NCBI GenBank assembly: GCA_902712845.1
Contig: LR743504.1
Coordinates: 2,454,001 to 2,518,000, forward strand
Direction: 5' to 3'
From: Methylobacterium bullatum
Lineage (GTDB): Bacteria > Pseudomonadota > Alphaproteobacteria > Rhizobiales > Beijerinckiaceae
DNA length: 64,000 nt
Position numbers and translations under genes: made by a program. Shown one piece after another: positions 1-64,000 of the stretch (position 1 is the first letter of the stretch; each line of letters opens with the position of its first letter). Under the pieces are notes generated by a model, which was given only the letters and a program-made list of their open reading frames with translations, was not told where the DNA came from and made no database searches.

Positions 1-94
1 GGTGGATGTCGGCGTCATGGGATTCGGCTTATTCGCTCTGGGCTTCACTGCATGGTTCGTCGAATGGCGCTCGCGCAAACCTCGGCACTCCTGA
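1..94 (+). CDS. C-terminal end of a membrane protein (partial)
   Basis: An open frame enters from the left edge and stops at 92-94. The roughly 30 visible residues form one hydrophobic segment (GFGLFALGFTAWFVEW) followed by a short basic tail (RSRKPRHS). That is what the end of a polytopic membrane protein looks like. The next gene starts inside it at 52, so the two are probably translationally coupled. Because that neighbour is an SGNH hydrolase, an MBOAT or acyltransferase-3 type O-acyltransferase is a reasonable guess, but too little is visible to assign a family. Confidence 0.5.
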   Translation, partial: VDVGVMGFGLFALGFTAWFVEWRSRKPRHS

Positions 95-1011
95 TCTCCC
101 TCGGCCTCGCCTCGCTGGGAATGATCGTCGGATCATCGCAGGCCGGGGCGGAGGGCAGTGCGACGATCGTCTCACCGCCGACCGCGGCGGCGCCCGCTCC
201 GGGCGGCGAGGCGTCGGAGGCCGTCGATGTGAGCCTCTCGCCCGAATGCCGGGTTCCCGGCTCCAAGCTCTACACCCTCGCCCGGTTGAGCTCGGTCAAA
301 GCGGCCCTCAAGGAGAAGCGTCCGGTGCGCGTCCTGGCCATCGGTTCGTCTTCGGCCGGTGCCGGGGCCTCGGCGACCTATCCGGTCAAGCTGGAGACGG
401 CCCTGGAACGCTCACTTCCCAACGTGGATGTGGAGGTCGAGAGCCGGGGCATGCAGGGTGAGATCGCCTCCGGCGCGGCGGAGCGCCTGCGCAGCATGGT
501 GGCAGAGGTGGAGCCCGATCTCGTGGTCTGGCAAGTCGGCACCCACGATGCACTCGCTCGCGTCGATCTCGATGCCTTTGCGAGCGCCCTCGACGAAACG
601 GTTCAGTGGATCAAGTCGCACGATATCGACGTGGTGCTGGTCAATCCCGTCTATACGGCGTCGCTGGCCCAGGACGAGTATTACAGCAGCATCGTCCGCA
701 AGGTGCAGGAAGTAGCCCTGCGCGAAGGCGTTCCGCTGGTGCAGCGATACGAGGCGATGCGCTACCTGTCCGGCAGTAGCGACAAGGGCGAAGCGCACAT
801 GCTGGGGCGCCAGTTCCGCCTCAACGACCTCGGCCTGCGCTGCATGGCCGAACATGTGACGCGGGCCATCACTCTCTCCCTGCTCCAGCCCGACCCAGCG
901 GCGACGGGGACGGCCGGCGGGCCGGCCCTGATCGTCGCGCCGCCGAAGGATGCGTCGGTCAAGCCGTCGTTCCCACGGAGCGGCGGTGCATCGGTGGAGG
1001 ACAAACCCTGA
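52..1011 (+). CDS. SGNH/GDSL-like hydrolase, exported, polysaccharide locus
   Basis: About 319 residues. The N terminus is a signal peptide (basic start, hydrophobic core around ALLISLGLASLGMIVG, then SQAGAEG). The body has an SGNH-like layout: a block I strand VLAIGSSS near residue 98 where GDS would stand, a block III-like WQVGTHDAL near residue 163, and a C-terminal D..H region (NDLGLRCMAEH). The block III Asn of GTND is replaced by His, so catalysis is not assured. Such proteins next to membrane acyltransferases and flippases usually add or remove O-acetyl groups on exported polysaccharide (family knowledge). The start at 52 overlaps the upstream gene; an in-frame ATG at 64 is the alternative. 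Substrate unknown. Confidence 0.7.
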   Translation: MVRRMALAQTSALLISLGLASLGMIVGSSQAGAEGSATIVSPPTAAAPAPGGEASEAVDVSLSPECRVPGSKLYTLARLSSVKAALKEKRPVRVLAIGSSSAGAGASATYPVKLETALERSLPNVDVEVESRGMQGEIASGAAERLRSMVAEVEPDLVVWQVGTHDALARVDLDAFASALDETVQWIKSHDIDVVLVNPVYTASLAQDEYYSSIVRKVQEVALREGVPLVQRYEAMRYLSGSSDKGEAHMLGRQFRLNDLGLRCMAEHVTRAITLSLLQPDPAATGTAGGPALIVAPPKDASVKPSFPRSGGASVEDKP

Positions 1012-1186
1012 CGCGCACGGTGACTTGCGCACTCTGTTTCCTTTAGCCCAGCCGCAACGGGTGTCGTTTTGAACACCGACGCCGGAACGATGCGAAAAAG
1101 CCCCGATAGTGCGAGACCTCGTCCGAAAACAGGCGTCCTGTTCCGGAAAGAGGCCGGGGCCTGAGTTGAGATCTCGAAGGGGCGAC

Positions 1187-2551
1187 GTGAGCTTAGCAAC
1201 TGATGGGACGGAGGGGCGCACCTTCGGAGCGGTGATCGTCCGCTTCAAGACGTTCCGCGCAGGTGCCGCGGGAGCGGCGCTCGACGTCTTCACCATCCGT
1301 ATCGTTGCCGCCGTCTTCGCCTACGGGGCGCAAGTGCTGATGGCTCGCCTGATGGGGCGGACGGAATACGGGATATTCGCTTCGATCTGGGTCTGGATCG
1401 CCATCCTCGGGCATTCCTCGACACTGGGTTTCGCCCAGGGCGCCTGCCGTTTCCTGCCCGCCGACCAAGCACGGGCCGACCTCGCCCATGTCCGGGGGTT
1501 CCTCATCGGGGGCGCATGGGTGAGTGGTGCGTGCGCTTGCGCCGTCGCATGCTTCGGCCTCGCGCTGGTCTGGATGCAGGGTACCCTCCTCGGGGGACCG
1601 TATGCCGGACCACTGCTCGTCGCCGCGCTGGTCCTGCCCCTCTTCACCCTGCAGGACTATCTTGAGGGCGTCGCCCGCAGCCAGAACTGGGCGGTGCTCG
1701 CCATCGCGCCACCCTATCTCCTCCGCCAGGGCCTGATCATGGCCGCCATGGCGGGCGTCGTCGCCGCGGGAGCGCCGGCACGGGCTTGGGTTGCCGTCGC
1801 CTGCACCTTGGTCGCCACCGGGATCGCCCTGGCGATCCAAGCCTGGCTCCTGATCCTGCGCCTTCGCGCCGTTCTACCCCCGGAGATGCCGCAATATCGT
1901 TGGCGGATCTGGCTCCGGGCATGCCTGCCGATCGCAGCGGCTGATCTTGCCCATTCCGCCTTCAACATGATCGACGTGGTCATCCTGAGTATGATGATGC
2001 CGCCGACGGCGGTGGCCCTCTATTTCGTCGCGACCCGAATCCAGCAATTCGTCCCCTTCGTGCATTATGCGGCATCCGCGGCAACCGCTCAGCGTTTCGC
2101 CGCCATCCATGCATCCCAGGATGCTCCGGGCCTGAAACGCTTCGTCCGCATCCAGGCCCGGCTCACCTGCGCCGCCACGGTGGCGGTCGGTCTCGTCATC
2201 GTTTTGGCGGGACCATTCCTGCTCGCGATGTTCGGGCCGGAATTTGGCGCGAGCTTCCCACTCCTCGCCGTGCTGGTTGCGGGCAATGTCGGCGCAAGCC
2301 TGTTCGGGCCGGGGGAGGATCTGCTGACCATGATCGACGGCGAACGTCTGTGCGCCGCCATCACGCTGGCAATTCTGGCCGTGGCAGCCCTTCTGTGTGT
2401 GGTGCTCGTCCCGTCGATGGGCGCCATGGGGGCCGCCATCGCCATGGCGCTGGCCACCATTCTTCGCGGCGCCGGCATGGCGTTGGCGGCTTTCCTCGTA
2501 CACGGCATCGTGACGCCGGTTCTGTGGTTCCCAGGCCGCGCGGGTTCATGA
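1187..2551 (+). CDS. Wzx-like polysaccharide flippase (MOP superfamily membrane protein)
   Basis: A polytopic inner-membrane protein with about twelve hydrophobic segments across its length, of the oligosaccharidyl-lipid flippase/polysaccharide biosynthesis type. The family moves lipid-linked repeat units across the cytoplasmic membrane. I chose GTG at 1187 (454 residues) because GAAGGGG lies about seven bases before it; an in-frame GTG at 1109 would add a basic, non-conserved-looking stretch. The first transmembrane segment begins near DVFTIRIVAAVFAYGAQVL, as is usual for the family. The stop overlaps the next start (ATGA), so flippase and GNAT gene are coupled. The family is clear; the transported glycan is not. 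Confidence 0.8.
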   Translation: MSLATDGTEGRTFGAVIVRFKTFRAGAAGAALDVFTIRIVAAVFAYGAQVLMARLMGRTEYGIFASIWVWIAILGHSSTLGFAQGACRFLPADQARADLAHVRGFLIGGAWVSGACACAVACFGLALVWMQGTLLGGPYAGPLLVAALVLPLFTLQDYLEGVARSQNWAVLAIAPPYLLRQGLIMAAMAGVVAAGAPARAWVAVACTLVATGIALAIQAWLLILRLRAVLPPEMPQYRWRIWLRACLPIAAADLAHSAFNMIDVVILSMMMPPTAVALYFVATRIQQFVPFVHYAASAATAQRFAAIHASQDAPGLKRFVRIQARLTCAATVAVGLVIVLAGPFLLAMFGPEFGASFPLLAVLVAGNVGASLFGPGEDLLTMIDGERLCAAITLAILAVAALLCVVLVPSMGAMGAAIAMALATILRGAGMALAAFLVHGIVTPVLWFPGRAGS

Positions 2552-3699
2552 AGACCGAGCATCGAGGGACGACCGGCCGACGCTCCGTCTCGATCGTCAC
2601 CTATTCGGAACTGGCCGCCGATCCCGGTGCCTGGGACGCGCTGATGGGCCGGGCGCTCACCACCCATCCGCATTACAGCCGCCACGTCATCGCCGCCCAC
2701 CACGCTGCGGGACTCGCCCATGCGGACCTCACTTTCGTTGCCGTGCGGGGGCCGAGCGGTCTCGATGCGCTACTGCCGTTCGCAAGCAAGCGCGATGTCT
2801 GCGGGCTCGGAGCGAAGGTGGCGCGCCCCTTCCTCTCACCCTTCATCACGCAGACGAGCCCGCTCGTCGCCGACGACCCGAACCTACCGGACATTCTCGA
2901 CCTGCTGGTGGCGGGTCTGCAATCCGCCTCCGGCCGCCGTCTCTGGCGCTGGCCGCTGCTTCCCACCTCGACGAGGCTCGGTGGCGAACTGCTCGCGGCG
3001 ATGGATCGGGCAGGCTGGCAGTACGGCATCGCACACGGTTTCGAGCGACCGATCGTAGAGCGTCGCACCTCATATGACGCCTTTCTCGCAGGTCATCCGA
3101 ACCGGTCGCGCATGAAGGATCTGAACCGTCGCGATCGGCGTCTATCGAAGCGGGGTACGCTCATCCTCGATGTCGCCACCGATGGCGCACACCTGCACAA
3201 TGCCGTCACCGGCTTCCTCAGTCTGGAACGGGCCGGATGGAAGGGCAGAGCCGGAACCGCGCTTACTTGTCAGCCACAGCACGAGGCTTTCGCGCGAGCC
3301 CTCTTCGCCGACGGGAGCGGCCCGATCGGGCTACGCGCCGATATCCTTCGGCTCGACGGTCGCCCCCTCTCGATCAGCCTCGCCCTCCTGACAGGTGGCA
3401 CGGTCACGCTTCTGAAGACGACTTATGACGAGACCGAGCGCTCCAGCGCTCCCGGGCTCCTGCTCGAGGCACGGATCATCGAAACGCTGCACGAGACGGG
3501 GTTCGCCCGGCGGCTCGATTCGGCGACGCTGGCCGGTTCCGTCCTGGAGGATGTCTTTCCGGACCGGGAGACGATCTGCGAGATCGTCGCCGCTCCGCGC
3601 AGGGCGTTCCGCCTGCTCCCCGTCGATCGACGAATTCGCCTCGCCATGATCGAACGCGATGGCAAGGCGCTGATCAAGCGGGTCTTGGGCAGGCGCTGA
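2548..3699 (+). CDS. CelD/BcsL-type GNAT acetyltransferase of polysaccharide locus
   Basis: About 383 residues from the ATG overlapping the flippase stop. The order of segments fits proteins annotated as cellulose biosynthesis protein CelD or GNAT acyltransferases: an N-terminal half starting [18 protein letters not shown], a basic middle ([16 protein letters not shown]), then [11 protein letters not shown], the conserved landmark of this family, and a C-terminal GNAT core ([22 protein letters not shown]). Members act in the cytoplasm on polysaccharide precursors or lipids, but few have a measured reaction. Together with the two upstream genes it forms an exopolysaccharide operon whose beginning lies outside the window. 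Confidence 0.75.
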
Positions 3700-3757
3700 C
3701 GCGCGGGCGCAGCCGTGCTACTCGGCCCCATCGGCACGCCAGACAGGAACCATCCGC

Positions 3758-4177
3758 ATGCGTCGTCCGCTTCTTGCCCTCACCGGAGCCTTGTTGATCG
3801 CCATGACCGCTTCCGCATCCGCCGAGACCGTGACCACGCCTTCGGGCCTGCAATATCGTGACGAAGTCGTCGGCACCGGCCCGGCGCCACAGACCGGCAA
3901 GAAGGTCAGCGTCCATTACACCGGCTGGCTCGACGATGGTGGCAAGCCCGGCAAGAAGTTTGACTCCTCCCGCGACCGGGGCCAGCCCTTCAGCTTCACT
4001 CTCGGCATCGGACAGGTCATCGGCGGCTGGGACCAGGGGGTCGCCACGATGAAGGTCGGCGGCAAGCGCACGCTCATCATCCCATCCGACCTCGGCTATG
4101 GCGCACGTGGCGCCGGTGGCCTGATCCCGCCGAACGCCACCCTCATCTTCGACGTCGAACTGCTCGGCGTGAACTGA
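3758..4177 (+). CDS. FKBP-type peptidyl-prolyl cis-trans isomerase, periplasmic
   Basis: 139 residues: a signal peptide ([21 protein letters not shown]) followed by one complete FKBP domain. Landmarks are the start [16 protein letters not shown], the strand [26 protein letters not shown], the loop [18 protein letters not shown] and the end [10 protein letters not shown]. Conserved active-site aromatics (Tyr of HYTG, Trp of GGWD, Phe of FSF) are all present. It should speed proline isomerisation during folding of exported proteins. It stands alone between the polysaccharide operon and a convergent gene. Confidence 0.93.
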
Positions 4178-4325
4178 AGGCCGGCTGGAGAATGGCGCGA
4201 CCCCGGTCCTCACCTTGAGGTACCGGGAGCCCTGAAAGACGCTTCGGGTGCGGCTGTAGGCGGTGAAGTACTCCGCCTGCAGCCCTCTTGGAACAGATGG
4301 CTCAGTTCAAGAGACCGAGAAGCGC

Positions 4326-4640
4326 TCAAACCGCGTCGGGTTTGGCGACGTCGTGGCCGTGGCGAAACACCCGTTCGACGGTTAGCCCGACGAGTTCGGC
4401 GATGCTGGCGGCGGTCCAGGTCGCCTGGGGCAGGATCCGTTTCAAATCGCCGATGAGCAGGTCGAGGAGACGCTCATTGGTAGGAAGACCGTTATCGAGG
4501 CGGATGACGAGGGGACGGGCATTCATAAACCCCTCGTCGAGAGGGTACCGAGCACCGTGCAGGTGCGAGAGGTCGAAGATCTCGATTTCAGGCCGAACGC
4601 CGATCGCCGCCGACGTCACTCCTTCTGTTCGGCTCGGCAC
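4326..4640 (-). CDS. Hypothetical protein, 104 residues
   Basis: A minus-strand frame with a believable soluble protein composition (EIEIFDLSHLHGARYPLDEG, RPLVIRLDNGLPTNERLLDLL, ASIAELVGLTVERVFRHG). I do not recognise a family. It ends 28 bases before the YeiH stop region in the opposite sense of reading order, lying just downstream of YeiH on the same strand, so it is not its leader. It could be a real small gene or a remnant. Confidence is limited because no motif supports it. Confidence 0.4.
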   Translation of the reverse strand: MPSRTEGVTSAAIGVRPEIEIFDLSHLHGARYPLDEGFMNARPLVIRLDNGLPTNERLLDLLIGDLKRILPQATWTAASIAELVGLTVERVFRHGHDVAKPDAV

Positions 4641-4667
4641 GCTTTCAGCGCACCGCGGATAAGGCAG

Positions 4668-5747
4668 TCAAGAGATGCCGAGGGCGCGGATGAGAAGGAG
4701 GCTGATGGCGAGGAGGAGGGCCAGAGAGCCGGTGACGGCAAGCGTCACCCGCCCACCCATGCGCGCCAGGACCCGGACATCGACGCCCAGGCCCAGGGCG
4801 GCCATGGACATGATCGTCAAGAATCCGGCCAGCTGCCTCACCGGCCCGGAAGCCTCCTCAGGGATCAGGCCGAGGGAACGCAGGCTGGCCAGCCCGAGAA
4901 AACCCAGAATGAACCAGGGTACGAGCTTGGTGAAGCCGAGTCGCCCCGTCGATGATGTCCGAACTCCGTCTTCCGAGGGAAGCCGATGGGCGATGAGCGA
5001 GAATGCGATGACGACGGGACCGAGCATCAACACACGCACCAGCTTGACCAGCGTGCCGACCTGGGTGCTGAGCAGCCCCACCGGCACCGTGGCGGCGAGA
5101 ACCTGCGGTACAGCATAGACGGTGAGGCCTGCCAGCACCCCGTACTGGTGATCCGATAGGCCAACAAGGGGGATGAAGAGAGGCAGCCCGAGCACCATCA
5201 GCACGCCGAGCACGGCGGTGAAGGCGATGGAGCCGGCGACGTCCTTGCTATCGGCTCCGATCACCGGCGCAACGGCGGCGATGGCCGAATTTCCACAGAT
5301 GGCGTTGCCGCAGGCGACCAGAATCGCCATCCGGGCCGGCAAGCCGAGGCCCCGGCAGATCGCATAACTCGAAACGATCGCCAGCAACACCGTGCCGACG
5401 ATGCCGGTGAGAAGGGCTGGTCCGGAGGCGACGATGGCGCCGAGGCTGACCGACGCTCCCATCAATGTCACGGCCAATTCGAGCAGTTGCTTCGCGCCGA
5501 AGGCAATCCCTGCACGGAAGCGCTCGCCCGGCATCCAGGCGGTGCGGATCGCAATGCCGAACAGGATCGCAATCACGAGCCCTTCGATATAGGGATGCCC
5601 GGTGGCCCGCTCCTCCAAGGCTTGGATGGCTATGGCGATCCCAGTGACACCCAGGCAGAGGACGATGCCCGGCAGAAGCGACGATCGCTTGTGCGATGTC
5701 GCCGCTCCCCTCTGGATTGCCGGATTCGAGGAAACCTTCACGCCCAT
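4668..5747 (-). CDS. YeiH/UPF0324 family membrane transporter
   Basis: 359 residues with about ten transmembrane helices. Family landmarks are PYIEGLVIAILFGIAIRT near the start, LLELAVTLMGASVSL, and the highly conserved CGNAICGNSAIAAVAPVI, which is the signature of UPF0324/PSE family proteins. Members are proposed to export sulfate or sulfonate-derived sulfite, but most are uncharacterised. The start at 5747 (MGVKVSSNP) follows GAGCGGGTGGA; an upstream in-frame ATG at 5828 would add a poorly hydrophobic extension. No transporter-linked regulator of the LysR type, often adjacent in other genomes, is visible here. Confidence 0.85.
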   Translation of the reverse strand: MGVKVSSNPAIQRGAATSHKRSSLLPGIVLCLGVTGIAIAIQALEERATGHPYIEGLVIAILFGIAIRTAWMPGERFRAGIAFGAKQLLELAVTLMGASVSLGAIVASGPALLTGIVGTVLLAIVSSYAICRGLGLPARMAILVACGNAICGNSAIAAVAPVIGADSKDVAGSIAFTAVLGVLMVLGLPLFIPLVGLSDHQYGVLAGLTVYAVPQVLAATVPVGLLSTQVGTLVKLVRVLMLGPVVIAFSLIAHRLPSEDGVRTSSTGRLGFTKLVPWFILGFLGLASLRSLGLIPEEASGPVRQLAGFLTIMSMAALGLGVDVRVLARMGGRVTLAVTGSLALLLAISLLLIRALGIS

Positions 5748-5892
5748 TCCACCCGCTCGGATTTGCCTACAGGCTCTCCGAAAAGAAACTTCCACATGGA
5801 TCGATGAAAGGAGAAAGGCACACTCCATACCGAGGGAATTTCAAAAGTCTTATCCATTGATCGCTAGCACGCAAAGCCCGATCTTATCGCTC

Positions 5893-6135
5893 ATGACCAC
5901 GTGTTCCGATGCCAACGCCACCAGCTTCGACCCCTATGGTGAGCCGTTGGGAGAAGACCGCATCACACACATGGTGCAGGCCGATCGTCGGGCGCGCAAT
6001 GCCGCTATCGCGATCTTCTGGACGCTCGCGCTGACTTTGACTGCGGGGCGGGTTTATTTGAACGATCAGCCACTTGGCCATACCTTGACCCTTGTCCAAG
6101 CAAAGATCGCGGCGTTCGTTTCGGCGATGCGCTGA
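5893..6135 (+). CDS. Small membrane protein, unknown
   Basis: About 80 residues from ATG 5893. The layout is a short acidic/polar N terminus (TSFDPYGEPLGEDRITHMV), an Arg-rich patch, one transmembrane helix (AAIAIFWTLALTLTAG) and a C-terminal amphipathic stretch. No family recognised. It is divergent from YeiH, and codon third positions are less GC-rich than in neighbouring genes. Could be a genuine small membrane protein. Confidence 0.45.
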   Translation: MTTCSDANATSFDPYGEPLGEDRITHMVQADRRARNAAIAIFWTLALTLTAGRVYLNDQPLGHTLTLVQAKIAAFVSAMR

Positions 6136-6800
6136 TGTGACGTCGAAGGCTGTCGATCAATAGGCGTCTGCGAGATAACGCGGCGATCGCTTTGCTTCCG
6201 TTTTCTCGATCGGCTCATGAAAAACCGTCGCCATTGTATAATTCAGCTGGAGTGGACGGGGGTCCGCCAGACCGACCAGAGCGCAACTTTACGGACGCAG
6301 ACAGTCTGATCGTGCCCAGGTGCGATGCCTTCGTGTAGGGCTAGCGCGGGCAGATCGCCATCGATGCCGCGAGTTAGATCACCGTTGCGCATCCCTTTGT
6401 TACGAATTGCGCCCACTCCCGCGCCCTGGTGCCGCTCATCGACGACGTCCGCAGTCATCTCGGGCATAAGCAGTGTGACGTCTCCTGCGATGCATGCTTT
6501 GCCAACGAGGCGAACCTCGCTGCTGCGAGGGAGCGGCGGATTACCGCCGACCTGGCTCCGGGTCGGGCGCGTCACAGCGAGGCGGATGCGGACCGGCCCT
6601 CGCACGCTGATGAAGACGCCCCCTGATGTGTGCGATGCCCCCGCGGCTGAAGTAGGCTGGCAGCCGGAGCCGCTATCGCATCAGGAAGCAGGTCGTCGGG
6701 CCGGTGCCCGGGCAGGTCAAGCAGGCAAGAGGCTTCCAGCAGTCTTTGCTCCGACGCCTGATCAGGTTCGGCATTTATAATACTGTGTAAATAAAGGAAA
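6136..6800. other. Gene-poor stretch, nothing identified
   Basis: About 660 bases between the small membrane protein gene and the old nrdJ terminator. Open frames on both strands overlap each other (for example minus 6243-6605 and plus 6325-6780) and none resembles a known family. Composition is mixed. It may hold a decayed gene but I cannot support one. Confidence 0.5.
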
Positions 6801-6824
6801 AACGCGCGGATTTCTCCGCGCACC
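6801..6824 (-). terminator. Rho-independent terminator of the nrdJ transcript
   Basis: On the minus strand GCGCGGA (6821-6815) pairs with TCCGCGC (6810-6804) across a GAAA loop, followed by GTTTTTCC. It lies about 100 bases beyond the remnant of the original nrdJ stop codon, as expected for the ancestral nrdJ terminator. After the insertion it would also end the nrdJ-peptidase transcript, since no terminator is seen at 7122-7154. Confidence 0.7.
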
Positions 6825-6923
6825 TTCCTGTCATACGCAGCTTTATGTTGTTTTATTAGACAGAAACATCGCTAAAAATGCAATGTTTTGGTGCTTGTCG
6901 TGACAACAGTTTTTGCTAACCCA

Positions 6924-7121
6924 TTACGAGCAGCCCGTCGTTCCGCCACACGTATCGCATTTCAAGCAAGTTCCGTTACGCACGAGGGTGAAGTTCGCGC
7001 ATTTGGGGCAGGATTCGCTGACATAGCCCTTCATCTTGGCCTCGGCTCGGCGGTCCGACACGGTGCGTGCGGCCTTGGCGAAGGGGAGGGCGGTGACGAG
7101 ACTTTCGGCTTGGCCGACCGT
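6924..7121 (-). pseudogene. Displaced original 3' end of nrdJ
   Basis: Reading the minus strand from 7121 to the TAA at 6924-6926 gives about 65 residues that match the C terminus of the intact NrdJ encoded at 7857-11585: [39 protein letters not shown]. The intact gene has [39 protein letters not shown]. The fragment is preceded in frame by a TAG (7122-7124) and has no start, so it is not a gene by itself. Its codons are GC-rich at third positions like the rest of nrdJ, while the C-terminal codons of the intact gene are AT-rich. This is the resident end, separated from its gene by the inserted segment. Confidence 0.88.
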
Positions 7122-8065
7122 CTAAAGCTCAGCCGTTGAAGAGCTAAGCTAAGTTTATTTTTGTTGATAAGAAACATTACCACAATTATCACACTTCAGA
7201 ACGGAAACAATCAACGAGACTTTTTCCTCTCCACACTTTGCACAAATCCGCCCTATTTCATACTTTGGAAGAAAGTAATGACGTTTTCTTTCTTGCGCAA
7301 TACAGAAGCGACGCTGTATCACATCTCCAGGTACGCCAGAATAATAATCGCAATAATCAATAAGCTCTTGAATTGCGTCAAAATTTCTAACCGCTTGATC
7401 TGGAAGCAGGAATATATCAGCGAAGACATTTGCTTGATTTTCAACAAAGCATTCAGATGGAATAAACCTGTGATTGAATTCAATATCATCCGAAAATCGG
7501 AATTTATCATCTCTATGGAGCCAGATGTGTCCTATTTCATGAGCTAAGATGCGTCGTCCCTCTGCCTCGCCTCTGGATGCCGCAGCCCATATCTTCTTAC
7601 TTACTCTTAATAGTATAGACGTTTTATCGCCATTTATGACAACTTCAGCTGGGCCGGCGACTTCGTCTTGTAGGATGTACTCAATGCCAAGCCTTCCTCG
7701 AAAGTGATCGATTAGCGGGCCGACAATAAATTCTGTAATACTAAAATCGATGGAACTGCCGAGAGATGCAAGCTCTCGGCAGTTTTGAACTGCAATATTG
7801 ATTTTAGAGTACGGCCGGGGTGTAGTAACGTATGTCCCAGCCATACTCATTTTCCCTTATGAACAGCCGGTAGTGCTTCCACATGTATCGCACTTCATGC
7901 ATGTTCCATTCCGAACGAGAGTAAAGTTTGCACACTCTGGGCAAGCTTCTCCCACATAGCCCTTCAGCTTAGCTTCAGTTCTACGGTAGGCAATTGATGG
8001 GCCTACTTCTGTATTTGGAAGAGAAAACCCGAGAGCTACTGAAGTATCCCTCTCTTCGGCCTTCA
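7122..8065 (-). mobile_element. AT-richer insertion at the nrdJ 3' end carrying a peptidase gene
   Basis: About 0.9 kb of clearly lower GC content replaces the 3' end of nrdJ. It supplies a new set of C-terminal nrdJ codons (about 7857-8065) in frame, followed six bases later by an ImmA/IrrE-like gene, and ends next to the displaced old nrdJ tail. No integrase, transposase or obvious terminal direct repeat is inside. The right boundary is estimated from the composition change inside codons for the stretch TALKAEERD and may be off by tens of bases. Homologous recombination with a diverged nrdJ allele at one side and illegitimate joining at the other is one way to form it. Confidence 0.7.
7155..7850 (-). 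CDS. ImmA/IrrE-type zinc metallopeptidase with C-terminal zinc ribbon
   Basis: 231 residues. Residues 100-112 hold the zinc peptidase helix RILAHEIGHIWLH (HEIGH at 104-108), and E137 in the second helix (ENQANVFAD) is the usual third ligand; this is the ImmA/IrrE (DUF955, M78) pattern. The N-terminal 60 residues contain a helical region (ITEFIVGPLIDHFRG) common before this fold. The last 30 residues add a zinc ribbon with C203xxC206 and C220xxC223 (CAKCG, LKCDNCG), an uncommon addition. Relatives cleave repressors or regulators in phage, mobile elements and stress responses; the target here is unknown and no helix-turn-helix partner is adjacent. It starts six bases after the nrdJ stop, so it is likely cotranscribed. 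Codon use is AT-rich, unlike the neighbourhood. Confidence 0.8.
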   Translation of the reverse strand: MSMAGTYVTTPRPYSKINIAVQNCRELASLGSSIDFSITEFIVGPLIDHFRGRLGIEYILQDEVAGPAEVVINGDKTSILLRVSKKIWAAASRGEAEGRRILAHEIGHIWLHRDDKFRFSDDIEFNHRFIPSECFVENQANVFADIFLLPDQAVRNFDAIQELIDYCDYYSGVPGDVIQRRFCIAQERKRHYFLPKYEIGRICAKCGEEKVSLIVSVLKCDNCGNVSYQQK

Positions 8066-11000
8066 ATGCCGTCGCTCCCCGCAGGGCATGAACGACGCCG
8101 CCGGCCGGGGCACTCGTTCCGGCATTGCCGGAGCCGATGCCCACCGTGCCGCCGCCGGGGCCGCCCTGGATGAGGGTGAGCCGGTCGGCCGATCCGCGCA
8201 GCAGGCCGCGCGAGACGACGCTGGACGCCACCGGATCCGGCTTGTCGCCGCCGCTGCGGCTCCCTTCGCCCTCACCCTTGCCCATCACCGTGTTGCCGAT
8301 TTCGGAGGGGTCGACATGGGCGAGATCCATTCTGCCGAGATACGAGATCGCCAGCTCGCGGAACACGTAATCGAGTATCGAGGTAGCGTTCTTGATCGCG
8401 TCGTTGCCTTGGACAAATCCAGCCGGCTCGAACCGGGTAAAGGTGAAGGCGTCGACATATTCCTCCATCGGCACGCCGTATTGAAGGCCGATCGAGATCG
8501 CGATGGCGAAGTTGTTCATCAGCGAACGGAAGGCGGCGCCTTCCTTGTGCATGTCGATGAAGATCTCGCCTATGCGGCCATCCTCGTATTCGCCGGTCCG
8601 CAGATAGACCTTGTGGCCGCCGACTACGGCCTTCTGAGTATACCCTTTGCGCCGATCGGGCAGCTTCTCGCGCGAGCGGATACGCTCGACGCGCTCAATC
8701 ACCCGCTCGACGATTTTTTCCGCGAGTTGTGCTGCCTTGGCGGTAGCCGGTTGCGCCACCAGAGCTTCGATGGCTTCCTCGGCATCCTCCTCCTCGTCGG
8801 CGATGAGGGCCGAGTTCAGGGGCTGAGAGAGCTTCGAGCCGTCACGATAGAGGGCATTCGCCTTGAGAGCGAGGGTCCAGGACAACTTGTAGGCGTTCTT
8901 ACAATCCTCGACCGTGGCGTCGTTGGGCATATTGATGGTCTTGGAGATGGCCCCCGAGATGAAGGGCTGCGCCGCTGCCATCATGCGGATGTGACTCTCC
9001 ACCGAGAGGTAGCGCTTGCCGATGCGGCCGCAGGGGTTGGCGCAATCGAACACTGCGTAGTGTTCGGTCTTCAAGAAGGGGGCGCCCTCCAGGGTCATCG
9101 CGCCGCAGATATGCGTGTTGGCCGCCTCAATGTCCTTCTTCGAATAGCCGAGGAAGGGCAGGATCTCGAAGGTCGGGTCGGCGAGCTTGTCCGCCGGAAC
9201 CTGAAGCACGTCCTTGAGGAAGTCGTCGCCGAGGGTCCAGCGGTTGAACACGAACTTGATGTCGAAGGCCGATTTCAGTCCCGCCTCGATGGCAGCGATC
9301 TTGTCGTCGGTGAAGCCTTTGGCGCGTAGGGAGCCAGGGTTGATGGCGGGAGCCTGCCCCATCGAGCCATGGCCGACGGCATAGGCCTCGATCTCGGCAA
9401 TCTCCGATTCGCGGTAGCCGAGGGAACGCAAGGCGTCCGGCACGGCGCGGTTGATGATCTTGAAGTAGCCGCCGCCGGCGAGCTTTTTGAACTTCACCAG
9501 GGCGAAGTCCGGTTCGATACCGGTGGTGTCGCAATCCATCACGAGACCGATCGTGCCGGTGGGCGCGATGACGGTCGCCTGGGCGTTGCGGTAGCCGTGC
9601 TCCTCGCCCAGCGAGAGGGCGCGGTCCCACGCCACCTTGGCGCGTTCCGCCAGGTTCTTCTGAGGAATGTTGGCGATGTCGAGGGGGACGGGGGCGATCG
9701 AGAGGAACTCGTAGCCCGCAGCCTCGCCATGCGCCGCGCGGCGATGGTTACGGATGACCTTCAGCATGGCATCCGCGTTCTCATCGTAGCCCGGGAATGG
9801 CCCGAGTTCGGCAGCCATTTCCGCCGAGGTGGCGTAGGCGACACCGGTCATGATGGCGGTCAGGGCACCGGCCAGCGCCCGGCCCTTATGCGAATCGTAG
9901 GGCAGGCCCATGCTCATCAACAGGCCGCCGATATTGGCGTAGCCGAGACCCAGGGTACGGTAACGGTAGGAAAGCTCCGCGATCTCCTTCGACGGGAACT
10001 GCGCCATCATCACCGAGATCTCGAGGACCACGGTCCAGAGCCGGTTGAGGTGCTCGAAGGCGGCTACGTCGAACTCGCCGCTGGCCTGATCGTACATCGT
10101 CAGCAGATTGGCGGACGCGAGATTGCAGGCCGTGTCGTCGAGGAACATGTACTCTGAGCACGGGTTGGACGCACGGATCCGGCCAGCCGACGGGCATGTG
10201 TGCCAATCGTTCATGGTCGTGTTGAAGTGCAGACCCGGATCGGCGGACGCCCAGGCGGCTTCGCCGATCTTATCCCAGAGCTCGCGGGCTTGGACCGTCT
10301 TGACGGACTTGCCGGTGGTCCGGGCCGTCAGATGCCATTCCTTGTCACGCTCCACCGCGCGCAAAAAGTCATCGGTGAGCGAGACGGAGTTGTTCGAGTT
10401 CTGGCCGGCAACCGTGAGATAGGCTTCGGAATCCCAATCGGTGTCGTAGACGGGGAAATCGATCTTGGTGAAACCCTGGCGGGCGAATTGGATGACGCGC
10501 TTGGTGTAGCCGTCCGGCACCATCTCCTTGCGGGCGGCCTTCACAGCCTTCTTGAGGACGGGATTGCGCTCGATGTCGAAACAGGCATCACCCTCGGCCT
10601 CGCACTGTGTGCAGGCCTTCATCACTGCCTGGAGGTGCTTGGAAACGATCTTGGAGCCCGTGACGAGGGCGGCGACCTTCTGCTCCTCCTTCACCTTCCA
10701 GTCGATGTACTGCTCGATATCCGGGTGATCGATGTCGACGATGACCATCTTGGCGGCACGCCGGGTGGTGCCACCGGACTTGATCGCGCCGGCTGCCCGG
10801 TCGCCGATCTTCAGGAACGACATCAGGCCCGACGACTTGCCGCCCCCGCCGAGCTTTTCGTTCTCACCGCGCAGCATGGAGAAGTTGGAGCCGGTGCCCG
10901 AGCCATACTTGAACAGACGCGCTTCACGGACCCACAGGTCCATGATGCCGCCCTCGTTGACGAGGTCGTCCTGCACACCCTGGATGAAACAGGCGTGCGG

Positions 11001-11585
11001 CTGCGGGTGCTCGTAGGACGAGGCCGACTTCACCAGCTCGCCGGTGCGGTAATCGACATAGTGATGGCCCTGGGCTGGACCGTCGATGCCGTAGGCCCAG
11101 TGGAGACCGGTGTTGAACCATTGCGGCGAGTTCGGCGCGACCATCTGCTTGGCCAGCATGAAGCGAAGCTCGTCCAGGAAGGCGGAGGCATCCTCCTCCG
11201 AGGTGAAGTAGCCGCCCTTCCAGCCCCAATAGGTCCAGCAGCCGGCGAGCCGGTCGAATACCTGAGTGGATGAGATCTCCGAGCCGGAGCGCTCGGCCTC
11301 CGGCAGTTCCGCCAGGGCGGCCTCGTCGGCCACGGAGCGCCACAAGAAGGAGGGAACGTCGTTCTCCTCGACCTTCTTCAGGCGCGCCGGCACGCCGGCC
11401 TTGCGGAAGTACTTCTGCGCCAGCACGTCGCTGGCGACCTGGCTCCAGCTCTCCGGCACCGAGATGCCATCCAGCCGGAACACGATCGATCCGTCCGGAT
11501 TGCGAATTTCGCTCAACGCCTTGCGGAAGGCGATGGTCGCGTAGGGGGATTGCCCGGCCGTGGTGTAACGCCGCTCGAACCGCAT
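7857..11585 (-). CDS. nrdJ: Vitamin B12-dependent class II ribonucleoside-diphosphate reductase
   Basis: 1242 residues, the usual size for the long alphaproteobacterial NrdJ. It reduces ribonucleotides to deoxyribonucleotides in the cytoplasm with an adenosylcobalamin radical. Visible landmarks are [31 protein letters not shown], the loop [28 protein letters not shown] with the active-site Cys, the [19 protein letters not shown] segment and a C-terminal zinc/redox tail ([20 protein letters not shown]). About the last 65 codons are AT-rich and come from inserted DNA; the reading frame and tail cysteines are intact, so the product should function. Two NrdR-like boxes lie about 200 bases upstream. 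No class I RNR is in the window. Confidence 0.97.
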
Positions 11586-11779
11586 GAACCCTGTATCCCT
11601 TGTCGAAGAGTCGACGATGCCGCCGCGCCCTGCGCAGCCGCCGATTCACTGAAGTCTGACGAAGGCTAGCGCTCGCGAACGCTCGCGACGCGCTGTCAGA
11701 TGGCCGAAAATGCTTAGGGCTACCGGACCGAACCCGTCGTCCCGGCCACCTTTGAAAGCTATCTCGGACACTCCCTCCA

Positions 11780-11827
11780 CGTCAACAACTTGTGTGTGCC
11801 GGCTACGTTCCGCGCTATATGTTGTGG
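11780..11827 (-). promoter_or_regulatory. Putative tandem NrdR boxes upstream of nrdJ
   Basis: Read on the minus strand, CCACAACATATAGCGC (11827-11812) agrees with about 12 of 16 positions of the published NrdR box consensus acaCwAtATaTwGtgt, and ACACAAGTTGTTGACG (11795-11780) with about 10. They are 32 bp apart centre to centre, about three helical turns, the arrangement typical of NrdR sites. They lie about 195-240 bases before the nrdJ start, in the 538-base gap shared with the divergent NDUFA12-like gene. I saw nothing else definite in that gap and no cobalamin riboswitch box. Confidence 0.5.
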
Positions 11828-12123
11828 TACTGCGGTAATACCTGTGGATATCGCGGCGGCGGCGATAAGTGCTGTTTTCCGTTGCAGGAATCCGGCTGGA
11901 AAATTTCTGCGTTCACAGGGAGGACGCCGTCTCGGCCATGTAAGCTTTTGGTTAAGGCGCGTTGGCTGTGTGATTCCCGCCGCACCGCCCCGGGAGCCGG
12001 ATCGCTGATCGCGCGCCGATGGCTGTCCCCGGTCCGACTCGCGCTGGACTTCGTGCCGGCCCCTGACCATAGTCCGGCCATCGAAGGACGGGCGGTCGCG
12101 CCGGTCCGCTTCAGGCAAGTGCG

Positions 12124-12537
12124 ATGGCTCTCAAGGACACGCTTCTGCGGATCTTCACGTGGTGGAACGGGCAGACCATGTCGCTCGCCGTCATGACGGC
12201 CCGGCACGGCCAGCTGGTCGGCAAGGACGATTTCGGAAACACCTATTACAAGGCCATCGGACCGCTGATCGACCGCTCGGTCGGGCCGGAGCGTCGCTGG
12301 GTCGTCTATAACGGCTATGCCGATGCATCGAAGGTCCCGCCTGGCTGGCGCGGCTGGCTCTGCCATAACGGTGACGTTCCCCCGAGTGAGGAGAGCTACA
12401 CCCCGCGCGAGTGGCAGAAGCCACATGTGGAGAATCTCACCGGAACCAACGCGGCGTACCGTCCGAAAGGATCTCAACTCAACCCGGGCAACAAGGCCGT
12501 GACGGGGGGGGACTACGCGGCCTGGAGTCCGGAATAG
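12124..12537 (+). CDS. NADH:ubiquinone oxidoreductase accessory subunit NDUFA12 family
   Basis: 137 residues. Family landmarks are the N-terminal helix LRIFTWWNG, GQLVGKDDFGNTYYK, RRWVVYNGYADASKVPP, WRGWLCHN and a C-terminal YRPKGSQ. This is the bacterial homologue of the mitochondrial 17.2 kDa subunit found only in alphaproteobacterial complex I, where it sits peripherally at the membrane-arm junction. It is encoded away from the nuo operon, as usual, and followed by a DUF2155 gene, a common pairing in this class. Confidence 0.93.
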   Translation: MALKDTLLRIFTWWNGQTMSLAVMTARHGQLVGKDDFGNTYYKAIGPLIDRSVGPERRWVVYNGYADASKVPPGWRGWLCHNGDVPPSEESYTPREWQKPHVENLTGTNAAYRPKGSQLNPGNKAVTGGDYAAWSPE

Positions 12538-12692
12538 CGCTTCGCCGAATGAGAGCGGCCGCCGATGCCGGATCCATTACCCATGGTGGGGCCGCCCTTT
12601 TTACACCATGCTTGGCCTGTCTATCGGTGCATGACATCGCGACCGCCCTGGCTTAGGGCAGACGCCTCATCGTCCCGCGCCGGGTAAGCCGC

Positions 12693-13367
12693 ATGCTCTT
12701 TCACCGCCATCTGCATCCCGCCATCGGAGCCGGCCTTCTGTTCGCGGGTGCCGCGGCGCTCAGCCTGCCGATGACCGGCCATGCCCTCGCCGACAAGATC
12801 AAGAACCCGACCGCGGTGTTCTCCGGCCTCGACAAGATCACGGGGCGGATCGTGTCGTTCGAAGTCGCAGTGGACGAGACCGTGCAGTTCGGCGCACTGC
12901 AGATGACCCCGCGCGTCTGCTACAGCCGGCCGCCCACCGAGAGCCCGAAGACCACGGCCTTCCTCGAAGTCGACGAGGTAACCCTCGACAACAAGTACCG
13001 CCGCATCTTCACTGGCTGGATGTTCGCGGCGAGCCCGGGTCTGCATGCCATCGAGCATCCGATCTACGATGTGTGGCTCGTGGATTGCAAAGGTGGCAAC
13101 GACATCATCGCCGAGGCCCGCGAGCAGGAAGACGTGCCCGCCATGGCCTCGAAGCCGGAGAAGACGAAGCGCCAGCGAAACTCGGACCCGACGCGTACGG
13201 CCCAACAGGTCAACCCGAACGGGCAGGTCGATGTGGAGGCCCCGCGCGGAGTTCCGGTGCAGCCGAAGCAGAAGCCGTCGCGGAAATTCTTCCCGACCAA
13301 CGAAGGCCCGGCTCCGGCTCCGCCGCCGCAGCAGCCGCAATCGATCTTCGACGCCATCTTCCGGTAG
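12693..13367 (+). CDS. DUF2155 domain secreted protein
   Basis: 224 residues: signal peptide (AIGAGLLFAGAAALSLPMTGHALA), then a DUF2155 domain around residues 45-135 with the landmarks DKITGRIVSFEVAVDETVQFG, RVCYSRPP, AFLEVDEV, RRIFTGWMFAASPGL and HPIYDVWLVDC. Two cysteines (in RVCYS and LVDCKG) could form a disulfide. The tail is basic and Pro-rich and probably disordered. The family is restricted to alphaproteobacteria; function unknown, often placed beside NDUFA12 and aat, as here. Confidence 0.9.
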   Translation: MLFHRHLHPAIGAGLLFAGAAALSLPMTGHALADKIKNPTAVFSGLDKITGRIVSFEVAVDETVQFGALQMTPRVCYSRPPTESPKTTAFLEVDEVTLDNKYRRIFTGWMFAASPGLHAIEHPIYDVWLVDCKGGNDIIAEAREQEDVPAMASKPEKTKRQRNSDPTRTAQQVNPNGQVDVEAPRGVPVQPKQKPSRKFFPTNEGPAPAPPPQQPQSIFDAIFR

Positions 13368-13395
13368 GATCGGCCGGGCAACGGAGTTTTAGAGC

Positions 13396-14028
13396 ATGCC
13401 CGACGCCGTCACCCTCCTGACCTTCGCGGGCGTCTCCCTCGGAATGGTGCTGACGCCGGGGCCGAACATGGCCTACTTGGTCTCCCGTGCGATCTGCCAG
13501 GGCCGCGGGGCGGCTCTGGTCTCCCTCGGCGGGGTCGCGCTGGGTTTCGTCGTCTACATGCTTTGTGCCGCCTTCGGCATCACCGCTCTGATCCTGGCGA
13601 TCCCCTATGCATACGACGCGCTGAGACTGACTGGCGCCCTCTATCTCGGTTACCTTGCCTGGCAGGCGCTAAAGCCCGGCGGCCGCTCACCGTTCGAGGT
13701 GAGCCGGCTCGCCCCCGATAGCCGGGGCCGGCTCTTCGCCATGGGCTTCCTCACCAACCTCCTCAATCCGAAGATCGCGATGCTTTATCTCGCGCTTCTG
13801 CCGCAATTCGTGACACCCTCGGGCGGCTCGGTGCTGCGACAGACACTGATGCTGGGCTCTGTCCAGATATCGATCAGCGTCGCGGTGAATGCGCTGATCG
13901 CCTTGGCGGCAGGATCGATCGCCGTCTTTCTGTCGCGCAATCCCGGATGGCTGAGAGCCCAGCGCTGGATCATGGGCGGTGTGCTCGGAAGTCTCGCCCT
14001 GCGCATGGCGCTCGACAGAACCCGCTGA
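13396..14028 (+). CDS. LysE/RhtB family amino-acid exporter
   Basis: 210 residues with about six transmembrane helices. It begins LLTFAGVSLGMVLTPGPNMAYLV, the conserved LysE/RhtB start with TPGPN, and contains RLTGALYLGYLAWQ and GFLTNLLNPKIAMLYLALLPQFV, both typical. The family exports amino acids such as threonine, homoserine or lysine across the inner membrane; the substrate cannot be read from sequence. It lies between DUF2155 and the convergent aat gene, probably an insertion in the otherwise conserved neighbourhood. Confidence 0.9.
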   Translation: MPDAVTLLTFAGVSLGMVLTPGPNMAYLVSRAICQGRGAALVSLGGVALGFVVYMLCAAFGITALILAIPYAYDALRLTGALYLGYLAWQALKPGGRSPFEVSRLAPDSRGRLFAMGFLTNLLNPKIAMLYLALLPQFVTPSGGSVLRQTLMLGSVQISISVAVNALIALAAGSIAVFLSRNPGWLRAQRWIMGGVLGSLALRMALDRTR

Positions 14029-14041
14029 CGCGCACAGCGAT

Positions 14042-14722
14042 TCAGGTCTCCCGGGCTATCGTGGCGAGCACCTCCTCGCCGCTCACGGCCCGCTCTTTCG
14101 GCCAGATATCCCAAACTGCCTCCTCAGCGATCGCCTCCGCGAGCCGACGTTTGTAGACATGGCGCGGCACCTCCTCGGCTCCGAACTGGATCAGATGGTC
14201 CGTGACGAACTGCGTGTCGGCGAGGCGATATCCACCCATCCGCAACCTCGCCATCAGATGGACAAGGGCAACCTTAGATGCGTCGCGGGAGACGTGGAAC
14301 ATGCTTTCGCCGAAGAATGCCGCTCCGAGCGAGACGCCGTAAAGTCCGCCGACGATCCGTCCCTCCGAATAGACTTCGATCGTATGTGCGTGGCCGGCAT
14401 CGTAGAGGGCGCGGTAGAGTTCTCGGATCCGTGCGTTGATCCAGGTCTTCTCCCCGTCTCCTCGCGGAGCGGCGCAGCCGGCGATGACGCCATCGAAATC
14501 AAGGTCTGTTCGAACCTCGTAACGGTTAGACCGTATTGTACGGGCGAGCCGACGAGAGACGTGGAAACGGTCGATCGGCAGAACTCCGCGCGCTTTCGGC
14601 TCGACCCAATAGATGGTCGGGTCATCGGCATCTTCCGCCATGGGAAAGATTCCGACGGCATAGGCCTTCAGCAGGATCTGCGGAGTGATGTCCACGCGGT
14701 CGCCGTCGTGGTCGTGCTGCAT
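14042..14722 (-). CDS. aat: Leucyl/phenylalanyl-tRNA-protein transferase
   Basis: 226 residues from the ATG at 14722. Landmarks are [14 protein letters not shown], the strand [44 protein letters not shown] (split here: [17 protein letters not shown]), [18 protein letters not shown] and a C-terminal [19 protein letters not shown]. It transfers Leu or Phe to the N termini of proteins beginning with Arg or Lys, marking them for ClpS-ClpAP degradation in the cytoplasm. An in-frame start at 14791 would add 23 residues not seen in the family. Convergent with the LysE gene, with 13 bases between stops. Confidence 0.95.
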
Positions 14723-14798
14723 GGCGACCAATGTGACGCTTCGGACGCGCGAAAGCCAGAGGGAGGACGCATCATCTAGCGTCGCGCCCAACGAAAAA

Positions 14799-14820
14799 CG
14801 GCGGAGCTTTCGCTCCGCCG
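14799..14820 (-). terminator. Rho-independent terminator
   Basis: On the minus strand CGGCGGAGC pairs with GCTCCGCCG across a GAAA loop, followed by TTTTTCG. It lies 26 bases after the stop of the small secreted protein gene at 14846-15178 and just before aat. Confidence 0.8.
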
Positions 14821-14845
14821 ACCCGTCCTGTGAAAAGGATCGATT

Positions 14846-15178
14846 TCAGAACTCGGGACCGCCCGAAGTCGTGCCGAGATTAGGAGTGGAACGCTGATTC
14901 TGCTCGGCATTGCCACCCTTCGCGGAATCCTCGAACACCGCCTCGCGGTTCGAGATGAAGGGGCCGCTACGGACGCTGCCGGTATCCTCGACGTCGACGC
15001 GACCTTCGGCATCACGATAAGCGCCGTAGACGGGCGGCTGATCGCTCGCACCGTCGGCTTGCGTAGCAGTCAGCGGGACGATTCGGTCGGACGAACCGTT
15101 ATAAGCGGATGAAGACTGGGCGAAGGCGAAAGTGGCGCTCAAGGAAACGGCCAACACGGCGATGGTCAGGGTGCGCAT
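14846..15178 (-). CDS. Small secreted protein with DSAKGGNA and TSGGP motifs (copy 1)
   Basis: About 110 residues from ATG 15178. A clear signal peptide (TIAVLAVSLSATFAFA, cleaved near AFAQSS) is followed by a polar, probably disordered chain. Near the end are FEDSAKGGNAEQNQ and GTTSGGPEF, the same two motifs in the same order as in the neighbouring gene at 15584-15898. Function unknown; the two are paralogues by motif and layout. It has its own terminator (14799-14820). Confidence 0.75.
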   Translation of the reverse strand: MRTLTIAVLAVSLSATFAFAQSSSAYNGSSDRIVPLTATQADGASDQPPVYGAYRDAEGRVDVEDTGSVRSGPFISNREAVFEDSAKGGNAEQNQRSTPNLGTTSGGPEF

Positions 15179-15196
15179 GAAGTTCTCGATTATCAT

Positions 15197-15526
15197 GAAG
15201 GTGATCGGCCTCTCGGTAGCTGCCTGCTGATGTCAGAAGAGGCGCTGGCCGGGCCGGACTGTTCGGATAAGTTTCATCGCCGCCAGACGTTCCAAATGTA
15301 TTGAGCCGGCAATGTGTCGCATCTCACCGGGGGTGAAAACAGACATCAAAGACCCATTCCTTCGGAACGAGCATTGAAGGGAGTAGATTCTTCTGTCCCA
15401 GTGCGCTGCAAATTCTATTTTTGGATGAGGATACCAATAAGCTTCGAGTACGGAGGGGAAGAAAACATTCTTTCGTCGTAACAATTCGCAAGGCAGAAGA
15501 ACTATCTGTGCTGTTGGTCAAAACAA
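15197..15526. other. AT-richer gap, no supported gene
   Basis: About 330 bases between the two small secreted protein genes. Short overlapping minus-strand frames (15233-15484, 15324-15521) resemble no family I know. Base composition is less GC-rich than around it, so it may be promoter plus remnants. Confidence 0.5.
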
Positions 15527-15554
15527 AACAGCCTGCCCCTTGGGGCAGGCTGTT
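15527..15554 (-). terminator. Rho-independent terminator
   Basis: A perfect 13-bp stem (AACAGCCTGCCCC with its complement) closes a two-base loop; on the minus strand it runs into TTGTTTTGAC. It lies 30 bases after the stop of the small secreted gene at 15584-15898. Confidence 0.85.
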
Positions 15555-15583
15555 CTAAATCAAGCAACGAGAAAGCGCTGTGA

Positions 15584-15898
15584 CTAGCGCGCCGGCCCGC
15601 CGGAGGTGGAACCGGTGTTGGCTCCCATGCCCTTGTTGGTCTGATCGGCATTGCCGCCCTTTGCCGAATCGACTGCGCCGGCTCCCGGGGACATCCCGTT
15701 CTCGCCGACTGGGCGGCTTGTGCTGCCGGTCGCCGGCGGCATATCTCGCGTGGATGGATTGTCCAGCGGCCCACCCGTCGTCGTGCCGGCCTGTGGCACA
15801 GCCCGTTCCGGCTGCGAGACGTTGCCTGAGGGTGACTGCGCCAAGGCAGGTGAGGCTGCGAGGAGCAAGGCAGCGACGGTAAGCTTTGCAATACGCAT
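15584..15898 (-). CDS. Small secreted protein with DSAKGGNA and TSGGP motifs (copy 2)
   Basis: About 104 residues from ATG 15898: signal peptide (RIAKLTVAALLLAASPALA), then a Pro/Gly/Ser/Thr-rich chain with no predicted fold. It carries GTTTGGPLDNPS near the middle, then VDSAKGGNADQ and GSTSGGPAR at the end, so the GGP motif occurs twice. Compare DSAKGGNAEQ and GTTSGGPEF in the gene at 14846-15178. No known family. It lies between the small gene and accC with its own terminator. Confidence 0.75.
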   Translation of the reverse strand: MRIAKLTVAALLLAASPALAQSPSGNVSQPERAVPQAGTTTGGPLDNPSTRDMPPATGSTSRPVGENGMSPGAGAVDSAKGGNADQTNKGMGANTGSTSGGPAR

Positions 15899-16030
15899 GA
15901 CGTTCGTCCTTCTGGGTTCGTGCTCCCATTGCGCCGGGCGGTCACCCTCGATTGCGCGCAATAAGAAACTTCTTATCCAGAGAACGAGCTTTAAGCGGAG
16001 CAGTTCCTCTCAGCCGTTTGTCGGCGCCAT

Positions 16031-17392
16031 TCAGGTCGTCGTCTCCGAGAGGCCACCGCTTTCGAGGAAGCTCTCCAGCCAATGGATGTCGTAGGCCCCC
16101 GCGAGGACCTCCGGATTGCGCACCAGCGTTCGGAACAGCGGAAGCGTCGTGTCAACGCCGGCGACCACGAACTCGTCGAGGGCGCGACGCAGGCGCATGA
16201 GGCATTCATGACGGGTACGCCCGTGAACGATGAGCTTTCCGATCAGCGAGTCGTAGTTCGGCGGAATGCGATATCCCTGATAGGCGGCAGAATCGACGCG
16301 TACGCCGAGCCCGCCGGGCGGGTGGAAGTAGGTGATGAGGCCAGGCGACGGACGGAAGGTCGCCGGATGCTCGGCATTGATCCGGCACTCGATGGCATGT
16401 CCCGTGACCTTGATGTCCTCCTGCGTCACCGAGAGGGGAAGGCCAGCGGCCACACGGATTTGCTCGGACACGAGATCGACCCCGGTGATCATCTCCGTTA
16501 CCGGATGCTCAACCTGGATACGGGTATTCATCTCGATGAAGTAAAACCGGCCGTCCTCGTAAAGGAACTCGACCGTTCCGGCGCCGATATATTGCAACTC
16601 CTGCATCGCCCGAGCGCAGATGCCGCCGATTTCCGCACGAGTCGCCTCGTCGATCACCGGCGATCCGCCTTCCTCCCAGACTTTCTGGTGACGGCGCTGG
16701 AGGGAGCAATCGCGCTCGGCTAGGTGGACTGCCTTGCCGCGACCATCGCCCAGAACCTGAACTTCGATATGACGCGGCTTCTCGAGATATTTCTCGAGAT
16801 AGACGGCATCGTCACCGAACGCCGCCTTCGCTTCGGTTCGCGCCATGTCGAGGGCCTGTTCGAGATCGGCCTCCGTACGCGCCACCTTCATGCCTCGGCC
16901 ACCGCCACCGGAGGCGGCCTTCACCAGGACCGGATATCCGATCTCCGCCGCGATTCGCTTGGCCTCGACCGGATCGTCGACACCGCCCTCGGAGCCGGGC
17001 ACACAAGGAATACCGAGCCGCTTGGCTGTCCGCTTGGCCTCGATCTTGTCGCCCATGATGCGGATGTGCTCGGCCTTGGGGCCGATGAAGCCGATATTGT
17101 GATGGGCCAGCACCTCGGCGAAGCGCGCATTCTCCGACAGGAATCCGTAGCCCGGATGCACAGCATCCGCGCCGGTGATCTCACAGGCGGCGATGATCGA
17201 GGGAATGTTGAGGTAGCTGTCCCGGGCCGAAGGCGGACCGATACAGACACTCTCGTCGGCGAGCCGCACATGCATGGCATCGGCATCCGCAGTCGAATGC
17301 ACCGCCACGGTGGCGATCCCGAGTTCCTTGGCCGCGCGCAGGACGCGCAGGGCGATCTCGCCACGATTGGCGATCAGGATCTTTTCGAACAT
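16031..17392 (-). CDS. accC: Acetyl-CoA carboxylase, biotin carboxylase subunit
   Basis: 453 residues, full length. It starts [17 protein letters not shown], the canonical AccC start. The ATP-grasp part has the glycine-rich loop [14 protein letters not shown], then [10 protein letters not shown], the [12 protein letters not shown] segment, and [14 protein letters not shown] with the catalytic region. It carboxylates biotin on AccB using ATP and bicarbonate, the first step of fatty-acid synthesis. A GTG at 17407 overlapping the accB stop would add five residues; I prefer the ATG at 17392 because it matches the family. Downstream of accB in a four-gene run dsbA-aroQ-accB-accC. Confidence 0.97.
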
Positions 17393-17403
17393 GGGGGGCG
17401 CTA

Positions 17404-17904
17404 TCACTCGATGACGAGGAGAGGTTCGCCGAACTCGACCGGCTGACCATCCTCGAAGAAGATCGCGGTCACCGTTCCGGCGCGGGGCGCGACGATCTCG
17501 TTGAAGGTCTTCATCGCCTCGATCAGAAGCAGTTTCTCGCCTGCCACCACTTGGGAGCCGATATCGACGAAGGCCTTTGCATCTGGCGAGGGCCGGCGAT
17601 AGGCGGTGCCGACCATGGGGGAGGGCACGGCGCCCGGATGACCAGCCCCGGCCTTGGCCCGTTCGCCAGCCGCGCCGGGGCCCGCCACGGGCAGCGCCAC
17701 CGCCGCGGGTGCGGCCGCCGCCACGGCAGGTGCAGGTGCAGCCACTTGGACATGCACAGGCTCGATCCGGCGGACCACGCGGATACGCAGGTCACCCTTC
17801 TCCACTTCGATTTCGGTCAGATCCGTCTCGGTCACGAGTTTGGCGAGTTCGCGAACGAGCTCGGGATCGAAAGGTTCGTTCTTAGGCATCGGCACCTTGG
17901 CCAT
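17404..17904 (-). CDS. accB: Acetyl-CoA carboxylase, biotin carboxyl carrier protein
   Basis: 166 residues. The N-terminal part ([21 protein letters not shown], then LRIRVVR) is typical of alphaproteobacterial BCCP, followed by an Ala/Pro/Val-rich linker at about residues 50-85. The biotinyl domain at the C terminus contains [19 protein letters not shown], and [11 protein letters not shown] with the biotinylated Lys, then [18 protein letters not shown]. Five bases separate it from aroQ. Confidence 0.97.
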
Positions 17905-17909
17905 TCCGG

Positions 17910-18407
17910 TCAGTCTTGAGAGTTGGCGTCCGACGAAGCGTCGGACAAGAGCGAGGGGAGAGAGGGCAGACGGGACTGGAGCAGCCGCACCAGGGCTTCC
18001 AGGCCCAGCCCGTAACTGTGCGGACCGAAACCGCAGATAATTCCGGCACAGACCGGTGCGATGAGCGAGACATGCCGGAAGGCTTCCCGCGCATGCACGT
18101 TCGAGAGATGCACTTCGACCGCAATAGCGCCGCTACCGGCAATGGCATCACGCAAGGCGACGGATGTATGGGTGTAGGCAGCAGCGTTGATGAGCACGCC
18201 GGCGCCGGCAAAGCCCGCCTCCTGCACGAAACCCACCAGTTCGCCCTCGTGATTGGTCTGACGCACGGTCAGCGCTACGCCGAGTGTCTCCGCGCGCGCA
18301 CGAAGGTCACGCTCGATGTCGTCGAGCGTCGCGGTCCCGTAGATGCCGGGCTCACGGCGGCCGAGAAGGTTCAGGTTCGGTCCATGAAGGACGTGGATCG
18401 GGATCAT
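17910..18407 (-). CDS. aroQ: 3-dehydroquinate dehydratase, type II
   Basis: 165 residues from ATG 18407. Landmarks: [21 protein letters not shown] with the active-site Tyr, [30 protein letters not shown], and [18 protein letters not shown]. It dehydrates 3-dehydroquinate in the shikimate pathway in the cytoplasm. The tail after [12 protein letters not shown] is Ser/Asp-rich and longer than in many homologues. Lies 112 bases after the dsbA-like gene and directly before accB, the standard alphaproteobacterial order. Confidence 0.96.
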
Positions 18408-18519
18408 GATATCGCGTTCGAAGCGCCGGCTGAGCCAAGCGGTCGGGGCAGTGGTCGTAGACGATCGTTCCGGATAGCGACAGGCGCAGGCCGGAACAAT
18501 CGCCGAGGAGCATACGCCT

Positions 18520-19329
18520 TCAGCAACTCGCGTGGCCGCACTGGCGGATGTCACCGATGGTCTTGCGGATCGGGTCGACGCCGACAGCGCCGGGGATGAT
18601 CTCGTCGCCGATGATAAAAGCGGGCGTGCCGGAAAGGCCGAGCTTGTCACCGAGGCCGACATTCTCCGCGAGCGCTGCCTTCACCTCCGCCCCCTGTGCA
18701 TCCCTCTGTAGCTTGGCGATATCGAGGCCCATCTCCTTGGCCAGGGCGATTGCGCGCTCGCCATTGACCCGACCCTTGCTCTCCAGCAGCTTGACGTGGA
18801 ACTCGAACAGCTTGTCACTCTTAAGCTGCTGCTTGGCTGCCAGTGAGATCTTGCTTGCTTCGAGGGATTCCGCGCCGAGGACGGGGAAATCCTTCAGAAC
18901 CACGCGCAGCTTGGGATCACCTTTCAGCAGCGTTTGGATGTCGGCGAGTGCCTTGCGGCAATAACCGCAATTGTAGTCGAAGAACTCCACCAGAGTGACG
19001 TCGCCGGCCGGGTTGCCGACCACGACGCCGTGAGGTGAGTTGACCAGAGCCTCCCGGGATTCCTTCAAAGCGGCGGACTGCGCCAGCTTCTGCGTCTCCT
19101 GTTGGCGCCGCTCACCCTCGGCGATGGCCTCCTGCAGGACATCGGGATTCTTGACGAGATAATCCTTGATGATCGCTTCAATCGCCTGGCGCTGCACATC
19201 GGTGAAGGCAGCAGCAGCGGCCGGGGCAGTTTGCGCGGGAGCCGGGGCCTGCGCGACAGCGCTCGAAACGCCGGAGGCCAGCGCGCCGACGAGGGCAACG
19301 GACGAAAGAAGGTGGCGAAGCAGGCGCAT
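18520..19329 (-). CDS. DsbA family thiol-disulfide protein, periplasmic
   Basis: 269 residues from ATG 19329. Signal peptide (RHLLSSVALVGALASGVSSAVA), an Ala/Pro linker, a helical segment (AIEAIIKDYLVKNPDVLQEAI) typical of the Com1-like subgroup, then a thioredoxin fold with VEFFDYNCGYCRKAL carrying the CGYC active site and the cis-Pro loop LSGTPAFIIGDEIIPG. Two more cysteines sit at the very C terminus (RQCGHASC). Role: thiol oxidation or isomerisation of exported proteins. First gene of the run leading to aroQ-accB-accC. Confidence 0.9.
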   Translation of the reverse strand: MRLLRHLLSSVALVGALASGVSSAVAQAPAPAQTAPAAAAAFTDVQRQAIEAIIKDYLVKNPDVLQEAIAEGERRQQETQKLAQSAALKESREALVNSPHGVVVGNPAGDVTLVEFFDYNCGYCRKALADIQTLLKGDPKLRVVLKDFPVLGAESLEASKISLAAKQQLKSDKLFEFHVKLLESKGRVNGERAIALAKEMGLDIAKLQRDAQGAEVKAALAENVGLGDKLGLSGTPAFIIGDEIIPGAVGVDPIRKTIGDIRQCGHASC

Positions 19330-19514
19330 TGATCCTCGCGGGGTCGCGTCCCGTCGGCCGTGATCAGGCGCGGGACATCCGGTCGTTAGCCACCGGGTTA
19401 GGCGTTTTCGCGGCGGCGGGTCAATTGTTCGCCCGAGCCGCCGGATCCCGCACCGTAGACGCGGAACAGATCGGTGGCCTGGAAGGGGAGGGCGCAGGAG
19501 AGTAAGCCAGCGCC

Positions 19515-20705
19515 ATGACACCAGCCGACGATCGCCCAGACATCAGCATTTCCGCCAAGACTTCTCTCCGCGCGAGTCGCGTGGCGCCCTTCCTTGCCAT
19601 GGACATCATGGCGGCCGCCGCGATCCGCGACAGGCAGGGCGACGGCGTGATCCATATGGAAATTGGCCAACCCTCTGCTCCAGCGCCGCGCCGCGTGATC
19701 GAGGCCGCGCAACGTGCTCTGGAAGTTGGCAGGCTGCCATATACCGATGCCTGCGGAATCCCGGCCTTGCGCGAGCGCATCGCCCGGTATTATCGCGACA
19801 CCTATGACGTCGCTGTGGCTCCCGATCGAATTGTGGTCACCACCGGCTCCTCGGCAGGCTTCGTGCTGGCTTTCCTCAGCCTGTTCGATGTCGGGGCGCG
19901 TATTGCGGTGCCGCAGCCAGGCTATCCCGCCTATCGCAGCATCCTCCACGCATTGGACCTCGTTCCCGCGCCCATGATCCTGCGAGAGGAGGACCGCTTC
20001 GCTCCGACGAGCGAGGCTTTGCGCGCCCTCCATCGCCGCGAGGCCCTCTCCGGGATCCTGGTGATGAGCCCGGCCAACCCGTCGGGCACGGTCATCGAGC
20101 CTGCCCGTCTGGCGGAGCTCTGTACTACTGCCCGAGATCTTGGGCTGCCTTTCATTTCGGACGAGATCTATCACGGGCTCAGCTACGGCATTCCCACTGA
20201 GACCGCGCTGAAATTCGATGCCAACGCCATCGTCATCAATTCGTTCTCGAAGACTTTTTGCATGACCGGTTGGCGCATCGGCTGGATGGTTGTCCCGCCC
20301 TGGTTGGTTAGGCCGGTCGAGCGATTGGCGCAGAACCTCTACATCTCGGCCCCCTACCTGTCGCAGGTCGCGGCACTGGCAGCCTTTGATGCGACGGAGG
20401 AGGCAGAGACGATCCGCCTCGGCTACGCCGCGAACCGGGCGTTGCTGCTCGACGCGTTTCCCTCTCTCGGCCTGGGGCGAACACATCCGGCCGATGGGGC
20501 CTTCTATCTCTACGCTGATGTCGCCGGCCTCACCGACGACGCATCGTCCTTCTGCCGCCGGATGTTGGAGCAGGCTGGGGTAGCCGCGACCCCTGGCCTC
20601 GATTTCGACGCTGCCGAGGGAGGCCACCATGTACGGTTCTCCTTCGCGGGATCCGAAGGGGATTGCGTGGAAGCCGTGCGGCGCCTGAAGTCGTGGCTAG
20701 GGTGA
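19515..20705 (+). CDS. Class I/II PLP-dependent aminotransferase
   Basis: 396 residues, fold type I. Visible: GQPSAPAPRRVIEAAQRAL near the start, VVTTGSSAGFVLAFLSLFD with the phosphate-binding region, PGYPAYRS, the N and Y positions in SPANPSGTVI and SDEIYHGLSY, the Schiff-base Lys in NSFSKTFCMTGWRIGW, and the carboxylate-binding Arg in HHVRFSFAGSE. The closest named group is aspartate/aromatic-type aminotransferases; substrate is not determined. Divergent from dsbA, convergent with the porin gene and separated from it by a strong hairpin. Confidence 0.9.
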   Translation: MTPADDRPDISISAKTSLRASRVAPFLAMDIMAAAAIRDRQGDGVIHMEIGQPSAPAPRRVIEAAQRALEVGRLPYTDACGIPALRERIARYYRDTYDVAVAPDRIVVTTGSSAGFVLAFLSLFDVGARIAVPQPGYPAYRSILHALDLVPAPMILREEDRFAPTSEALRALHRREALSGILVMSPANPSGTVIEPARLAELCTTARDLGLPFISDEIYHGLSYGIPTETALKFDANAIVINSFSKTFCMTGWRIGWMVVPPWLVRPVERLAQNLYISAPYLSQVAALAAFDATEEAETIRLGYAANRALLLDAFPSLGLGRTHPADGAFYLYADVAGLTDDASSFCRRMLEQAGVAATPGLDFDAAEGGHHVRFSFAGSEGDCVEAVRRLKSWLG

Positions 20706-20710
20706 GCTCT

Positions 20711-20770
20711 CGCCCATCGACAGAAAAAGGGCCCCGGATCGCTCCGGGGCCCTTTTTCTGTCGATGGGCG
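20711..20770. terminator. Bidirectional terminator with a perfect 28-bp stem
   Basis: 20711-20738 and 20743-20770 are exact reverse complements around a TCGC loop. The GC core (GGGCCCCGGA) is flanked by AAAAA on one side and TTTTT on the other, so it can end transcription of the convergent aminotransferase and porin genes from both directions. The perfect pairing continues well beyond the A/T tracts, which is more than a terminator needs. Confidence 0.85.
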
Positions 20771-20776
20771 CCGCGC

Positions 20777-21751
20777 TTAGCGGAACAGGTTCAAAAACCC
20801 ACCCGGCTCGGCATAGATGCCCGGTGCCGCTGTGGACGTCTGGAACGTGATCGAACCAATCACCGCATCGCCGCACCACTTCGAAATTCCGCCATTGGTT
20901 ATCTGGCGGAAGTCTCCACTGAAGGCGGCGCACTCGGTCTTGGTCAAATCGGTATCGTGGTAGCGTACGTCGAGAACGATGTTCTTGTAGGTGTAGGACA
21001 GGCCAACGTTCCCATAGAGGTAGCTCGGCAGATTGAATGAATTGAATCGCCCGATATCCGCGTTGAAGCCGGTAGCCGAGTTCTTGGCGGCGCCAAGAAA
21101 GAAGTAACCGAGCTCGGACGACAGCGAGAACCCGCCCGCATAGGCCTCAGGCAGGAATGGGAACAGCGATGCCGGCAAGGTGTAAGCGGCCGTGCCCGAC
21201 GCATAGGTGCTGATAGCGTGCGTGCCAAAGAAGTTCGGTGAGAAGAATACGTTCGTACCCAGCGTCAGCGAATCTGTCGCGGTGTAAAGCATTTTGCCGG
21301 CGGCTTCGTAGAAGTCGGAGTTCTTCGTCGAGAACGCCGTGCCACCTGGCAGGATGACCTGCTGCTCATTGGGATAAAAATAGTACAGAATGCCGAGATC
21401 GAAGGCGAACTTTCCGAAGGTCGGACGAATACCGGCGATTAGATCGAACTCCATGTCCGGCCGGGTCGGAAGGCGGGTCTGATAGGTGGCGAACCCCGCA
21501 TAGGCAAAGTTGTTCAGAAACTGTGCTTCGAAGAACGTCTGATAGCTTCCCTGCAGGTTCGATTGCGACACGCCGCGGAAGTTATAGTCTGTCTGATAGC
21601 GCGAGCCGAAAGAGAATCCGATGAGTGGGTCGGCGGCCTTCGCCTCGGCCGGCATGGCTTTGGGAACGGACAGATCGGCAGCAATCGCCGGTGAAAGAGC
21701 AACGCTCGCAAGTGTACTGATGGCCAGTAGTGATGTGTACAAACGGCGCAT
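20777..21751 (-). CDS. TorF-like putative outer-membrane porin
   Basis: 324 residues. Signal peptide (LYTSLLAISTLASVALSPAIA), then alternating beta-strand pattern of an outer-membrane barrel. The stretch FGSRYQTDYNFRGVSQSN is the landmark of the TorF/Gcw_chp group (proteins with unknown transport role). Repeated aromatic strand ends (FAYAGFATYQ, YGNVGLSYTYK, NIVLDVRYHDTDL) and a C-terminal Phe-Arg also fit. Two cysteines (ECAAFS, KWCGDA) lie in a late loop. Likely a small-solute porin; substrate unknown. Convergent with the aminotransferase. Confidence 0.8.
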   Translation of the reverse strand: MRRLYTSLLAISTLASVALSPAIAADLSVPKAMPAEAKAADPLIGFSFGSRYQTDYNFRGVSQSNLQGSYQTFFEAQFLNNFAYAGFATYQTRLPTRPDMEFDLIAGIRPTFGKFAFDLGILYYFYPNEQQVILPGGTAFSTKNSDFYEAAGKMLYTATDSLTLGTNVFFSPNFFGTHAISTYASGTAAYTLPASLFPFLPEAYAGGFSLSSELGYFFLGAAKNSATGFNADIGRFNSFNLPSYLYGNVGLSYTYKNIVLDVRYHDTDLTKTECAAFSGDFRQITNGGISKWCGDAVIGSITFQTSTAAPGIYAEPGGFLNLFR

Positions 21752-22153
21752 GGCCCGATCCTTTTATTGTTCGCCGAAAGGCTTTCGACAACATAAACCA
21801 TTTTTTCAATGATATCCCCCAGGCTTTCAGGCCGAGGTGTAAGCATCCCGGTCGTCTCGCACTGGTGAAGACCGCAGAATGACAACCGCCCTTTCCGACG
21901 CCGTATCCTTTGTCTTGAAATCGAGCTCGACCTTAAGCGATCGCCGCTTCAGAAAAATGACTTTGCTGCAACAGTCTCGACAAATCACGCATGCTTAGTC
22001 GAAAAATCAGATTTCGTTCGCACTAAAGGCAGTCTGCACAATATTTACACTGCTATTGCACAACAGCGAACATTCGGTGATGGAAAGCTGACCGCGGATG
22101 CGGTCTCTCGATCCGTCGAAGGTCATTGCCTTGCCCGGTGACCTTGAAGCGAC
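21752..22153. other. Gap between porin promoter and group II intron
   Basis: About 400 bases. The part near 21752-21870 should hold the porin promoter and leader; the rest up to the intron 3' end shows short frames only, including a minus-strand frame across 22007-22150 that continues out of the intron. No gene supported. Confidence 0.45.
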
Positions 22154-22500
22154 AATCGGCATAGGGGGCGATCCTTTTGGATCGCCCCCCTGCCACATCA
22201 CCCGGCATGTCGGTCCGCACCGGGTGGTTCGAGGAGTTGAGGTCAGGCGAGCCGGGGCAGACCGAGTTGATCCATCCACGCCGGGGTGAGCACGCCGTTG
22301 AGGGCCAATCCGCTGTTGTGCCACCAACGGCGGCCGTTGGCCGCCACTCGTCGCGCCACCTCGGGATGGACCCCCAACGCCAGCAGTGCCCGGTGGATGG
22401 TCGGGCCGCGCTTCCACTGCTTGAGCTGGATCGTCCGCACCCAGTGACGCAGCCATTTGTCCAGCTCGCGCCAGCCCCCTGGCGTCTGCGCCAGCCGTTA

Positions 22501-23549
22501 GAGCGGCAGACTTTTAATTGGATGCATATCCGGCGGCTTTGAAGAAGTTCCAGCATTCATTGGGCTGGAAGAGGTCACAGATGTTGCCGATGGCGCGCCA
22601 GAGTGCCTCGAAGGTCCGTGCCGCTGCCTTGCGCAGGTGCGACTTGAGCTTGGAGAAGGCCATCTCGATTGGGTTGAGGTCGGGGGAATAGGCGGGCAGG
22701 AACAGGAACCAGGCCCCTTTCTCCTTGAGGCAGGCGGCGGCCTTGGGACTTTTGTGAACGGCGAGATTGTCGAGGATGACGACGTCGCCCGGTTGCAGGG
22801 TCGGGGCGAGCTGGGTCTCGATGTAGAGATCGAAGGCGGCCCTGTTCATGGCCTTGTCGACGACTCACGGAGCCGTCAGGCCATGACAGCGCAGGCCGGC
22901 GATGAAGGTCTGGGTGCCCCAATGCCCGAACGGGGTCTTGGCGTGCAGTCTCGTTCCCTTGCGGCTGCGACCGCGCAGGCGGGTCATCTTGGTGGTGACG
23001 CTGGTCTCGTCCAGGAAGACGAGGCGATGGGGCGACAGGCGCATCCGGGGCTGACGTTTGGTCGTCCAGAGCCGGCGCGCGTCACAAATGGCGGCGCGTG
23101 CGCGTTCCGCTGCCATCAGGGCTTTTTTTATATGTGAACCCACGCTGGCAGAGGAAACGCGACAGCATGGCGGGTGTGGCCGATACGCCCTGCGCAGACA
23201 GCAGCCGCTCGGCCAACTCCGGCATGGTCATGTCCGGTGTGGCCTCGACCGTCTGGATCAGGAAGGTCGCGCAGGGCGCGAGCTTGCCGCTGCCGAGCGG
23301 GCGACCCTGGCGCAGCGGAGCCGGAGATCCGACGCGCGCCTGACGTTGCAGAAGCTTCACCGCAAAACTGGCGCTGACCGCAAACCGACGCGCCGCCTCT
23401 CGTCGGGAGCCGCCCCCAGCGACAAACTGGGCGACCCGCTCGCGAAGATCCATCGAGTAGCAATGGCCCATGATCCACCTCCATACCGAGAGTGAATCAT
23501 CCAAAACACGCCACGCCAACCCGTGATTCCAGTTTCACGGACGACGCTC
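22501..23549 (-). mobile_element. IS630-family insertion sequence, nested in the intron, decayed
   Basis: 1049 bp bounded on both sides by TA (22499-22500 and 23550-23551), the target duplicated by IS630/Tc1-mariner elements. Ends are imperfect inverted repeats: GAGCGGCAGACTTTTAATTGG inside the left end against GAGCGTCGTCCGTGAAACTG at the right end read on the opposite strand, about 13 of 21 positions alike. It splits the maturase gene between codons for YLLGWKG and RLAQTP. Its single transposase gene (22514-23471) has two lesions. Confidence 0.88.
22514..23471 (-). pseudogene. IS630 transposase, frameshift plus nonsense
   Basis: Starts MGHCYSMDLRERVAQFV with the N-terminal helix-turn-helix (GGSRREAARRFAVSASFAVK). 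At an A7 run after CQRGFTY the frame must change by +1 (or one A be lost) to continue as KKALMAAERARAA. The DDE catalytic part follows: RLVFLDETSVTTKM, then GLRCHGLTAP, where the codon for the expected Trp reads TGA (22865-22867), then [26 protein letters not shown] and [15 protein letters not shown] with the last two acidic residues. Without the two changes the three frames give one ordinary IS630 transposase of about 320 residues. Confidence 0.88.
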
Positions 23550-24816
23550 TAGTTGCCCTTCCAGCCCAGCAGGTAGATCCGCAGCCGCCCCACCACGTCC
23601 GGCAGGCTGCGCCCACCGGACCGGCGTGTCAGCACGCGGACCCGCTGCTCAAACATCGCCAGCGATGCGGGCGCGACATGCCGCTTGACCACGCCTCCCG
23701 GCCCCACCCAGAAGGTGAAGCCCAGGACCGTGCACCCAAACGCGCTCGTCACCGCGCTCTTGGTCTCGTTCAGACACAGCCGGAGCCGCCCGAACAGACG
23801 CCGCAGCAGCCCCATCACACGCCAGCCCGCCTTGCGGCTGCAGACGTAGACGGTCACGTCGTCCGCATACCGCACGAAGTGATGGCCGCGCCGTTCCAGC
23901 TCCCGGTCCACTTCGTCGAGCAACACGTTGGCCAGCAACAGGGACAGGGGCCACCTTGCGTTGGTCCTATCCCACGCTCCCGCACCACGCCCCCGCTCAT
24001 GATCCCGCTGCCCAGATACGCCCGGATCAGCCGGATCACGCCGGCGTCCCCGGCCCGTCCCCGGAGGCGGCCCGGACGGTAGCCGTAGGAATGCGGGCTG
24101 AAGTGAGGATCGAGGAGCGGCTGCAGCACCTGCAGCAGCACCTGTTCGCGGATCAGGGGCCAAGCCGTGCGCAGGTGAGCCGCCGTCTGAGCGATGTCCA
24201 GTCCATCGACCCCCGCCGCGCCCTTGTTGGCCCGCACCCGCTTCCAGGCGCGCTGAAGGTTCTGGCGCGCCAGAGCCGCCTCCAGCAGCCCCGGCTCCAT
24301 GGTCCCCAGTGAATGACGCGGGCCACCGGCTTCGTCGCTGCCGGTCGTCCGCAGGGCTTCACCCTGCTCGCGCTCCGACCGCCCCGCTCGCGCGGGCATC
24401 TGGCGCCCGGCCGGCTGCATCGTCATGGCCGTGACCATTCCTCCTCGTTCGGTCCTTCGGGGCGGCTCCGCCGCGCCCTACTACGACCTCGGCTGACTTC
24501 TCGCTCCGGCGCGAAGCCGTTGCCCCTTCAGGCACGAGGCGAGATCTCCCCAGATAAGAGCACGTTCCGTCACTGCACGATCGCCCGATCTACGATACCG
24601 CCCCTTGGTCACGAGAGCTTCGCGGTTCGTTGCCCGCTCGCCCTGGTCGGCACCGCCTCATATCCAGTTCTTGTCCATCGACTCGCCGTTGCGCTCCACG
24701 CTTCCTCCCCACGGACGGTCGCTCTTCCGCAGTTGCGCTTCCTTTCGCTCGCCATGACCAGCTCACGCAGGGACTCCCACCCTCAAGAACGAGCCCATGC
24801 CAGGCGCACAACGAAA

Positions 24817-24845
24817 CGGGCCGCATCCTATTTGGATGCGGCCCG
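24817..24845 (-). terminator. rne terminator
   Basis: A perfect 12-bp stem (CGGGCCGCATCC with its complement) with a five-base loop, 36 bases after the rne stop, followed on the minus strand by TTTCGTT and then the group II intron. The T tract is short and probably was cut by the intron. Confidence 0.8.
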
Positions 24846-24880
24846 CTCGAACGTTGGCATAGGTGTCATAGAGAATTGGA

Positions 24881-27800
24881 CTAATCGCCCGTGAGCGCGG
24901 CCTTGGTCCGCGACCACCATCCGGCGCGCTTCGGACGATCCGGATCGATTGGCGTTAGCACGACTGCTACCGGCTCGGGGGCCGGAGTTGCAGTAGGAGC
25001 CAACTCCGTGGCGGCAATGTCCGAATCCACCGTGTTGTTGGCCACCGCCTCCGGGGCCGCCGCCTCGGCTGCCGGGATCGAAGGCTCTTCAGCGACCGGG
25101 AGGTCTACCGAAACGGGTGCGGGTGCCCCTTCTGATGCCTCCTGAGGCAGGCCAGTCGAATCCTGAGCAGCCTCTTCGAAGGAGGCCGATACGGTCTGCT
25201 GCTCTTCGCCATTCTCGCGCGGGCGACCTTCTGTACGGTCGCGACCACGTCCGCCTCGGCGTCCACGACGACGACGGCGACCCGCCCCCTCGTCGTCGGA
25301 CGAGTCGGACCGAGGTGTCGCCTCACCGTCCCGGACATCTGCTACGACGCGCTCATCGCCCTCATTCTCTCCAACCCGCCCATCCGAACCTTCGCCAGTT
25401 TGATCGTCGTTGTCCCGGCTCTCGCCGTCGGTCTCGTCTTCGCCGGACTGCTCGTCTTCGCCGGTCGCGTGATCCCCCGACGATTCGCCGGTCTCGTGAC
25501 GACCACCACGCCGCCGCCGCCGACGACGGCGCCCGCCCGATCGGCCTTCACCATTGTTTTCGCTCGACTTCTCGCGCGAAGCCTCTGGCTCGACCGTTTC
25601 GGCCTCAGCCTCTAGAATGGCCTCTTCCTCATCGTCGCCATCGATATCGTCGTCGGCATCGAGCTGCGGCGAGATCGCAACGGCGCGGACCCCGGTCACG
25701 GGCCCCTCGCTCCGGACCGCCACCTCACCTCGATCGAGCTGGAACGCCGATGTCGCAGCCAGTCGCTCGTCCGCGGCAATGGTCACGCTGACACCAAAGC
25801 GGATTTCCAGTTCGCGCAGATGCGCGCGCTTCTGGTTCAGGATGTAGAGCGCCACCTCCGTGCGGGTGCGCAGGATGAGGTTGTGGGTCGTGCTCTTGAG
25901 AAGCGACTCTTCGATGGCGCGCAGGATCTGGAGGGCCACCGATGCAGTGGCGCGGACATAGCCCGAGCCACCGCAATGGACGCAGGGGAGCGACGAACTC
26001 TCCAGCATGCCGGTGCGGATGCGTTGGCGGCTCATTTCGAGCAGACCGAAGGGCGAGATGCGGCCGACCTGAATGCGCGCACGATCGTTTTTAAGGCAAT
26101 CGTTGAGCTTCTTCTCGACCGCGCGGTTGTTGCGCTTCTCTTCCATGTCGATGAAGTCGATCACGACCAGACCGGCAAGATCGCGCAGACGAAGCTGGCG
26201 GGCGACCTCTTCGGCCGCTTCCAGATTCGTGCGGAGCGCCGTGTCCTCGATGTCGTGCTCCCGGGTCGAGCGGCCCGAATTGACGTCGATGGAAACCAGG
26301 GCTTCGGTCGGGTTGATGACGAGGTAGCCGCCTGACTTCAGCGTCACATGCGTCGAGAACATCGCGTCGAGCTGTTGCTCGACACCGTGGCGCGCGAAGA
26401 TCGGCGTCGGGTCGCGATAGGGCTGCACCACCTTGGACTGGCCCGGCATCAGCATGCGCATGAAGTCGCGAGCCTCGCGGTACGCCTCGTCGCCCGCCAC
26501 AAGGATGTCGTCGATATCCTTGTTGTAGAGGTCGCGGATGGCGCGCTTGATGAGCGAACCTTCTTCGTAGACCAGGGCAGGCGCAGAAGAGGACAGGGTC
26601 AACTCACGCACGCTCTCCCAGAGGCGCATCAGATATTCGAAGTCGCGCTTGATCTCTGGCTTGGTCCGGGACGCACCGGCGGTGCGCAAGATCACGCCCA
26701 TGCCTTCCGGCACCTCAAGATCCTGGGCGACTTCCTTGAGGCGCTTGCGGTCGGCCGCCGAGGTGATCTTACGCGAGATGCCGCCGCCACGGCCGGTATT
26801 GGGCATCAGCACTGAGTAGCGGCCGGCCAGTGACAGATACGTGGTAAGAGCCGCGCCCTTGGTGCCACGCTCTTCCTTGACGACCTGCACCAGGATGATC
26901 TGGCGGCGCTTGATCACCTCCTGAATCTTGTAGTGGCGGCGATAGGTGCGGGGGCGCTCGGGGATCTCGGCCAGAGCGTCGCCGTTACCGCCGACCTGGG
27001 CGATCTTGTGCTCGCCATCCTCGCCATCATGCTCGTCGTCCGAGTCCTCGTCGTCGGATTCGTCCTCCTCATCGTCCGAATCGTCGTCCTCGTCCGATTC
27101 ATCTTCGTCGGACTCTTCGTCCTCGTCGGTTTCGTCTTCGAGGACGGAGGCATCGGGATGCCCCTCGGCGACTGGTTCTGCCACATCGACTTGGGCGGGC
27201 GCCGCATCTTCGAACGCGGATGAGGTCGCCTCTACCGGTGCGGGGACCTCGCCTTCGAGGGAGGCGGGCGGCAGATCGGACGATGCATCCGAACCGGGCT
27301 CGATGACGACCGCCTCGGACGTGACGACTTCCGCAGGTGCAGCTTCGTCATTCACGCTCACGTCGCCGCCGAGCTCGCCGGCAGTCTCCGATGCGATGGG
27401 ATGCTCACCGGATTCGTTGTTCCCCGGTGCCGAGGCCTGAGGCAACGGCTCCTCCGCAAGACCAACCTCGACGGTCTCCGACTCGTCGTCGGCACTCACC
27501 GTCTCGCTGGTCTTGGCAGATGCAGCCTCTGCACGGCGCCCACGCGAACGGCGGCGCGGCTTGCGCTCCTCGCGTTCGCGGTGCTCCTCGGCGTCCCGCG
27601 CCTCGTCTTCCAGCAACGCCTGACGATCGGCGAGGGGGATCTGATAATAGTCGGGATGGATCTCGCTGAAGGCGAGGAAACCGTGGCGGTTGCCGCCATA
27701 CTCGATGAAGGCCGCTTGGAGCGAAGGCTCCACACGGGTCACCTTGGCGAGATAGATATTGCCACGAAGCTGACGCCGGTTCGCCGCCTCGAAGTCGAAC

Positions 27801-27886
27801 TCCTCGACCCTAGACCCGTGGACCGTGACGACCCGGGTTTCCTCCGGGTGCATCGCATCGATGAGCATCTTGTTGTTGTTGGCCAT
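24881..27886 (-). CDS. rne: Ribonuclease E
   Basis: 1001 residues. N-terminal start MLIDAMHPEETRVVTVHG and an S1 domain (GNIYLAKVTRVEPSLQAAFI, GFLAFSEIHPDYYQIP), split by an insertion of about 200 residues (about 95-310), first basic (RKPRRRSRGRR), then strongly Asp/Glu-rich. The S1 end and RNase H-like/5' sensor part resume at RRHYKIQEVIKRRQIILVQVVKE. Then the catalytic DNase I-like region with VSIDVNSGRSTRE and GGLVVIDFIDMEEKRN-like text (LAGLVVIDFIDMEEKRNN), the Zn-link CVHCGGSGYV, and a long Arg/Gly- and acid-rich disordered C terminus that should scaffold the degradosome. It cuts AU-rich RNA in mRNA decay and rRNA maturation. Confidence 0.96.
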   Translation of the reverse strand: MANNNKMLIDAMHPEETRVVTVHGSRVEEFDFEAANRRQLRGNIYLAKVTRVEPSLQAAFIEYGGNRHGFLAFSEIHPDYYQIPLADRQALLEDEARDAEEHREREERKPRRRSRGRRAEAASAKTSETVSADDESETVEVGLAEEPLPQASAPGNNESGEHPIASETAGELGGDVSVNDEAAPAEVVTSEAVVIEPGSDASSDLPPASLEGEVPAPVEATSSAFEDAAPAQVDVAEPVAEGHPDASVLEDETDEDEESDEDESDEDDDSDDEEDESDDEDSDDEHDGEDGEHKIAQVGGNGDALAEIPERPRTYRRHYKIQEVIKRRQIILVQVVKEERGTKGAALTTYLSLAGRYSVLMPNTGRGGGISRKITSAADRKRLKEVAQDLEVPEGMGVILRTAGASRTKPEIKRDFEYLMRLWESVRELTLSSSAPALVYEEGSLIKRAIRDLYNKDIDDILVAGDEAYREARDFMRMLMPGQSKVVQPYRDPTPIFARHGVEQQLDAMFSTHVTLKSGGYLVINPTEALVSIDVNSGRSTREHDIEDTALRTNLEAAEEVARQLRLRDLAGLVVIDFIDMEEKRNNRAVEKKLNDCLKNDRARIQVGRISPFGLLEMSRQRIRTGMLESSSLPCVHCGGSGYVRATASVALQILRAIEESLLKSTTHNLILRTRTEVALYILNQKRAHLRELEIRFGVSVTIAADERLAATSAFQLDRGEVAVRSEGPVTGVRAVAISPQLDADDDIDGDDEEEAILEAEAETVEPEASREKSSENNGEGRSGGRRRRRRRRGGRHETGESSGDHATGEDEQSGEDETDGESRDNDDQTGEGSDGRVGENEGDERVVADVRDGEATPRSDSSDDEGAGRRRRRGRRGGRGRDRTEGRPRENGEEQQTVSASFEEAAQDSTGLPQEASEGAPAPVSVDLPVAEEPSIPAAEAAAPEAVANNTVDSDIAATELAPTATPAPEPVAVVLTPIDPDRPKRAGWWSRTKAALTGD

Positions 27887-28659
27887 GACGGACTTTCATG
27901 GCGATCGACGTCGTCCTTCTGCAGCCGAACTGTCCCGGCGAAGCGCTGCCCGATTCCGGCCCATCGGGCGCCGGTGGGAGCGCACGCCCAGACCCAACGA
28001 TGCGGGCCAGGGGGGGCTTTGGGGAAGGGATTGCCGTCAACCGCCGCTAGGCGCCGGTGGTCGGCGCGCGTGGGGTTGAACATGGCCAGGGCCGACGGCG
28101 AACCGGCGCCACGCGAAACGCGTACGCTTTGAACACGAGCAACGGCAACCGATGCTGTGCGTCCGTCCATCCGCTCCCTGACCTCACGAAGACTTTGAGA
28201 CCGTGCAAATGCCGGCCGCTGATTTCTGGAACGGCGCCTTGGCAAAAAGATCGCCGCATGCACCGGTACCCACCCGAATTGGAAAAACGCCGACGGACTT
28301 GACGCGGAGAGCCGACTGCGAGGCGACACGGCGACTGGCCAGGACGCTCTCGCGGGCCGCGAATGAGACCGCACGACACCCGGGAAGGGACAGTACCATT
28401 ACAGATCGTCGCGGGCACTTGGCAAGCAGCAAGACCATAGCCGTCACAACTTTGACGCCTTGGTGGCCAAGCGGGCATCCGCTCCGGTCCTGTCGCCCCA
28501 CAGCAACATCCCGGCTGTTTCGCCATCAGGCTGGAGAGGAACGGTTAACCATCCCGGCCGTATTCCTTATCGAACACTCGCGCTTTCAAAGGCCCCTTGG
28601 TTCCGAAGGTCTGTTGGTTCCAACGGCCTCCTGAATTCAGGACAACGACTGCCGGATCG
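27887..28659. other. rne leader and divergent promoter region
   Basis: About 770 bases between the divergent rne and amidase starts, with no supported gene. Overlapping frames on both strands show no family resemblance. By analogy with other bacteria the rne side may be a long autoregulated 5' UTR; the sequence alone does not show this. Confidence 0.45.
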
Positions 28660-29934
28660 ATGCCGCCTCTCGCTCGCCTGCTGCGCCACGTAATTGTCCT
28701 ATCCACCCTCGCGATGGCCGTTCCGGTCGTGGCCCAGGACGACATCCGGACGAATCCGACGGTATCCGGTCAACAATCGGCCGTCGCCATCGCGGCGGAC
28801 CTTTCCACTGGTGCGGCCGGATCGACCAAGCTGACCCTCACCTTGTCGAAATCGATCGAGGCGCGCACCTTCGTCATGGAGCGGCCCGACCGGGTCGTCA
28901 TCGACCTTACGGAAGTGAACTTTCAACTCGGACCTGACACCGGACGACGCCGGGAAGGGTTGGTCTCTTCCTTCCGATACGGCCTGTTCGCTCCAGGTCG
29001 CTCGCGCATCGTCGTCGACCTTGCTCAGCCAGCCACCGTCGGGCGCATCGAAACGACGACGCGTATGCGAGACGGTGCCATCCTCCTTTCGATAGAGTTC
29101 CAGCGGGTCGACCGCGACACGTTCCGTCGCGCCGCCGTGGCGAACGACCCGTCGCCTCCGGCCCGCAAGGAAGCCATGGTAGAACCGACGGATTCCCGAC
29201 CGTTGATCATGATCGATGCCGGGCATGGCGGCATCGATCCAGGGGCCATCGCCGCCTCGGGCATCTTCGAAAAGGACATCGTGTTTGGGTTCGCTCAGGC
29301 CCTCGTCGGCAAGCTCGAAACGTCCGGCCGCTACCGGGTGCGGATGACCCGTGATCGCGACGTGTTCGTTCCTTTGGCCGAGCGCGTGCGAATCGCCCGC
29401 GAGGCGAGCGCCGATCTCTTCGTGTCGATCCATGCCGATTCCATCTCGTCGGCCCCGCAAGTGCGCGGCGCGACGATCTACACGGGCTCAGAAAAGGCCA
29501 CGGACGCTGAATCGGCCAAGCTCGCAGAGCGCGAGAACAAAGCGGATTCAACCGCCGGCACAGATTCCGGCCAAGGTCCCGGCCACATCGCCGATATCCT
29601 ACAGGAACTCACTTTGCGCGAGACGCGCACCTTCTCGGCGGGTTTCGCCAAGGGTCTTATGTCCTATCTTAGCCCCGTCATGGAGCTGAGCAACAAACCG
29701 CATCGTGAGGCGGGTTTCGTAGTTTTGCGTTCGCCGGACGTGCCGTCAGTGCTAGTGGAGCTCGGCTACCTGTCGAGTAAGCGCGACCTCGACCTGCTGC
29801 AATCCGAAGCTTGGCGCGCCGACGTCACCGGCGGAATGGCGAAGGCCATCGACGCGTTTTTTGCCAACCGTACTTCCCTGACACGCCCGGTGCCGCCGCG
29901 CCGCTCCGCAGCAATCGCCCCAGTTTCACCATAG
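28660..29934 (+). CDS. N-acetylmuramoyl-L-alanine amidase, AMIN plus Amidase_3
   Basis: 424 residues from ATG 28660 (signal peptide HVIVLSTLAMAVPVVA). Residues about 45-145 form an AMIN domain (KLTLTLSKSIEARTFVMERPD, DRVVIDLTEV, FAPGRSRIVVDL), which targets septal peptidoglycan. Residues about 190-410 are the zinc amidase: MIDAGHGGIDPGA with the first His, FEKDIVFGFAQAL with Glu, SIHADSI with the second His and VPSVLVELGYLSSKRDLDLL with the catalytic Glu. It is AmiC-like and cleaves stem peptides from glycan strands during division. It precedes PBP1A by 173 bases on the same strand, a common alphaproteobacterial pairing. Confidence 0.94.
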   Translation: MPPLARLLRHVIVLSTLAMAVPVVAQDDIRTNPTVSGQQSAVAIAADLSTGAAGSTKLTLTLSKSIEARTFVMERPDRVVIDLTEVNFQLGPDTGRRREGLVSSFRYGLFAPGRSRIVVDLAQPATVGRIETTTRMRDGAILLSIEFQRVDRDTFRRAAVANDPSPPARKEAMVEPTDSRPLIMIDAGHGGIDPGAIAASGIFEKDIVFGFAQALVGKLETSGRYRVRMTRDRDVFVPLAERVRIAREASADLFVSIHADSISSAPQVRGATIYTGSEKATDAESAKLAERENKADSTAGTDSGQGPGHIADILQELTLRETRTFSAGFAKGLMSYLSPVMELSNKPHREAGFVVLRSPDVPSVLVELGYLSSKRDLDLLQSEAWRADVTGGMAKAIDAFFANRTSLTRPVPPRRSAAIAPVSP

Positions 29935-30107
29935 ATACGGTGTGAAACCGGGGCTCACGGCGCCCCGGCTCGGAATAGGCTTCTCACGCCTCCCGAACGA
30001 TCGCGGGTCGTCGCGTCACTCTTGCCTTTCCGGGACGATCGAGGTCTCGGTCATCCTCGCCTCTCGGCCGGACCGGCAGCGGCAGATCATCGACGGACGG
30101 GACCCGG

Positions 30108-32528
30108 ATGCGCTTCATCCTTCGTTTCTTCGGCTTCCTGTTCAGCATCGGGGCGATGTTGTTCGTGCTGCTGTCGGCAGCCGGCGCATATTTCTATTAC
30201 ACCTACAGTCAGGATCTGCCCGATCACGCCGCCCTCGCCAACTATGAGCCGCCGGTGATGAGCCGCGTGCACGCGGCGGATGGCAGCCTGCTCGCAGAAT
30301 ATGCCAACGAGCGCCGGCTCTACCTGCCGATCCAGGCGATGCCGAAGATCGTCGTGGCCGCCTTCCTCTCGGCCGAGGACAAGAACTTCTACAAGCATGG
30401 CGGCATCGACCCCGAGGGTGTCGTGCGGGCGATCTTGACCAACGCCAAGAGTGGTAAGAAGCAGGGCGCCTCGACCATCACACAGCAGGTGGCAAAAAAC
30501 TTCCTGCTCACCAACGAGCAGACCTTCGATCGCAAGATCAAGGAGGCCTTGATCGCTCTGCGGATCGAGTCGGCCTACTCCAAGGACAAGATCCTCGAAC
30601 TCTACCTCAACGAAATTTTCCTCGGCACCATCGTGCCAGGCCGCAACCTGCACGGGGTCGCCGCCGCTGCGCTCGATTATTTCGGCAAGTCCGTCCACGA
30701 GTTGACGATCAACGAAGCGGCCTATCTGGCCGCGCTGCCGAAGGGCCCCAACAACTATCATCCCTATCGCCAGACTCAGAAGGCCCTCGACCGCCGCAAC
30801 GAGATCATCGGCCTGATGGCCGTGAACGGCTACATCACTAAGGAAGAAGGAGAAGCCGCGCGTAAGATGCCGCTCGGCGTCAACCCGCGCGTCGCCTTCG
30901 CCAACGCCGCCAATGCCAACTACTTCACGGAAGAGGTCCGTCGCGAGATCACGGAACGCTACGGTGAGAAGAAGCTCTATGAGGGCGGGCTCTCCGTGCG
31001 CGCCACCCTCGATCCGAAGATGCAGGCCTGGGCGCGCAAGGCACTCGTGGATGGCCTGATCCGTTACGATCAATCTCACGGATGGCGGGGAGCTCAGGCG
31101 AAGGTCGATCTCGTCGGCCGCGATTGGGGTCTCGCCGTGGCCGAAGTGCCGGGCCTCGGTGACGTCCAACCTTGGCGCCTCGCCGTCGTCCTGAGCACGA
31201 CGGGAGGCGTGGCTCAGATCGGCTTGCAGCCCCGCCGCGAGGCATCCGGTCAAGTCTCGAAGGAGCGTGAGACCGGCACTATCGCCGCCGACGGTACTCG
31301 CTGGACCGGACGCTCGCCATCGGCAGCGCTCAATGCCGGCGATGTCATCTATGTCGAGGCCATTGACGGGGGGCGCGGACAGTACCGGCTGCGCCAGCGT
31401 CCGGAGGTCTCCGGCGCCATCGTCGCCATGGATCCCTATACCGGACGCGTCCACGCCATGGTCGGGGGATTCTCCTATGACGAGAGCCAGTTCAACCGTG
31501 CGACGCAGGCCCAGCGTCAGCCGGGCTCGTCATTCAAGCCGATCGTCTATTCGGCCGCCCTCGACAACGGTTACACGCCCTCATCGATCGTACAGGACTC
31601 GCCGATCACCATTGAGGCCGGTCCCGGCCAGGAAGCGTGGTCTCCGTCGAACTACGACGGCAAGGCGGGTGGCCCGCACACGCTCCGCTACGGGATCGAG
31701 CATTCGAAGAACCTGATGACCGTGCGGCTGGCCAAGGATGTCGGCATGCCGCTCATCGCCGAATACGCCCGCCGCTTCGGTGTCTACGACGATATGCTCC
31801 CGGTCCTGCCCATGTCGCTCGGGGCGGGCGAAACGACCGTCATGCGCATGGTCACCGCCTATTCCATGCTCGCCAATGGCGGCCGCCGTATTCGCCCGAC
31901 CCTCATCGACCGCATCCAGGATCGTGTTGGCGAAACCATCTACAAGCATGACAACCGCAAGTGTCTCGGCTGCGACGCTGAAAAGTGGTCCGGCCAGGAC
32001 GAGCCGAAGCTGGTGGATGATTCGGAGCAGGTCCTCGATCCACTTACTGCCTACCAGATGGTCTCGATCATGGAAGGCGTCGTCCAGCGCGGCACCGCGA
32101 CATTGCTGAAGCAGATCGGCAAGCCCCTCGCCGGCAAGACCGGCACGACGAATGACGCCAAGGACGCGTGGTTCGTCGGCTTCTCGCCGGACCTCGCGGT
32201 CGGGGTCTATATCGGCTTCGACAAGCCGCGCTCGCTCGGCGACCGCGCCACAGGTGGCGGTCTCGCGGCGCCTGTCGCCCTCGACTTCCTGAAACAGGCT
32301 CTCAAGGACAAGCCGCCGACACCGTTCCGTGTGCCGCCCGGCATCAAGCTGATCCGCGTCAACGTCGCCTCCGGCATGCGCGCCGGCTCCGGCGAAGGCT
32401 CCGGTACGATCTTAGAGGCGTTCAAGCCAGGCACCGCCCCGCCTGACGCTTACGTCGCGGCGCCCGCAGCTCCCGCCGCCGTACCGGCGGACGCCGACCG
32501 TGCCGCCCAGGCTGGTGGATTGTACTGA
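30108..32528 (+). CDS. mrcA: Penicillin-binding protein 1A, bifunctional
   Basis: 806 residues. One N-terminal transmembrane helix (FLFSIGAMLFVLLSAAGAYF), glycosyltransferase domain with FLSAEDKNFYKHGGID, GASTITQQVAKNFLL and EAYLAALPKGP-like text (NEAAYLAALPKGP), an OB-like inserted region, and a transpeptidase with the SxxK motif in PGSSFKP (about residue 473), SKN (about 533) and KTGTT (about 677). It polymerises and cross-links peptidoglycan at the periplasmic face. The C-terminal tail is Ala/Pro-rich. Follows the amidase, so wall synthesis and cleavage are encoded together. The start is the ATG at 30108 that precedes the helix. Confidence 0.96.
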   Translation: MRFILRFFGFLFSIGAMLFVLLSAAGAYFYYTYSQDLPDHAALANYEPPVMSRVHAADGSLLAEYANERRLYLPIQAMPKIVVAAFLSAEDKNFYKHGGIDPEGVVRAILTNAKSGKKQGASTITQQVAKNFLLTNEQTFDRKIKEALIALRIESAYSKDKILELYLNEIFLGTIVPGRNLHGVAAAALDYFGKSVHELTINEAAYLAALPKGPNNYHPYRQTQKALDRRNEIIGLMAVNGYITKEEGEAARKMPLGVNPRVAFANAANANYFTEEVRREITERYGEKKLYEGGLSVRATLDPKMQAWARKALVDGLIRYDQSHGWRGAQAKVDLVGRDWGLAVAEVPGLGDVQPWRLAVVLSTTGGVAQIGLQPRREASGQVSKERETGTIAADGTRWTGRSPSAALNAGDVIYVEAIDGGRGQYRLRQRPEVSGAIVAMDPYTGRVHAMVGGFSYDESQFNRATQAQRQPGSSFKPIVYSAALDNGYTPSSIVQDSPITIEAGPGQEAWSPSNYDGKAGGPHTLRYGIEHSKNLMTVRLAKDVGMPLIAEYARRFGVYDDMLPVLPMSLGAGETTVMRMVTAYSMLANGGRRIRPTLIDRIQDRVGETIYKHDNRKCLGCDAEKWSGQDEPKLVDDSEQVLDPLTAYQMVSIMEGVVQRGTATLLKQIGKPLAGKTGTTNDAKDAWFVGFSPDLAVGVYIGFDKPRSLGDRATGGGLAAPVALDFLKQALKDKPPTPFRVPPGIKLIRVNVASGMRAGSGEGSGTILEAFKPGTAPPDAYVAAPAAPAAVPADADRAAQAGGLY

Positions 32529-32554
32529 GAGGGAGCTCTGCAGGTATCCCATCG

Positions 32555-32588
32555 CGGGTCATCGGGCGCTGTCGCGCTCGATGACCCG
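32555..32588 (+). terminator. Hairpin after PBP1A
   Basis: CGGGTCATCG (32555-32564) pairs with CGATGACCCG (32579-32588) 27 bases after the mrcA stop. No T run follows, so it may be a Rho-independent-like stop of low efficiency or an mRNA end stabiliser. Confidence 0.45.
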
Positions 32589-32703
32589 GGCGCCGCAGGA
32601 AGCCGAATCGTTCATGGAGCCGTTGACCAGGAAGCGAGACCCCGTCCCCGGCTTTGGGCTCTATACGAATCCGGGGGTCTCCGGGGTGACGGGAGCGCCC
32701 TCC

Positions 32704-34791
32704 TCAAAAGGAAGCCCGCACGCCTCCGAAGAAGCTGCGACCGACGCCGGGGTAGAAGGCGGTCGGATTGCCGCCCATCGTTACTGCATTGTTCACCACC
32801 GCCACGTCAGAGACGTAACGTGTATCGGCGAGATTGCGGGCGTCGAGGAACACCGACACCCCGTTCGAGAAGTCGATGCCGGTTTGGACGTTGACCAGGG
32901 CGTAGCCGGGCACCCGCAGAGTGTTGGCGTGATCCGAAAAGGCGCCTTGCGGGACCCAATCCACTGAGGGGCTGAGGTGGAAGCCGCTCGGGTGGGTGTA
33001 AGTGACTACGCTGCGCAGCACGTCCCGCGGGATGCCGGCGATTTGATTGTCGCTAAAGACCGGATCGCCGACGAAGCGAAAGTCGTTGTGCGTCCAGACC
33101 TGCGACGCCGAGATTTGGTCGCCGACTCCGGTCAGGTCACGGATAAGGTCGAGGGAAACGGCCGCCTCGACGCCCTGATGGATCGTGCGCGGCGAATTGA
33201 AGGTCGCCGCAGGGATATTGCGACCCGGATCGACAGAAAAGTTGATGAGCTCGTCCCGGACTTCCGAGCGATAGAGCGTCATGTCCCATGCGAGCCGCTC
33301 AAGGCGGCCACGTGTACCAGCCTCGTAGGTCCAGGCCCGCTGGGCCTGAAGTGGCACGAATTGCGTCGTCGTACCAATCGTTTGGGTCAGGTCGGTGAAG
33401 TCCGGCACGTCGCGGGAGCGGGCGACGTCGGCGAAAACTTGGATGTCGGGTAGCGGTTGCCAGATCAGGCCGAGCTTTGGGTTGATCCCCTGATAGGTCC
33501 GGTTGTCGAATTTCACCGCCGGGTTTGGGCCGAAGCCGCCCTTGTCGCTATAGGTCCGGTTCGAGGAGAACGCCTTCGCCCCTGTCATCAGGGCGACATC
33601 CGGAAGGAACCAGAACCGGTTCTCGCCATAGGCCTCGTAATTCGATGAGCTCTGCAGCGCGTTCAAGGTCTGCGCGCCGCGCTGTCCGGCGACGTTTTGG
33701 AACTGCAGCGCCGAGTTCTGGCCGGCGAAGGCACGTAGGCCGAGGATCGTGTCGTTGCGGTATCCGCCGATGTCGAACGTGCCGGCCCAATGCGGGGAGA
33801 TGCCGTAGGTCCAGCCGTCTTGGTCGATGACCTGAAAGATCGGGTGATAAAGCGATTTGTGAATCGCCCAGGTATCGATGTCGAGCTTGCCCACATCGAG
33901 GGCGAACGAGGTCCGGTTGGCGACCCGCTCAGCCTCGACCTTTCGTGATTGATTACCCGAAATGGCGCTTGGATTGGCCATGGTCGGGTTGGTGAGCGCG
34001 TTGAAGAGTGTGAGCGTTCCGGGCAGCTTCTGATCGGTGAGATAGATGCCGACGTAGAACCGCGTCTCGACACCGGGTGCGAGCTGGGAGCCGACATTGG
34101 CATTGAAATTCTGGGTCCGCTGGGTTTCGTGATCGCGAAAACCATCGGAATTGGTCAGCGTGCCACTCACGAGGAAATCGGCCGGGCCGGAGATCCGCGA
34201 GAACTGGAAGTGCTCGCGGATCGTGCCGAAGCTGCCGCCATCGACGCGCAGGGTGTTTGGCGCGAAGGCCGTCTGCGCGGTGGGCGTGACAAAGTCGATC
34301 GCGCCGCCCAGGGTGGTCGCACCGAAGGTGAGCGCGTTGCCGCCCTTATAAACCTCGACCAAGCGCAGAGCGAGCGGATCGATCTGGTAGAAGTCGCCGC
34401 TGCCGTCCGCTGAGTTCACCGGGATGCCATCCTGCAGCAGTTCCAATCCACGCAGATGGAAACCGCGCGAAATGCCCGAGCCGCGCACCGACAGGCGCAT
34501 TTCCTGACCGTAGCGCTGCTGCACGAACACGCCGGGCGTGTCCTTCAGGACGTCGCGTAGGGTATTGGCGTAGCGATTCTGGAAGTCCTTGGCATCGACG
34601 AAAGCCACCGAACCGACAGTGGCGTTCACCGCATTCCGCTGTGCGGCAACGCTCGGTACTGTAAGTGAACCGGACATTGCCCCTTGGACGCTGAGTTCGG
34701 GCAGTTCTGCATTCGCCACGCCCTGAGCGAAGGCGGATGTGGAGGAGAGGAGGATGAGCGCGAACGCCCCCGGAAGACGTGACGACGGCAT
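32704..34791 (-). CDS. TonB-dependent outer-membrane receptor, copper operon
   Basis: 695 residues from ATG 34791. Signal peptide (LPGAFALILLSSTSAFA), a possible TonB box (ELPELSVQG), a plug domain (NRYANTLRDVLKDTPGVFVQ, MRLSVRGSGISRGFHLRGLELLQ split: RLSVRGSGIS, LLQDGIPVN, DFYQIDPLALRLVEVYKG) and a 22-strand barrel with C-terminal FFGGVRASF ending in Phe. It imports a ligand across the outer membrane using TonB energy. The closest visual match is the FecA/IrpA-like siderophore type, but its place behind DUF2946 and YcnI-PCuAC genes suggests copper or a copper chelate. 134 bases separate it from the upstream gene. Confidence 0.85.
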   Translation of the reverse strand: MPSSRLPGAFALILLSSTSAFAQGVANAELPELSVQGAMSGSLTVPSVAAQRNAVNATVGSVAFVDAKDFQNRYANTLRDVLKDTPGVFVQQRYGQEMRLSVRGSGISRGFHLRGLELLQDGIPVNSADGSGDFYQIDPLALRLVEVYKGGNALTFGATTLGGAIDFVTPTAQTAFAPNTLRVDGGSFGTIREHFQFSRISGPADFLVSGTLTNSDGFRDHETQRTQNFNANVGSQLAPGVETRFYVGIYLTDQKLPGTLTLFNALTNPTMANPSAISGNQSRKVEAERVANRTSFALDVGKLDIDTWAIHKSLYHPIFQVIDQDGWTYGISPHWAGTFDIGGYRNDTILGLRAFAGQNSALQFQNVAGQRGAQTLNALQSSSNYEAYGENRFWFLPDVALMTGAKAFSSNRTYSDKGGFGPNPAVKFDNRTYQGINPKLGLIWQPLPDIQVFADVARSRDVPDFTDLTQTIGTTTQFVPLQAQRAWTYEAGTRGRLERLAWDMTLYRSEVRDELINFSVDPGRNIPAATFNSPRTIHQGVEAAVSLDLIRDLTGVGDQISASQVWTHNDFRFVGDPVFSDNQIAGIPRDVLRSVVTYTHPSGFHLSPSVDWVPQGAFSDHANTLRVPGYALVNVQTGIDFSNGVSVFLDARNLADTRYVSDVAVVNNAVTMGGNPTAFYPGVGRSFFGGVRASF

Positions 34792-34925
34792 GGCAGGAAG
34801 CTCCGGATCCCGCGCCCTGAAACACTCCGCCGGATCGAGGCAGAGGAGCGGCGGGTCCTGAAAGAGAAAGGGAGTGCGCGCTCGGCGGAACCGCCAAAGC
34901 GCGAAGCCGGTCCGAAATCGGACGC

Positions 34926-35927
34926 TCAGTGCTGGTGTTGTCCGGCCGCCGGCTCGCCCGCTGCGGACGCGTTCGGTGCCCTGGCGCCAATGGGCGCGAC
35001 GGCGAAGGTGACCGGTACTGTGCCCGCGCGCTCGAACACCAAATTCCCCGAGATCGATTCGCCGACTTTTGGCGATGCCTTCAGCCCCTCGAACATCAGG
35101 TGATAGCTGCCGGGCTTCAACTCCACGGTCTCGCCGGGCTTGAGCAGGAGTCCACCTTCCAACACGGCCATCTTCATCACCCCGCCATCCATCGTCATGG
35201 AATGGATAGACCCGGATGCAGCGACGGGGATGGAGGCGGAGATCAACTTGTCCGCCTGTCTGCCGGTATTGCTGATTCGGACATATCCACCAGCCACGGT
35301 GGCGCCGCCGGGAGTGGCGCGCATCCACGGCGTATCGATGGTGAGATCGCCGGCCTTGATCTGGCCCGAGGGGGATGACGCCGCGCGCGACGGTGCCAGG
35401 GCCTGAGCCGCGACGATGGTGACGCCCGGTGCGGGGGATTTCAGCGCATGGGCGTACTGCCCCGGCGCGGGAATGTCGCTCCAGCGATGATTGCCATTCG
35501 TGCAATCCTGCTCGACCGGGAAGTACACGGTCTCGCCGGGCACGAACGCATCGGAGATGCGGGCAAGGAAGGTGAACTCGTCGACCTGATCGTCCGGCAA
35601 TTGGCCACCACTCCAGGTGATGGTCTTCACCCCTTTGGAAATGTCGCCGTGATAATAGGAATAGGGCTTGGCGTAGGGTCCTATTTCCGTTGTCACCGTC
35701 CAGCCCGGCTTCGGCATCGGCTTAGCGCCGATCACACCCTCAGGAATCGTGACGCTCACCCGATTGGTCGGTTCGCCGTTGCACCCATGGGTGACTTGGA
35801 CCGCGCCGCGATAGCTCGCGTTCGGGCTTGCCTCCTTCCGCTCCATCGTGGCGTGAGAGAAGGCAGCGCCGGTAGGGATGGTAACGAGGAGCGCCGCGGC
35901 AAGCTCCGACCACAAGATCCGTTTCAT
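34926..35927 (-). CDS. YcnI (DUF1775) - PCu(A)C fusion, periplasmic copper protein
   Basis: 333 residues from ATG 35927. Signal peptide ends near GAAFSHATM. Residues about 20-165 are a YcnI/DUF1775 domain: mature N terminus beginning with His (SHATMERKEASPNASY), a copper-binding feature of the family, TVTTEIGPY, WSGGQLPDDQVDEFTFLARI. After a linker, residues about 190-325 form a PCu(A)C/DUF461 domain with WMRATPGGATVAGGYV, the Met/His copper site in SIHSMTMDGGVMKM, and PGSYHLMFEGLK. The end is His-rich (QHQH). Both halves are copper chaperone families, normally separate genes or a fusion in some alphaproteobacteria. Located between DUF2946 and the TonB receptor. Confidence 0.88.
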   Translation of the reverse strand: MKRILWSELAAALLVTIPTGAAFSHATMERKEASPNASYRGAVQVTHGCNGEPTNRVSVTIPEGVIGAKPMPKPGWTVTTEIGPYAKPYSYYHGDISKGVKTITWSGGQLPDDQVDEFTFLARISDAFVPGETVYFPVEQDCTNGNHRWSDIPAPGQYAHALKSPAPGVTIVAAQALAPSRAASSPSGQIKAGDLTIDTPWMRATPGGATVAGGYVRISNTGRQADKLISASIPVAASGSIHSMTMDGGVMKMAVLEGGLLLKPGETVELKPGSYHLMFEGLKASPKVGESISGNLVFERAGTVPVTFAVAPIGARAPNASAAGEPAAGQHQH

Positions 35928-35969
35928 GATGAATGTCCGTGTCTGAAGGAATCGAGGCATCGAATCGCT

Positions 35970-36374
35970 TCAGGCGGCGGGCGGACCTCGCGGATGGGGA
36001 AGAGAACCCGGTGGCCCGCGTGCACCGAGGTAGGCTACGTCGCGCCAGACCAGATGGATGACGGACGGGGCCGGCCAGACGATCGCGCTGGACGCGAGCA
36101 CCGGTTGATCAGCCAAGACGGTCGCGACTGCCGACGTGCAACAAAGCTTGTGACCGACGTGGGACGAACCGTCTGGCTGCCGCGCGGCGAATTCGCCGTC
36201 CATCAGGCCGGAACAGATCGGATCGGCGTGACCAGCCGCGGGCAGCGGCATCAGGGTCGCGAGGAAGATTTGCAGCACGAACGCATAGAGCGCGATCACC
36301 GCCGTGATCACGCGCCCGCCGCCCGCCGCTGAATCTCCCGACATCATGCATTCAGCGCTTACCCCAACGGACAT
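35970..36374 (-). CDS. DUF2946-like small membrane protein
   Basis: About 134 residues; the start may be an internal ATG near 36344. One transmembrane helix (VITAVIALYAFVLQIFLATLMP) followed by a periplasmic-looking part with CSG, a His-Cys-Cys cluster (VGHKLCCTSA) and a typical GPRGPP-like tail (GARGPPGSLPHPRGPP). This matches DUF2946, found beside copper uptake genes. The Cys/His group is a plausible metal site. First gene of the operon toward YcnI-PCuAC (42 bases apart) and the TonB receptor. Confidence 0.7.
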   Translation of the reverse strand: MSVGVSAECMMSGDSAAGGGRVITAVIALYAFVLQIFLATLMPLPAAGHADPICSGLMDGEFAARQPDGSSHVGHKLCCTSAVATVLADQPVLASSAIVWPAPSVIHLVWRDVAYLGARGPPGSLPHPRGPPAA

Positions 36375-36604
36375 AATCCCGCCATACCGTCGACGGGGCG
36401 TGGCTCAATGATGTTGCATGTGCGCTGCAGTACAGGACAAGCCGAGATTTCATCAGACGGCGCCACATTCTAGCCCGGACCGCATGACTTCTTAACCGTG
36501 CCCCGACACGTTCGCGGCACAGGACTTTCGGTGGCCGTTCTCAATCACGGCCATGCCCCGACGGCCTCGTGCCGCTTCACAGGTCAGATCAGAGTTTCCG
36601 TCCG

Positions 36605-37903
36605 ATGCTGAAACAGGCTTACCCCATCCGCTCATTGGGTCTCGCACTCCTTGCCGGTGTCGCCGCCTTCGCCCAAACCGCCTCGGCACGGGAACAAGCC
36701 GGTTTCGCCCAGGCCGAATGGGCGCAGGATTACGCTGCGCCTTCGACGATGCAGGTGCAGCGTTCCTCTACGCCGATCCTGTCGCCGCAGACGATTGCGG
36801 CCACGGAACAGATGGTCGAGCGCTACAAGGACATCGTGGCGCGCGGCGGCTGGAGACCGGTCTCCGGCGCCGAGCGCCTGCGCATCGGCGGGAAGGGGCC
36901 GGCAGTGGCGGCGCTGCGCCAGCGCCTCACGGTGACGGGAGACCTCGACTCCGCCTCAGGTGGATCGAACGTCTACGATTCCTATGTGGCCGCCGGCGTG
37001 AAGCGCTTCCAGGCTCGGCATGGCTTGAGTCAGACCGGCTCCATGAGCCCGGCCACCCAGCAAGCCATGAACGTCTCGGCCGACATTCGCCTGAAGCAGC
37101 TTGAGGTGAATGCCGTCCGCCTGCGCTCGTATTCGGGCAACCTCGGCAACCGCTTCGTCATCACCAACATTCCCGCCGCCCTGGTCCAGACAGTGGAGAA
37201 TGGCCAGGTCGTGACCCTGCACGCCGCCGGCGTCGGCAAGATCGATCGCCAATCGCCGATCATGAACACCAAGGCGACGCAGATCAATTTCAACCCCTTC
37301 TGGACGGTTCCGGCTTCCATTGTGAAGAAGGACCTCATTCCCAAGATGCAGAAGGACCCGAACTACCTCACCGAGAACAAGATCCGCATCTTCACCGGCG
37401 AGACGGAGATTTCGCCGGCCTCTGTGAATTGGAATTCGGACGAGGGCACGCGCTACCGCTACCGTCAAGATTCGGGGGCCGACTTCAACTCGATGGGCAT
37501 CGTGCGCATCAATATCCCGAACCCCCACGGCGTGTTCATGCACGATACGAACTCCAAGGGCGTGTACGGCGACGACTTCCGCTTCATCTCCTCGGGCTGC
37601 GTCCGTGTGCAGAACGTGCGTGAGTACATCACATGGCTCCTCAAGGACACGCCCGGCTGGGGCCGCGACCAGGTCGAGCAGGCCATCGAGAGCGGCAAGC
37701 GCGTCGACGCAACCCTGAGCACCCCCGTGCCGGTTTACTGGACCTACATCACCGCTTGGGCGACCCCGGACGGCTCGGTGCAGTTCCGCGACGATATCTA
37801 CAAGCGCGACGGCGTGAACGTTCCTTCGACCCTCTCGGCCCCGACTCCCGTGGCCAGCGCCGAGCAGGTACCAAGCTTCGAGCCGGGCGACGAGGAGAAC
37901 TGA
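36605..37903 (+). CDS. L,D-transpeptidase (YcbB-like) with peptidoglycan-binding domain
   Basis: 432 residues from ATG 36605. Signal peptide (LGLALLAGVAAFAQTASA), a peptidoglycan-binding type 1 repeat (GGKGPAVAALRQRLTVTGDL, AAGVKRFQARHGL), then a YkuD domain with LHAAGVGKIDRQSPIM and the catalytic site GVFMHDTNSKGVY .. SSGCVRVQN (Cys near residue 332, His of MHDT and the SGC-R motif). It makes 3-3 cross-links in peptidoglycan or anchors proteins. It lacks the large YcbB scaffolding domain size, being shorter. Divergent from the copper operon. Confidence 0.92.
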   Translation: MLKQAYPIRSLGLALLAGVAAFAQTASAREQAGFAQAEWAQDYAAPSTMQVQRSSTPILSPQTIAATEQMVERYKDIVARGGWRPVSGAERLRIGGKGPAVAALRQRLTVTGDLDSASGGSNVYDSYVAAGVKRFQARHGLSQTGSMSPATQQAMNVSADIRLKQLEVNAVRLRSYSGNLGNRFVITNIPAALVQTVENGQVVTLHAAGVGKIDRQSPIMNTKATQINFNPFWTVPASIVKKDLIPKMQKDPNYLTENKIRIFTGETEISPASVNWNSDEGTRYRYRQDSGADFNSMGIVRINIPNPHGVFMHDTNSKGVYGDDFRFISSGCVRVQNVREYITWLLKDTPGWGRDQVEQAIESGKRVDATLSTPVPVYWTYITAWATPDGSVQFRDDIYKRDGVNVPSTLSAPTPVASAEQVPSFEPGDEEN

Positions 37904-38094
37904 TTTCTGGAAGCGACAATCGCAGCCGGAACATGGGCGAGATTCGGCATCGGGTCTCGCCCAAGTCGTCATGGAGGGAGCAAACCGATCATCCGAGCGT
38001 TGCGAGGCGTTCTTCGCCTTCTGCGGCGTACAGCGTGGTTCAGGCCGCCACGAGGATGGAGCGGATGCAGTTGGTACGAGATCCTTTCAGCTAG

Positions 38095-38523
38095 AGAAAC
38101 GACCGGACCGTCCCACCATTCGCGGATGATCGCCCGATCATCATTTTCGACGGGCATTGTGCGCTTTGTGTCGGCTGGATCCGCTTCATCAAGCAGCTCG
38201 ATCACGCCAAACGACTCCGCTTCCTGCCGGCTCAGTCAGCACTGGGACGAGCACTCTACGCACATTACGGCCTCGATACCGATAGATTGAAGACGAACAT
38301 CCTGCTGTCCGAGGGACGGGCTTGGTTCAAGCTGAAGGGATCGATACGGATGGCCAGAAGTCTCGGCTTTCCCTGGTCCTTGGCTGCGATGCTGCTGCTC
38401 ATTCCGTCGCGCGGACAGTCGGCATTGTACGATCTCATAGCCAAGAGCCGCTTCGTGCTATTCGGGCGGGAAGACCTCTGCCATAGGCCTGCCCCTACCG
38501 ACGCGGATCGTTTCCTGGCCTGA
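38095..38523 (+). pseudogene. DCC family (DUF393) thiol protein without a usable start
   Basis: The frame ending at 38521-38523 encodes a near complete DCC protein: IIIFDGHCALCVGWIRF with the DGxCxxC motif, LRFLPAQSALGRALYAHYGLD, then FPWSLAAMLLLIP and ALYDLIAKSRFVLFGRED. Between the in-frame TAG at 38092-38094 and the DGHC motif there is no ATG, GTG or TTG. An in-frame ATG at 38065 lies nine codons before the TAG (MQLVRDPFS then stop). Either one nonsense change broke a gene starting near 38065 or translation begins at a rare codon such as ATC/ATT at 38137-38145. Family members are small thiol-disulfide redox-like proteins of unknown role. Confidence 0.65.
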
Positions 38524-38834
38524 ATGGCCGACACTGGCTCGGCGAGCACCAGATCTCCCTTACCAGGAGCCGGCGCGGTTGCTTCCACGCTCGAGCGCGA
38601 AATCTGCGACGCAAAGCTGCAGGCCGCGACTTGGCTGTCCCTGCAACGCCGTATGCCCCCTGGCATTCACCATCGTGAATACCGAATGCACAGAAATTTT
38701 TTTGGCCGAGGCTACAAATTAGCTGTGCTTGGCCTCGCTCGCCGGCCCGTGTAGTAAATTGCATATCGAGCGTCCGCCTGCTTAACGCCAGCGGATAACG
38801 GACGCCTTCGCCCGTTCAACAATCGAGGCTTTCC
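38524..38834 (+). promoter_or_regulatory. glyA upstream region
   Basis: About 310 bases without a supported gene. The part 38685-38760 is AT-rich around an A3T7 run (AAATTTTTTT) and is the likely promoter zone for glyA. No riboswitch signature recognised. Confidence 0.35.
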
Positions 38835-40139
38835 ATGAGCGCCGGTACCGCTGCCGACAAGCACTTCTCGAATTCCTTTTTCAATGCGTCCCTGGCCGAC
38901 GCCGATCCGGAAGTGGCCAAGGCCGTCAGCCAGGAACTCGGCCGGCAGCAGCACGAGATCGAGCTGATCGCCTCCGAGAACATCGTCTCCAGGGCTGTGC
39001 TGGAGGCCCAGGGGTCGGTCCTCACCAACAAGTACGCGGAAGGCTATCCCGGCCGTCGCTATTATGGTGGCTGTCAGTTCGTCGACATCGCCGAGAACCT
39101 CGCCATCGAGCGCGCCAAGCGCCTGTTCGATTGTGGCTTCGCCAATGTGCAGCCGAATTCGGGCAGCCAGGCGAACCAGGGCGTGTTTATGGCCCTCATG
39201 CAGCCGGGCGACACCTTCCTCGGCCTCGATCTCGCCGCCGGCGGCCACCTCACCCACGGCGCTCCCCCGAACGTCTCGGGAAAGTGGTTCAAGCCGGTCT
39301 CCTACACCGTGCGCCGCGATGACCAGCGCATCGACATGGAGCAGGTCGAGGCACTCGCACACGAGCACAAGCCCAAGGTGATCATCGCCGGCGGCTCGGG
39401 CTATCCGCGCCACTGGGACTTCGCCAAGTTCCGTGAGATCGCCGATGCCGTCGGCGCCTACTTCTTCGTCGACATGGCCCATTTCGCGGGCCTCGTGGCG
39501 GCTGGCGTCCACCCGTCGCCGTTCCCGCACGCCCACGTGGCCACCACCACCACCCACAAGACTCTGCGCGGCCCGCGCGGCGGTATGATCCTGACCAACG
39601 ACGAGGCGCTCGCCAAGAAGTTCAACTCGGCGATCTTCCCTGGCCTCCAGGGCGGTCCGCTCATGCACGTCATCGCCGGCAAGGCCGTTGCTTTTGGTGA
39701 AGCGCTTAAGCCCGAGTTCAAGATCTACGCCAAGCAAGTCATCGAGAACGCCAAGGCCCTCGCCGACACTCTGATCACGGGCGGCTACGACATCACCTCG
39801 GGCGGAACCGACAACCACCTGATGCTTGTAGACCTTCAGAAGAAGGGTCTCACAGGCAAGGCGGCGGAGGCGGCCCTCAGCCGCGCCGACATCACCTGCA
39901 ACAAGAACGGTGTCCCGTTCGATCCGCAGAAGCCCACCATCACCTCGGGCATCCGCCTCGGCACCCCGGCAGGCACCTCGCGCGGCTTCGGCGTCGCCGA
40001 GTTCAAGCAGATTGGCGGCTTCATCGTGGAAGTACTCGACGGTCTGGTGGCCAAGGGCGATGCGGGCGATCCGGCCATCGAGGCCGCGGTCAAGGATAAA
40101 GTCCACGCCCTGACCCACCGATTCCCGATCTACGGCTGA
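38835..40139 (+). CDS. glyA: Serine hydroxymethyltransferase
   Basis: 434 residues. Landmarks: [40 protein letters not shown], the PLP pocket [37 protein letters not shown], the Schiff-base Lys in [15 protein letters not shown] (about residue 241) and [15 protein letters not shown]. It interconverts serine and glycine with tetrahydrofolate-bound C1 units; in methylotrophs of this group it is also the entry point of formaldehyde-derived carbon into the serine cycle. GAGG lies eight bases before the start. Followed by hairpins and then nrdR, the usual order in alphaproteobacteria. Confidence 0.97.
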
Positions 40140-40146
40140 GATATTC

Positions 40147-40213
40147 GACGGCGGGTGCATCCGCCGTCACCGACATGATAGAGACGGCCGCGGATCACCA
40201 TATCCGCGGCCGT
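40147..40213 (+). terminator. Two hairpins between glyA and nrdR
   Basis: GACGGCGG (40147-40154) pairs with CCGCCGTC (40161-40168), and ACGGCCGCGGAT (40184-40195) with ATCCGCGGCCGT (40202-40213), the latter followed by TCTCGTTT. The second is a good terminator or attenuator ahead of nrdR, so glyA and nrdR may be partly uncoupled. Confidence 0.6.
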
Positions 40214-40249
40214 TCTCGTTTCCTCACCAACCATGCAGGTATCCGCCCG

Positions 40250-40822
40250 ATGCGGTGTCCCTATTGCGGCGGTCCCGACACCCAGGTGAAGGACTCGCGC
40301 CCCAGCGACGATTCTGCCGCGATTCGACGCCGTCGGGTCTGCCCGGATTGCGGAGGCCGCTTCACGACCTTCGAGCGGGTGCAGTTGCGCGAACTCACCG
40401 TGCTCAAGCGCTCGGGCAAGCGCGTCCCGTTCGATCGTGACAAGTTGCAGCGCTCCATCGGCGTGGCCCTGCGGAAGCGCCCTGTGGACCCGGAGCGGAT
40501 CGAGCGACTGGTCAGCGGCATCACCCGGCAGCTGGAAAGCGGCGGCGAGGCCGAGATCGCCAGCGAGGCGATCGGCGAACTGGTGATGGAGGGGCTCAAA
40601 GGTCTCGACGACGTGGCCTATGTCCGCTTCGCCTCGGTGTACAAAAATTTCCGCGAGGCCAGCGATTTCAAGGCGTTGCTCGGCACCTTGGGGGAGACCT
40701 CCGGCATTGCGCCACTGCAGGTCGAAGAGGCGAGCGATGAAGCCCCTCTCAGTGAGGTCCTGCCCAGTGCAAGTCCGCCAACCAAACATCCGTCGAAACG
40801 CGCAACGCGGGTGCGGTCATGA
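40250..40822 (+). CDS. nrdR: Transcriptional repressor NrdR
   Basis: 190 residues from ATG 40250 ([19 protein letters not shown]). The zinc ribbon uses C3, C6 and the pair in [10 protein letters not shown], followed by [18 protein letters not shown]. The ATP-cone covers about residues 50-140 ([37 protein letters not shown]). It senses ATP/dATP and represses RNR genes by binding paired NrdR boxes. Length exceeds the usual 150-160 because of a Ser/Pro-rich tail. The likely target in this window is nrdJ. Its stop overlaps the ribD start (ATGA). Confidence 0.96.
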
Positions 40823-41949
40823 ATGCATCTGAGGCGAACACCGACCAAGATCGTTGCTTCATGCGACTCGCCCTGGCGACGGGCAGGCGAAATCTCGGGC
40901 GGACCTGGCCGAATCCGTCAGTCGGTGCGGTTGTGGTCGCGGGGGAGACGGGCAGAGAACGCGTTATTGCTCAGGGCGTGACGGCTCCAGGGGGGCGCCC
41001 GCATGCCGAGCCTCTCGTTCTCGCCCTGGCCGGCGAGGACGCGCGTGGGGCAACACTTTACGTCACGCTCGAACCCTGCTCACATCATGGAGCCACCCCT
41101 CCTTGCGTCGACGCCATCATCGCGTCGGGGATCACCCGCGTCGTCACTGCGATAGAGGATGCGGATTCCCGAGTAGCGGGTAGGGGCCATGCGCGCCTCG
41201 CCCAGGCGGGTATCGCCGTGACGCAGAATGTGCTCCGGCACGAGGCCGCAAGGGATCATCGCGGCCATTTCACCCGCGTCACGAAGGGGCGCCCTAGCCT
41301 GCATCTCAAGCTCGCCCGCACCCAGGACGGCTTTGCGTCTGGCGCGCCGGACGAGCGCCTGCGCATCACCGGTCCCATCGCCGATGGCGCGGTCCATCTG
41401 TGGCGCGCCCATGCCGACGCAATTCTCGTCGGGATTGGCACGGCAAGATTGGACGACCCATCGCTGACAGTACGGCTGCCCGGCCTGTCGCAGCGATCGC
41501 CGCTGCGCATTGTCCTTGATTCGATGCTGCGTCTGTCGCCGGCCTCGCATCTTGTGCGTAGTGCACGCGACATCCCGACTCTGGTGATGACGACACGGTC
41601 GGCCCCGATTCATGCCAAGCGGATGCTGGCATCCTTCGGCGTCGAGACGATCCAGGTCGCAGCGTGTTCGAGTGGCCGGATTGACCTGTCCGCCGCGCTC
41701 GCACGTCTGGCGGAACACGGACTGACACGAATCTGCTGCGAAGGCGGTCCGCACCTTGCCGATTCCCTGGCGGCCGCCGATCTGGTCGACGTCTGCACCC
41801 TCGTTACAGGCCCGCGCGCTATCGGTGGAGGAGGCCTGCCGGCCGTCGGTGAGGCGTTGAAGGCCCGCCTGCAAGAGTCCAGCTTCGGCGTCGCCGAGAC
41901 TCGCGCGTTCGGACCGGACCAGTCTGTCACCTACGAACGGAGCGTCTAG
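40819..41949 (+). CDS. ribD: Bifunctional diaminohydroxyphosphoribosylaminopyrimidine deaminase / reductase
   Basis: 376 residues. N-terminal deaminase domain ([25 protein letters not shown] is longer; visible pieces NPSVGAVVV, the zinc motif HAEPLVLAL and [17 protein letters not shown]) and C-terminal reductase domain ([49 protein letters not shown]). It carries out the second and third steps of riboflavin synthesis. Where relatives have DPDPRVNGRG this one reads [11 protein letters not shown], a modest change in the deaminase tail. Coupled to nrdR by a four-base overlap; ribE starts at the next base after its stop. Confidence 0.95.
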
Positions 41950-42585
41950 ATGTTCACCGGCCTCGTCAGCGATGTAGGAACGGTCCTCAGCGTCGAGGGG
42001 GATGAGCGTCTGCGCCGCATTCATATCCGATCCTCCTACGATCCCGCGACCATCGCGCTTGGTGCGTCGATTGCATGTTCCGGCCCCTGCCTCACCGTGG
42101 TGGCGATCGAGTCAGACCCCAGGGGCTGTATCTTTTCTGTCGATGCAGCCGCAGAAACTCTCGCGCGGACCACCGTCGTTGGCTGGGCTGAGGGCACGCG
42201 GCTCAACCTCGAACGTTCGCTGAAGATTGGCGATGAGCTCGGCGGCCATCTTGTCACCGGGCATGTGGACGGAGTGGCAGAGATCGTTGCCCGCGAGAGC
42301 GTGACCGGTGGCACCGGCGATCCACAATGGTCGCCGAGCGACCGTTTTCTTCTGCGCGGACCGTCGTCCGTGTCGCGCTTCATCGCGGAGAAGGGGTCGG
42401 TCTGCCTCGACGGCACGTCGCTGACCGTCAATTCCATCGATGGCGACCATTTTTCGGTCCTTCTCATCCCCCACACCCTGGAGGTGACGACCTGGGGTGA
42501 GCGCCGAATCGGCGACCGGCTGAATCTCGAGGTCGACCTCATCGCCCGCTACGCGGCCCGGCTGTTCGAGAAGCGTGCCTCATGA
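41950..42585 (+). CDS. ribE: Riboflavin synthase alpha chain
   Basis: 211 residues with two lumazine-binding repeats. The first starts MFTGLVSDVGTVLSVEG and has SIACSGPCLTVV; the second follows GGHLVTGHVDGVAEI and has GSVCLDGTSLTVNSI and FSVLLIPHTLEVTTW. It forms riboflavin and the pyrimidine from two molecules of 6,7-dimethyl-8-ribityllumazine. Directly adjacent to ribD, no gap. Sometimes named ribC in this class. Confidence 0.95.
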   Translation: MFTGLVSDVGTVLSVEGDERLRRIHIRSSYDPATIALGASIACSGPCLTVVAIESDPRGCIFSVDAAAETLARTTVVGWAEGTRLNLERSLKIGDELGGHLVTGHVDGVAEIVARESVTGGTGDPQWSPSDRFLLRGPSSVSRFIAEKGSVCLDGTSLTVNSIDGDHFSVLLIPHTLEVTTWGERRIGDRLNLEVDLIARYAARLFEKRAS

Positions 42586-42794
42586 TGCGCTATCTTGTGA
42601 TACCGCACCCTTCGGTCTATCGCTCGCCGAGCGACCGCCAAGTCGCCGACCTACGTTCCTGACGCAGTCGGTCGCAAGATTTCGAACCGGGCCAACCCGG
42701 TCGTACTGGGTGGTGACGCCAACGATCCGCGCTCGAGGCTCACTCGTCACGTCGGTGCCGATGTCGCCCTCCGCCACTACAGACAAGGCCCACG

Positions 42795-43304
42795 ATGGTT
42801 TCGCCTTCACCAGCCGCTCGCCCGGCCCCCCCCACGAACGTAAAGGGCGCGCGTGTCCTCGTGGTGGAAGCGCGCTACTACGACGACATATCCGATGAAC
42901 TCCTCGCTGGCGCGCAGGGTGCGCTCGACGCGGCGGAAGCGGAGGGTGTCGTCGTAACAGTGCCGGGTGCTCTCGAGATTCCCGCAGCCATAGCGATCCT
43001 GGTGGAGGAGGCAGCTCGCGCGGGGCAGCCCTACGACGCCGCCGTCGCCCTTGGCTGCGTCATTCGTGGTGAAACCGGCCATTACGACATCGTGGCAACC
43101 GAGAGCGCGCGAGCACTCATGGATTTGTCGGTGATCGGGCGACTGCCCCTCGGAAACGGCATTCTGACGGTGGAAACGATGGAGCAGGCACTCGCCCGCG
43201 CTCGCGTTTCCGACCTGAACAAGGGTGCGGGCGCCGCGGATGCGGCCTTGGCCGTGCTGGCGCTGAAACGCGCTGCAGCCGCCGCACCCGTGGGAGAGGA
43301 TTGA
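42795..43304 (+). CDS. ribH: 6,7-dimethyl-8-ribityllumazine synthase
   Basis: 169 residues: [21 protein letters not shown] with an aromatic ligand position, [20 protein letters not shown] with the conserved PGALEIP motif, [18 protein letters not shown], and [19 protein letters not shown]. It condenses the pyrimidine with dihydroxybutanone phosphate. The N terminus before RVLVVEA is Pro-rich and may begin later. A 209-base gap before it has no recognisable gene, unlike the tight spacing of the other genes here. Seven bases precede nusB. Confidence 0.95.
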
Positions 43305-43311
43305 GAAGCCC

Positions 43312-43791
43312 ATGGCCAAGACGATCGAGCGCAGCGGCGCACGCCTCACCGTTGTGCAGGCCCTCTACGAGATGGAAATTTCCGATAAGGGCGTCATCGA
43401 AGCGCTCGCCGAGTTCGAAGCCTATTGGATCGGCCGTGACATCGATGGTATCGAGCAACCGCCCGCGGAGATCGCTTTCTTCCGCGACCTCCTGCGTGGC
43501 GTCGTCGAGGAGCAGCGCGCCATTGATCCTCAGCTGGACAAAGCCCTGTCCAGCGGCTGGCCTCTGAAGCGTATCGAGGCGGTCTTGCGCGCCATCCTCC
43601 GTGCTGGCGCCTACGAAATCATGTTCCGCAAGGACGTGCCGGCACGTGCCGCGATCTCGGAATATGTCGATGTGGCTCACAGCTTCTATGCCGGCGACGA
43701 GCCCGGCATGGTCAATGCCGTCCTCGACAAGGTCGCCCGCGAGGTTCGTGGATCGGAATTCGCCGGGCTTCCCGGTTCCGGGCGCGCTTGA
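43312..43791 (+). CDS. nusB: Transcription antitermination factor NusB
   Basis: 159 residues, all-alpha NusB fold: SGARLTVVQALYEMEIS near the start, FFRDLLRGVVEEQRAIDPQL, LSSGWPLKRIEAVLRAILRAGAYEI, ARAAISEYVDVAHSFYAGDEPGMVNAVLDK (visible pieces ISEYVDVAHSF and NAVLDKVARE). It binds boxA RNA with NusE in rRNA antitermination. Sits after ribH as in most proteobacteria and overlaps thiL by four bases. Confidence 0.95.
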   Translation: MAKTIERSGARLTVVQALYEMEISDKGVIEALAEFEAYWIGRDIDGIEQPPAEIAFFRDLLRGVVEEQRAIDPQLDKALSSGWPLKRIEAVLRAILRAGAYEIMFRKDVPARAAISEYVDVAHSFYAGDEPGMVNAVLDKVAREVRGSEFAGLPGSGRA

Positions 43792-44795
43792 AGACAAATC
43801 CCCCCGCCTCCCGCCCCACGGAGGACGGGCTGATCGCGCGCTACTTCGCGCCTTTGGCGGGGCATGGCGCGGACGGGTTGCGCGACGACGCCGCCACCCT
43901 CGCACCGAGTCCCGGCTGCGATCTCGTCCTGACCGCCGACGCGATCGTCGAGGGCGTCCACTATCTGCCCGATGATCCACCTGCCTCGATCGCACGCAAG
44001 GTGCTCGGGGTGAACCTGTCCGACATCGCGGCGAAGGGCGCGACGCCGCGCGGGTTCCTCCTGACCCTCGCCTTGCCCGACGATTGGACCGAAGACTGGC
44101 TTGCCGGCTTCGCCACTGGCCTGAGCGAGGCGGCAATGGCGTTCGGGTGCCCACTCCTCGGAGGCGATACCGTCCGCTCGGCCGGTCCCGCCCTCATCGG
44201 GGTCACCGCCATCGGCGAGGTATCGCACGGCGGTATGGTTCGGCGGATGACGGCCGAGATCGGCGACATCCTCTGCGTCAGTGGCACGATCGGTGATGCG
44301 GCCCTTGGCTTGCGGCTCCTCGACGGCTCCATGCCGAAATGGGGCGAGCACCTCGGATCGGCAGCGCGCGGCGTTCTCATCGACCGCTACCGCCATCCCA
44401 GGCCGCGTATTTCCCTCGCGCGGAGCCTACGCCGCCATGTGCGTGCTGCGATGGACGTATCGGACGGACTCGCCGGCGATCTGACGAAGATGCTGGCGGG
44501 TGGTGGCCGCAGCGCCGAGATCATCCTCTCGGACGTACCGCTGTCCGATTCCGCACGGGAAGCGCTCGCTCTCGACCCTCGGCTCATCCACACCATCGTC
44601 ACCGGTGGCGACGATTACGAGATCCTCTGCGCCGTGGCACCGAACCAAGTCGACGCCTTCATCGACGAGAGCCTTGCCGTCGGCATCCCGCTCGCACGGA
44701 TAGGAACTGTGGTGGCCGGCGATCGGGCGCCCGTTTTCCGTCGGCCGGACGGCAGCGAACACGCCTTCACCACGCGGTCGTTCAGCCACTTCTGA
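43788..44795 (+). CDS. thiL: Thiamine-monophosphate kinase
   Basis: 335 residues. The start is TTG at 43788 overlapping the nusB stop (TTGA), preceded by CCGGG; no ATG is nearby in frame. Landmarks: EDGLIARYFAPLAG, DDAATLAPSPGCDLVLTADAIVEGVHY, the Mg-ATP region VLGVNLSDIAAKGATPRGF, GGDTVRSAGP, MDVSDGLAGDLTKM and GGDDYEILCAV. It phosphorylates thiamin monophosphate to the diphosphate. Last gene of the nrdR-rib-nusB-thiL run. Confidence 0.94.
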   Translation: MKTNPPASRPTEDGLIARYFAPLAGHGADGLRDDAATLAPSPGCDLVLTADAIVEGVHYLPDDPPASIARKVLGVNLSDIAAKGATPRGFLLTLALPDDWTEDWLAGFATGLSEAAMAFGCPLLGGDTVRSAGPALIGVTAIGEVSHGGMVRRMTAEIGDILCVSGTIGDAALGLRLLDGSMPKWGEHLGSAARGVLIDRYRHPRPRISLARSLRRHVRAAMDVSDGLAGDLTKMLAGGGRSAEIILSDVPLSDSAREALALDPRLIHTIVTGGDDYEILCAVAPNQVDAFIDESLAVGIPLARIGTVVAGDRAPVFRRPDGSEHAFTTRSFSHF

Positions 44796-44972
44796 TCGCT
44801 CGGAGCCTGGCGGAAAGAGCGCCAATATCTGGCAAAACGCCTGCGTCGTCGCGTCGACCTTGCCAGCGTCCGGAAAAGAACGCCACACTCCGTCCCAAAG
44901 TGGCCGTCAGGCTACAAGTCCGCGCTGCTTCGATCCGGTCCGCCGGCGAAGTGGCAAACCGGGATCGAACGC

Positions 44973-45983
44973 ATGACTTCAGGCTCCACACCGGCCCCGG
45001 CCACTTCCCTCGACGATGGCATCGTTGCCACCGCGGAGGCGTGTCTCGGCCAGGTGGGACAGGCGCGGGACGCCATTCACAAGGTCATCTTCGGCCAGGA
45101 AAAGGTCGTCGACCTCGCCCTCATCACCATCCTGGCCGGTGGCCACGGTCTCCTCGTCGGCCTGCCGGGCCTCGCTAAGACCAAGCTGGTGGAGACGCTC
45201 GGCACCGTGCTCGGGCTCGACGCCCGCCGCGTGCAGTTCACCCCCGACCTAATGCCCTCCGACATCCTCGGCACCGAGATCCTCGACGAGGACCAGGACC
45301 GCCGCCGCTCGTTCCGCTTCGTGCGCGGCCCGGTCTTCACGCAATTGCTGATGGCGGACGAGATCAACCGGGCCAGCCCGCGCACCCAATCCGCTCTGTT
45401 GCAGGCGATGCAGGAGAATTTCGTCTCCGTGGCGGGCGAGCGGCACGACCTGCCGCGCCCGTTCCACGTGCTGGCGACGCAGAACCCGATCGAGCAGGAG
45501 GGCACTTACCCGCTCCCCGAAGCGCAGCTCGACCGTTTCCTCCTCGAAATCGACGTCGGCTATCCCGACCGTGCCGCAGAGCGCCGGATCCTCATCGAGA
45601 CCACGGGCGTCGGCGACCACACCCCACAGGCGGTGATGTCCACGGAGGCGCTTCTCACGGCGCAGCGCCTCGTGCGCCGTCTGCCGGTCGGCGATGCGGT
45701 GGTGGATGCGATCCTCGATCTCGTCCGCTCCGCGCGGCCGGAAGGAGGGGACCCTTCCCTGAAGGGCAAGCTCCTGTGGGGGCCTGGCCCCCGCGCGAGT
45801 CAGGCGCTGACGCTGGCGGTGCGGGCCCGGGCCTTGATCGAAGGCCGCGTCGCCCCCTCGGTGGCCGATGTGAAGGCGCTGGCCGAGCCCGTGCTCAAGC
45901 ACCGCATGGCCTTGAGCTTCGCTGCGCGCGCCGACGGTGAGACCGTGCCGGGGATCATCGCTCAGCTGACCGCGAAGCTTTAA
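44973..45983 (+). CDS. MoxR-family AAA+ ATPase
   Basis: 336 residues. Walker A is GLPGLAKTKLVET (family-typical GLAKT), Walker B is MADEINRASPRTQSALLQAMQE, followed by QNPIEQEGTYPLPEAQLDRFL with sensor 1 and the LDRF motif, and a lid domain ending GIIAQLTAKL. MoxR proteins are chaperone-like and act with neighbouring VWA/DUF58 proteins. It leads a four-gene operon (five bases to the next gene). Ancestral members assist methanol dehydrogenase assembly, but this arrangement is the widespread MoxR/DUF58/Bat type, not the mxa cluster. Confidence 0.93.
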   Translation: MTSGSTPAPATSLDDGIVATAEACLGQVGQARDAIHKVIFGQEKVVDLALITILAGGHGLLVGLPGLAKTKLVETLGTVLGLDARRVQFTPDLMPSDILGTEILDEDQDRRRSFRFVRGPVFTQLLMADEINRASPRTQSALLQAMQENFVSVAGERHDLPRPFHVLATQNPIEQEGTYPLPEAQLDRFLLEIDVGYPDRAAERRILIETTGVGDHTPQAVMSTEALLTAQRLVRRLPVGDAVVDAILDLVRSARPEGGDPSLKGKLLWGPGPRASQALTLAVRARALIEGRVAPSVADVKALAEPVLKHRMALSFAARADGETVPGIIAQLTAKL

Positions 45984-45987
45984 CGGT

Positions 45988-46902
45988 ATGATCGCCACCC
46001 GGGTTCTCGACGCGGCCCAGCGCGCTCCTGGGCGACACGAGACCGAAGGCGCGCTCTCTCTCGCCGAGCGGATGCCGCGTCTGATCCTCGAATCGCGGCG
46101 TGTCTCCTCGACGCTCGCGCATGGTCTGCATGGCAGGCGGCGGGCGGGGCAGGGGGAGAGCTTCTGGCAGTTCCGGCCCTTCGTGGCGGGCGAAGCGGCG
46201 GCGCGGGTGGATTGGCGCCGCTCCGCCCGCGACGATAAGTTGTACGTGCGCGAGCGCGAATGGGAGGCGACCCACAACATCTGGTTCTGGATCGACCGTT
46301 CCGCCTCCATGGGATTCGCGTCGAGCCTCGGGCAGGGGCCGAAGGTCGAGCGCGCCCTCGTGCTCGGCCTCGCAGTCGCCGATGCCCTGGTCGAGGGGGG
46401 CGAGCGGGCTGGGCTTCTGGGTCTCACCAGGGCCACGGCCTCACGCCGCATCGTCGAGACCATGGCGCAGGCTCTGGTGGCCGACAAAGCCGGTCTTGAG
46501 CAGGACATGCCGCCGCGCGCCACGCCGGGCCGCTTCGACGAGGCGATCCTCGTCAGCGATTTTCTCTCGCCGCTGGAACAGCTTAGAGAAGCGGTGGGCT
46601 CGCTGGCGGGCTCCGGTACGAGAGGTCATCTCGTCATGGTGGTCGACCCGGTGGAGGAGACCTTTCCCTTTGCCGGGCAGGCGGTGCTGCACGATCCTGA
46701 GACCAAGATGAGCCTCGATATCGGCGACGCGGCGTCGTGGGGGGCGGCCTATCGCACCCGAATCGCCGCGCATCGGGACGGTCTCGCCGAGATCGCCCGC
46801 GCCCAGGGCTGGACCCTGACGATCCATCGCACCGACCGGCCGGCGAGCGAGGCGGCCCTGCGTCTCCTCACGCTGGTCGCCGCCGCGCGCGGGACGGGGT
46901 GA
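45988..46902 (+). CDS. DUF58 domain protein
   Basis: 304 residues, soluble, VWA-like. The DUF58 signature is FVAGEAAARVDWRRSARDDKLYVRE, followed by NIWFWIDRSASMGF, a MIDAS-like DRSAS motif near residue 105, and FDEAILVSDFLSPLEQL later. Together with MoxR it is thought to act on membrane or metal-bound partners. Five bases after the moxR-like stop and ten before the next start. Confidence 0.9.
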   Translation: MIATRVLDAAQRAPGRHETEGALSLAERMPRLILESRRVSSTLAHGLHGRRRAGQGESFWQFRPFVAGEAAARVDWRRSARDDKLYVREREWEATHNIWFWIDRSASMGFASSLGQGPKVERALVLGLAVADALVEGGERAGLLGLTRATASRRIVETMAQALVADKAGLEQDMPPRATPGRFDEAILVSDFLSPLEQLREAVGSLAGSGTRGHLVMVVDPVEETFPFAGQAVLHDPETKMSLDIGDAASWGAAYRTRIAAHRDGLAEIARAQGWTLTIHRTDRPASEAALRLLTLVAAARGTG

Positions 46903-46912
46903 GGAGCAGCAC

Positions 46913-49738
46913 ATGTTCGGATTGCCCCTGACCTTCGCCGCGCCGCTGGCGCTCGCGGCGCTTATCGCATTGCCGGCATTGTGGTATTTGCTCCGGGTGA
47001 CGCCGCCCCGGCCGCAGCGGATCGAGTTTCCCCCCCTGCGGATCATGGCCGACCTGCTGGCCAAGCGCGAGACGCCGGCGCGGACCCCGCCATGGCTGCT
47101 AATCCTCCGAATGATCGCCGCGGCTTGCCTGATCCTTGCCGTGTCGGGGCCGGTCTGGAACCCGTCGGGTACCGGCGCGACCTCCGGGCGGACGCCGCTC
47201 ATCGTCATGATCGATAACGGGTTTTCCGCCGCGCATGACTGGCGCGAGCGCATGCGCGCCGCCACCGACGAGGTCGAGGCCGCCTCACGGGACGGTCGCC
47301 CCGTGGCCGTGGTCGCCCTAGCCGACGCCCCGGCGGCGTTGGAAGCGAAGACGCCCGCCGCCGCCCTTGACCGGCTCCGGGCCGTCGCGCCGCGCTCCCA
47401 TCTACCGCAACGCGACGTCCATTTGACCGCCATCGGAGCCTTCCTCGACCGCCATCCGGCCGTCGCTGTGGTCTGGATCACCGATGGCGTTGCGGGTGTC
47501 GCATCCGACGCGTTCGGCAAGGGTTTGTCCGATGCGTTGAACAAAGCCGGCGCCCGTCTCACCATCCTGCGCGCCGACCGGCCACCGGCTCTGGCCCTCA
47601 CCGCGGCCGAGAGCGGCGGCAAGCTCAGCGCCCATGTGCTGCGCGCTTCGGCCAATGGCCGCGATGCCGGCTTGGTCCGCGCCCTCGACCAGAAGGGCCT
47701 GCCCCTGGCCGAGCACGATTTCCGCTTCGCCGACGGGGCCACCGAAACCGAGGTCACGTTCGAGCTCCCCGTAGAGCTCCGCAACGGCATCAGCCGGCTG
47801 GAGATCGCTGCCGAGCGCTCGGCCGGCGCGGTGACGCTGATGGACGAGCGCGGCAAGCGCCGCCGCGTCGGCCTGGTCTTCGGCGGCACCAACGATCAGG
47901 CCCAGCCGCTCCTGGCCCCGACCTACTATCTCTCCCGCGCGCTCACCCCCTTCGCCGACGTCCAGGAGGCACGTGGGGCCAAGGGGGTGGCCGAATCCGT
48001 CGGGCAGCTCCTCGACAATCAGGTCTCGGTGCTGGTCCTTGCCGATGTGGGCGCCCTCGACGAGGCGACCATGCGCCGGGTGGCGAGTTTCGTGAACGAG
48101 GGCGGCCTGCTGCTGCGCTTCGCCGGGCCGCGCCTGGCAGCCGGCAACGACACCCTGGTCCCCGTGCGCCTGCGCCGGGGCGGCAGGACCCTGGGCGGCA
48201 CCCTGTCCTGGGACAGCCCCAGGACGCTCGCGACCTTTGCCCCGGAGAGTCCGTTTGCCGGGCTGGTGCCACCGGCGGATATCGGCGTGCGCCGCCAGAT
48301 CCTGGCGGAGCCGGATGGCGACCTGCCGGGGCGGACCTGGGCCTCGCTGCAGGACGGCACGCCCATCGTCACCGCCGAGAAGCGTGGCAAGGGGCAGATC
48401 GTGCTGTTCCACGTCACCGCAGACACGACCTGGTCGAACCTGCCGCTCTCCGGCCTGTTCATCGACATGCTGCGCCGCGTGGTCGCCCTGTCGGGCAGTG
48501 CGTCTCCGAATGGAGGGGAGGGGTCGACCCGGCCCGCCGCCGCCGTCCTGGCGCCCCGCCTCACCCTCGACGGGTTCGGGGCGCTGGGCAGCCCGCCTGC
48601 CGGTGCCACGGCGGTGCCGGACGATTACGGCGAGCGCTCCAGCCTCGAACACCCGGCCGGCTTCTATGGCCCGGCCGATGGCGGAGTCGCGGTGAACGCG
48701 CTCCGGCCCGACGACCGCCTGAAACCCCTCGACCTGTCGGCCTTCACCGACGCCCGCACCGGTTCGCTCACCGGCGGAGACACCCTCGACTTGCGCGCCA
48801 CGCTGTTTACCGTGGCGCTGATGCTGCTGATCCTCGACACCCTCGCCGGCCTCTGGCTCGGCGGTCTCTTCAACCGCTCGCGCGGGGGGCTGCTCGGACG
48901 CTTCGCCGGACGGGCGGCGGCGGTGCTCATCGTGGCCGGCATCGGCATCATGGGTGCGCCGCGAGGCGCGCATGCTCAGGAGGGCGCGCGGCCGAACACG
49001 TTCGACTCCGCCCTCGCCACCCGTCTGGCCTACGTCGTCACCGGCGACGAGGCGACGGATACGGCCAGCCGCGCCGGGCTCAACGGTCTGACCCAAATGC
49101 TGGCCAGCCGGACCGCCCTGGAGCCGGGCGACCCGATCGGCATCGATCCGGGCAAGGACGAACTCGCCTTCTATCCGATCATCTACTGGCCCATCGTCGC
49201 CAGCCGCCCCCAGCCGAGCGAAGCCGCGATCCGCCGGATCGACGCCTTCATGCGCAACGGCGGGACGGTCCTGTTCGACACCCGCGACGCGCTCACGGCG
49301 CGGCCGGGCGGCCCGCCGACACCGGAGGGGGCCTACCTGCGCAAGATGCTCTCCACCCTGGAAGTGCCCGAACTGGAGCCGGTTCCGGCGGACCACGTGC
49401 TCACCAAGGCCTTCTACCTCGTGGACAATTTTCCCGGCCGCTACGCCACCGGCCAGACCTGGGTCGAGACCCTGCCGCCTGCCGGAGACGGGGCCGAACG
49501 CCGCCCAGCGCGGGCCGGGGACGGCGTTTCCCCCATCGTCATCACGGGCAACGACCTCGCCGCCGCCTGGGCGGTGGGCAAGCGCGGCGAGGCGCTCTAC
49601 CCCATCGTCGGCGGCGACCAGCGCCAGCGCGAGATGTCGTTCCGCGGCGGCATCAACCTCGTGATCTACACGCTGACCGGCAACTACAAGGCGGATCAGG
49701 TCCACGTCCCGGCCCTGCTGGAGCGGTTGGGACAGTGA
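46913..49738 (+). CDS. BatA-like / DUF4159 membrane protein
   Basis: 941 residues. An N-terminal BatA-type segment (LTFAAPLALAALIALPALWYLLR, then RIEFPPLRIMADLLAKRETPARTPPW visible as ETPARTPPW, and a second helix) leads to a VWA-like domain (PLIVMIDNGFSAAHDWRER, where the MIDAS serine motif is altered to DNGFS). A glutamine-amidotransferase-like flavodoxin fold follows (LADVGALDEATMRRVASFVNEGG). Another helix pair lies near residues 625-690. The C-terminal about 220 residues are DUF4159 (FDSALATRLAYVVTGDE, FYPIIYWPIVASRPQPS, FMRNGGTVLFDTRDAL). Anchored in the inner membrane; partner of MoxR/DUF58. Confidence 0.88.
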   Translation: MFGLPLTFAAPLALAALIALPALWYLLRVTPPRPQRIEFPPLRIMADLLAKRETPARTPPWLLILRMIAAACLILAVSGPVWNPSGTGATSGRTPLIVMIDNGFSAAHDWRERMRAATDEVEAASRDGRPVAVVALADAPAALEAKTPAAALDRLRAVAPRSHLPQRDVHLTAIGAFLDRHPAVAVVWITDGVAGVASDAFGKGLSDALNKAGARLTILRADRPPALALTAAESGGKLSAHVLRASANGRDAGLVRALDQKGLPLAEHDFRFADGATETEVTFELPVELRNGISRLEIAAERSAGAVTLMDERGKRRRVGLVFGGTNDQAQPLLAPTYYLSRALTPFADVQEARGAKGVAESVGQLLDNQVSVLVLADVGALDEATMRRVASFVNEGGLLLRFAGPRLAAGNDTLVPVRLRRGGRTLGGTLSWDSPRTLATFAPESPFAGLVPPADIGVRRQILAEPDGDLPGRTWASLQDGTPIVTAEKRGKGQIVLFHVTADTTWSNLPLSGLFIDMLRRVVALSGSASPNGGEGSTRPAAAVLAPRLTLDGFGALGSPPAGATAVPDDYGERSSLEHPAGFYGPADGGVAVNALRPDDRLKPLDLSAFTDARTGSLTGGDTLDLRATLFTVALMLLILDTLAGLWLGGLFNRSRGGLLGRFAGRAAAVLIVAGIGIMGAPRGAHAQEGARPNTFDSALATRLAYVVTGDEATDTASRAGLNGLTQMLASRTALEPGDPIGIDPGKDELAFYPIIYWPIVASRPQPSEAAIRRIDAFMRNGGTVLFDTRDALTARPGGPPTPEGAYLRKMLSTLEVPELEPVPADHVLTKAFYLVDNFPGRYATGQTWVETLPPAGDGAERRPARAGDGVSPIVITGNDLAAAWAVGKRGEALYPIVGGDQRQREMSFRGGINLVIYTLTGNYKADQVHVPALLERLGQ

Positions 49739-50174
49739 TGGTCTTTCGGACTGCGTATCGGACCGGGACGACGTTCCCTTCTCGCTTCGCGCGAGAAAGT
49801 TCTCACATAGGTCGCAGGAAGCGCGGGTTCCCTCTCCTGCAAGGAGAGGGACAGGGTGAGGTGTGTGAAATCTCCGGACAGCGCGTCCCCCTCTCTCAAC
49901 CCGATCCCACAGAGCTACGGCATTCACGAATGTCTCGGGATGCGCGGCTCTCCTCCCCCTTGTGGGGAGGAGTTGGAGGTGGGGGTGGTCGGGTGACCCT
50001 CGGAGTGCAGAGGCCAGCGGCGCCACCCCCACTCCTAACCTCTCCCCACAAGGGGGAGAGGGACGCGTTCTGCCTGCAAGAGCAGATGCGTGAATCCGGT
50101 CTCCTGCAAAGGACTCAGAGGGCGCCGGTGGCAACGCCGCGCCCGTCCATCACAACGACGGAGGCCGCTAGCCC
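49739..50174. repeat. Intergenic palindromic repeats inside the MoxR operon
   Basis: 436 bases without a gene. A short palindrome CCCTCTCCT..AGGAGAGGG sits at 49830-49850. A large imperfect inverted repeat pairs 49953-49988 (beginning CTCCCCCTTGTGGGGAGG) with 50023-50056 (ending CCCCACAAGGGGGAG), loop about 34 bases. Such elements are common between genes in this group. Here it separates two genes of one apparent operon and could process or stabilise the mRNA. Confidence 0.65.
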
Positions 50175-52259
50175 ATGCTGAGCCTCAGTTTCACCCCCCT
50201 CATCCCGTGGCCGGTCATCGCGGGCTTGGGCGTTCTGGTGGCGATCTTCGTCGTTCTCGCCTTCGTGGCGCGGGGGCGCACGGCGGTCCTGCGGGCGCTG
50301 GCCCTCGGGCTTGTGCTGCTGGCCATCGCCAACCCGTCCCTGGTGCGCGAGGATCGCGAGCCGGTGAAGGACATCGCGGCCATCGTCGTCGACCGGTCCG
50401 GGTCGCAAAGTCTCGGTGACCGCCCGGCCATGACCGATACGGTCCGGGCCGAATTGCAGCGGCGCTTCGGCTCGCTCACCAACATCGAGCCACGCTTCAT
50501 CGACGTGCCCGACGCCAAGGACGGCGACGACGGCACCAAGCTGTTCACGGCCCTGTCCCAGGGCCTCGCCGACGTCCCGCCGGATCGGCTCGCCGGGGTG
50601 GTGATGCTGACGGACGGAGTGGTTCACGACATCCCGGCCAATGTCGCGGCGCTCGGCATCAAGGCGCCGCTCCATGTCCTCGTCACCGGACATCCCGACG
50701 AGCGCGACCGGCAGATCAAGCTGATCGAGGCGCCGCGCTTCGGCATCGTCGGGCGCGATCTCACCATCCGCGCCGAGGTGATGGAGCGCGGCGGCACCGG
50801 CAGCGCCACCGTTACCGTGCGCCGCGACGGCGAGGAGATCGGACGCCGCACCTTCCCCACCGGCCAGCCCTTCTCGCTCACCACCAAGATCGAGCATGGC
50901 GGCCCCAACGTCGTGGAGATCGAGGTCGAGCCGCTGCCCGGCGAGTTGACCACGATCAACAACCGCGCCGTCCTGCCTATCGAGGGCATCCGCGAGAAGC
51001 TGCGCGTGCTCCTCGTCTCGGGCGAGCCCCACCAGGGTGAGCGGACCTGGCGCAACCTGCTGAAATCGGACGCCAACGTCGATCTCGTCCACTTCACCAT
51101 CCTGCGCCCCCCGGAGAAGCAGGACGGCACGCCGATTTCCGAGCTGTCGCTCATCGCCTTCCCGACGCGCGAACTGTTCGTCCAGAAGATCAAGGATTTC
51201 GACCTCATCATCTTCGACCGCTACGCCAACCAGAGCGTGCTGCCTTCGGCCTATTTCGACAACATCGTCCGCTATGTCCGCGATGGCGGCGCGCTGCTCA
51301 TCGCGGCGGGGCCGGAATTCGCCTCGTCGGCCAGCCTCGCCCGTACCCGGCTCTCCCAGATCCTGCCGGGCGAACCCAATGGCCGCGTGGTCGAGCAGCC
51401 GTACAAGGCGGCGCTGACGGGCACCGGCACCCGCCATCCCGTCACCCGCGCCCTGCCCGGATCGGAGGCCTCTCCCCCGGCCTGGGGCGACTGGCTGCGC
51501 ATCGTCTCCGCCCAGACCAAGCCCGGCGTCCAGCCGATCCTGCAGGGGCCGAACGCCCTGCCGCTCCTCGCTCTCTCGCGGGAGGACAAGGGCCGTGTCG
51601 CCCTGCTCCTCTCCGACCATGCCTGGCTCTGGGCGCGGGGCTACCAGGAAGGCGGCCCCTATCTCGACCTGCTGCGCCGCCTCGGCCATTGGCTGATGAA
51701 GGAGCCGGCCCTGGAAGAGGAGGCCCTGCGGGCGCAGACGACGGGGCATGGCCGCGAAGTCCGCGTCGAGCGTCAGACCATGGCCGAGACCACCGACCCC
51801 GTCACCGTGAAGGGGCCGACCGGACCGGAGCGGACACTGACTCTCACGGCCGGGGAGCCCGGCCTGTTCAGCACGACGTTCGAAGCGACGGAGCTCGGGC
51901 TCCACACCCTGCGCTCCGGCTCGCTCATCGCCTTCGTCAGCGTCGGGCCGCCGAACCCGCGCGAACTCACCGACGTGTTCAGCGATACCGAGCGTCTGAA
52001 GGCCCTGGCCGAAGGGACCGGCGGGTCGATCCGCCGCCTCGCCGATGCGGGCGGGAGCACCGTCGTGCCGCGCCTTCAGGCCGTGCGCAGTGGGCGTCTG
52101 GCCGGCGCCGACTGGATCGGCTTCCGCCCGAGCGACAGTGCCGTCATCCGCGGCGTCGAGGTCTACCCCCTGGCGCTGGGCCTATGGGCGCTGGTGGCGC
52201 TGGCCGGTGCGGTGCTGGCGATGTGGCTGGTGGAAGGCAGGCGCGGGCGGGCGGCGTAG
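50175..52259 (+). CDS. Large membrane protein of the MoxR/DUF58 operon, VWA-like
   Basis: 694 residues. Two N-terminal helices (WPVIAGLGVLVAIFVVLAFVA, AVLRALALGLVLLAIANP) flank a short loop; then a VWA-like domain (AAIVVDRSGSQSLGDR with DRSGS as the MIDAS motif, GVVMLTDGVVHD), an Ig-like part (TVTVRRDGEEIGRR), a glutamine-amidotransferase-like fold (LRVLLVSGEPHQGERTWRNLL), and one C-terminal helix (ALGLWALVALAGAVLAMWLVEG). It matches the companion of BatA/DUF4159 proteins in Rhizobiales. Function unknown; probably forms a membrane complex with the two genes upstream. Confidence 0.85.
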   Translation: MLSLSFTPLIPWPVIAGLGVLVAIFVVLAFVARGRTAVLRALALGLVLLAIANPSLVREDREPVKDIAAIVVDRSGSQSLGDRPAMTDTVRAELQRRFGSLTNIEPRFIDVPDAKDGDDGTKLFTALSQGLADVPPDRLAGVVMLTDGVVHDIPANVAALGIKAPLHVLVTGHPDERDRQIKLIEAPRFGIVGRDLTIRAEVMERGGTGSATVTVRRDGEEIGRRTFPTGQPFSLTTKIEHGGPNVVEIEVEPLPGELTTINNRAVLPIEGIREKLRVLLVSGEPHQGERTWRNLLKSDANVDLVHFTILRPPEKQDGTPISELSLIAFPTRELFVQKIKDFDLIIFDRYANQSVLPSAYFDNIVRYVRDGGALLIAAGPEFASSASLARTRLSQILPGEPNGRVVEQPYKAALTGTGTRHPVTRALPGSEASPPAWGDWLRIVSAQTKPGVQPILQGPNALPLLALSREDKGRVALLLSDHAWLWARGYQEGGPYLDLLRRLGHWLMKEPALEEEALRAQTTGHGREVRVERQTMAETTDPVTVKGPTGPERTLTLTAGEPGLFSTTFEATELGLHTLRSGSLIAFVSVGPPNPRELTDVFSDTERLKALAEGTGGSIRRLADAGGSTVVPRLQAVRSGRLAGADWIGFRPSDSAVIRGVEVYPLALGLWALVALAGAVLAMWLVEGRRGRAA

Positions 52260-52269
52260 AGGTTGTCGA

Positions 52270-52396
52270 CCCTCCCCCCTCTGCGGGGGAGGGTGGTCGC
52301 GGAGCGACCGGGCGAGGGGCAGCGCGACATCCGGCACCGAAGCTCCCCTCATCCGACCCGCTTCGCGGGCCACCTTCTCCCGCAGAGGGGAGAAGG
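52270..52396. repeat. Imperfect inverted repeat
   Basis: 52270-52319 (CCCTCCCCCCTCTGCGGGGG...) and 52345-52396 (..CTTCTCCCGCAGAGGGGAG..) are largely complementary, with inner matches GGTCGCGGAGCGACC and GACCCGCTTCGCGGG. Lies between the MoxR operon end and the convergent GNAT gene, so it may also terminate both. Confidence 0.6.
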
Positions 52397-52492
52397 AGTG
52401 CGCTGGTAGAACGGCCCGGGGCTCTGTCTTACCATCAATGGATCGCATACCGCGTCCCCCTTCCCACAGAGGGAGGAGGGTCAGCCTCGCGT

Positions 52493-53011
52493 CTAGCCGC
52501 CCAAGATTGCGAACGAACGAACGGGCCTCACGATCCCAGATACCGCCTCTAAGGCGCCGGGACGGAGTTCGAGCCACAGGAAGCGCGCGGGGTCGACCGG
52601 TCCCGGCGGCAGCAGGCGGCCGGGGGGCACGGGCGTGAAGCCGAAGCGGCGGTAATAGGGCGCGTCTCCTACCAGAATGACGAGCCCGTGGTCGCCTTCC
52701 CGCGCGGCGTCGAGGCTCGCCCGCATCAACGATCCGCCGATGCCGCGCTTCCCGAAACTCGGATCCACCGTGAGCGGCCCCAGCACCAAAAGCGGCCCGC
52801 CCGCTTCCGCCGGAGCGACGCGGACCGAGCCGACAAGGTAGGTGCCGACGAGCGCGGTGAAGCAGAGATCGGCCAACGGCACGGTGCCTTCGCGCAGACG
52901 ATAGGCGGTGCGGGCAAAACGTCCCGGCCCGAAGGCGCGGGCGTGGAGGCGTTCGATGGCGTCGGCATCGCCCGGCCGCTCGGGCCGGATGACGAGGGGC
53001 AGGCTGGTCAC
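52493..53011 (-). CDS. GNAT N-acetyltransferase
   Basis: 172 residues. GNAT landmarks: VIRPERPGDADAIERLHARAFG at the start, LVGSVRVAPAEAGG, LGPLTVDPSFGKRGIGGSLMRASL with the acetyl-CoA pyrophosphate loop (KRGIGG), then LVGDAPYYRRFGFTPVPPG. It resembles the YhbS-like group. Substrate unknown. It overlaps the yejB stop, so it is the last gene of that operon. Confidence 0.88.
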   Translation of the reverse strand: MTSLPLVIRPERPGDADAIERLHARAFGPGRFARTAYRLREGTVPLADLCFTALVGTYLVGSVRVAPAEAGGPLLVLGPLTVDPSFGKRGIGGSLMRASLDAAREGDHGLVILVGDAPYYRRFGFTPVPPGRLLPPGPVDPARFLWLELRPGALEAVSGIVRPVRSFAILGG

Positions 53012-54114
53012 GTCGCCCGCGCCGAAAAGTCGATGCGCGGGTCGATCCAGGTGTAGATCAGGTCGGACAGCAGGTTCACCGCCAGCCCCATCAGCGAGAA
53101 GATATAGAGCGTGGCGAAGACGATCGGGTAGTCGCGCCCGACGATGGCGGTGAAGGACAGCAGCCCGAGCCCGTCGAGGGAGAAGATCGTCTCGATCAGC
53201 AGGGAGCCCGCGAAGAAGGCCGAGATAAAGGCGCCGGGAAAGCCCGCCACCACGATCAGCATGGCGTTGCGGAACACGTGGCCATAGAGCACGCGCCGCT
53301 CAGTGAGGCCCTTCATCCGCGCCGTCATCACGTATTGCTTGCGGATCTCGTCGAGGAACGAGTTCTTGGTAAGGAGCGTCGAGGTGGCGAAGGCGCCGAG
53401 CACCAGCGCGGTGAGCGGCAGCGTCATGTGCCAGGCGTAATCGACGATCTTGCCCCAGAGGGTGAAGTTCTCCCAGCCCTCGCTGGTGAGGCCGCGGATC
53501 GGGAAGACCTGCAGGAACGAGCCGCCGGCGAAGAGGATGATGAGGGCGATGCCGAACAGGAAGCTCGGGATGGCGTAGCCGACTATGACGATGCTGGAGG
53601 TCCACAGGTCGAAGCGCGAGCCGTCCTTCACCGCCTTGCGGATGCCCAGCGGAATCGAGATCGCGTAGGACAGGAGCGTCATCCACAATCCGAGGGAGAT
53701 CGAGACCGGCAGGCGCTCGCGGATCAGCTGCAGCACCGACACATCGCGAAAATAGCTCTTGCCGAAATCGAAGGTGGCGTAATCCCACAGCATCTTGGCG
53801 AAGCGTTCGGGGGCCGGTTTGTCGAAGCCGAATTGCTGTTCGAGCTTCTTGATGAAGGCCGGGTCGAGCCCCTGCGCGCCGCGATAGCGGGAGCTCGCCT
53901 CCGAGCCGCCGCCGGCCGAGCGCCCGCCGCCGCCGAGATCGCCGGCCCCGCCGGTGACGCGGGACAGGCTGCCCTCGTTCTGCCCCTGTAGCTGCGCCAG
54001 GACGCGCTCCACCGGCCCGCCGGGGGCGAACTGCACGATGACGAAGGTGATGAGCATGATCCCGAAGATCGTCGGGACCATGAGGGCGATGCGGCGCAGG
54101 ATGTAGGCGAGCAC
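53008..54114 (-). CDS. yejB: ABC transporter permease YejB-like
   Basis: 368 residues with about six transmembrane helices: start MLAYILRRIALMVPTIFGIM, conserved FAPGGPVERVLAQLQG, the BPD_transp_1 core (SLGLWMTLLSYAISIPLGI), the EAA-like loop KNSFLDEIRKQYVMTARMKGLTERRVLYGH and the end LIYTWIDPRIDFSAR. In the microcin C/YejABEF importer YejB pairs with YejE and the ATPase YejF. Neither follows here. A low-complexity Gly/Ser loop (GGAGDLGGGGRSAGGG) is typical for this clade. Ten bases after the second YejA gene. Confidence 0.92.
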   Translation of the reverse strand: MLAYILRRIALMVPTIFGIMLITFVIVQFAPGGPVERVLAQLQGQNEGSLSRVTGGAGDLGGGGRSAGGGSEASSRYRGAQGLDPAFIKKLEQQFGFDKPAPERFAKMLWDYATFDFGKSYFRDVSVLQLIRERLPVSISLGLWMTLLSYAISIPLGIRKAVKDGSRFDLWTSSIVIVGYAIPSFLFGIALIILFAGGSFLQVFPIRGLTSEGWENFTLWGKIVDYAWHMTLPLTALVLGAFATSTLLTKNSFLDEIRKQYVMTARMKGLTERRVLYGHVFRNAMLIVVAGFPGAFISAFFAGSLLIETIFSLDGLGLLSFTAIVGRDYPIVFATLYIFSLMGLAVNLLSDLIYTWIDPRIDFSARAT

Positions 54115-54123
54115 GTCTGGTCC

Positions 54124-55986
54124 TCAATTCCTGCCGATTCGCCGGGCCTTGTCGGCATCGTGCCACCAGATCGCCGGCGCGCCGAGATCGTAGGCCGGGC
54201 CGGGGGAGGGGTGGCCGTAGACGTCCCAGAGGGCGAGGCGGTGATCGGCCTTGTACCACATCGGAATCCAGTAGCGGCCCGAGCGCAGCACCCGGTCGAG
54301 GGCGCGGGCGGCGGTCGTGAGATCGGCGCGGGTGGACGCATCGAGCACCCGGCCGATCAGGGCATCCACCGTGGCGTTGGTGATCCCGGCGAGGTTGTCC
54401 GAGCCCGGCGTGGCGGCACTGGCCGAGCCGTAGACCTGCCTCAGTTCCGGCCCCGGCGTCGGGCCGCTGCCATAGCGGCGCGAGGTGATGTCGAAGTCGA
54501 AATCCTTCAGGCGGGACTGATACTGGGAGGTGTCCACCCGCCGGATGGTGGCTTTGATCCCGATCAGGCCGAGATTGCGGATGAAGGATTGGGTGTGCGG
54601 CTCGAGGGCCGGATCGGCGTCGAGGAACTCGATCTCCAGGGGCTTGCCCCCCGGCAGCGCGATGGTGCCGCCCTCACGCGTGCAGCCCGCCTCGCGCAGG
54701 AGCGCCACGGCGCGGCTGAGGAGCGCCCGGTCCTGGCCGGAACCGTCGGATTGCGCCGGCTGCCAGGCCTCGCCGAAAACCTCGTCGGGCAGGCCGGCGC
54801 GCATCGGGTCGAGCAGCGCGAGCTCCTCGGGCGAGGGCTTGCCGGTGGCTTTGAGGTCTGAATTCTCGAAGAACGAGGCGGTGCGGATATAGGCGCCGAA
54901 CATCAGGTTCTTGTTCGCCCAGGGGAAGTCGAAGCACAGCCCGATCGCTTCGCGGACACGGCGATCCTTGAACGCCTCGCGGCGGGTGTTGATCCACCAG
55001 CCCTGCGTGCCGGAGGGGCGCGCATCCGGCACGACCTCCTTGCGCACGCGGCCCTCGCGGAAGGCGGGGAAATCGTAGCCCGTCGCCCAGACGCGGGCGG
55101 TGAATTCCTCGCGGAAGGTGAAGATACCGCTCTTGAAGGCCTCGAACGCCACCTGGCGATCACGGAAATACTCGAAGCGGATCTGCTCGAAATTGTTCTG
55201 CCCGACCATCACCGGCAGGTCGGCGGCCCAGTAATCGGCCACCCGCTCCAGCTCGATAAAGCGGCCGGCTTCCAGGCGCCCGACCTTGTAGGGGCCGGAC
55301 CCCATCGGCGGCTCCAGGGTGGAGGCTTCGAAGTCGCGGCCGGCGTAATAGGCCTTCGAGAAGATCGGCAGGGTCGCGACGAAGAGCGGCAGATCGCGGC
55401 TGCGGCCCTTCTCGAAGCGCACCACCACCGTTTCGTCGCCCTCCGCCACGGCGTCGGCCATGTCGCGGATCACCTGCGAGATTTCGGGGTGCCCCTTCTC
55501 CTTCAGCAAATTCAGGGAGAAGGCGACATCGGCGGCGGTGAGGCGCGAGCCGTCATGGAACCGCGCCTGCGGGCGCAGGGCGAAACGGTAGGTCAGGCCG
55601 TCCTCGCTCGCCTCCACGCTGCGGGCGACGAGGCCGTAGAGCGAATCGGGCTCGTCCAGCGCCCGCACCATCAGCGAATCGAAGGTGAGGTTCATGCCGG
55701 CGGCGCCGTCGCCGCGCAGGACGTAGACGTTGAGGGTGTTGAACGTGTCGCCGGCCTGGTTGCCGAGGGTGGAGGAGAGCTGCGCCGAGAACCGGCCGCC
55801 GCGTGGCGCGGCCGGGTCCACATAGGCGAAATGCGGAAAGTCGGCCGGGTATTTCAGTTCCCCGAAACTCGACATGCCGTGGCTCGCCCCGGTGGGGGCG
55901 GCCCGCGCCCGCTTCGTCAGGGCGGTGGCGATGCCGAGGGCGCCGGCCCCGGCGACGAAGTCCCGGCGGCTCGGCGCGACCCTCAC
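54124..55986 (-). CDS. YejA-type extracellular solute-binding protein, copy 2, Tat signal
   Basis: 620 residues from GTG 55986, which overlaps the stop of copy 1 (GTGA). N terminus VAPSRRDFVAGAGALGIATA has a twin-arginine SRRDF motif, so export of the folded protein through Tat is likely. Then SFGELKYPADFPHFAYVDP and the family 5 binding-protein body (ALRPQARFHDGSRLTAADVAFSL, TLEPPMGSGPYKVG, VREAIGLCFDFPWANKN). End: WWHDADKARRIGRN. Periplasmic peptide- or compound-binding lipoprotein-like component without a lipobox. Diverged from copy 1 but same layout (PADF, PMGSGPY). Copy 1 uses an ordinary Sec signal. Confidence 0.9.
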   Translation of the reverse strand: MRVAPSRRDFVAGAGALGIATALTKRARAAPTGASHGMSSFGELKYPADFPHFAYVDPAAPRGGRFSAQLSSTLGNQAGDTFNTLNVYVLRGDGAAGMNLTFDSLMVRALDEPDSLYGLVARSVEASEDGLTYRFALRPQARFHDGSRLTAADVAFSLNLLKEKGHPEISQVIRDMADAVAEGDETVVVRFEKGRSRDLPLFVATLPIFSKAYYAGRDFEASTLEPPMGSGPYKVGRLEAGRFIELERVADYWAADLPVMVGQNNFEQIRFEYFRDRQVAFEAFKSGIFTFREEFTARVWATGYDFPAFREGRVRKEVVPDARPSGTQGWWINTRREAFKDRRVREAIGLCFDFPWANKNLMFGAYIRTASFFENSDLKATGKPSPEELALLDPMRAGLPDEVFGEAWQPAQSDGSGQDRALLSRAVALLREAGCTREGGTIALPGGKPLEIEFLDADPALEPHTQSFIRNLGLIGIKATIRRVDTSQYQSRLKDFDFDITSRRYGSGPTPGPELRQVYGSASAATPGSDNLAGITNATVDALIGRVLDASTRADLTTAARALDRVLRSGRYWIPMWYKADHRLALWDVYGHPSPGPAYDLGAPAIWWHDADKARRIGRN

Positions 55987-57851
55987 CGGGGCGCCCCGGT
56001 CTTGGCGGCCAGCGCCTCGTCGTACCACCACGTGGTCGGGAAGCCGGAGGAGCCGTAGAGCGGGAGGGTGGCCGGGTGCCCGAACCGGTTCCAGCGCAGG
56101 GTCCGCGACACGTTCGAGGCCCATTGCGGCACGACGAAATTGTGGGCGAGGAGCACCCGGTCGAGGGCGTGGGTGGCGGCGAGCACGCCCGGACGGTCCT
56201 TGGCGAAGATCACCGCCTCGATCAGCGTGTCGATGGCCGGGTCCTTGATCCCGATCAGGTTGCGCGAGCCCTGCTTGTCGGCCGCAGTCGAGCCCCAATA
56301 TTCGCGCTGCTCGTTGCCGGGGGAGAGGGACTGCCCCCAGGAACTCGTGGTCACGTCGAAGTCGAAGGCGCGCAGCCGGTTCTGGTACTGCGCCTGGTCG
56401 ATGACGCGGAGCGAGGTCTGGATGCCAATGAGCTTCAGCTGGGCCGAGAACGGCAGGACCACCCGCTCGAACACGCTCTGGAACTCCAGAAATTCGACGG
56501 TGAGCGGCTCACCGGTCTTCACGTTGGTCATGCGCCCGTCGCGAAGCTCGTATCCGGCCTCCTTGAGGAGGCGCACCGCCTCGCGCAGGTTGGCGCGCAC
56601 GGCATCGGGCGTGCCGTTCACAGGATTGGTGTAGGGCGTCGTGAAGACGGACGGCGGGACCTTGTCCTTCACGCCGTCGAGGATCGCCAGTTCCGCGCCC
56701 TGCGGCAGGCCGGAGGAGGCGAGTTCCGAGCCGAAATAATAGGAATCGATGCGCTTGTAGAGGCCGAAGAACAGCGCCCGGTTCATCTCCTCGAAGTTCA
56801 TGGCGAGGTTGAAGGCGCGGCGCACCCGCTCGTCGGCGAACTTGGCCTTGCGGGTGTTGAAGACGAACGCCTGCATGATGCCGTTGCCGCGGTCGGGGAA
56901 TTCCTCCTTGATCAGGCGGCCCTCCTTCACGGCGGGGAAGTCGTCATAGGCGGTGGCCCAGTTGCGGGCGATATTCTCGGCGCGGAAGTCGAACAGGTCA
57001 CCCTTCAGCGCCTCGATCAGCACGGTGGCGTCACGAAAATACTCGTTGCGCATCGTGCCGAAATTGTTGCGGCCGACATTCACCGGCAGGTCTGCGCCCC
57101 AGTAATCGGGCACGCGCTCGTAGGTGACGCTGCGGCCGGCCTCGAACTTGGCGAGGCGATAGGGGCCGGAGCCGAGGGGGATCTCGAGGGTGGTCTGGGT
57201 GGCGTCGCGCTGGCGCCCTTCCGCGTCCTTGCCCGTCCACCAGTGCTTGGGCAGCACGCGGAGCTGGCCGAGCACCTGCGGCAGTTCGCGGTTGCCCTTC
57301 TCGGTGAAGGTGAAGGTGACCTCGCGCGGGCCGGTGACCTCGCCCTTCGCCACCGTCTGGTAATAGGCCGCGTAGAACGGGCTGTTGGCCTTCAACGTCT
57401 CGTAGGACCAGACCACGTCCTCGGGCGTGATCGGCTTCCCGTCGTGCCAGCGGGCATTCTCGCGCAGGCGGTAGGAGACGGAGGAGAGGTCGTCGGCGAT
57501 GCGGACCCCTTCGGCGAGGAGCCCGTAGGAGGTGAACGGCTCGTCCAGCGACTCCGTCATCAGCGTATCGTAGATCTGCGCGACCCCGCCTTCGAGATCG
57601 CCCTTCAGACCCGCCACGACGAGATTGAAATTGTCGAAGCCGCCCTGGGCGCCGAGGCGCACGAGCCCGCCCTTCGGGGCCTTCGGGTCGGCATAGTCGA
57701 ACTGTTTGAAATCGGCCGGGTATTTCGGCTCGCCCATGAGCGTGAAGGCATGGGCCCATGGGGCGCCGTCGGGGGCGGCCCTGGCACCACCGACGAAGGC
57801 GGCGACCGCGAGGGAGGCGGCGAGAAGGCGTCCGATCAGGGCTGTTCGCAT
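55983..57851 (-). CDS. yejA: YejA-type extracellular solute-binding protein, copy 1
   Basis: 622 residues from ATG 57851. Signal peptide (LIGRLLAASLAVAAFVGGARA), then FTLMGEPKYPADFKQFDYADP, the body with RENARWHDGKPITPEDVVWSYE, LEIPLGSGPYRLAKFEAG and VRRAFNLAMNFEEMNRALFFG, and a C-terminal FPTTWWYDEALA. Family 5 solute-binding protein of the microcin C/oligopeptide importer type. First gene of a run of two binding proteins, one permease and a GNAT gene. Start chosen because the longer frame from 57950 has no signal-like sequence. Confidence 0.92.
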   Translation of the reverse strand: MRTALIGRLLAASLAVAAFVGGARAAPDGAPWAHAFTLMGEPKYPADFKQFDYADPKAPKGGLVRLGAQGGFDNFNLVVAGLKGDLEGGVAQIYDTLMTESLDEPFTSYGLLAEGVRIADDLSSVSYRLRENARWHDGKPITPEDVVWSYETLKANSPFYAAYYQTVAKGEVTGPREVTFTFTEKGNRELPQVLGQLRVLPKHWWTGKDAEGRQRDATQTTLEIPLGSGPYRLAKFEAGRSVTYERVPDYWGADLPVNVGRNNFGTMRNEYFRDATVLIEALKGDLFDFRAENIARNWATAYDDFPAVKEGRLIKEEFPDRGNGIMQAFVFNTRKAKFADERVRRAFNLAMNFEEMNRALFFGLYKRIDSYYFGSELASSGLPQGAELAILDGVKDKVPPSVFTTPYTNPVNGTPDAVRANLREAVRLLKEAGYELRDGRMTNVKTGEPLTVEFLEFQSVFERVVLPFSAQLKLIGIQTSLRVIDQAQYQNRLRAFDFDVTTSSWGQSLSPGNEQREYWGSTAADKQGSRNLIGIKDPAIDTLIEAVIFAKDRPGVLAATHALDRVLLAHNFVVPQWASNVSRTLRWNRFGHPATLPLYGSSGFPTTWWYDEALAAKTGAPR

Positions 57852-58116
57852 CACGAGGCGGCTGTCTCCCGAATTTCGTTGCCCGTGCCGTCGAGGGCGC
57901 AGGCGCGATGTCCTTCTAGGACGTCGGGACGGGCCACGCCAAGCGAACAAGTCCCCGGCGCGTCGGTTGAACGCGTGGGAGGATCGCGTCGCGAGGAACG
58001 GCGGAGGGCCTCGCGGTACTCCCGATCACGGTTGGTACCCCCCGGTGTACGACGCAGCAGCGGAAGTTTTTGGAAAGACACGAAGAGCCGGTTCGAATTG
58101 TTAGTCCGAGGCTCCA

Positions 58117-58230
58117 CCTCATCCCGAGGTGCCGCGCAGCGGCCTCGAAGGAGGGCTCCAGCACCCACTGAGCAGACTGGAGAGCTCCTTCGAGGCCCTT
58201 CGCCGAGGCGAAGGGCTCCTCAGGATGAGG
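58117..58230. repeat. Intergenic inverted repeat
   Basis: CCTCATCCCGAGGTGCC near the left end and GGCTCCTCAGGATGAGG at the right end are complementary apart from small differences, as are GGCCTCGAAGGAGGG and GCTCCTTCGAGGCCC further in. A palindromic intergenic repeat of a kind spread in Methylobacterium-like genomes. Confidence 0.65.
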
Positions 58231-58310
58231 TGATCTGATTGGATGATGGACTTCAGCGGATGATCTGCTTCCGCATGAACATCCTCCGGACAAATCCGAT
58301 CAACCGGATG

Positions 58311-59576
58311 TCAGACGATCTGGACGCTCTTCGGCGTGATTTCGGAGAGCTTGGTGGCGCCGACCTGGCGCATGATCGTCTCGAACTCGCGCTGCATCAG
58401 GGTGAGCACCATCTCGACGCCGGGCTGGCCGAAGGCGGCGAGGCCCCAGACATAGGGGCGGCCGACGCAGACGGCGGTGGCGCCGAGCGCCAGTGCCTTC
58501 AGCACGTCGGTGCCGCGACGGAAGCCGCCGTCGATGAGGACCGGGACCTTGCCGTTCACGGCGGCGACCACTTCCGGCAGGGCGCCGATGGTCGATTGCA
58601 GGCTCTCCTCGGCGCGGCCGCCGTGGTTGGAGACGATGATCGCGTCGACGCCGTGGGTCAGGGCGATCTTGGCGTCTTCCTGGGTCACGATGCCCTTGAG
58701 GACGAGCTTGCCCTTCACGATGCCGCGCAGGCGCTTCACGTAGTCCCAGGTCATGCCGGTGCCGTAGAGGTTGGTGACCTTCGACACGTCGATCTCGTCG
58801 AACATCGGCTTGCGGCTGACTTCGTTCTTGAAGCCCGGCGTGTGGCAATCGGTACAGGTGCGGGTGTCGGCGCGGCGCTCGCGGAACAGCGTCTCGGTGT
58901 TGCGGCCGCCCTGGCGGTCGACGGTGAGCACGATGGCCGGGGCGCCGGCCGCCTCGGCCCGCTTCACCAGCTTCTCGGTCACGGACCAGTCGTCGGTGGG
59001 GTAGAGCATGTACCAGACGGGGGCGCCGCGCTCCTTGATGACGTCCTCGATGGAGGTGCTGCCCACCGTGGACAGGATCATCTGGTGACCCTTCACCTTG
59101 CAGGCGCGGGCGGCGGCCGCCTCGGCTTCGGGATGGAACGCACCCACGCTGCTGACGGGGGCGAGCGCGATCGGGCTCGCCCAGGTCTCACCGAAGATCT
59201 TCACGGTCGTGTCGATCTTGCGCACGTCGATCAGGCGGCGGACGCGGATATGGATCTTGTCGAAATCGTCCCGGTTGGCCTTCAGCGTCTTGTCGGCATC
59301 GACGCCGCTGGCGAGGTAGCCGTAATGCGCCGGGGGCAATTCCTTCTTCGCCACGGGCTCGAAATCGAACACGTTGAGCGCCTGCGCCGGGGAGGCGATG
59401 AGGTCGCCGTTCATCACGGGGGCGGCGCGCAGGACGTCGTAGCTCTGGGCCACCGCTTCCGTGGTACCGAGGGCGGCGATTCCCGCCAGGGCGCGTGCGG
59501 CGCTCGGCGCGAACAGGGGACTGGACGAGAAGTAGGCCAATAGTTTCCGGCGGTGGATCGATGCGTGTTCACCCAT
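58311..59576 (-). CDS. Exported FMN-dependent 2-hydroxyacid (L-lactate) dehydrogenase with CXXCH motif
   Basis: 421 residues. A Tat-like N terminus (IHRRKLLAYFSSSPLFAPSAARALAG) is followed by an FMN-dependent alpha-hydroxyacid dehydrogenase barrel: YLASGVDADKTLKANRDDFDKI, SPIALAPVSSVGAFHPEAE, IVLTVDRQGGRNTE, VLKGIVTQEDA with the Lys, IIVSNHGGRA with the active-site His, and LIDGGFRRGTDVLKAL. In the loop after the VDRQGG strand lies C241-T-D-C244-H245, a classic haem c attachment site, where LldD enzymes have no such motif. Start chosen at 59576 (GAGGGAAAG before it); an in-frame ATG at 59606 would add ten residues. A membrane cytochrome c gene precedes it. LldD-like reaction, specificity unproven. 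Confidence 0.85.
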   Translation of the reverse strand: MGEHASIHRRKLLAYFSSSPLFAPSAARALAGIAALGTTEAVAQSYDVLRAAPVMNGDLIASPAQALNVFDFEPVAKKELPPAHYGYLASGVDADKTLKANRDDFDKIHIRVRRLIDVRKIDTTVKIFGETWASPIALAPVSSVGAFHPEAEAAAARACKVKGHQMILSTVGSTSIEDVIKERGAPVWYMLYPTDDWSVTEKLVKRAEAAGAPAIVLTVDRQGGRNTETLFRERRADTRTCTDCHTPGFKNEVSRKPMFDEIDVSKVTNLYGTGMTWDYVKRLRGIVKGKLVLKGIVTQEDAKIALTHGVDAIIVSNHGGRAEESLQSTIGALPEVVAAVNGKVPVLIDGGFRRGTDVLKALALGATAVCVGRPYVWGLAAFGQPGVEMVLTLMQREFETIMRQVGATKLSEITPKSVQIV

Positions 59577-59925
59577 GGCAGACTTTCCCTCGACACCGTT
59601 CGACATACGTCTCGCTCTCGCTTGCTTCGATTTGCCGGACCTTCCTGCACCAATTCTATTGTGCGATGCAATAACTGTTATAATTCTAAATCGTAGCGTG
59701 CATGCCTTCCGCCGCCAACGCGATGAGGTCGGCCGATGCGGTATTCCAACGGGATCCGGGCTCAAAATCGCAGATCGGCGGCGATATATGTCGATTTGCG
59801 TCCTGCGCCGCGCTTTCACGATGGCGCGATCCGCCGGATCTCAGAGCTGAGCAGGCGACGTGATTCGCCCGGCACTACCGCATCGCAATATGAAAAGGGC
59901 CGGTCGACGGGTCGTTCGGAACAGT
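59577..59925. promoter_or_regulatory. Upstream region of the hydroxyacid dehydrogenase gene
   Basis: About 350 bases between two minus-strand genes, with an AT-rich part at 59655-59695 (ATTCTATTGTGCGATGCAAT then AACTGTTATAATTC) that contains a TATAAT-like hexamer on the plus strand and is a likely promoter zone. No gene seen. Confidence 0.4.
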
Positions 59926-59950
59926 AAAGGCGCGGACATGCCGCGCCTTT
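59926..59950 (-). terminator. Terminator of the cytochrome c gene
   Basis: AAAGGCGCGG (59926-59935) and CCGCGCCTTT (59941-59950) form a perfect 10-bp stem with a five-base loop, 39 bases after the cytochrome c stop. It separates the cytochrome and dehydrogenase transcripts. Confidence 0.7.
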
Positions 59951-59988
59951 CCGTCGAGCCGATGAAAACGTGTCGGCAAAGCCGAAAT

Positions 59989-60564
59989 TTACTGCGCCGG
60001 CTTGTCCTCGGCGGCGGCCTTCTCGACGGCGGGAAGCGGCGCCGGGGTGTCGGCGAGCGAGCGCAGATAGGCGATCACGTCGGCGCGCTCCTGCGGGGCC
60101 TGGATGCCGGCAAAGGCCATCTTGGTGCCCGGCACGTAGGTCTTCGGGTTGGCGAGGAAGTGATCGAGCTCGTCGTAGGTCCAGGTGCCGCCCTTCTCCT
60201 TCAGCGCGGCGGAATACTCGAACCCGCTCTCATGGGCGCGCTGGCGGTCGACCACGCCCCAGAGGTGCGGACCCACCTTGTTGGGGCCGCCCTTCTCGAA
60301 ACTGTGGCAGGCGGCGCACTTCTTGGCGGCGCCGGTACCCTTCTCGACGCTGGCGCTGGCGAGGCGGACCGGAAGCGGCTCGACCTTGGCCGCAGCGGCG
60401 GCGGCTCCGCCGGCCGCCTCGGGCTGAGGCTCGGGCAGGGCGTAGCCGGCACTTCCCGCCGGCTTGGCGCTGTAGATCAATTCGGCGACGAAACCGGAGC
60501 CCATGGCGAGAAGGAGAGTGCCGAGTACGGCGCCCGCGACCTTGTTCAGCTCGAAAGAGTCCAT
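59989..60564 (-). CDS. Membrane-anchored class I cytochrome c
   Basis: 191 residues from ATG 60564. An N-terminal uncleaved anchor (VAGAVLGTLLLAMGSGFVAELI), an Ala/Pro linker, then one cytochrome c domain with the haem motif CAACH (KKCAACHSFEKGGPNKVGPHLWG, visible pieces KKCAACHSF and VGPHLWGVV), the Met ligand in PGTKMAFAG, and DVIAYLRSL. It matches the CycM type that carries electrons to terminal oxidase. The tail is Ala/Lys/Glu-rich. A terminator separates it from the dehydrogenase gene downstream. Confidence 0.93.
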   Translation of the reverse strand: MDSFELNKVAGAVLGTLLLAMGSGFVAELIYSAKPAGSAGYALPEPQPEAAGGAAAAAAKVEPLPVRLASASVEKGTGAAKKCAACHSFEKGGPNKVGPHLWGVVDRQRAHESGFEYSAALKEKGGTWTYDELDHFLANPKTYVPGTKMAFAGIQAPQERADVIAYLRSLADTPAPLPAVEKAAAEDKPAQ

Positions 60565-60809
60565 TCTCGACAACTCCGGGGGCGTCCGCCGGTTGCGGCG
60601 GCAGGCGTGGCCCGGTGAGCGGATGCCCCGGACTCTGGAAATGTTCGAGGGTGAATAGCGGTTAAGGGCCGACCTTGACAATGGCGGAGCGGGCGGCCGT
60701 GTAGTCGCATAGCGCCGGATGTCATTCTCCCGCACCCGCGACCGTGCGCCGATGACAACGCGCACCGCCCCTGCTACTCCCCCGGCTCGCTGCGGAGATA
60801 CGCCGGTCG

Positions 60810-61553
60810 ATGTCGGATCCCCTCGTTCTCATTCCCGCCCGCATGGCCGCCACCCGGCTGCCGAACAAGCCGATGGCCGACATCGCCGGTGAGCCGATGA
60901 TCGTCCATGTCTGGCGCCGCGCCGTGGAAGCCGGGATCGGACCGGTGGTCGTGGCCACGGATGCCGTCGAGATCGTCGAGGCGATCGAGCGGGTCGGCGG
61001 CCTCGCGACCCTCACCCGGGCCGATCATCCCTCCGGCTCGGACCGGCTGGCCGAGGCGCTCGACATCATCGATCCGCAGGGCAACCACGACGTGGTGGTC
61101 AACGTACAGGGCGACCTGCCGACGATCGACCCCGCGATCATCGGCGCGGCGATCATGCCGCTGGCCGATCGCGCCGTGGACATCGCCACCCTCTGCGCGA
61201 TCATCACCCGCGAGGAGGAGCGGCACGATCCCAACGTGGTGAAGCTCGTCGGCCACCATGTGGGGCCCAACCGCCTGCGCGCGCTCTATTTCACGAGGGC
61301 GCAGGCGCCCTGGGGGGAGGGGCCGCTGTTCCACCATATCGGCCTCTACGCCTATCGCCGCCGGGCGCTCACCCGCTTCATGGCCTTGCCGCCCGGCGAA
61401 CTCGAGACCCGAGAGAAACTGGAACAGCTGCGGGCGCTGGAGGCGGGCATGCGCATCGACGCCACCGTCGTCGACGACCTGCCGCTGGGCGTCGACACCC
61501 CCGCCGACCTCGAACGGGCGCGGGCGGTGCTCCTGGCCCGGCGCCTCAACTGA
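60810..61553 (+). CDS. kdsB: CMP-KDO synthetase (3-deoxy-manno-octulosonate cytidylyltransferase)
   Basis: 247 residues: [22 protein letters not shown] with the nucleotide-binding [11 protein letters not shown] motif, [45 protein letters not shown], and [22 protein letters not shown]. Activates KDO with CTP for lipid A core synthesis in the cytoplasm. Twenty bases before pheA. Confidence 0.96.
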
Positions 61554-61573
61554 CGAACCGAGTTGTTTCTCCC

Positions 61574-62446
61574 ATGTCCGACACGACCGAATCCCGCACC
61601 ACGATCTCCTACCAGGGCGAGCCGGGCGCGAATTCGCACATCATCTGCGCCCAGGCCTATCCCGACTGGACGCCGCTGCCCTGCGCCTCGTTCGAGGAGG
61701 CCTTCGCGGCGGTGAACGACGGCCGGGCCGCCCTGGCGATGATCCCCATCGAGAATTCCATCGCCGGGCGAGTCGCCGACATCCATCACCTGATCCCGAG
61801 CTCGAACCTGCACATCGTGGCCGAGCACTTCCTGCCGATCCATTTTCAGCTGATGGCGCTTCCCGGCACGCCGATCGAGGCGATCCGGACGGTGCACAGT
61901 CACGTCCACGCGCTCGGCCAATGCCGCAAGATCATCCGGCGGCTCGGGCTCAAGGCCATCGTGGCCGGCGACACGGCGGGCGCGGCGCGGGAAGTCGCCG
62001 AAGCCGGCGATCCGAGCCGCGGCGCGCTGGCCCCAGCGATGGCGGCGGGCGTCTACGGGCTCGACATCCTCGCCCGCGACGTGGAGGACGAGAGCCACAA
62101 CACCACGCGCTTCGTGGTGTTCTCGCCCGAGGCGGTGGAGATCCCGGCCGCCTCGGGGCCAACGGTGACGAGCTTCATCTTCCGTGTGCGCAACATCCCG
62201 GCCGCGCTCTACAAGGCGCTCGGGGGATTCGCCACCAACGGCGTCAACATGTCGAAGCTCGAGAGCTACATGGTCGAGGGCCAGTTCTCGGCGACGCAAT
62301 TCTATGCGGAAGTGGACGGCCACCCCGAGGATCCGGGCCTCGCCCGCGCGCTGGACGAACTCGCCTATTTCTCGCGGGAACTGCGCATCATCGGCACCTA
62401 CCCGGCCCATCCGTTCCGCGAGACCACGCGGCTGGCGGCGGAGTAG
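61574..62446 (+). CDS. pheA: Prephenate dehydratase
   Basis: 290 residues, monofunctional. SYQGEPGANSHIICAQAYPD at the start, AMIPIENSIAGRVADIHHLI, the substrate motif SHNTTRFVVFSPE (TRF is the catalytic triplet), and a C-terminal ACT domain with NGVNMSKLESYMVEGQFSAT for Phe feedback. It converts prephenate to phenylpyruvate. Follows kdsB on the same strand, a known alphaproteobacterial pairing. Confidence 0.96.
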   Translation: MSDTTESRTTISYQGEPGANSHIICAQAYPDWTPLPCASFEEAFAAVNDGRAALAMIPIENSIAGRVADIHHLIPSSNLHIVAEHFLPIHFQLMALPGTPIEAIRTVHSHVHALGQCRKIIRRLGLKAIVAGDTAGAAREVAEAGDPSRGALAPAMAAGVYGLDILARDVEDESHNTTRFVVFSPEAVEIPAASGPTVTSFIFRVRNIPAALYKALGGFATNGVNMSKLESYMVEGQFSATQFYAEVDGHPEDPGLARALDELAYFSRELRIIGTYPAHPFRETTRLAAE

Positions 62447-62462
62447 CGCGCGGAACCCGCGC

Positions 62463-63188
62463 CTATTCCCGCTTGATCACCCGGTCGACCACGAGATCCG
62501 ACCAGAAGCCCGGCCGGAACTCGCGCTTCAGGGCCTCGGGATCGTAGACCGTCTCGACCCAGGTCAGGAAATCCAGTCCCTTCGCTTCGCCCTCCCGCAG
62601 GTAGAGATCGAAGAACGCATCGAGGATCCCGGTCTTGGCGAAGCGGAAATGGCCGTACCGGGCCGAGAGCTGACCCATCGCCTCCGAGACGGGCACGCCT
62701 TCGTGCAGGATGAGGAAGAGGGCGGCACCGAGTCCGGCCCGGTCCGCCCCGGACTTGCAATGCATCACGGCGGGATACTGGACACCGTCGAAGAAGGCCT
62801 TCGCGCCGAGGATCGTCTCCTTCGACGGCGCTTCGCGCGAGCGCAGGACGAACTCGACGAGGGTCAGACCCTGCTGCGCGCAGGCCTCGCGCTGGAGCGG
62901 CCAGGAGCCGTGCTCGCGGCCGCCGCGCAGGGAGATCACCGTGCGCACGCCCTGCCGCCGGAACCAGGCGAGCTGGTGCGGCGTCGGCTGGGCCGAGCGC
63001 CAGACCTTGCCGGTGCCGATCTTGTGGCGGTTGAGATAGGCCAGCCGGAACACGCCGTGATCCACGAGCAGCATGTTGGCCCAGGCCCGCATGCGCGCAC
63101 CCCGGCCGGCGATCGGCTGCTCGAAGCGGGCGATCCGCGCCATGCGCCGGGCATAGCGGATCTCGGGCTTGATGAATCTGTTGAACAC
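62463..63188 (-). CDS. Tyrosine phosphatase-like protein
   Basis: About 241 residues from GTG 63188 (FNRFIKPEIRYARRMARIA); an ATG at 63143 is the alternative and the frame stays open further upstream to 63377. The phosphatase signature MHCKSGADRAGLGA (CX5R) lies near residue 140, preceded by KVWRSAQPTPHQLAW and VRTVISLRGG, the typical start of dual-specificity-type phosphatases of bacteria. End: FWSDLVVDRVIKRE. Possible targets: tyrosine phosphates, phosphoinositides or polyphosphates. Convergent with pheA. Confidence 0.8.
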   Translation of the reverse strand: MFNRFIKPEIRYARRMARIARFEQPIAGRGARMRAWANMLLVDHGVFRLAYLNRHKIGTGKVWRSAQPTPHQLAWFRRQGVRTVISLRGGREHGSWPLQREACAQQGLTLVEFVLRSREAPSKETILGAKAFFDGVQYPAVMHCKSGADRAGLGAALFLILHEGVPVSEAMGQLSARYGHFRFAKTGILDAFFDLYLREGEAKGLDFLTWVETVYDPEALKREFRPGFWSDLVVDRVIKRE

Positions 63189-63394
63189 GGGTGGCGGCGG
63201 GAACCTGTCGAGAGGAGCGTGCGGCGGCTCTAACAGCCGGGACAGCGTCGGGCAAACGGATGTCGCGGAATCGCGCCACTCAAGCCTTACGAAGCACACT
63301 TTCCTGAACTCGGCATCCGGCTTGCCTTCATCATGCCCGTATCGTGGATTTCGATGCGCGATCGTTCCCGTTTCCATCGAGCGTAGGGACAGTC

Positions 63395-63901
63395 ATGAAG
63401 ACGAGCACCACCAGCATCCGCCGCGCCCGTCCGGGAGACGCCGATCGGTTGAGCGACGTCTTTGACGAAACCTGGCGTGAGGCCTATCGCGGCATCATCC
63501 CCGGCATTTCCCTGGAACGGATGATCTCCCAGCGCTCGTCGCAATGGTGGGTCGGCGCGGCCCAGCGCAACCGGCCCCTGGTGGTGGTGGAGATCGGCGA
63601 CGAGATCGTCGGATACGCGATCTACGGGCAGGCGAGGGGCAGCGCCCTCAAGGCATCGGGGGAGGTGGACGAACTCTACATCCTGCCGGCCTATCAGGGC
63701 CTGGGCCTCGGCCGGCGCCTGTTCCGCGCGGTCCGCAACGACCTCGCCGATCATGGCTTGACGCGGATTGGGGTCTGGACCCTGGCGGGCAACGAGCGCG
63801 CCTGCGGCTTCTACGCCGGTCTCGGCGGCATCAAGGTGGCCGAGGCCGTCGACCGCATGGCCGGCGCCGTCCTCTCCAAGGTGGCCTACCGGTTCGAGTG
63901 A
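63395..63901 (+). CDS. GNAT N-acetyltransferase
   Basis: 168 residues from ATG 63395 (MKTSTTSIRRARPGDADRLS). GNAT body: VFDETWREAYRGIIPG, VVVEIGDEIVGYAIYGQ, ELYILPAYQGLGLGRRLFRAVR with the pyrophosphate loop (YQGLGLGR), GVWTLAGNERACGFYAGLGG. Substrate unknown. No neighbour explains it; the right edge of the window follows. Confidence 0.88.
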   Translation: MKTSTTSIRRARPGDADRLSDVFDETWREAYRGIIPGISLERMISQRSSQWWVGAAQRNRPLVVVEIGDEIVGYAIYGQARGSALKASGEVDELYILPAYQGLGLGRRLFRAVRNDLADHGLTRIGVWTLAGNERACGFYAGLGGIKVAEAVDRMAGAVLSKVAYRFE

Positions 63902-64000
63902 GTCCCGATCCCGTCATCGGGGAACCCTGAAGGCGGGGCGGTACGTTGATCCTGCGCCCGGACGTCGCCGTTCCCATATGGGGGAACGCGTCGCGACGTC

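Follow-up and report, generated by a model that had tools for sequence, protein, structure and literature searches.

Within the window, the 64,000-nucleotide stretch of Methylobacterium bullatum DNA analysed here, the minus strand at positions 58311-59576 encodes an FMN-dependent 2-hydroxyacid dehydrogenase (421 amino acids plus stop), which combines a Tat-type N-terminus with a CXXCH motif in loop 4 of its barrel, and raises the question of whether an enzyme of this family holds haem c in its active-site lid and feeds electrons to cytochrome c in the periplasm. The start codon of the gene is uncertain, since an in-frame ATG at 59606, ten codons 5' of the annotated start, offers an alternative that is also found in several close relatives, and the open frame extends to 59819; the Tat-like part of the protein is identical whichever of the two ATGs starts translation.

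Family membership and relation to known enzymes

Scanning against Pfam placed FMN_dh (PF01070) on residues 76-418 (E 1.7e-110, 369.8 bits against a cut-off of 24.9), and this was the sole full-length FMN_dh match in the genome, the other four being partial (20.9-48.2 bits). The best NCBIfam matches were lactate dehydrogenase models, and the scores fell below the cut-offs for LldD (NF008398, 242.2 against 376 bits; NF033901, 218.4 against 550 bits), L-lactate oxidase (TIGR02708, 182.1 against 645.5 bits), and the pre-mycofactocin synthase MftD (TIGR03966, 209.9 against 470.85 bits). Four Pfam families were matched at E 0.001 or better, and a Cyt-b5 domain was absent from them; the same matches included no cytochrome family, such as the cytochrome c domain PF00034, and the motif itself lies in a barrel loop. 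All five catalytic residues that mark the family (Y87, Y192, K294, H318, R321) are present, and the protein is a member of FMN_dh outside the flavocytochrome b2, LldD, lactate oxidase, and MftD families. A 100% identical copy was found in M. bullatum LMG 24788, and PLSDB lists the M. bullatum copy (NZ_LR743510.1:2332844-2334106) on a 2.8 Mb record that it treats as a non-mobilizable plasmid, which is unusual; the record is perhaps that of a chromosome.

Yeast flavocytochrome b2 (EC 1.1.2.3; 1FCB) belongs to the same FMN barrel family (1fcb match at 2.2e-45) and, if our reading is right, would share with this protein a single chain in which FMN and haem feed cytochrome c. Its haem, however, is a non-covalent haem b in a separate N-terminal cytochrome b5-type domain, whereas the N-terminus studied here is signal-peptide-like, and in this bacterial protein of the Tat type haem would be bound covalently, at a c-type motif within loop 4. 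LldD and (S)-mandelate dehydrogenase have the same barrel, both are membrane-bound on the cytoplasmic side, and LldD reduces quinone. The closest fold is that of spinach glycolate oxidase (1GOX) and the plant and animal hydroxyacid oxidases, which are peroxisomal and whose active-site residues align with those of our protein; in the Foldseek search, glycolate oxidases led (5zbm, then 1gox) at 38-41% identity, with a TM score by target of 0.90 for 1gox.

According to a survey of EC 1.1.3.15 (PMC8491902), the hydroxyacid oxidases pass electrons to O2, and mandelate dehydrogenase is quinone-reducing, with a special, longer loop 4. The survey also mentions haem domains of the b5 type and enzymes with a long loop 4, and CXXCH is absent from its main text. 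In a review of cytochrome-bearing flavoenzymes (PMC6472588), flavocytochrome b2 is the example for L-lactate and contains haem b; the c-type entries among the table rows consulted are FAD enzymes whose cytochrome is a domain or a subunit. These flavocytochromes c, represented by p-cresol methylhydroxylase, flavocytochrome c sulfide dehydrogenase, and flavocytochrome c3, likewise pair a flavin with c-type haem in one enzyme or complex, but they use FAD and other folds, and the cytochrome part listed as housing their haem, a domain or subunit, has 74-174 residues and is not a barrel loop (PMC6472588). Among open-licence PMC titles and abstract openings, none was found to describe an FMN hydroxyacid enzyme that contains haem c.

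The loop 4 motif and the residues conserved with it

The motif C241-T-D-C244-H245 (CTDCH; 58842-58856, minus strand), the proposed haem c attachment site, lies shortly C-terminal to the strand IVLTVDRQGG, within loop 4, which joins beta4 to alpha4. The initial annotation had placed a CXXCH in the loop after the VDRQGG strand, where it gave canonical LldD as having none; the translation confirms the motif, and three PDB alignments (two lactate oxidase constructs, one glycolate oxidase) show no CXXCH at that place. Shuffling of the protein sequence produced a CXXCH in 0.056% of 200,000 shuffles. Across homologues the motif, the hallmark of c-type cytochromes, is retained: it was present at loop 4 in 107 of 135 distinct sequences (83/101 and 24/34), which come from Methylobacterium, Methylopila, betaproteobacterial MAGs, Gemmatimonadota, and Acidobacteriota. 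The remaining 28 are without the loop 4 cysteines, and the 18 of these that fall among the 101 aligned sequences include one truncated gene without that region (L031). This gene, from Methylobacterium sp. WL119, and L246 (genome G1228) are both truncated, with only residues 271-413 present at 82% identity. Sixty-one CXXCH representatives were retained at <88% identity, in which C, C, and H are invariant by group definition; the XX pair took 37 forms among them, as would be the case if the two Cys and the His alone were important.

A tree was built from 74 rows (61 CXXCH representatives, 13 others), with the loop columns left out of the alignment. All 61 fell on one side of a single branch and the 13 without the motif on the other (SH-aLRT 99), so that the insert does mark one group, a point that the initial annotation had put forward for checking. 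With shuffled labels, a mean of 12.2 changes was needed, and 0 of 500 shuffles gave a count as low as that observed. No CXXCH-less homologue among the 13 lay inside the group, no loss of the motif within it was seen on the 74-row tree, and, given the single branch, one origin suffices. The tree is a quick build whose outgroups have long end branches, for which reason the position of the root is unsure. In the class of the CXXCH-less homologue L030, no further sister lineage without the motif was found among 229 genomes, only L030's own.

Protein matches were obtained in 20 of 111 genomes of the genus at E<=1e-70 (one a fragment, and not every match read for the motif), in 10 of 249 genomes of the order at 1e-80, and in 5 of 398 genomes of the query's phylum at 1e-75. 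In the phylum of the Acidobacteriota record L032, 26 of 297 genomes matched at 1e-70, 20 of them with the CXXCH type and six with a CXXCH-less homologue only. In the phylum of the Gemmatimonas record L029, 64 of 249 genomes matched at 1e-70; all 64 matches were read, giving 54 with CXXCH in loop 4 and 10 without, the latter scoring <=249 bits. Three records with CXXCH (L023, L024, L026) were betaproteobacterial MAGs. The acidobacterial paralogue L032 (G621:C577:55725-56960), whose genome holds four copies of the CXXCH-type protein, keeps CXXCH and H84 but lacks the Tyr192 region and carries His in place of Arg321; it is perhaps a haem protein that no longer acts as a dehydrogenase. A further subgroup (L076-L079, L081, L082) has an additional CXXCG (CADCG, CEICG, CPDCG, and similar) between signal and barrel, possibly a small metal site.

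Conservation of the catalytic residues was high in the CXXCH group (Y87 59/61, Y192 60/61, K294 61/61, H318 61/61, R321 60/61). His318 of the SNHGGR motif (58623-58625, minus strand), presumably the catalytic base of the FMN_dh family, and Lys294 of LVLKG (58695-58697, minus strand), which we take to be its FMN-contacting lysine, were also present in 13/13 of the others. His84 (59325-59327, minus strand) lies three residues N-terminal to the catalytic Tyr87 (59316-59318, minus strand), which aligns with a tyrosine of spinach glycolate oxidase that we number Tyr24. His84 was found in 61/61 CXXCH representatives against 2/13 others, and, among all sequences having that position, in 107/107 CXXCH homologues against 4/27 without CXXCH; L030 and L080, the nearest CXXCH-less relatives on the tree, have V and A there despite a Tat-like start. 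The four exceptions (L083, L084, L085, L245) have His84 without the motif, and the residue may accordingly serve another role. On balance we favour His84 as the distal haem ligand, with some reserve. Group-specific residues further include Trp197 (58986-58988, minus strand; 57/61 against 0/13), just after the second active-site tyrosine (192) and a possible electron-transfer bridge, as well as R114 (60/61 against 2/13), F382 (61/61 against 2/13), and N226 (60/61 against 4/13). Met258 was considered as an invariant sixth ligand and was ruled out, being Met in only 46/61 representatives; in those 46 it could act as a ligand.

In yeast flavocytochrome b2, the equivalent tyrosine, Tyr143, contacts a haem propionate, and by analogy a haem held by loop 4 and His84 would sit near the docking place of the b2 haem. 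In lactate oxidase, Tyr40, here taken to be the counterpart of Tyr87, binds the substrate carboxylate, and loop 4 shuts over the active site (PMC4908395). Loop 4 is reported as a flexible active-site lid in family relatives (PMC10153336, PMC4908395) and as varying with function across the family (PMC8491902). An AlphaFold2 model, built from 15 sequences, had a mean pLDDT of 75.6, with much of the barrel >90 and loop segments 222-228, 235-258, and 268-273 at <50; at this confidence the modelled loop neither supports nor excludes a haem pocket. In the model, His84 and Tyr87 lie on one predicted helix (82-89), three residues apart, so their side chains should face a similar way.

Export and candidate electron partners

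A Tat-like signal had been attributed to the protein by the initial annotation, and this held up. Read by eye, the N-terminus (MGEHASIHRRKLLAYFSSSP...AVA/QS) is Tat-like with an AXA site; it contains HRRKLLAYFSSSP and the AVA/QS site, with a twin-arginine core RRKLL at residues 9-13 (59538-59552, minus strand) and a hydrophobic stretch. Using a simple pattern and no trained predictor (RRx[FLIMV], then a low-charge stretch), a Tat-like start was identified in 59 of 61 CXXCH representatives, the remaining two beginning at contig ends, and a start resembling RRxFLxFLAASPLLA is common to many group members. Such a start also occurs outside the CXXCH group, in 3 of 13 CXXCH-less rows (L030, L080, L083), and L030 and L080 are probably exported flavoenzymes with another electron route. 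A lipobox-like cysteine after the Tat motif was counted in nine representatives, including L104, L106, and L111 (12 pattern matches minus L091, L098, and L075, where the match lies inside the barrel), which suggests that part of the CXXCH group may be Tat lipoproteins.

The gene next upstream, which the initial annotation had noted as a membrane cytochrome c, does encode a cytochrome c (59992-60618, minus strand; PF00034, E 2.4e-10), and its location stands; a role as dedicated partner does not, and its candidacy was rejected, because it was carried by 41/41 genus genomes sampled, as a genus core gene, and in only 4 of 30 loci read did the flavoenzyme adjoin it. In those 30 loci, spanning about 1.5 kb per side, kdsB adjoined the cytochrome c gene in 29, the thirtieth ending at a contig end, and the genus as a whole has these genes in the order cytochrome c, kdsB, pheA. 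Conversely, a homologue of the upstream cytochrome was found near the flavoenzyme in 5 of 75 loci (L005, L006, L007, L017, L021, out of L005-L032 and L127-L173) and not in the other 70. The adjacency looks incidental.

No conserved operon was found around the flavoenzyme in 59 loci using crude gene calling; the widest neighbour cluster covered 7/59 loci at scattered distances, and some neighbours recurred within subgroups only. Ten nearby proteins scanned against Pfam (a PEBP-family protein, a small cytochrome-like protein, YceI, two FKBP isomerases, a hydrolase, a SnoaL-like protein, and three unmatched) had no common theme, and the neighbours of the CXXCH group give no shared partner or substrate gene. 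As no neighbour is common to the group, the electron acceptor is probably a general periplasmic cytochrome c. One Gemmatimonadota subgroup (L155, L156, L158) has small same-strand genes after the flavoenzyme, and in L156 (5066-5970) both small genes 3' of it encode FKBP-type prolyl isomerases. Two Cytochrom_C_asm genes, of what is presumably the CcmC/CcmF family, are present in the genome of the flavoenzyme.

Proposed mechanism, alternative readings and implications

From these sequence comparisons, the CXXCH very probably carries haem c, and the protein is likely to be a periplasmic single-chain flavocytochrome in which electrons would pass from FMN through haem c to cytochrome c. The (beta/alpha)8 barrel would fold and bind FMN in the cytoplasm before export by Tat, and FMN binding before export would explain the use of that route. 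Loop 4, as a mobile lid, would remain accessible after export; flexibility such as that reported for the loop in relatives (PMC10153336) might keep the CXXCH within reach of the Ccm machinery, which would then link a single haem c to Cys241 and Cys244 and leave His245 to serve as the proximal ligand. With His84, on the Tyr87 helix, as the likely distal ligand, the haem would be clamped close to FMN, where the active site opens. An L-2-hydroxy acid, for which lactate, glycolate, or another hydroxy acid are candidates, would be oxidised by the chemistry of His318, Arg321, Tyr87, and Tyr192, all of which are present, and electrons would leave FMN singly via the haem, with a soluble cytochrome c of the periplasm as their acceptor in place of O2 or quinone. 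Tat normally carries folded proteins, whereas chains that receive haem c are normally still unfolded, so this order of events would be unusual. Only tentatively do we propose the scheme as a whole, namely that the lid became a c-type haem site reduced to a few dozen residues, with bis-His ligation completed by the histidine of the Tyr helix and with haem loaded after Tat export, and that this site had a single origin and now occurs in Acidobacteriota, Gemmatimonadota, and Pseudomonadota.

That the haem acts as an electron wire to cytochrome c appears likely in its own right, and has to be set against a haem c that is five-coordinate and catalytic, with a peroxidase or O2-handling role in removing oxidase-derived H2O2. 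The oxidases of the FMN hydroxyacid family do make H2O2, there is no invariant Met near the motif (only Met258, variable as above), and His84 could be a distal catalytic histidine rather than a ligand; plain bis-His ligation would account equally well for a conserved histidine at this place, however, and no peroxide enzyme was among the ten neighbouring proteins scanned, and we regard a catalytic haem as unlikely. It is similarly improbable that the motif forms a disulfide or a metal site (zinc, iron-sulfur) that stiffens the lid while electrons go to quinone or O2. Loop 4 is already function-dependent in the family (PMC8491902), but His is kept with both Cys in 61/61 representatives while XX is free, which disfavours a disulfide, since a disulfide would need no His, and no third loop cysteine is conserved among the 61 that would speak for a metal.

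An ordinary cytoplasmic lactate dehydrogenase of the LldD type, having both the CXXCH and the RR start by chance, would agree with lactate dehydrogenase models being the top NCBIfam matches; this reading is already disfavoured, and hardly credible, as the scores lie far under the curated cut-offs (242.2 against 376 and 218.4 against 550 bits), and the CXXCH and the RR start both recur in homologues of three phyla.

Retention of this signature in relatives from three phyla points to what may be an undescribed type of flavin-haem enzyme, and the flavocytochrome reading, if true, would have several consequences. The lactate dehydrogenase or oxidase annotations of the CXXCH group would be misleading, and it would have to be asked how the Ccm machinery handles a folded Tat substrate. 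A compact flavin-haem enzyme might also find use in direct-electron-transfer hydroxyacid electrodes. FMN hydroxyacid enzymes serve as models for the adaptation of one barrel to cytochrome c, quinone, or O2. To place a haem c in the lid would be a new solution, which would show that no cytochrome domain is needed for a cytochrome site to evolve in the loop of an enzyme, and it would couple electron transfer mechanically to the movement of the lid.
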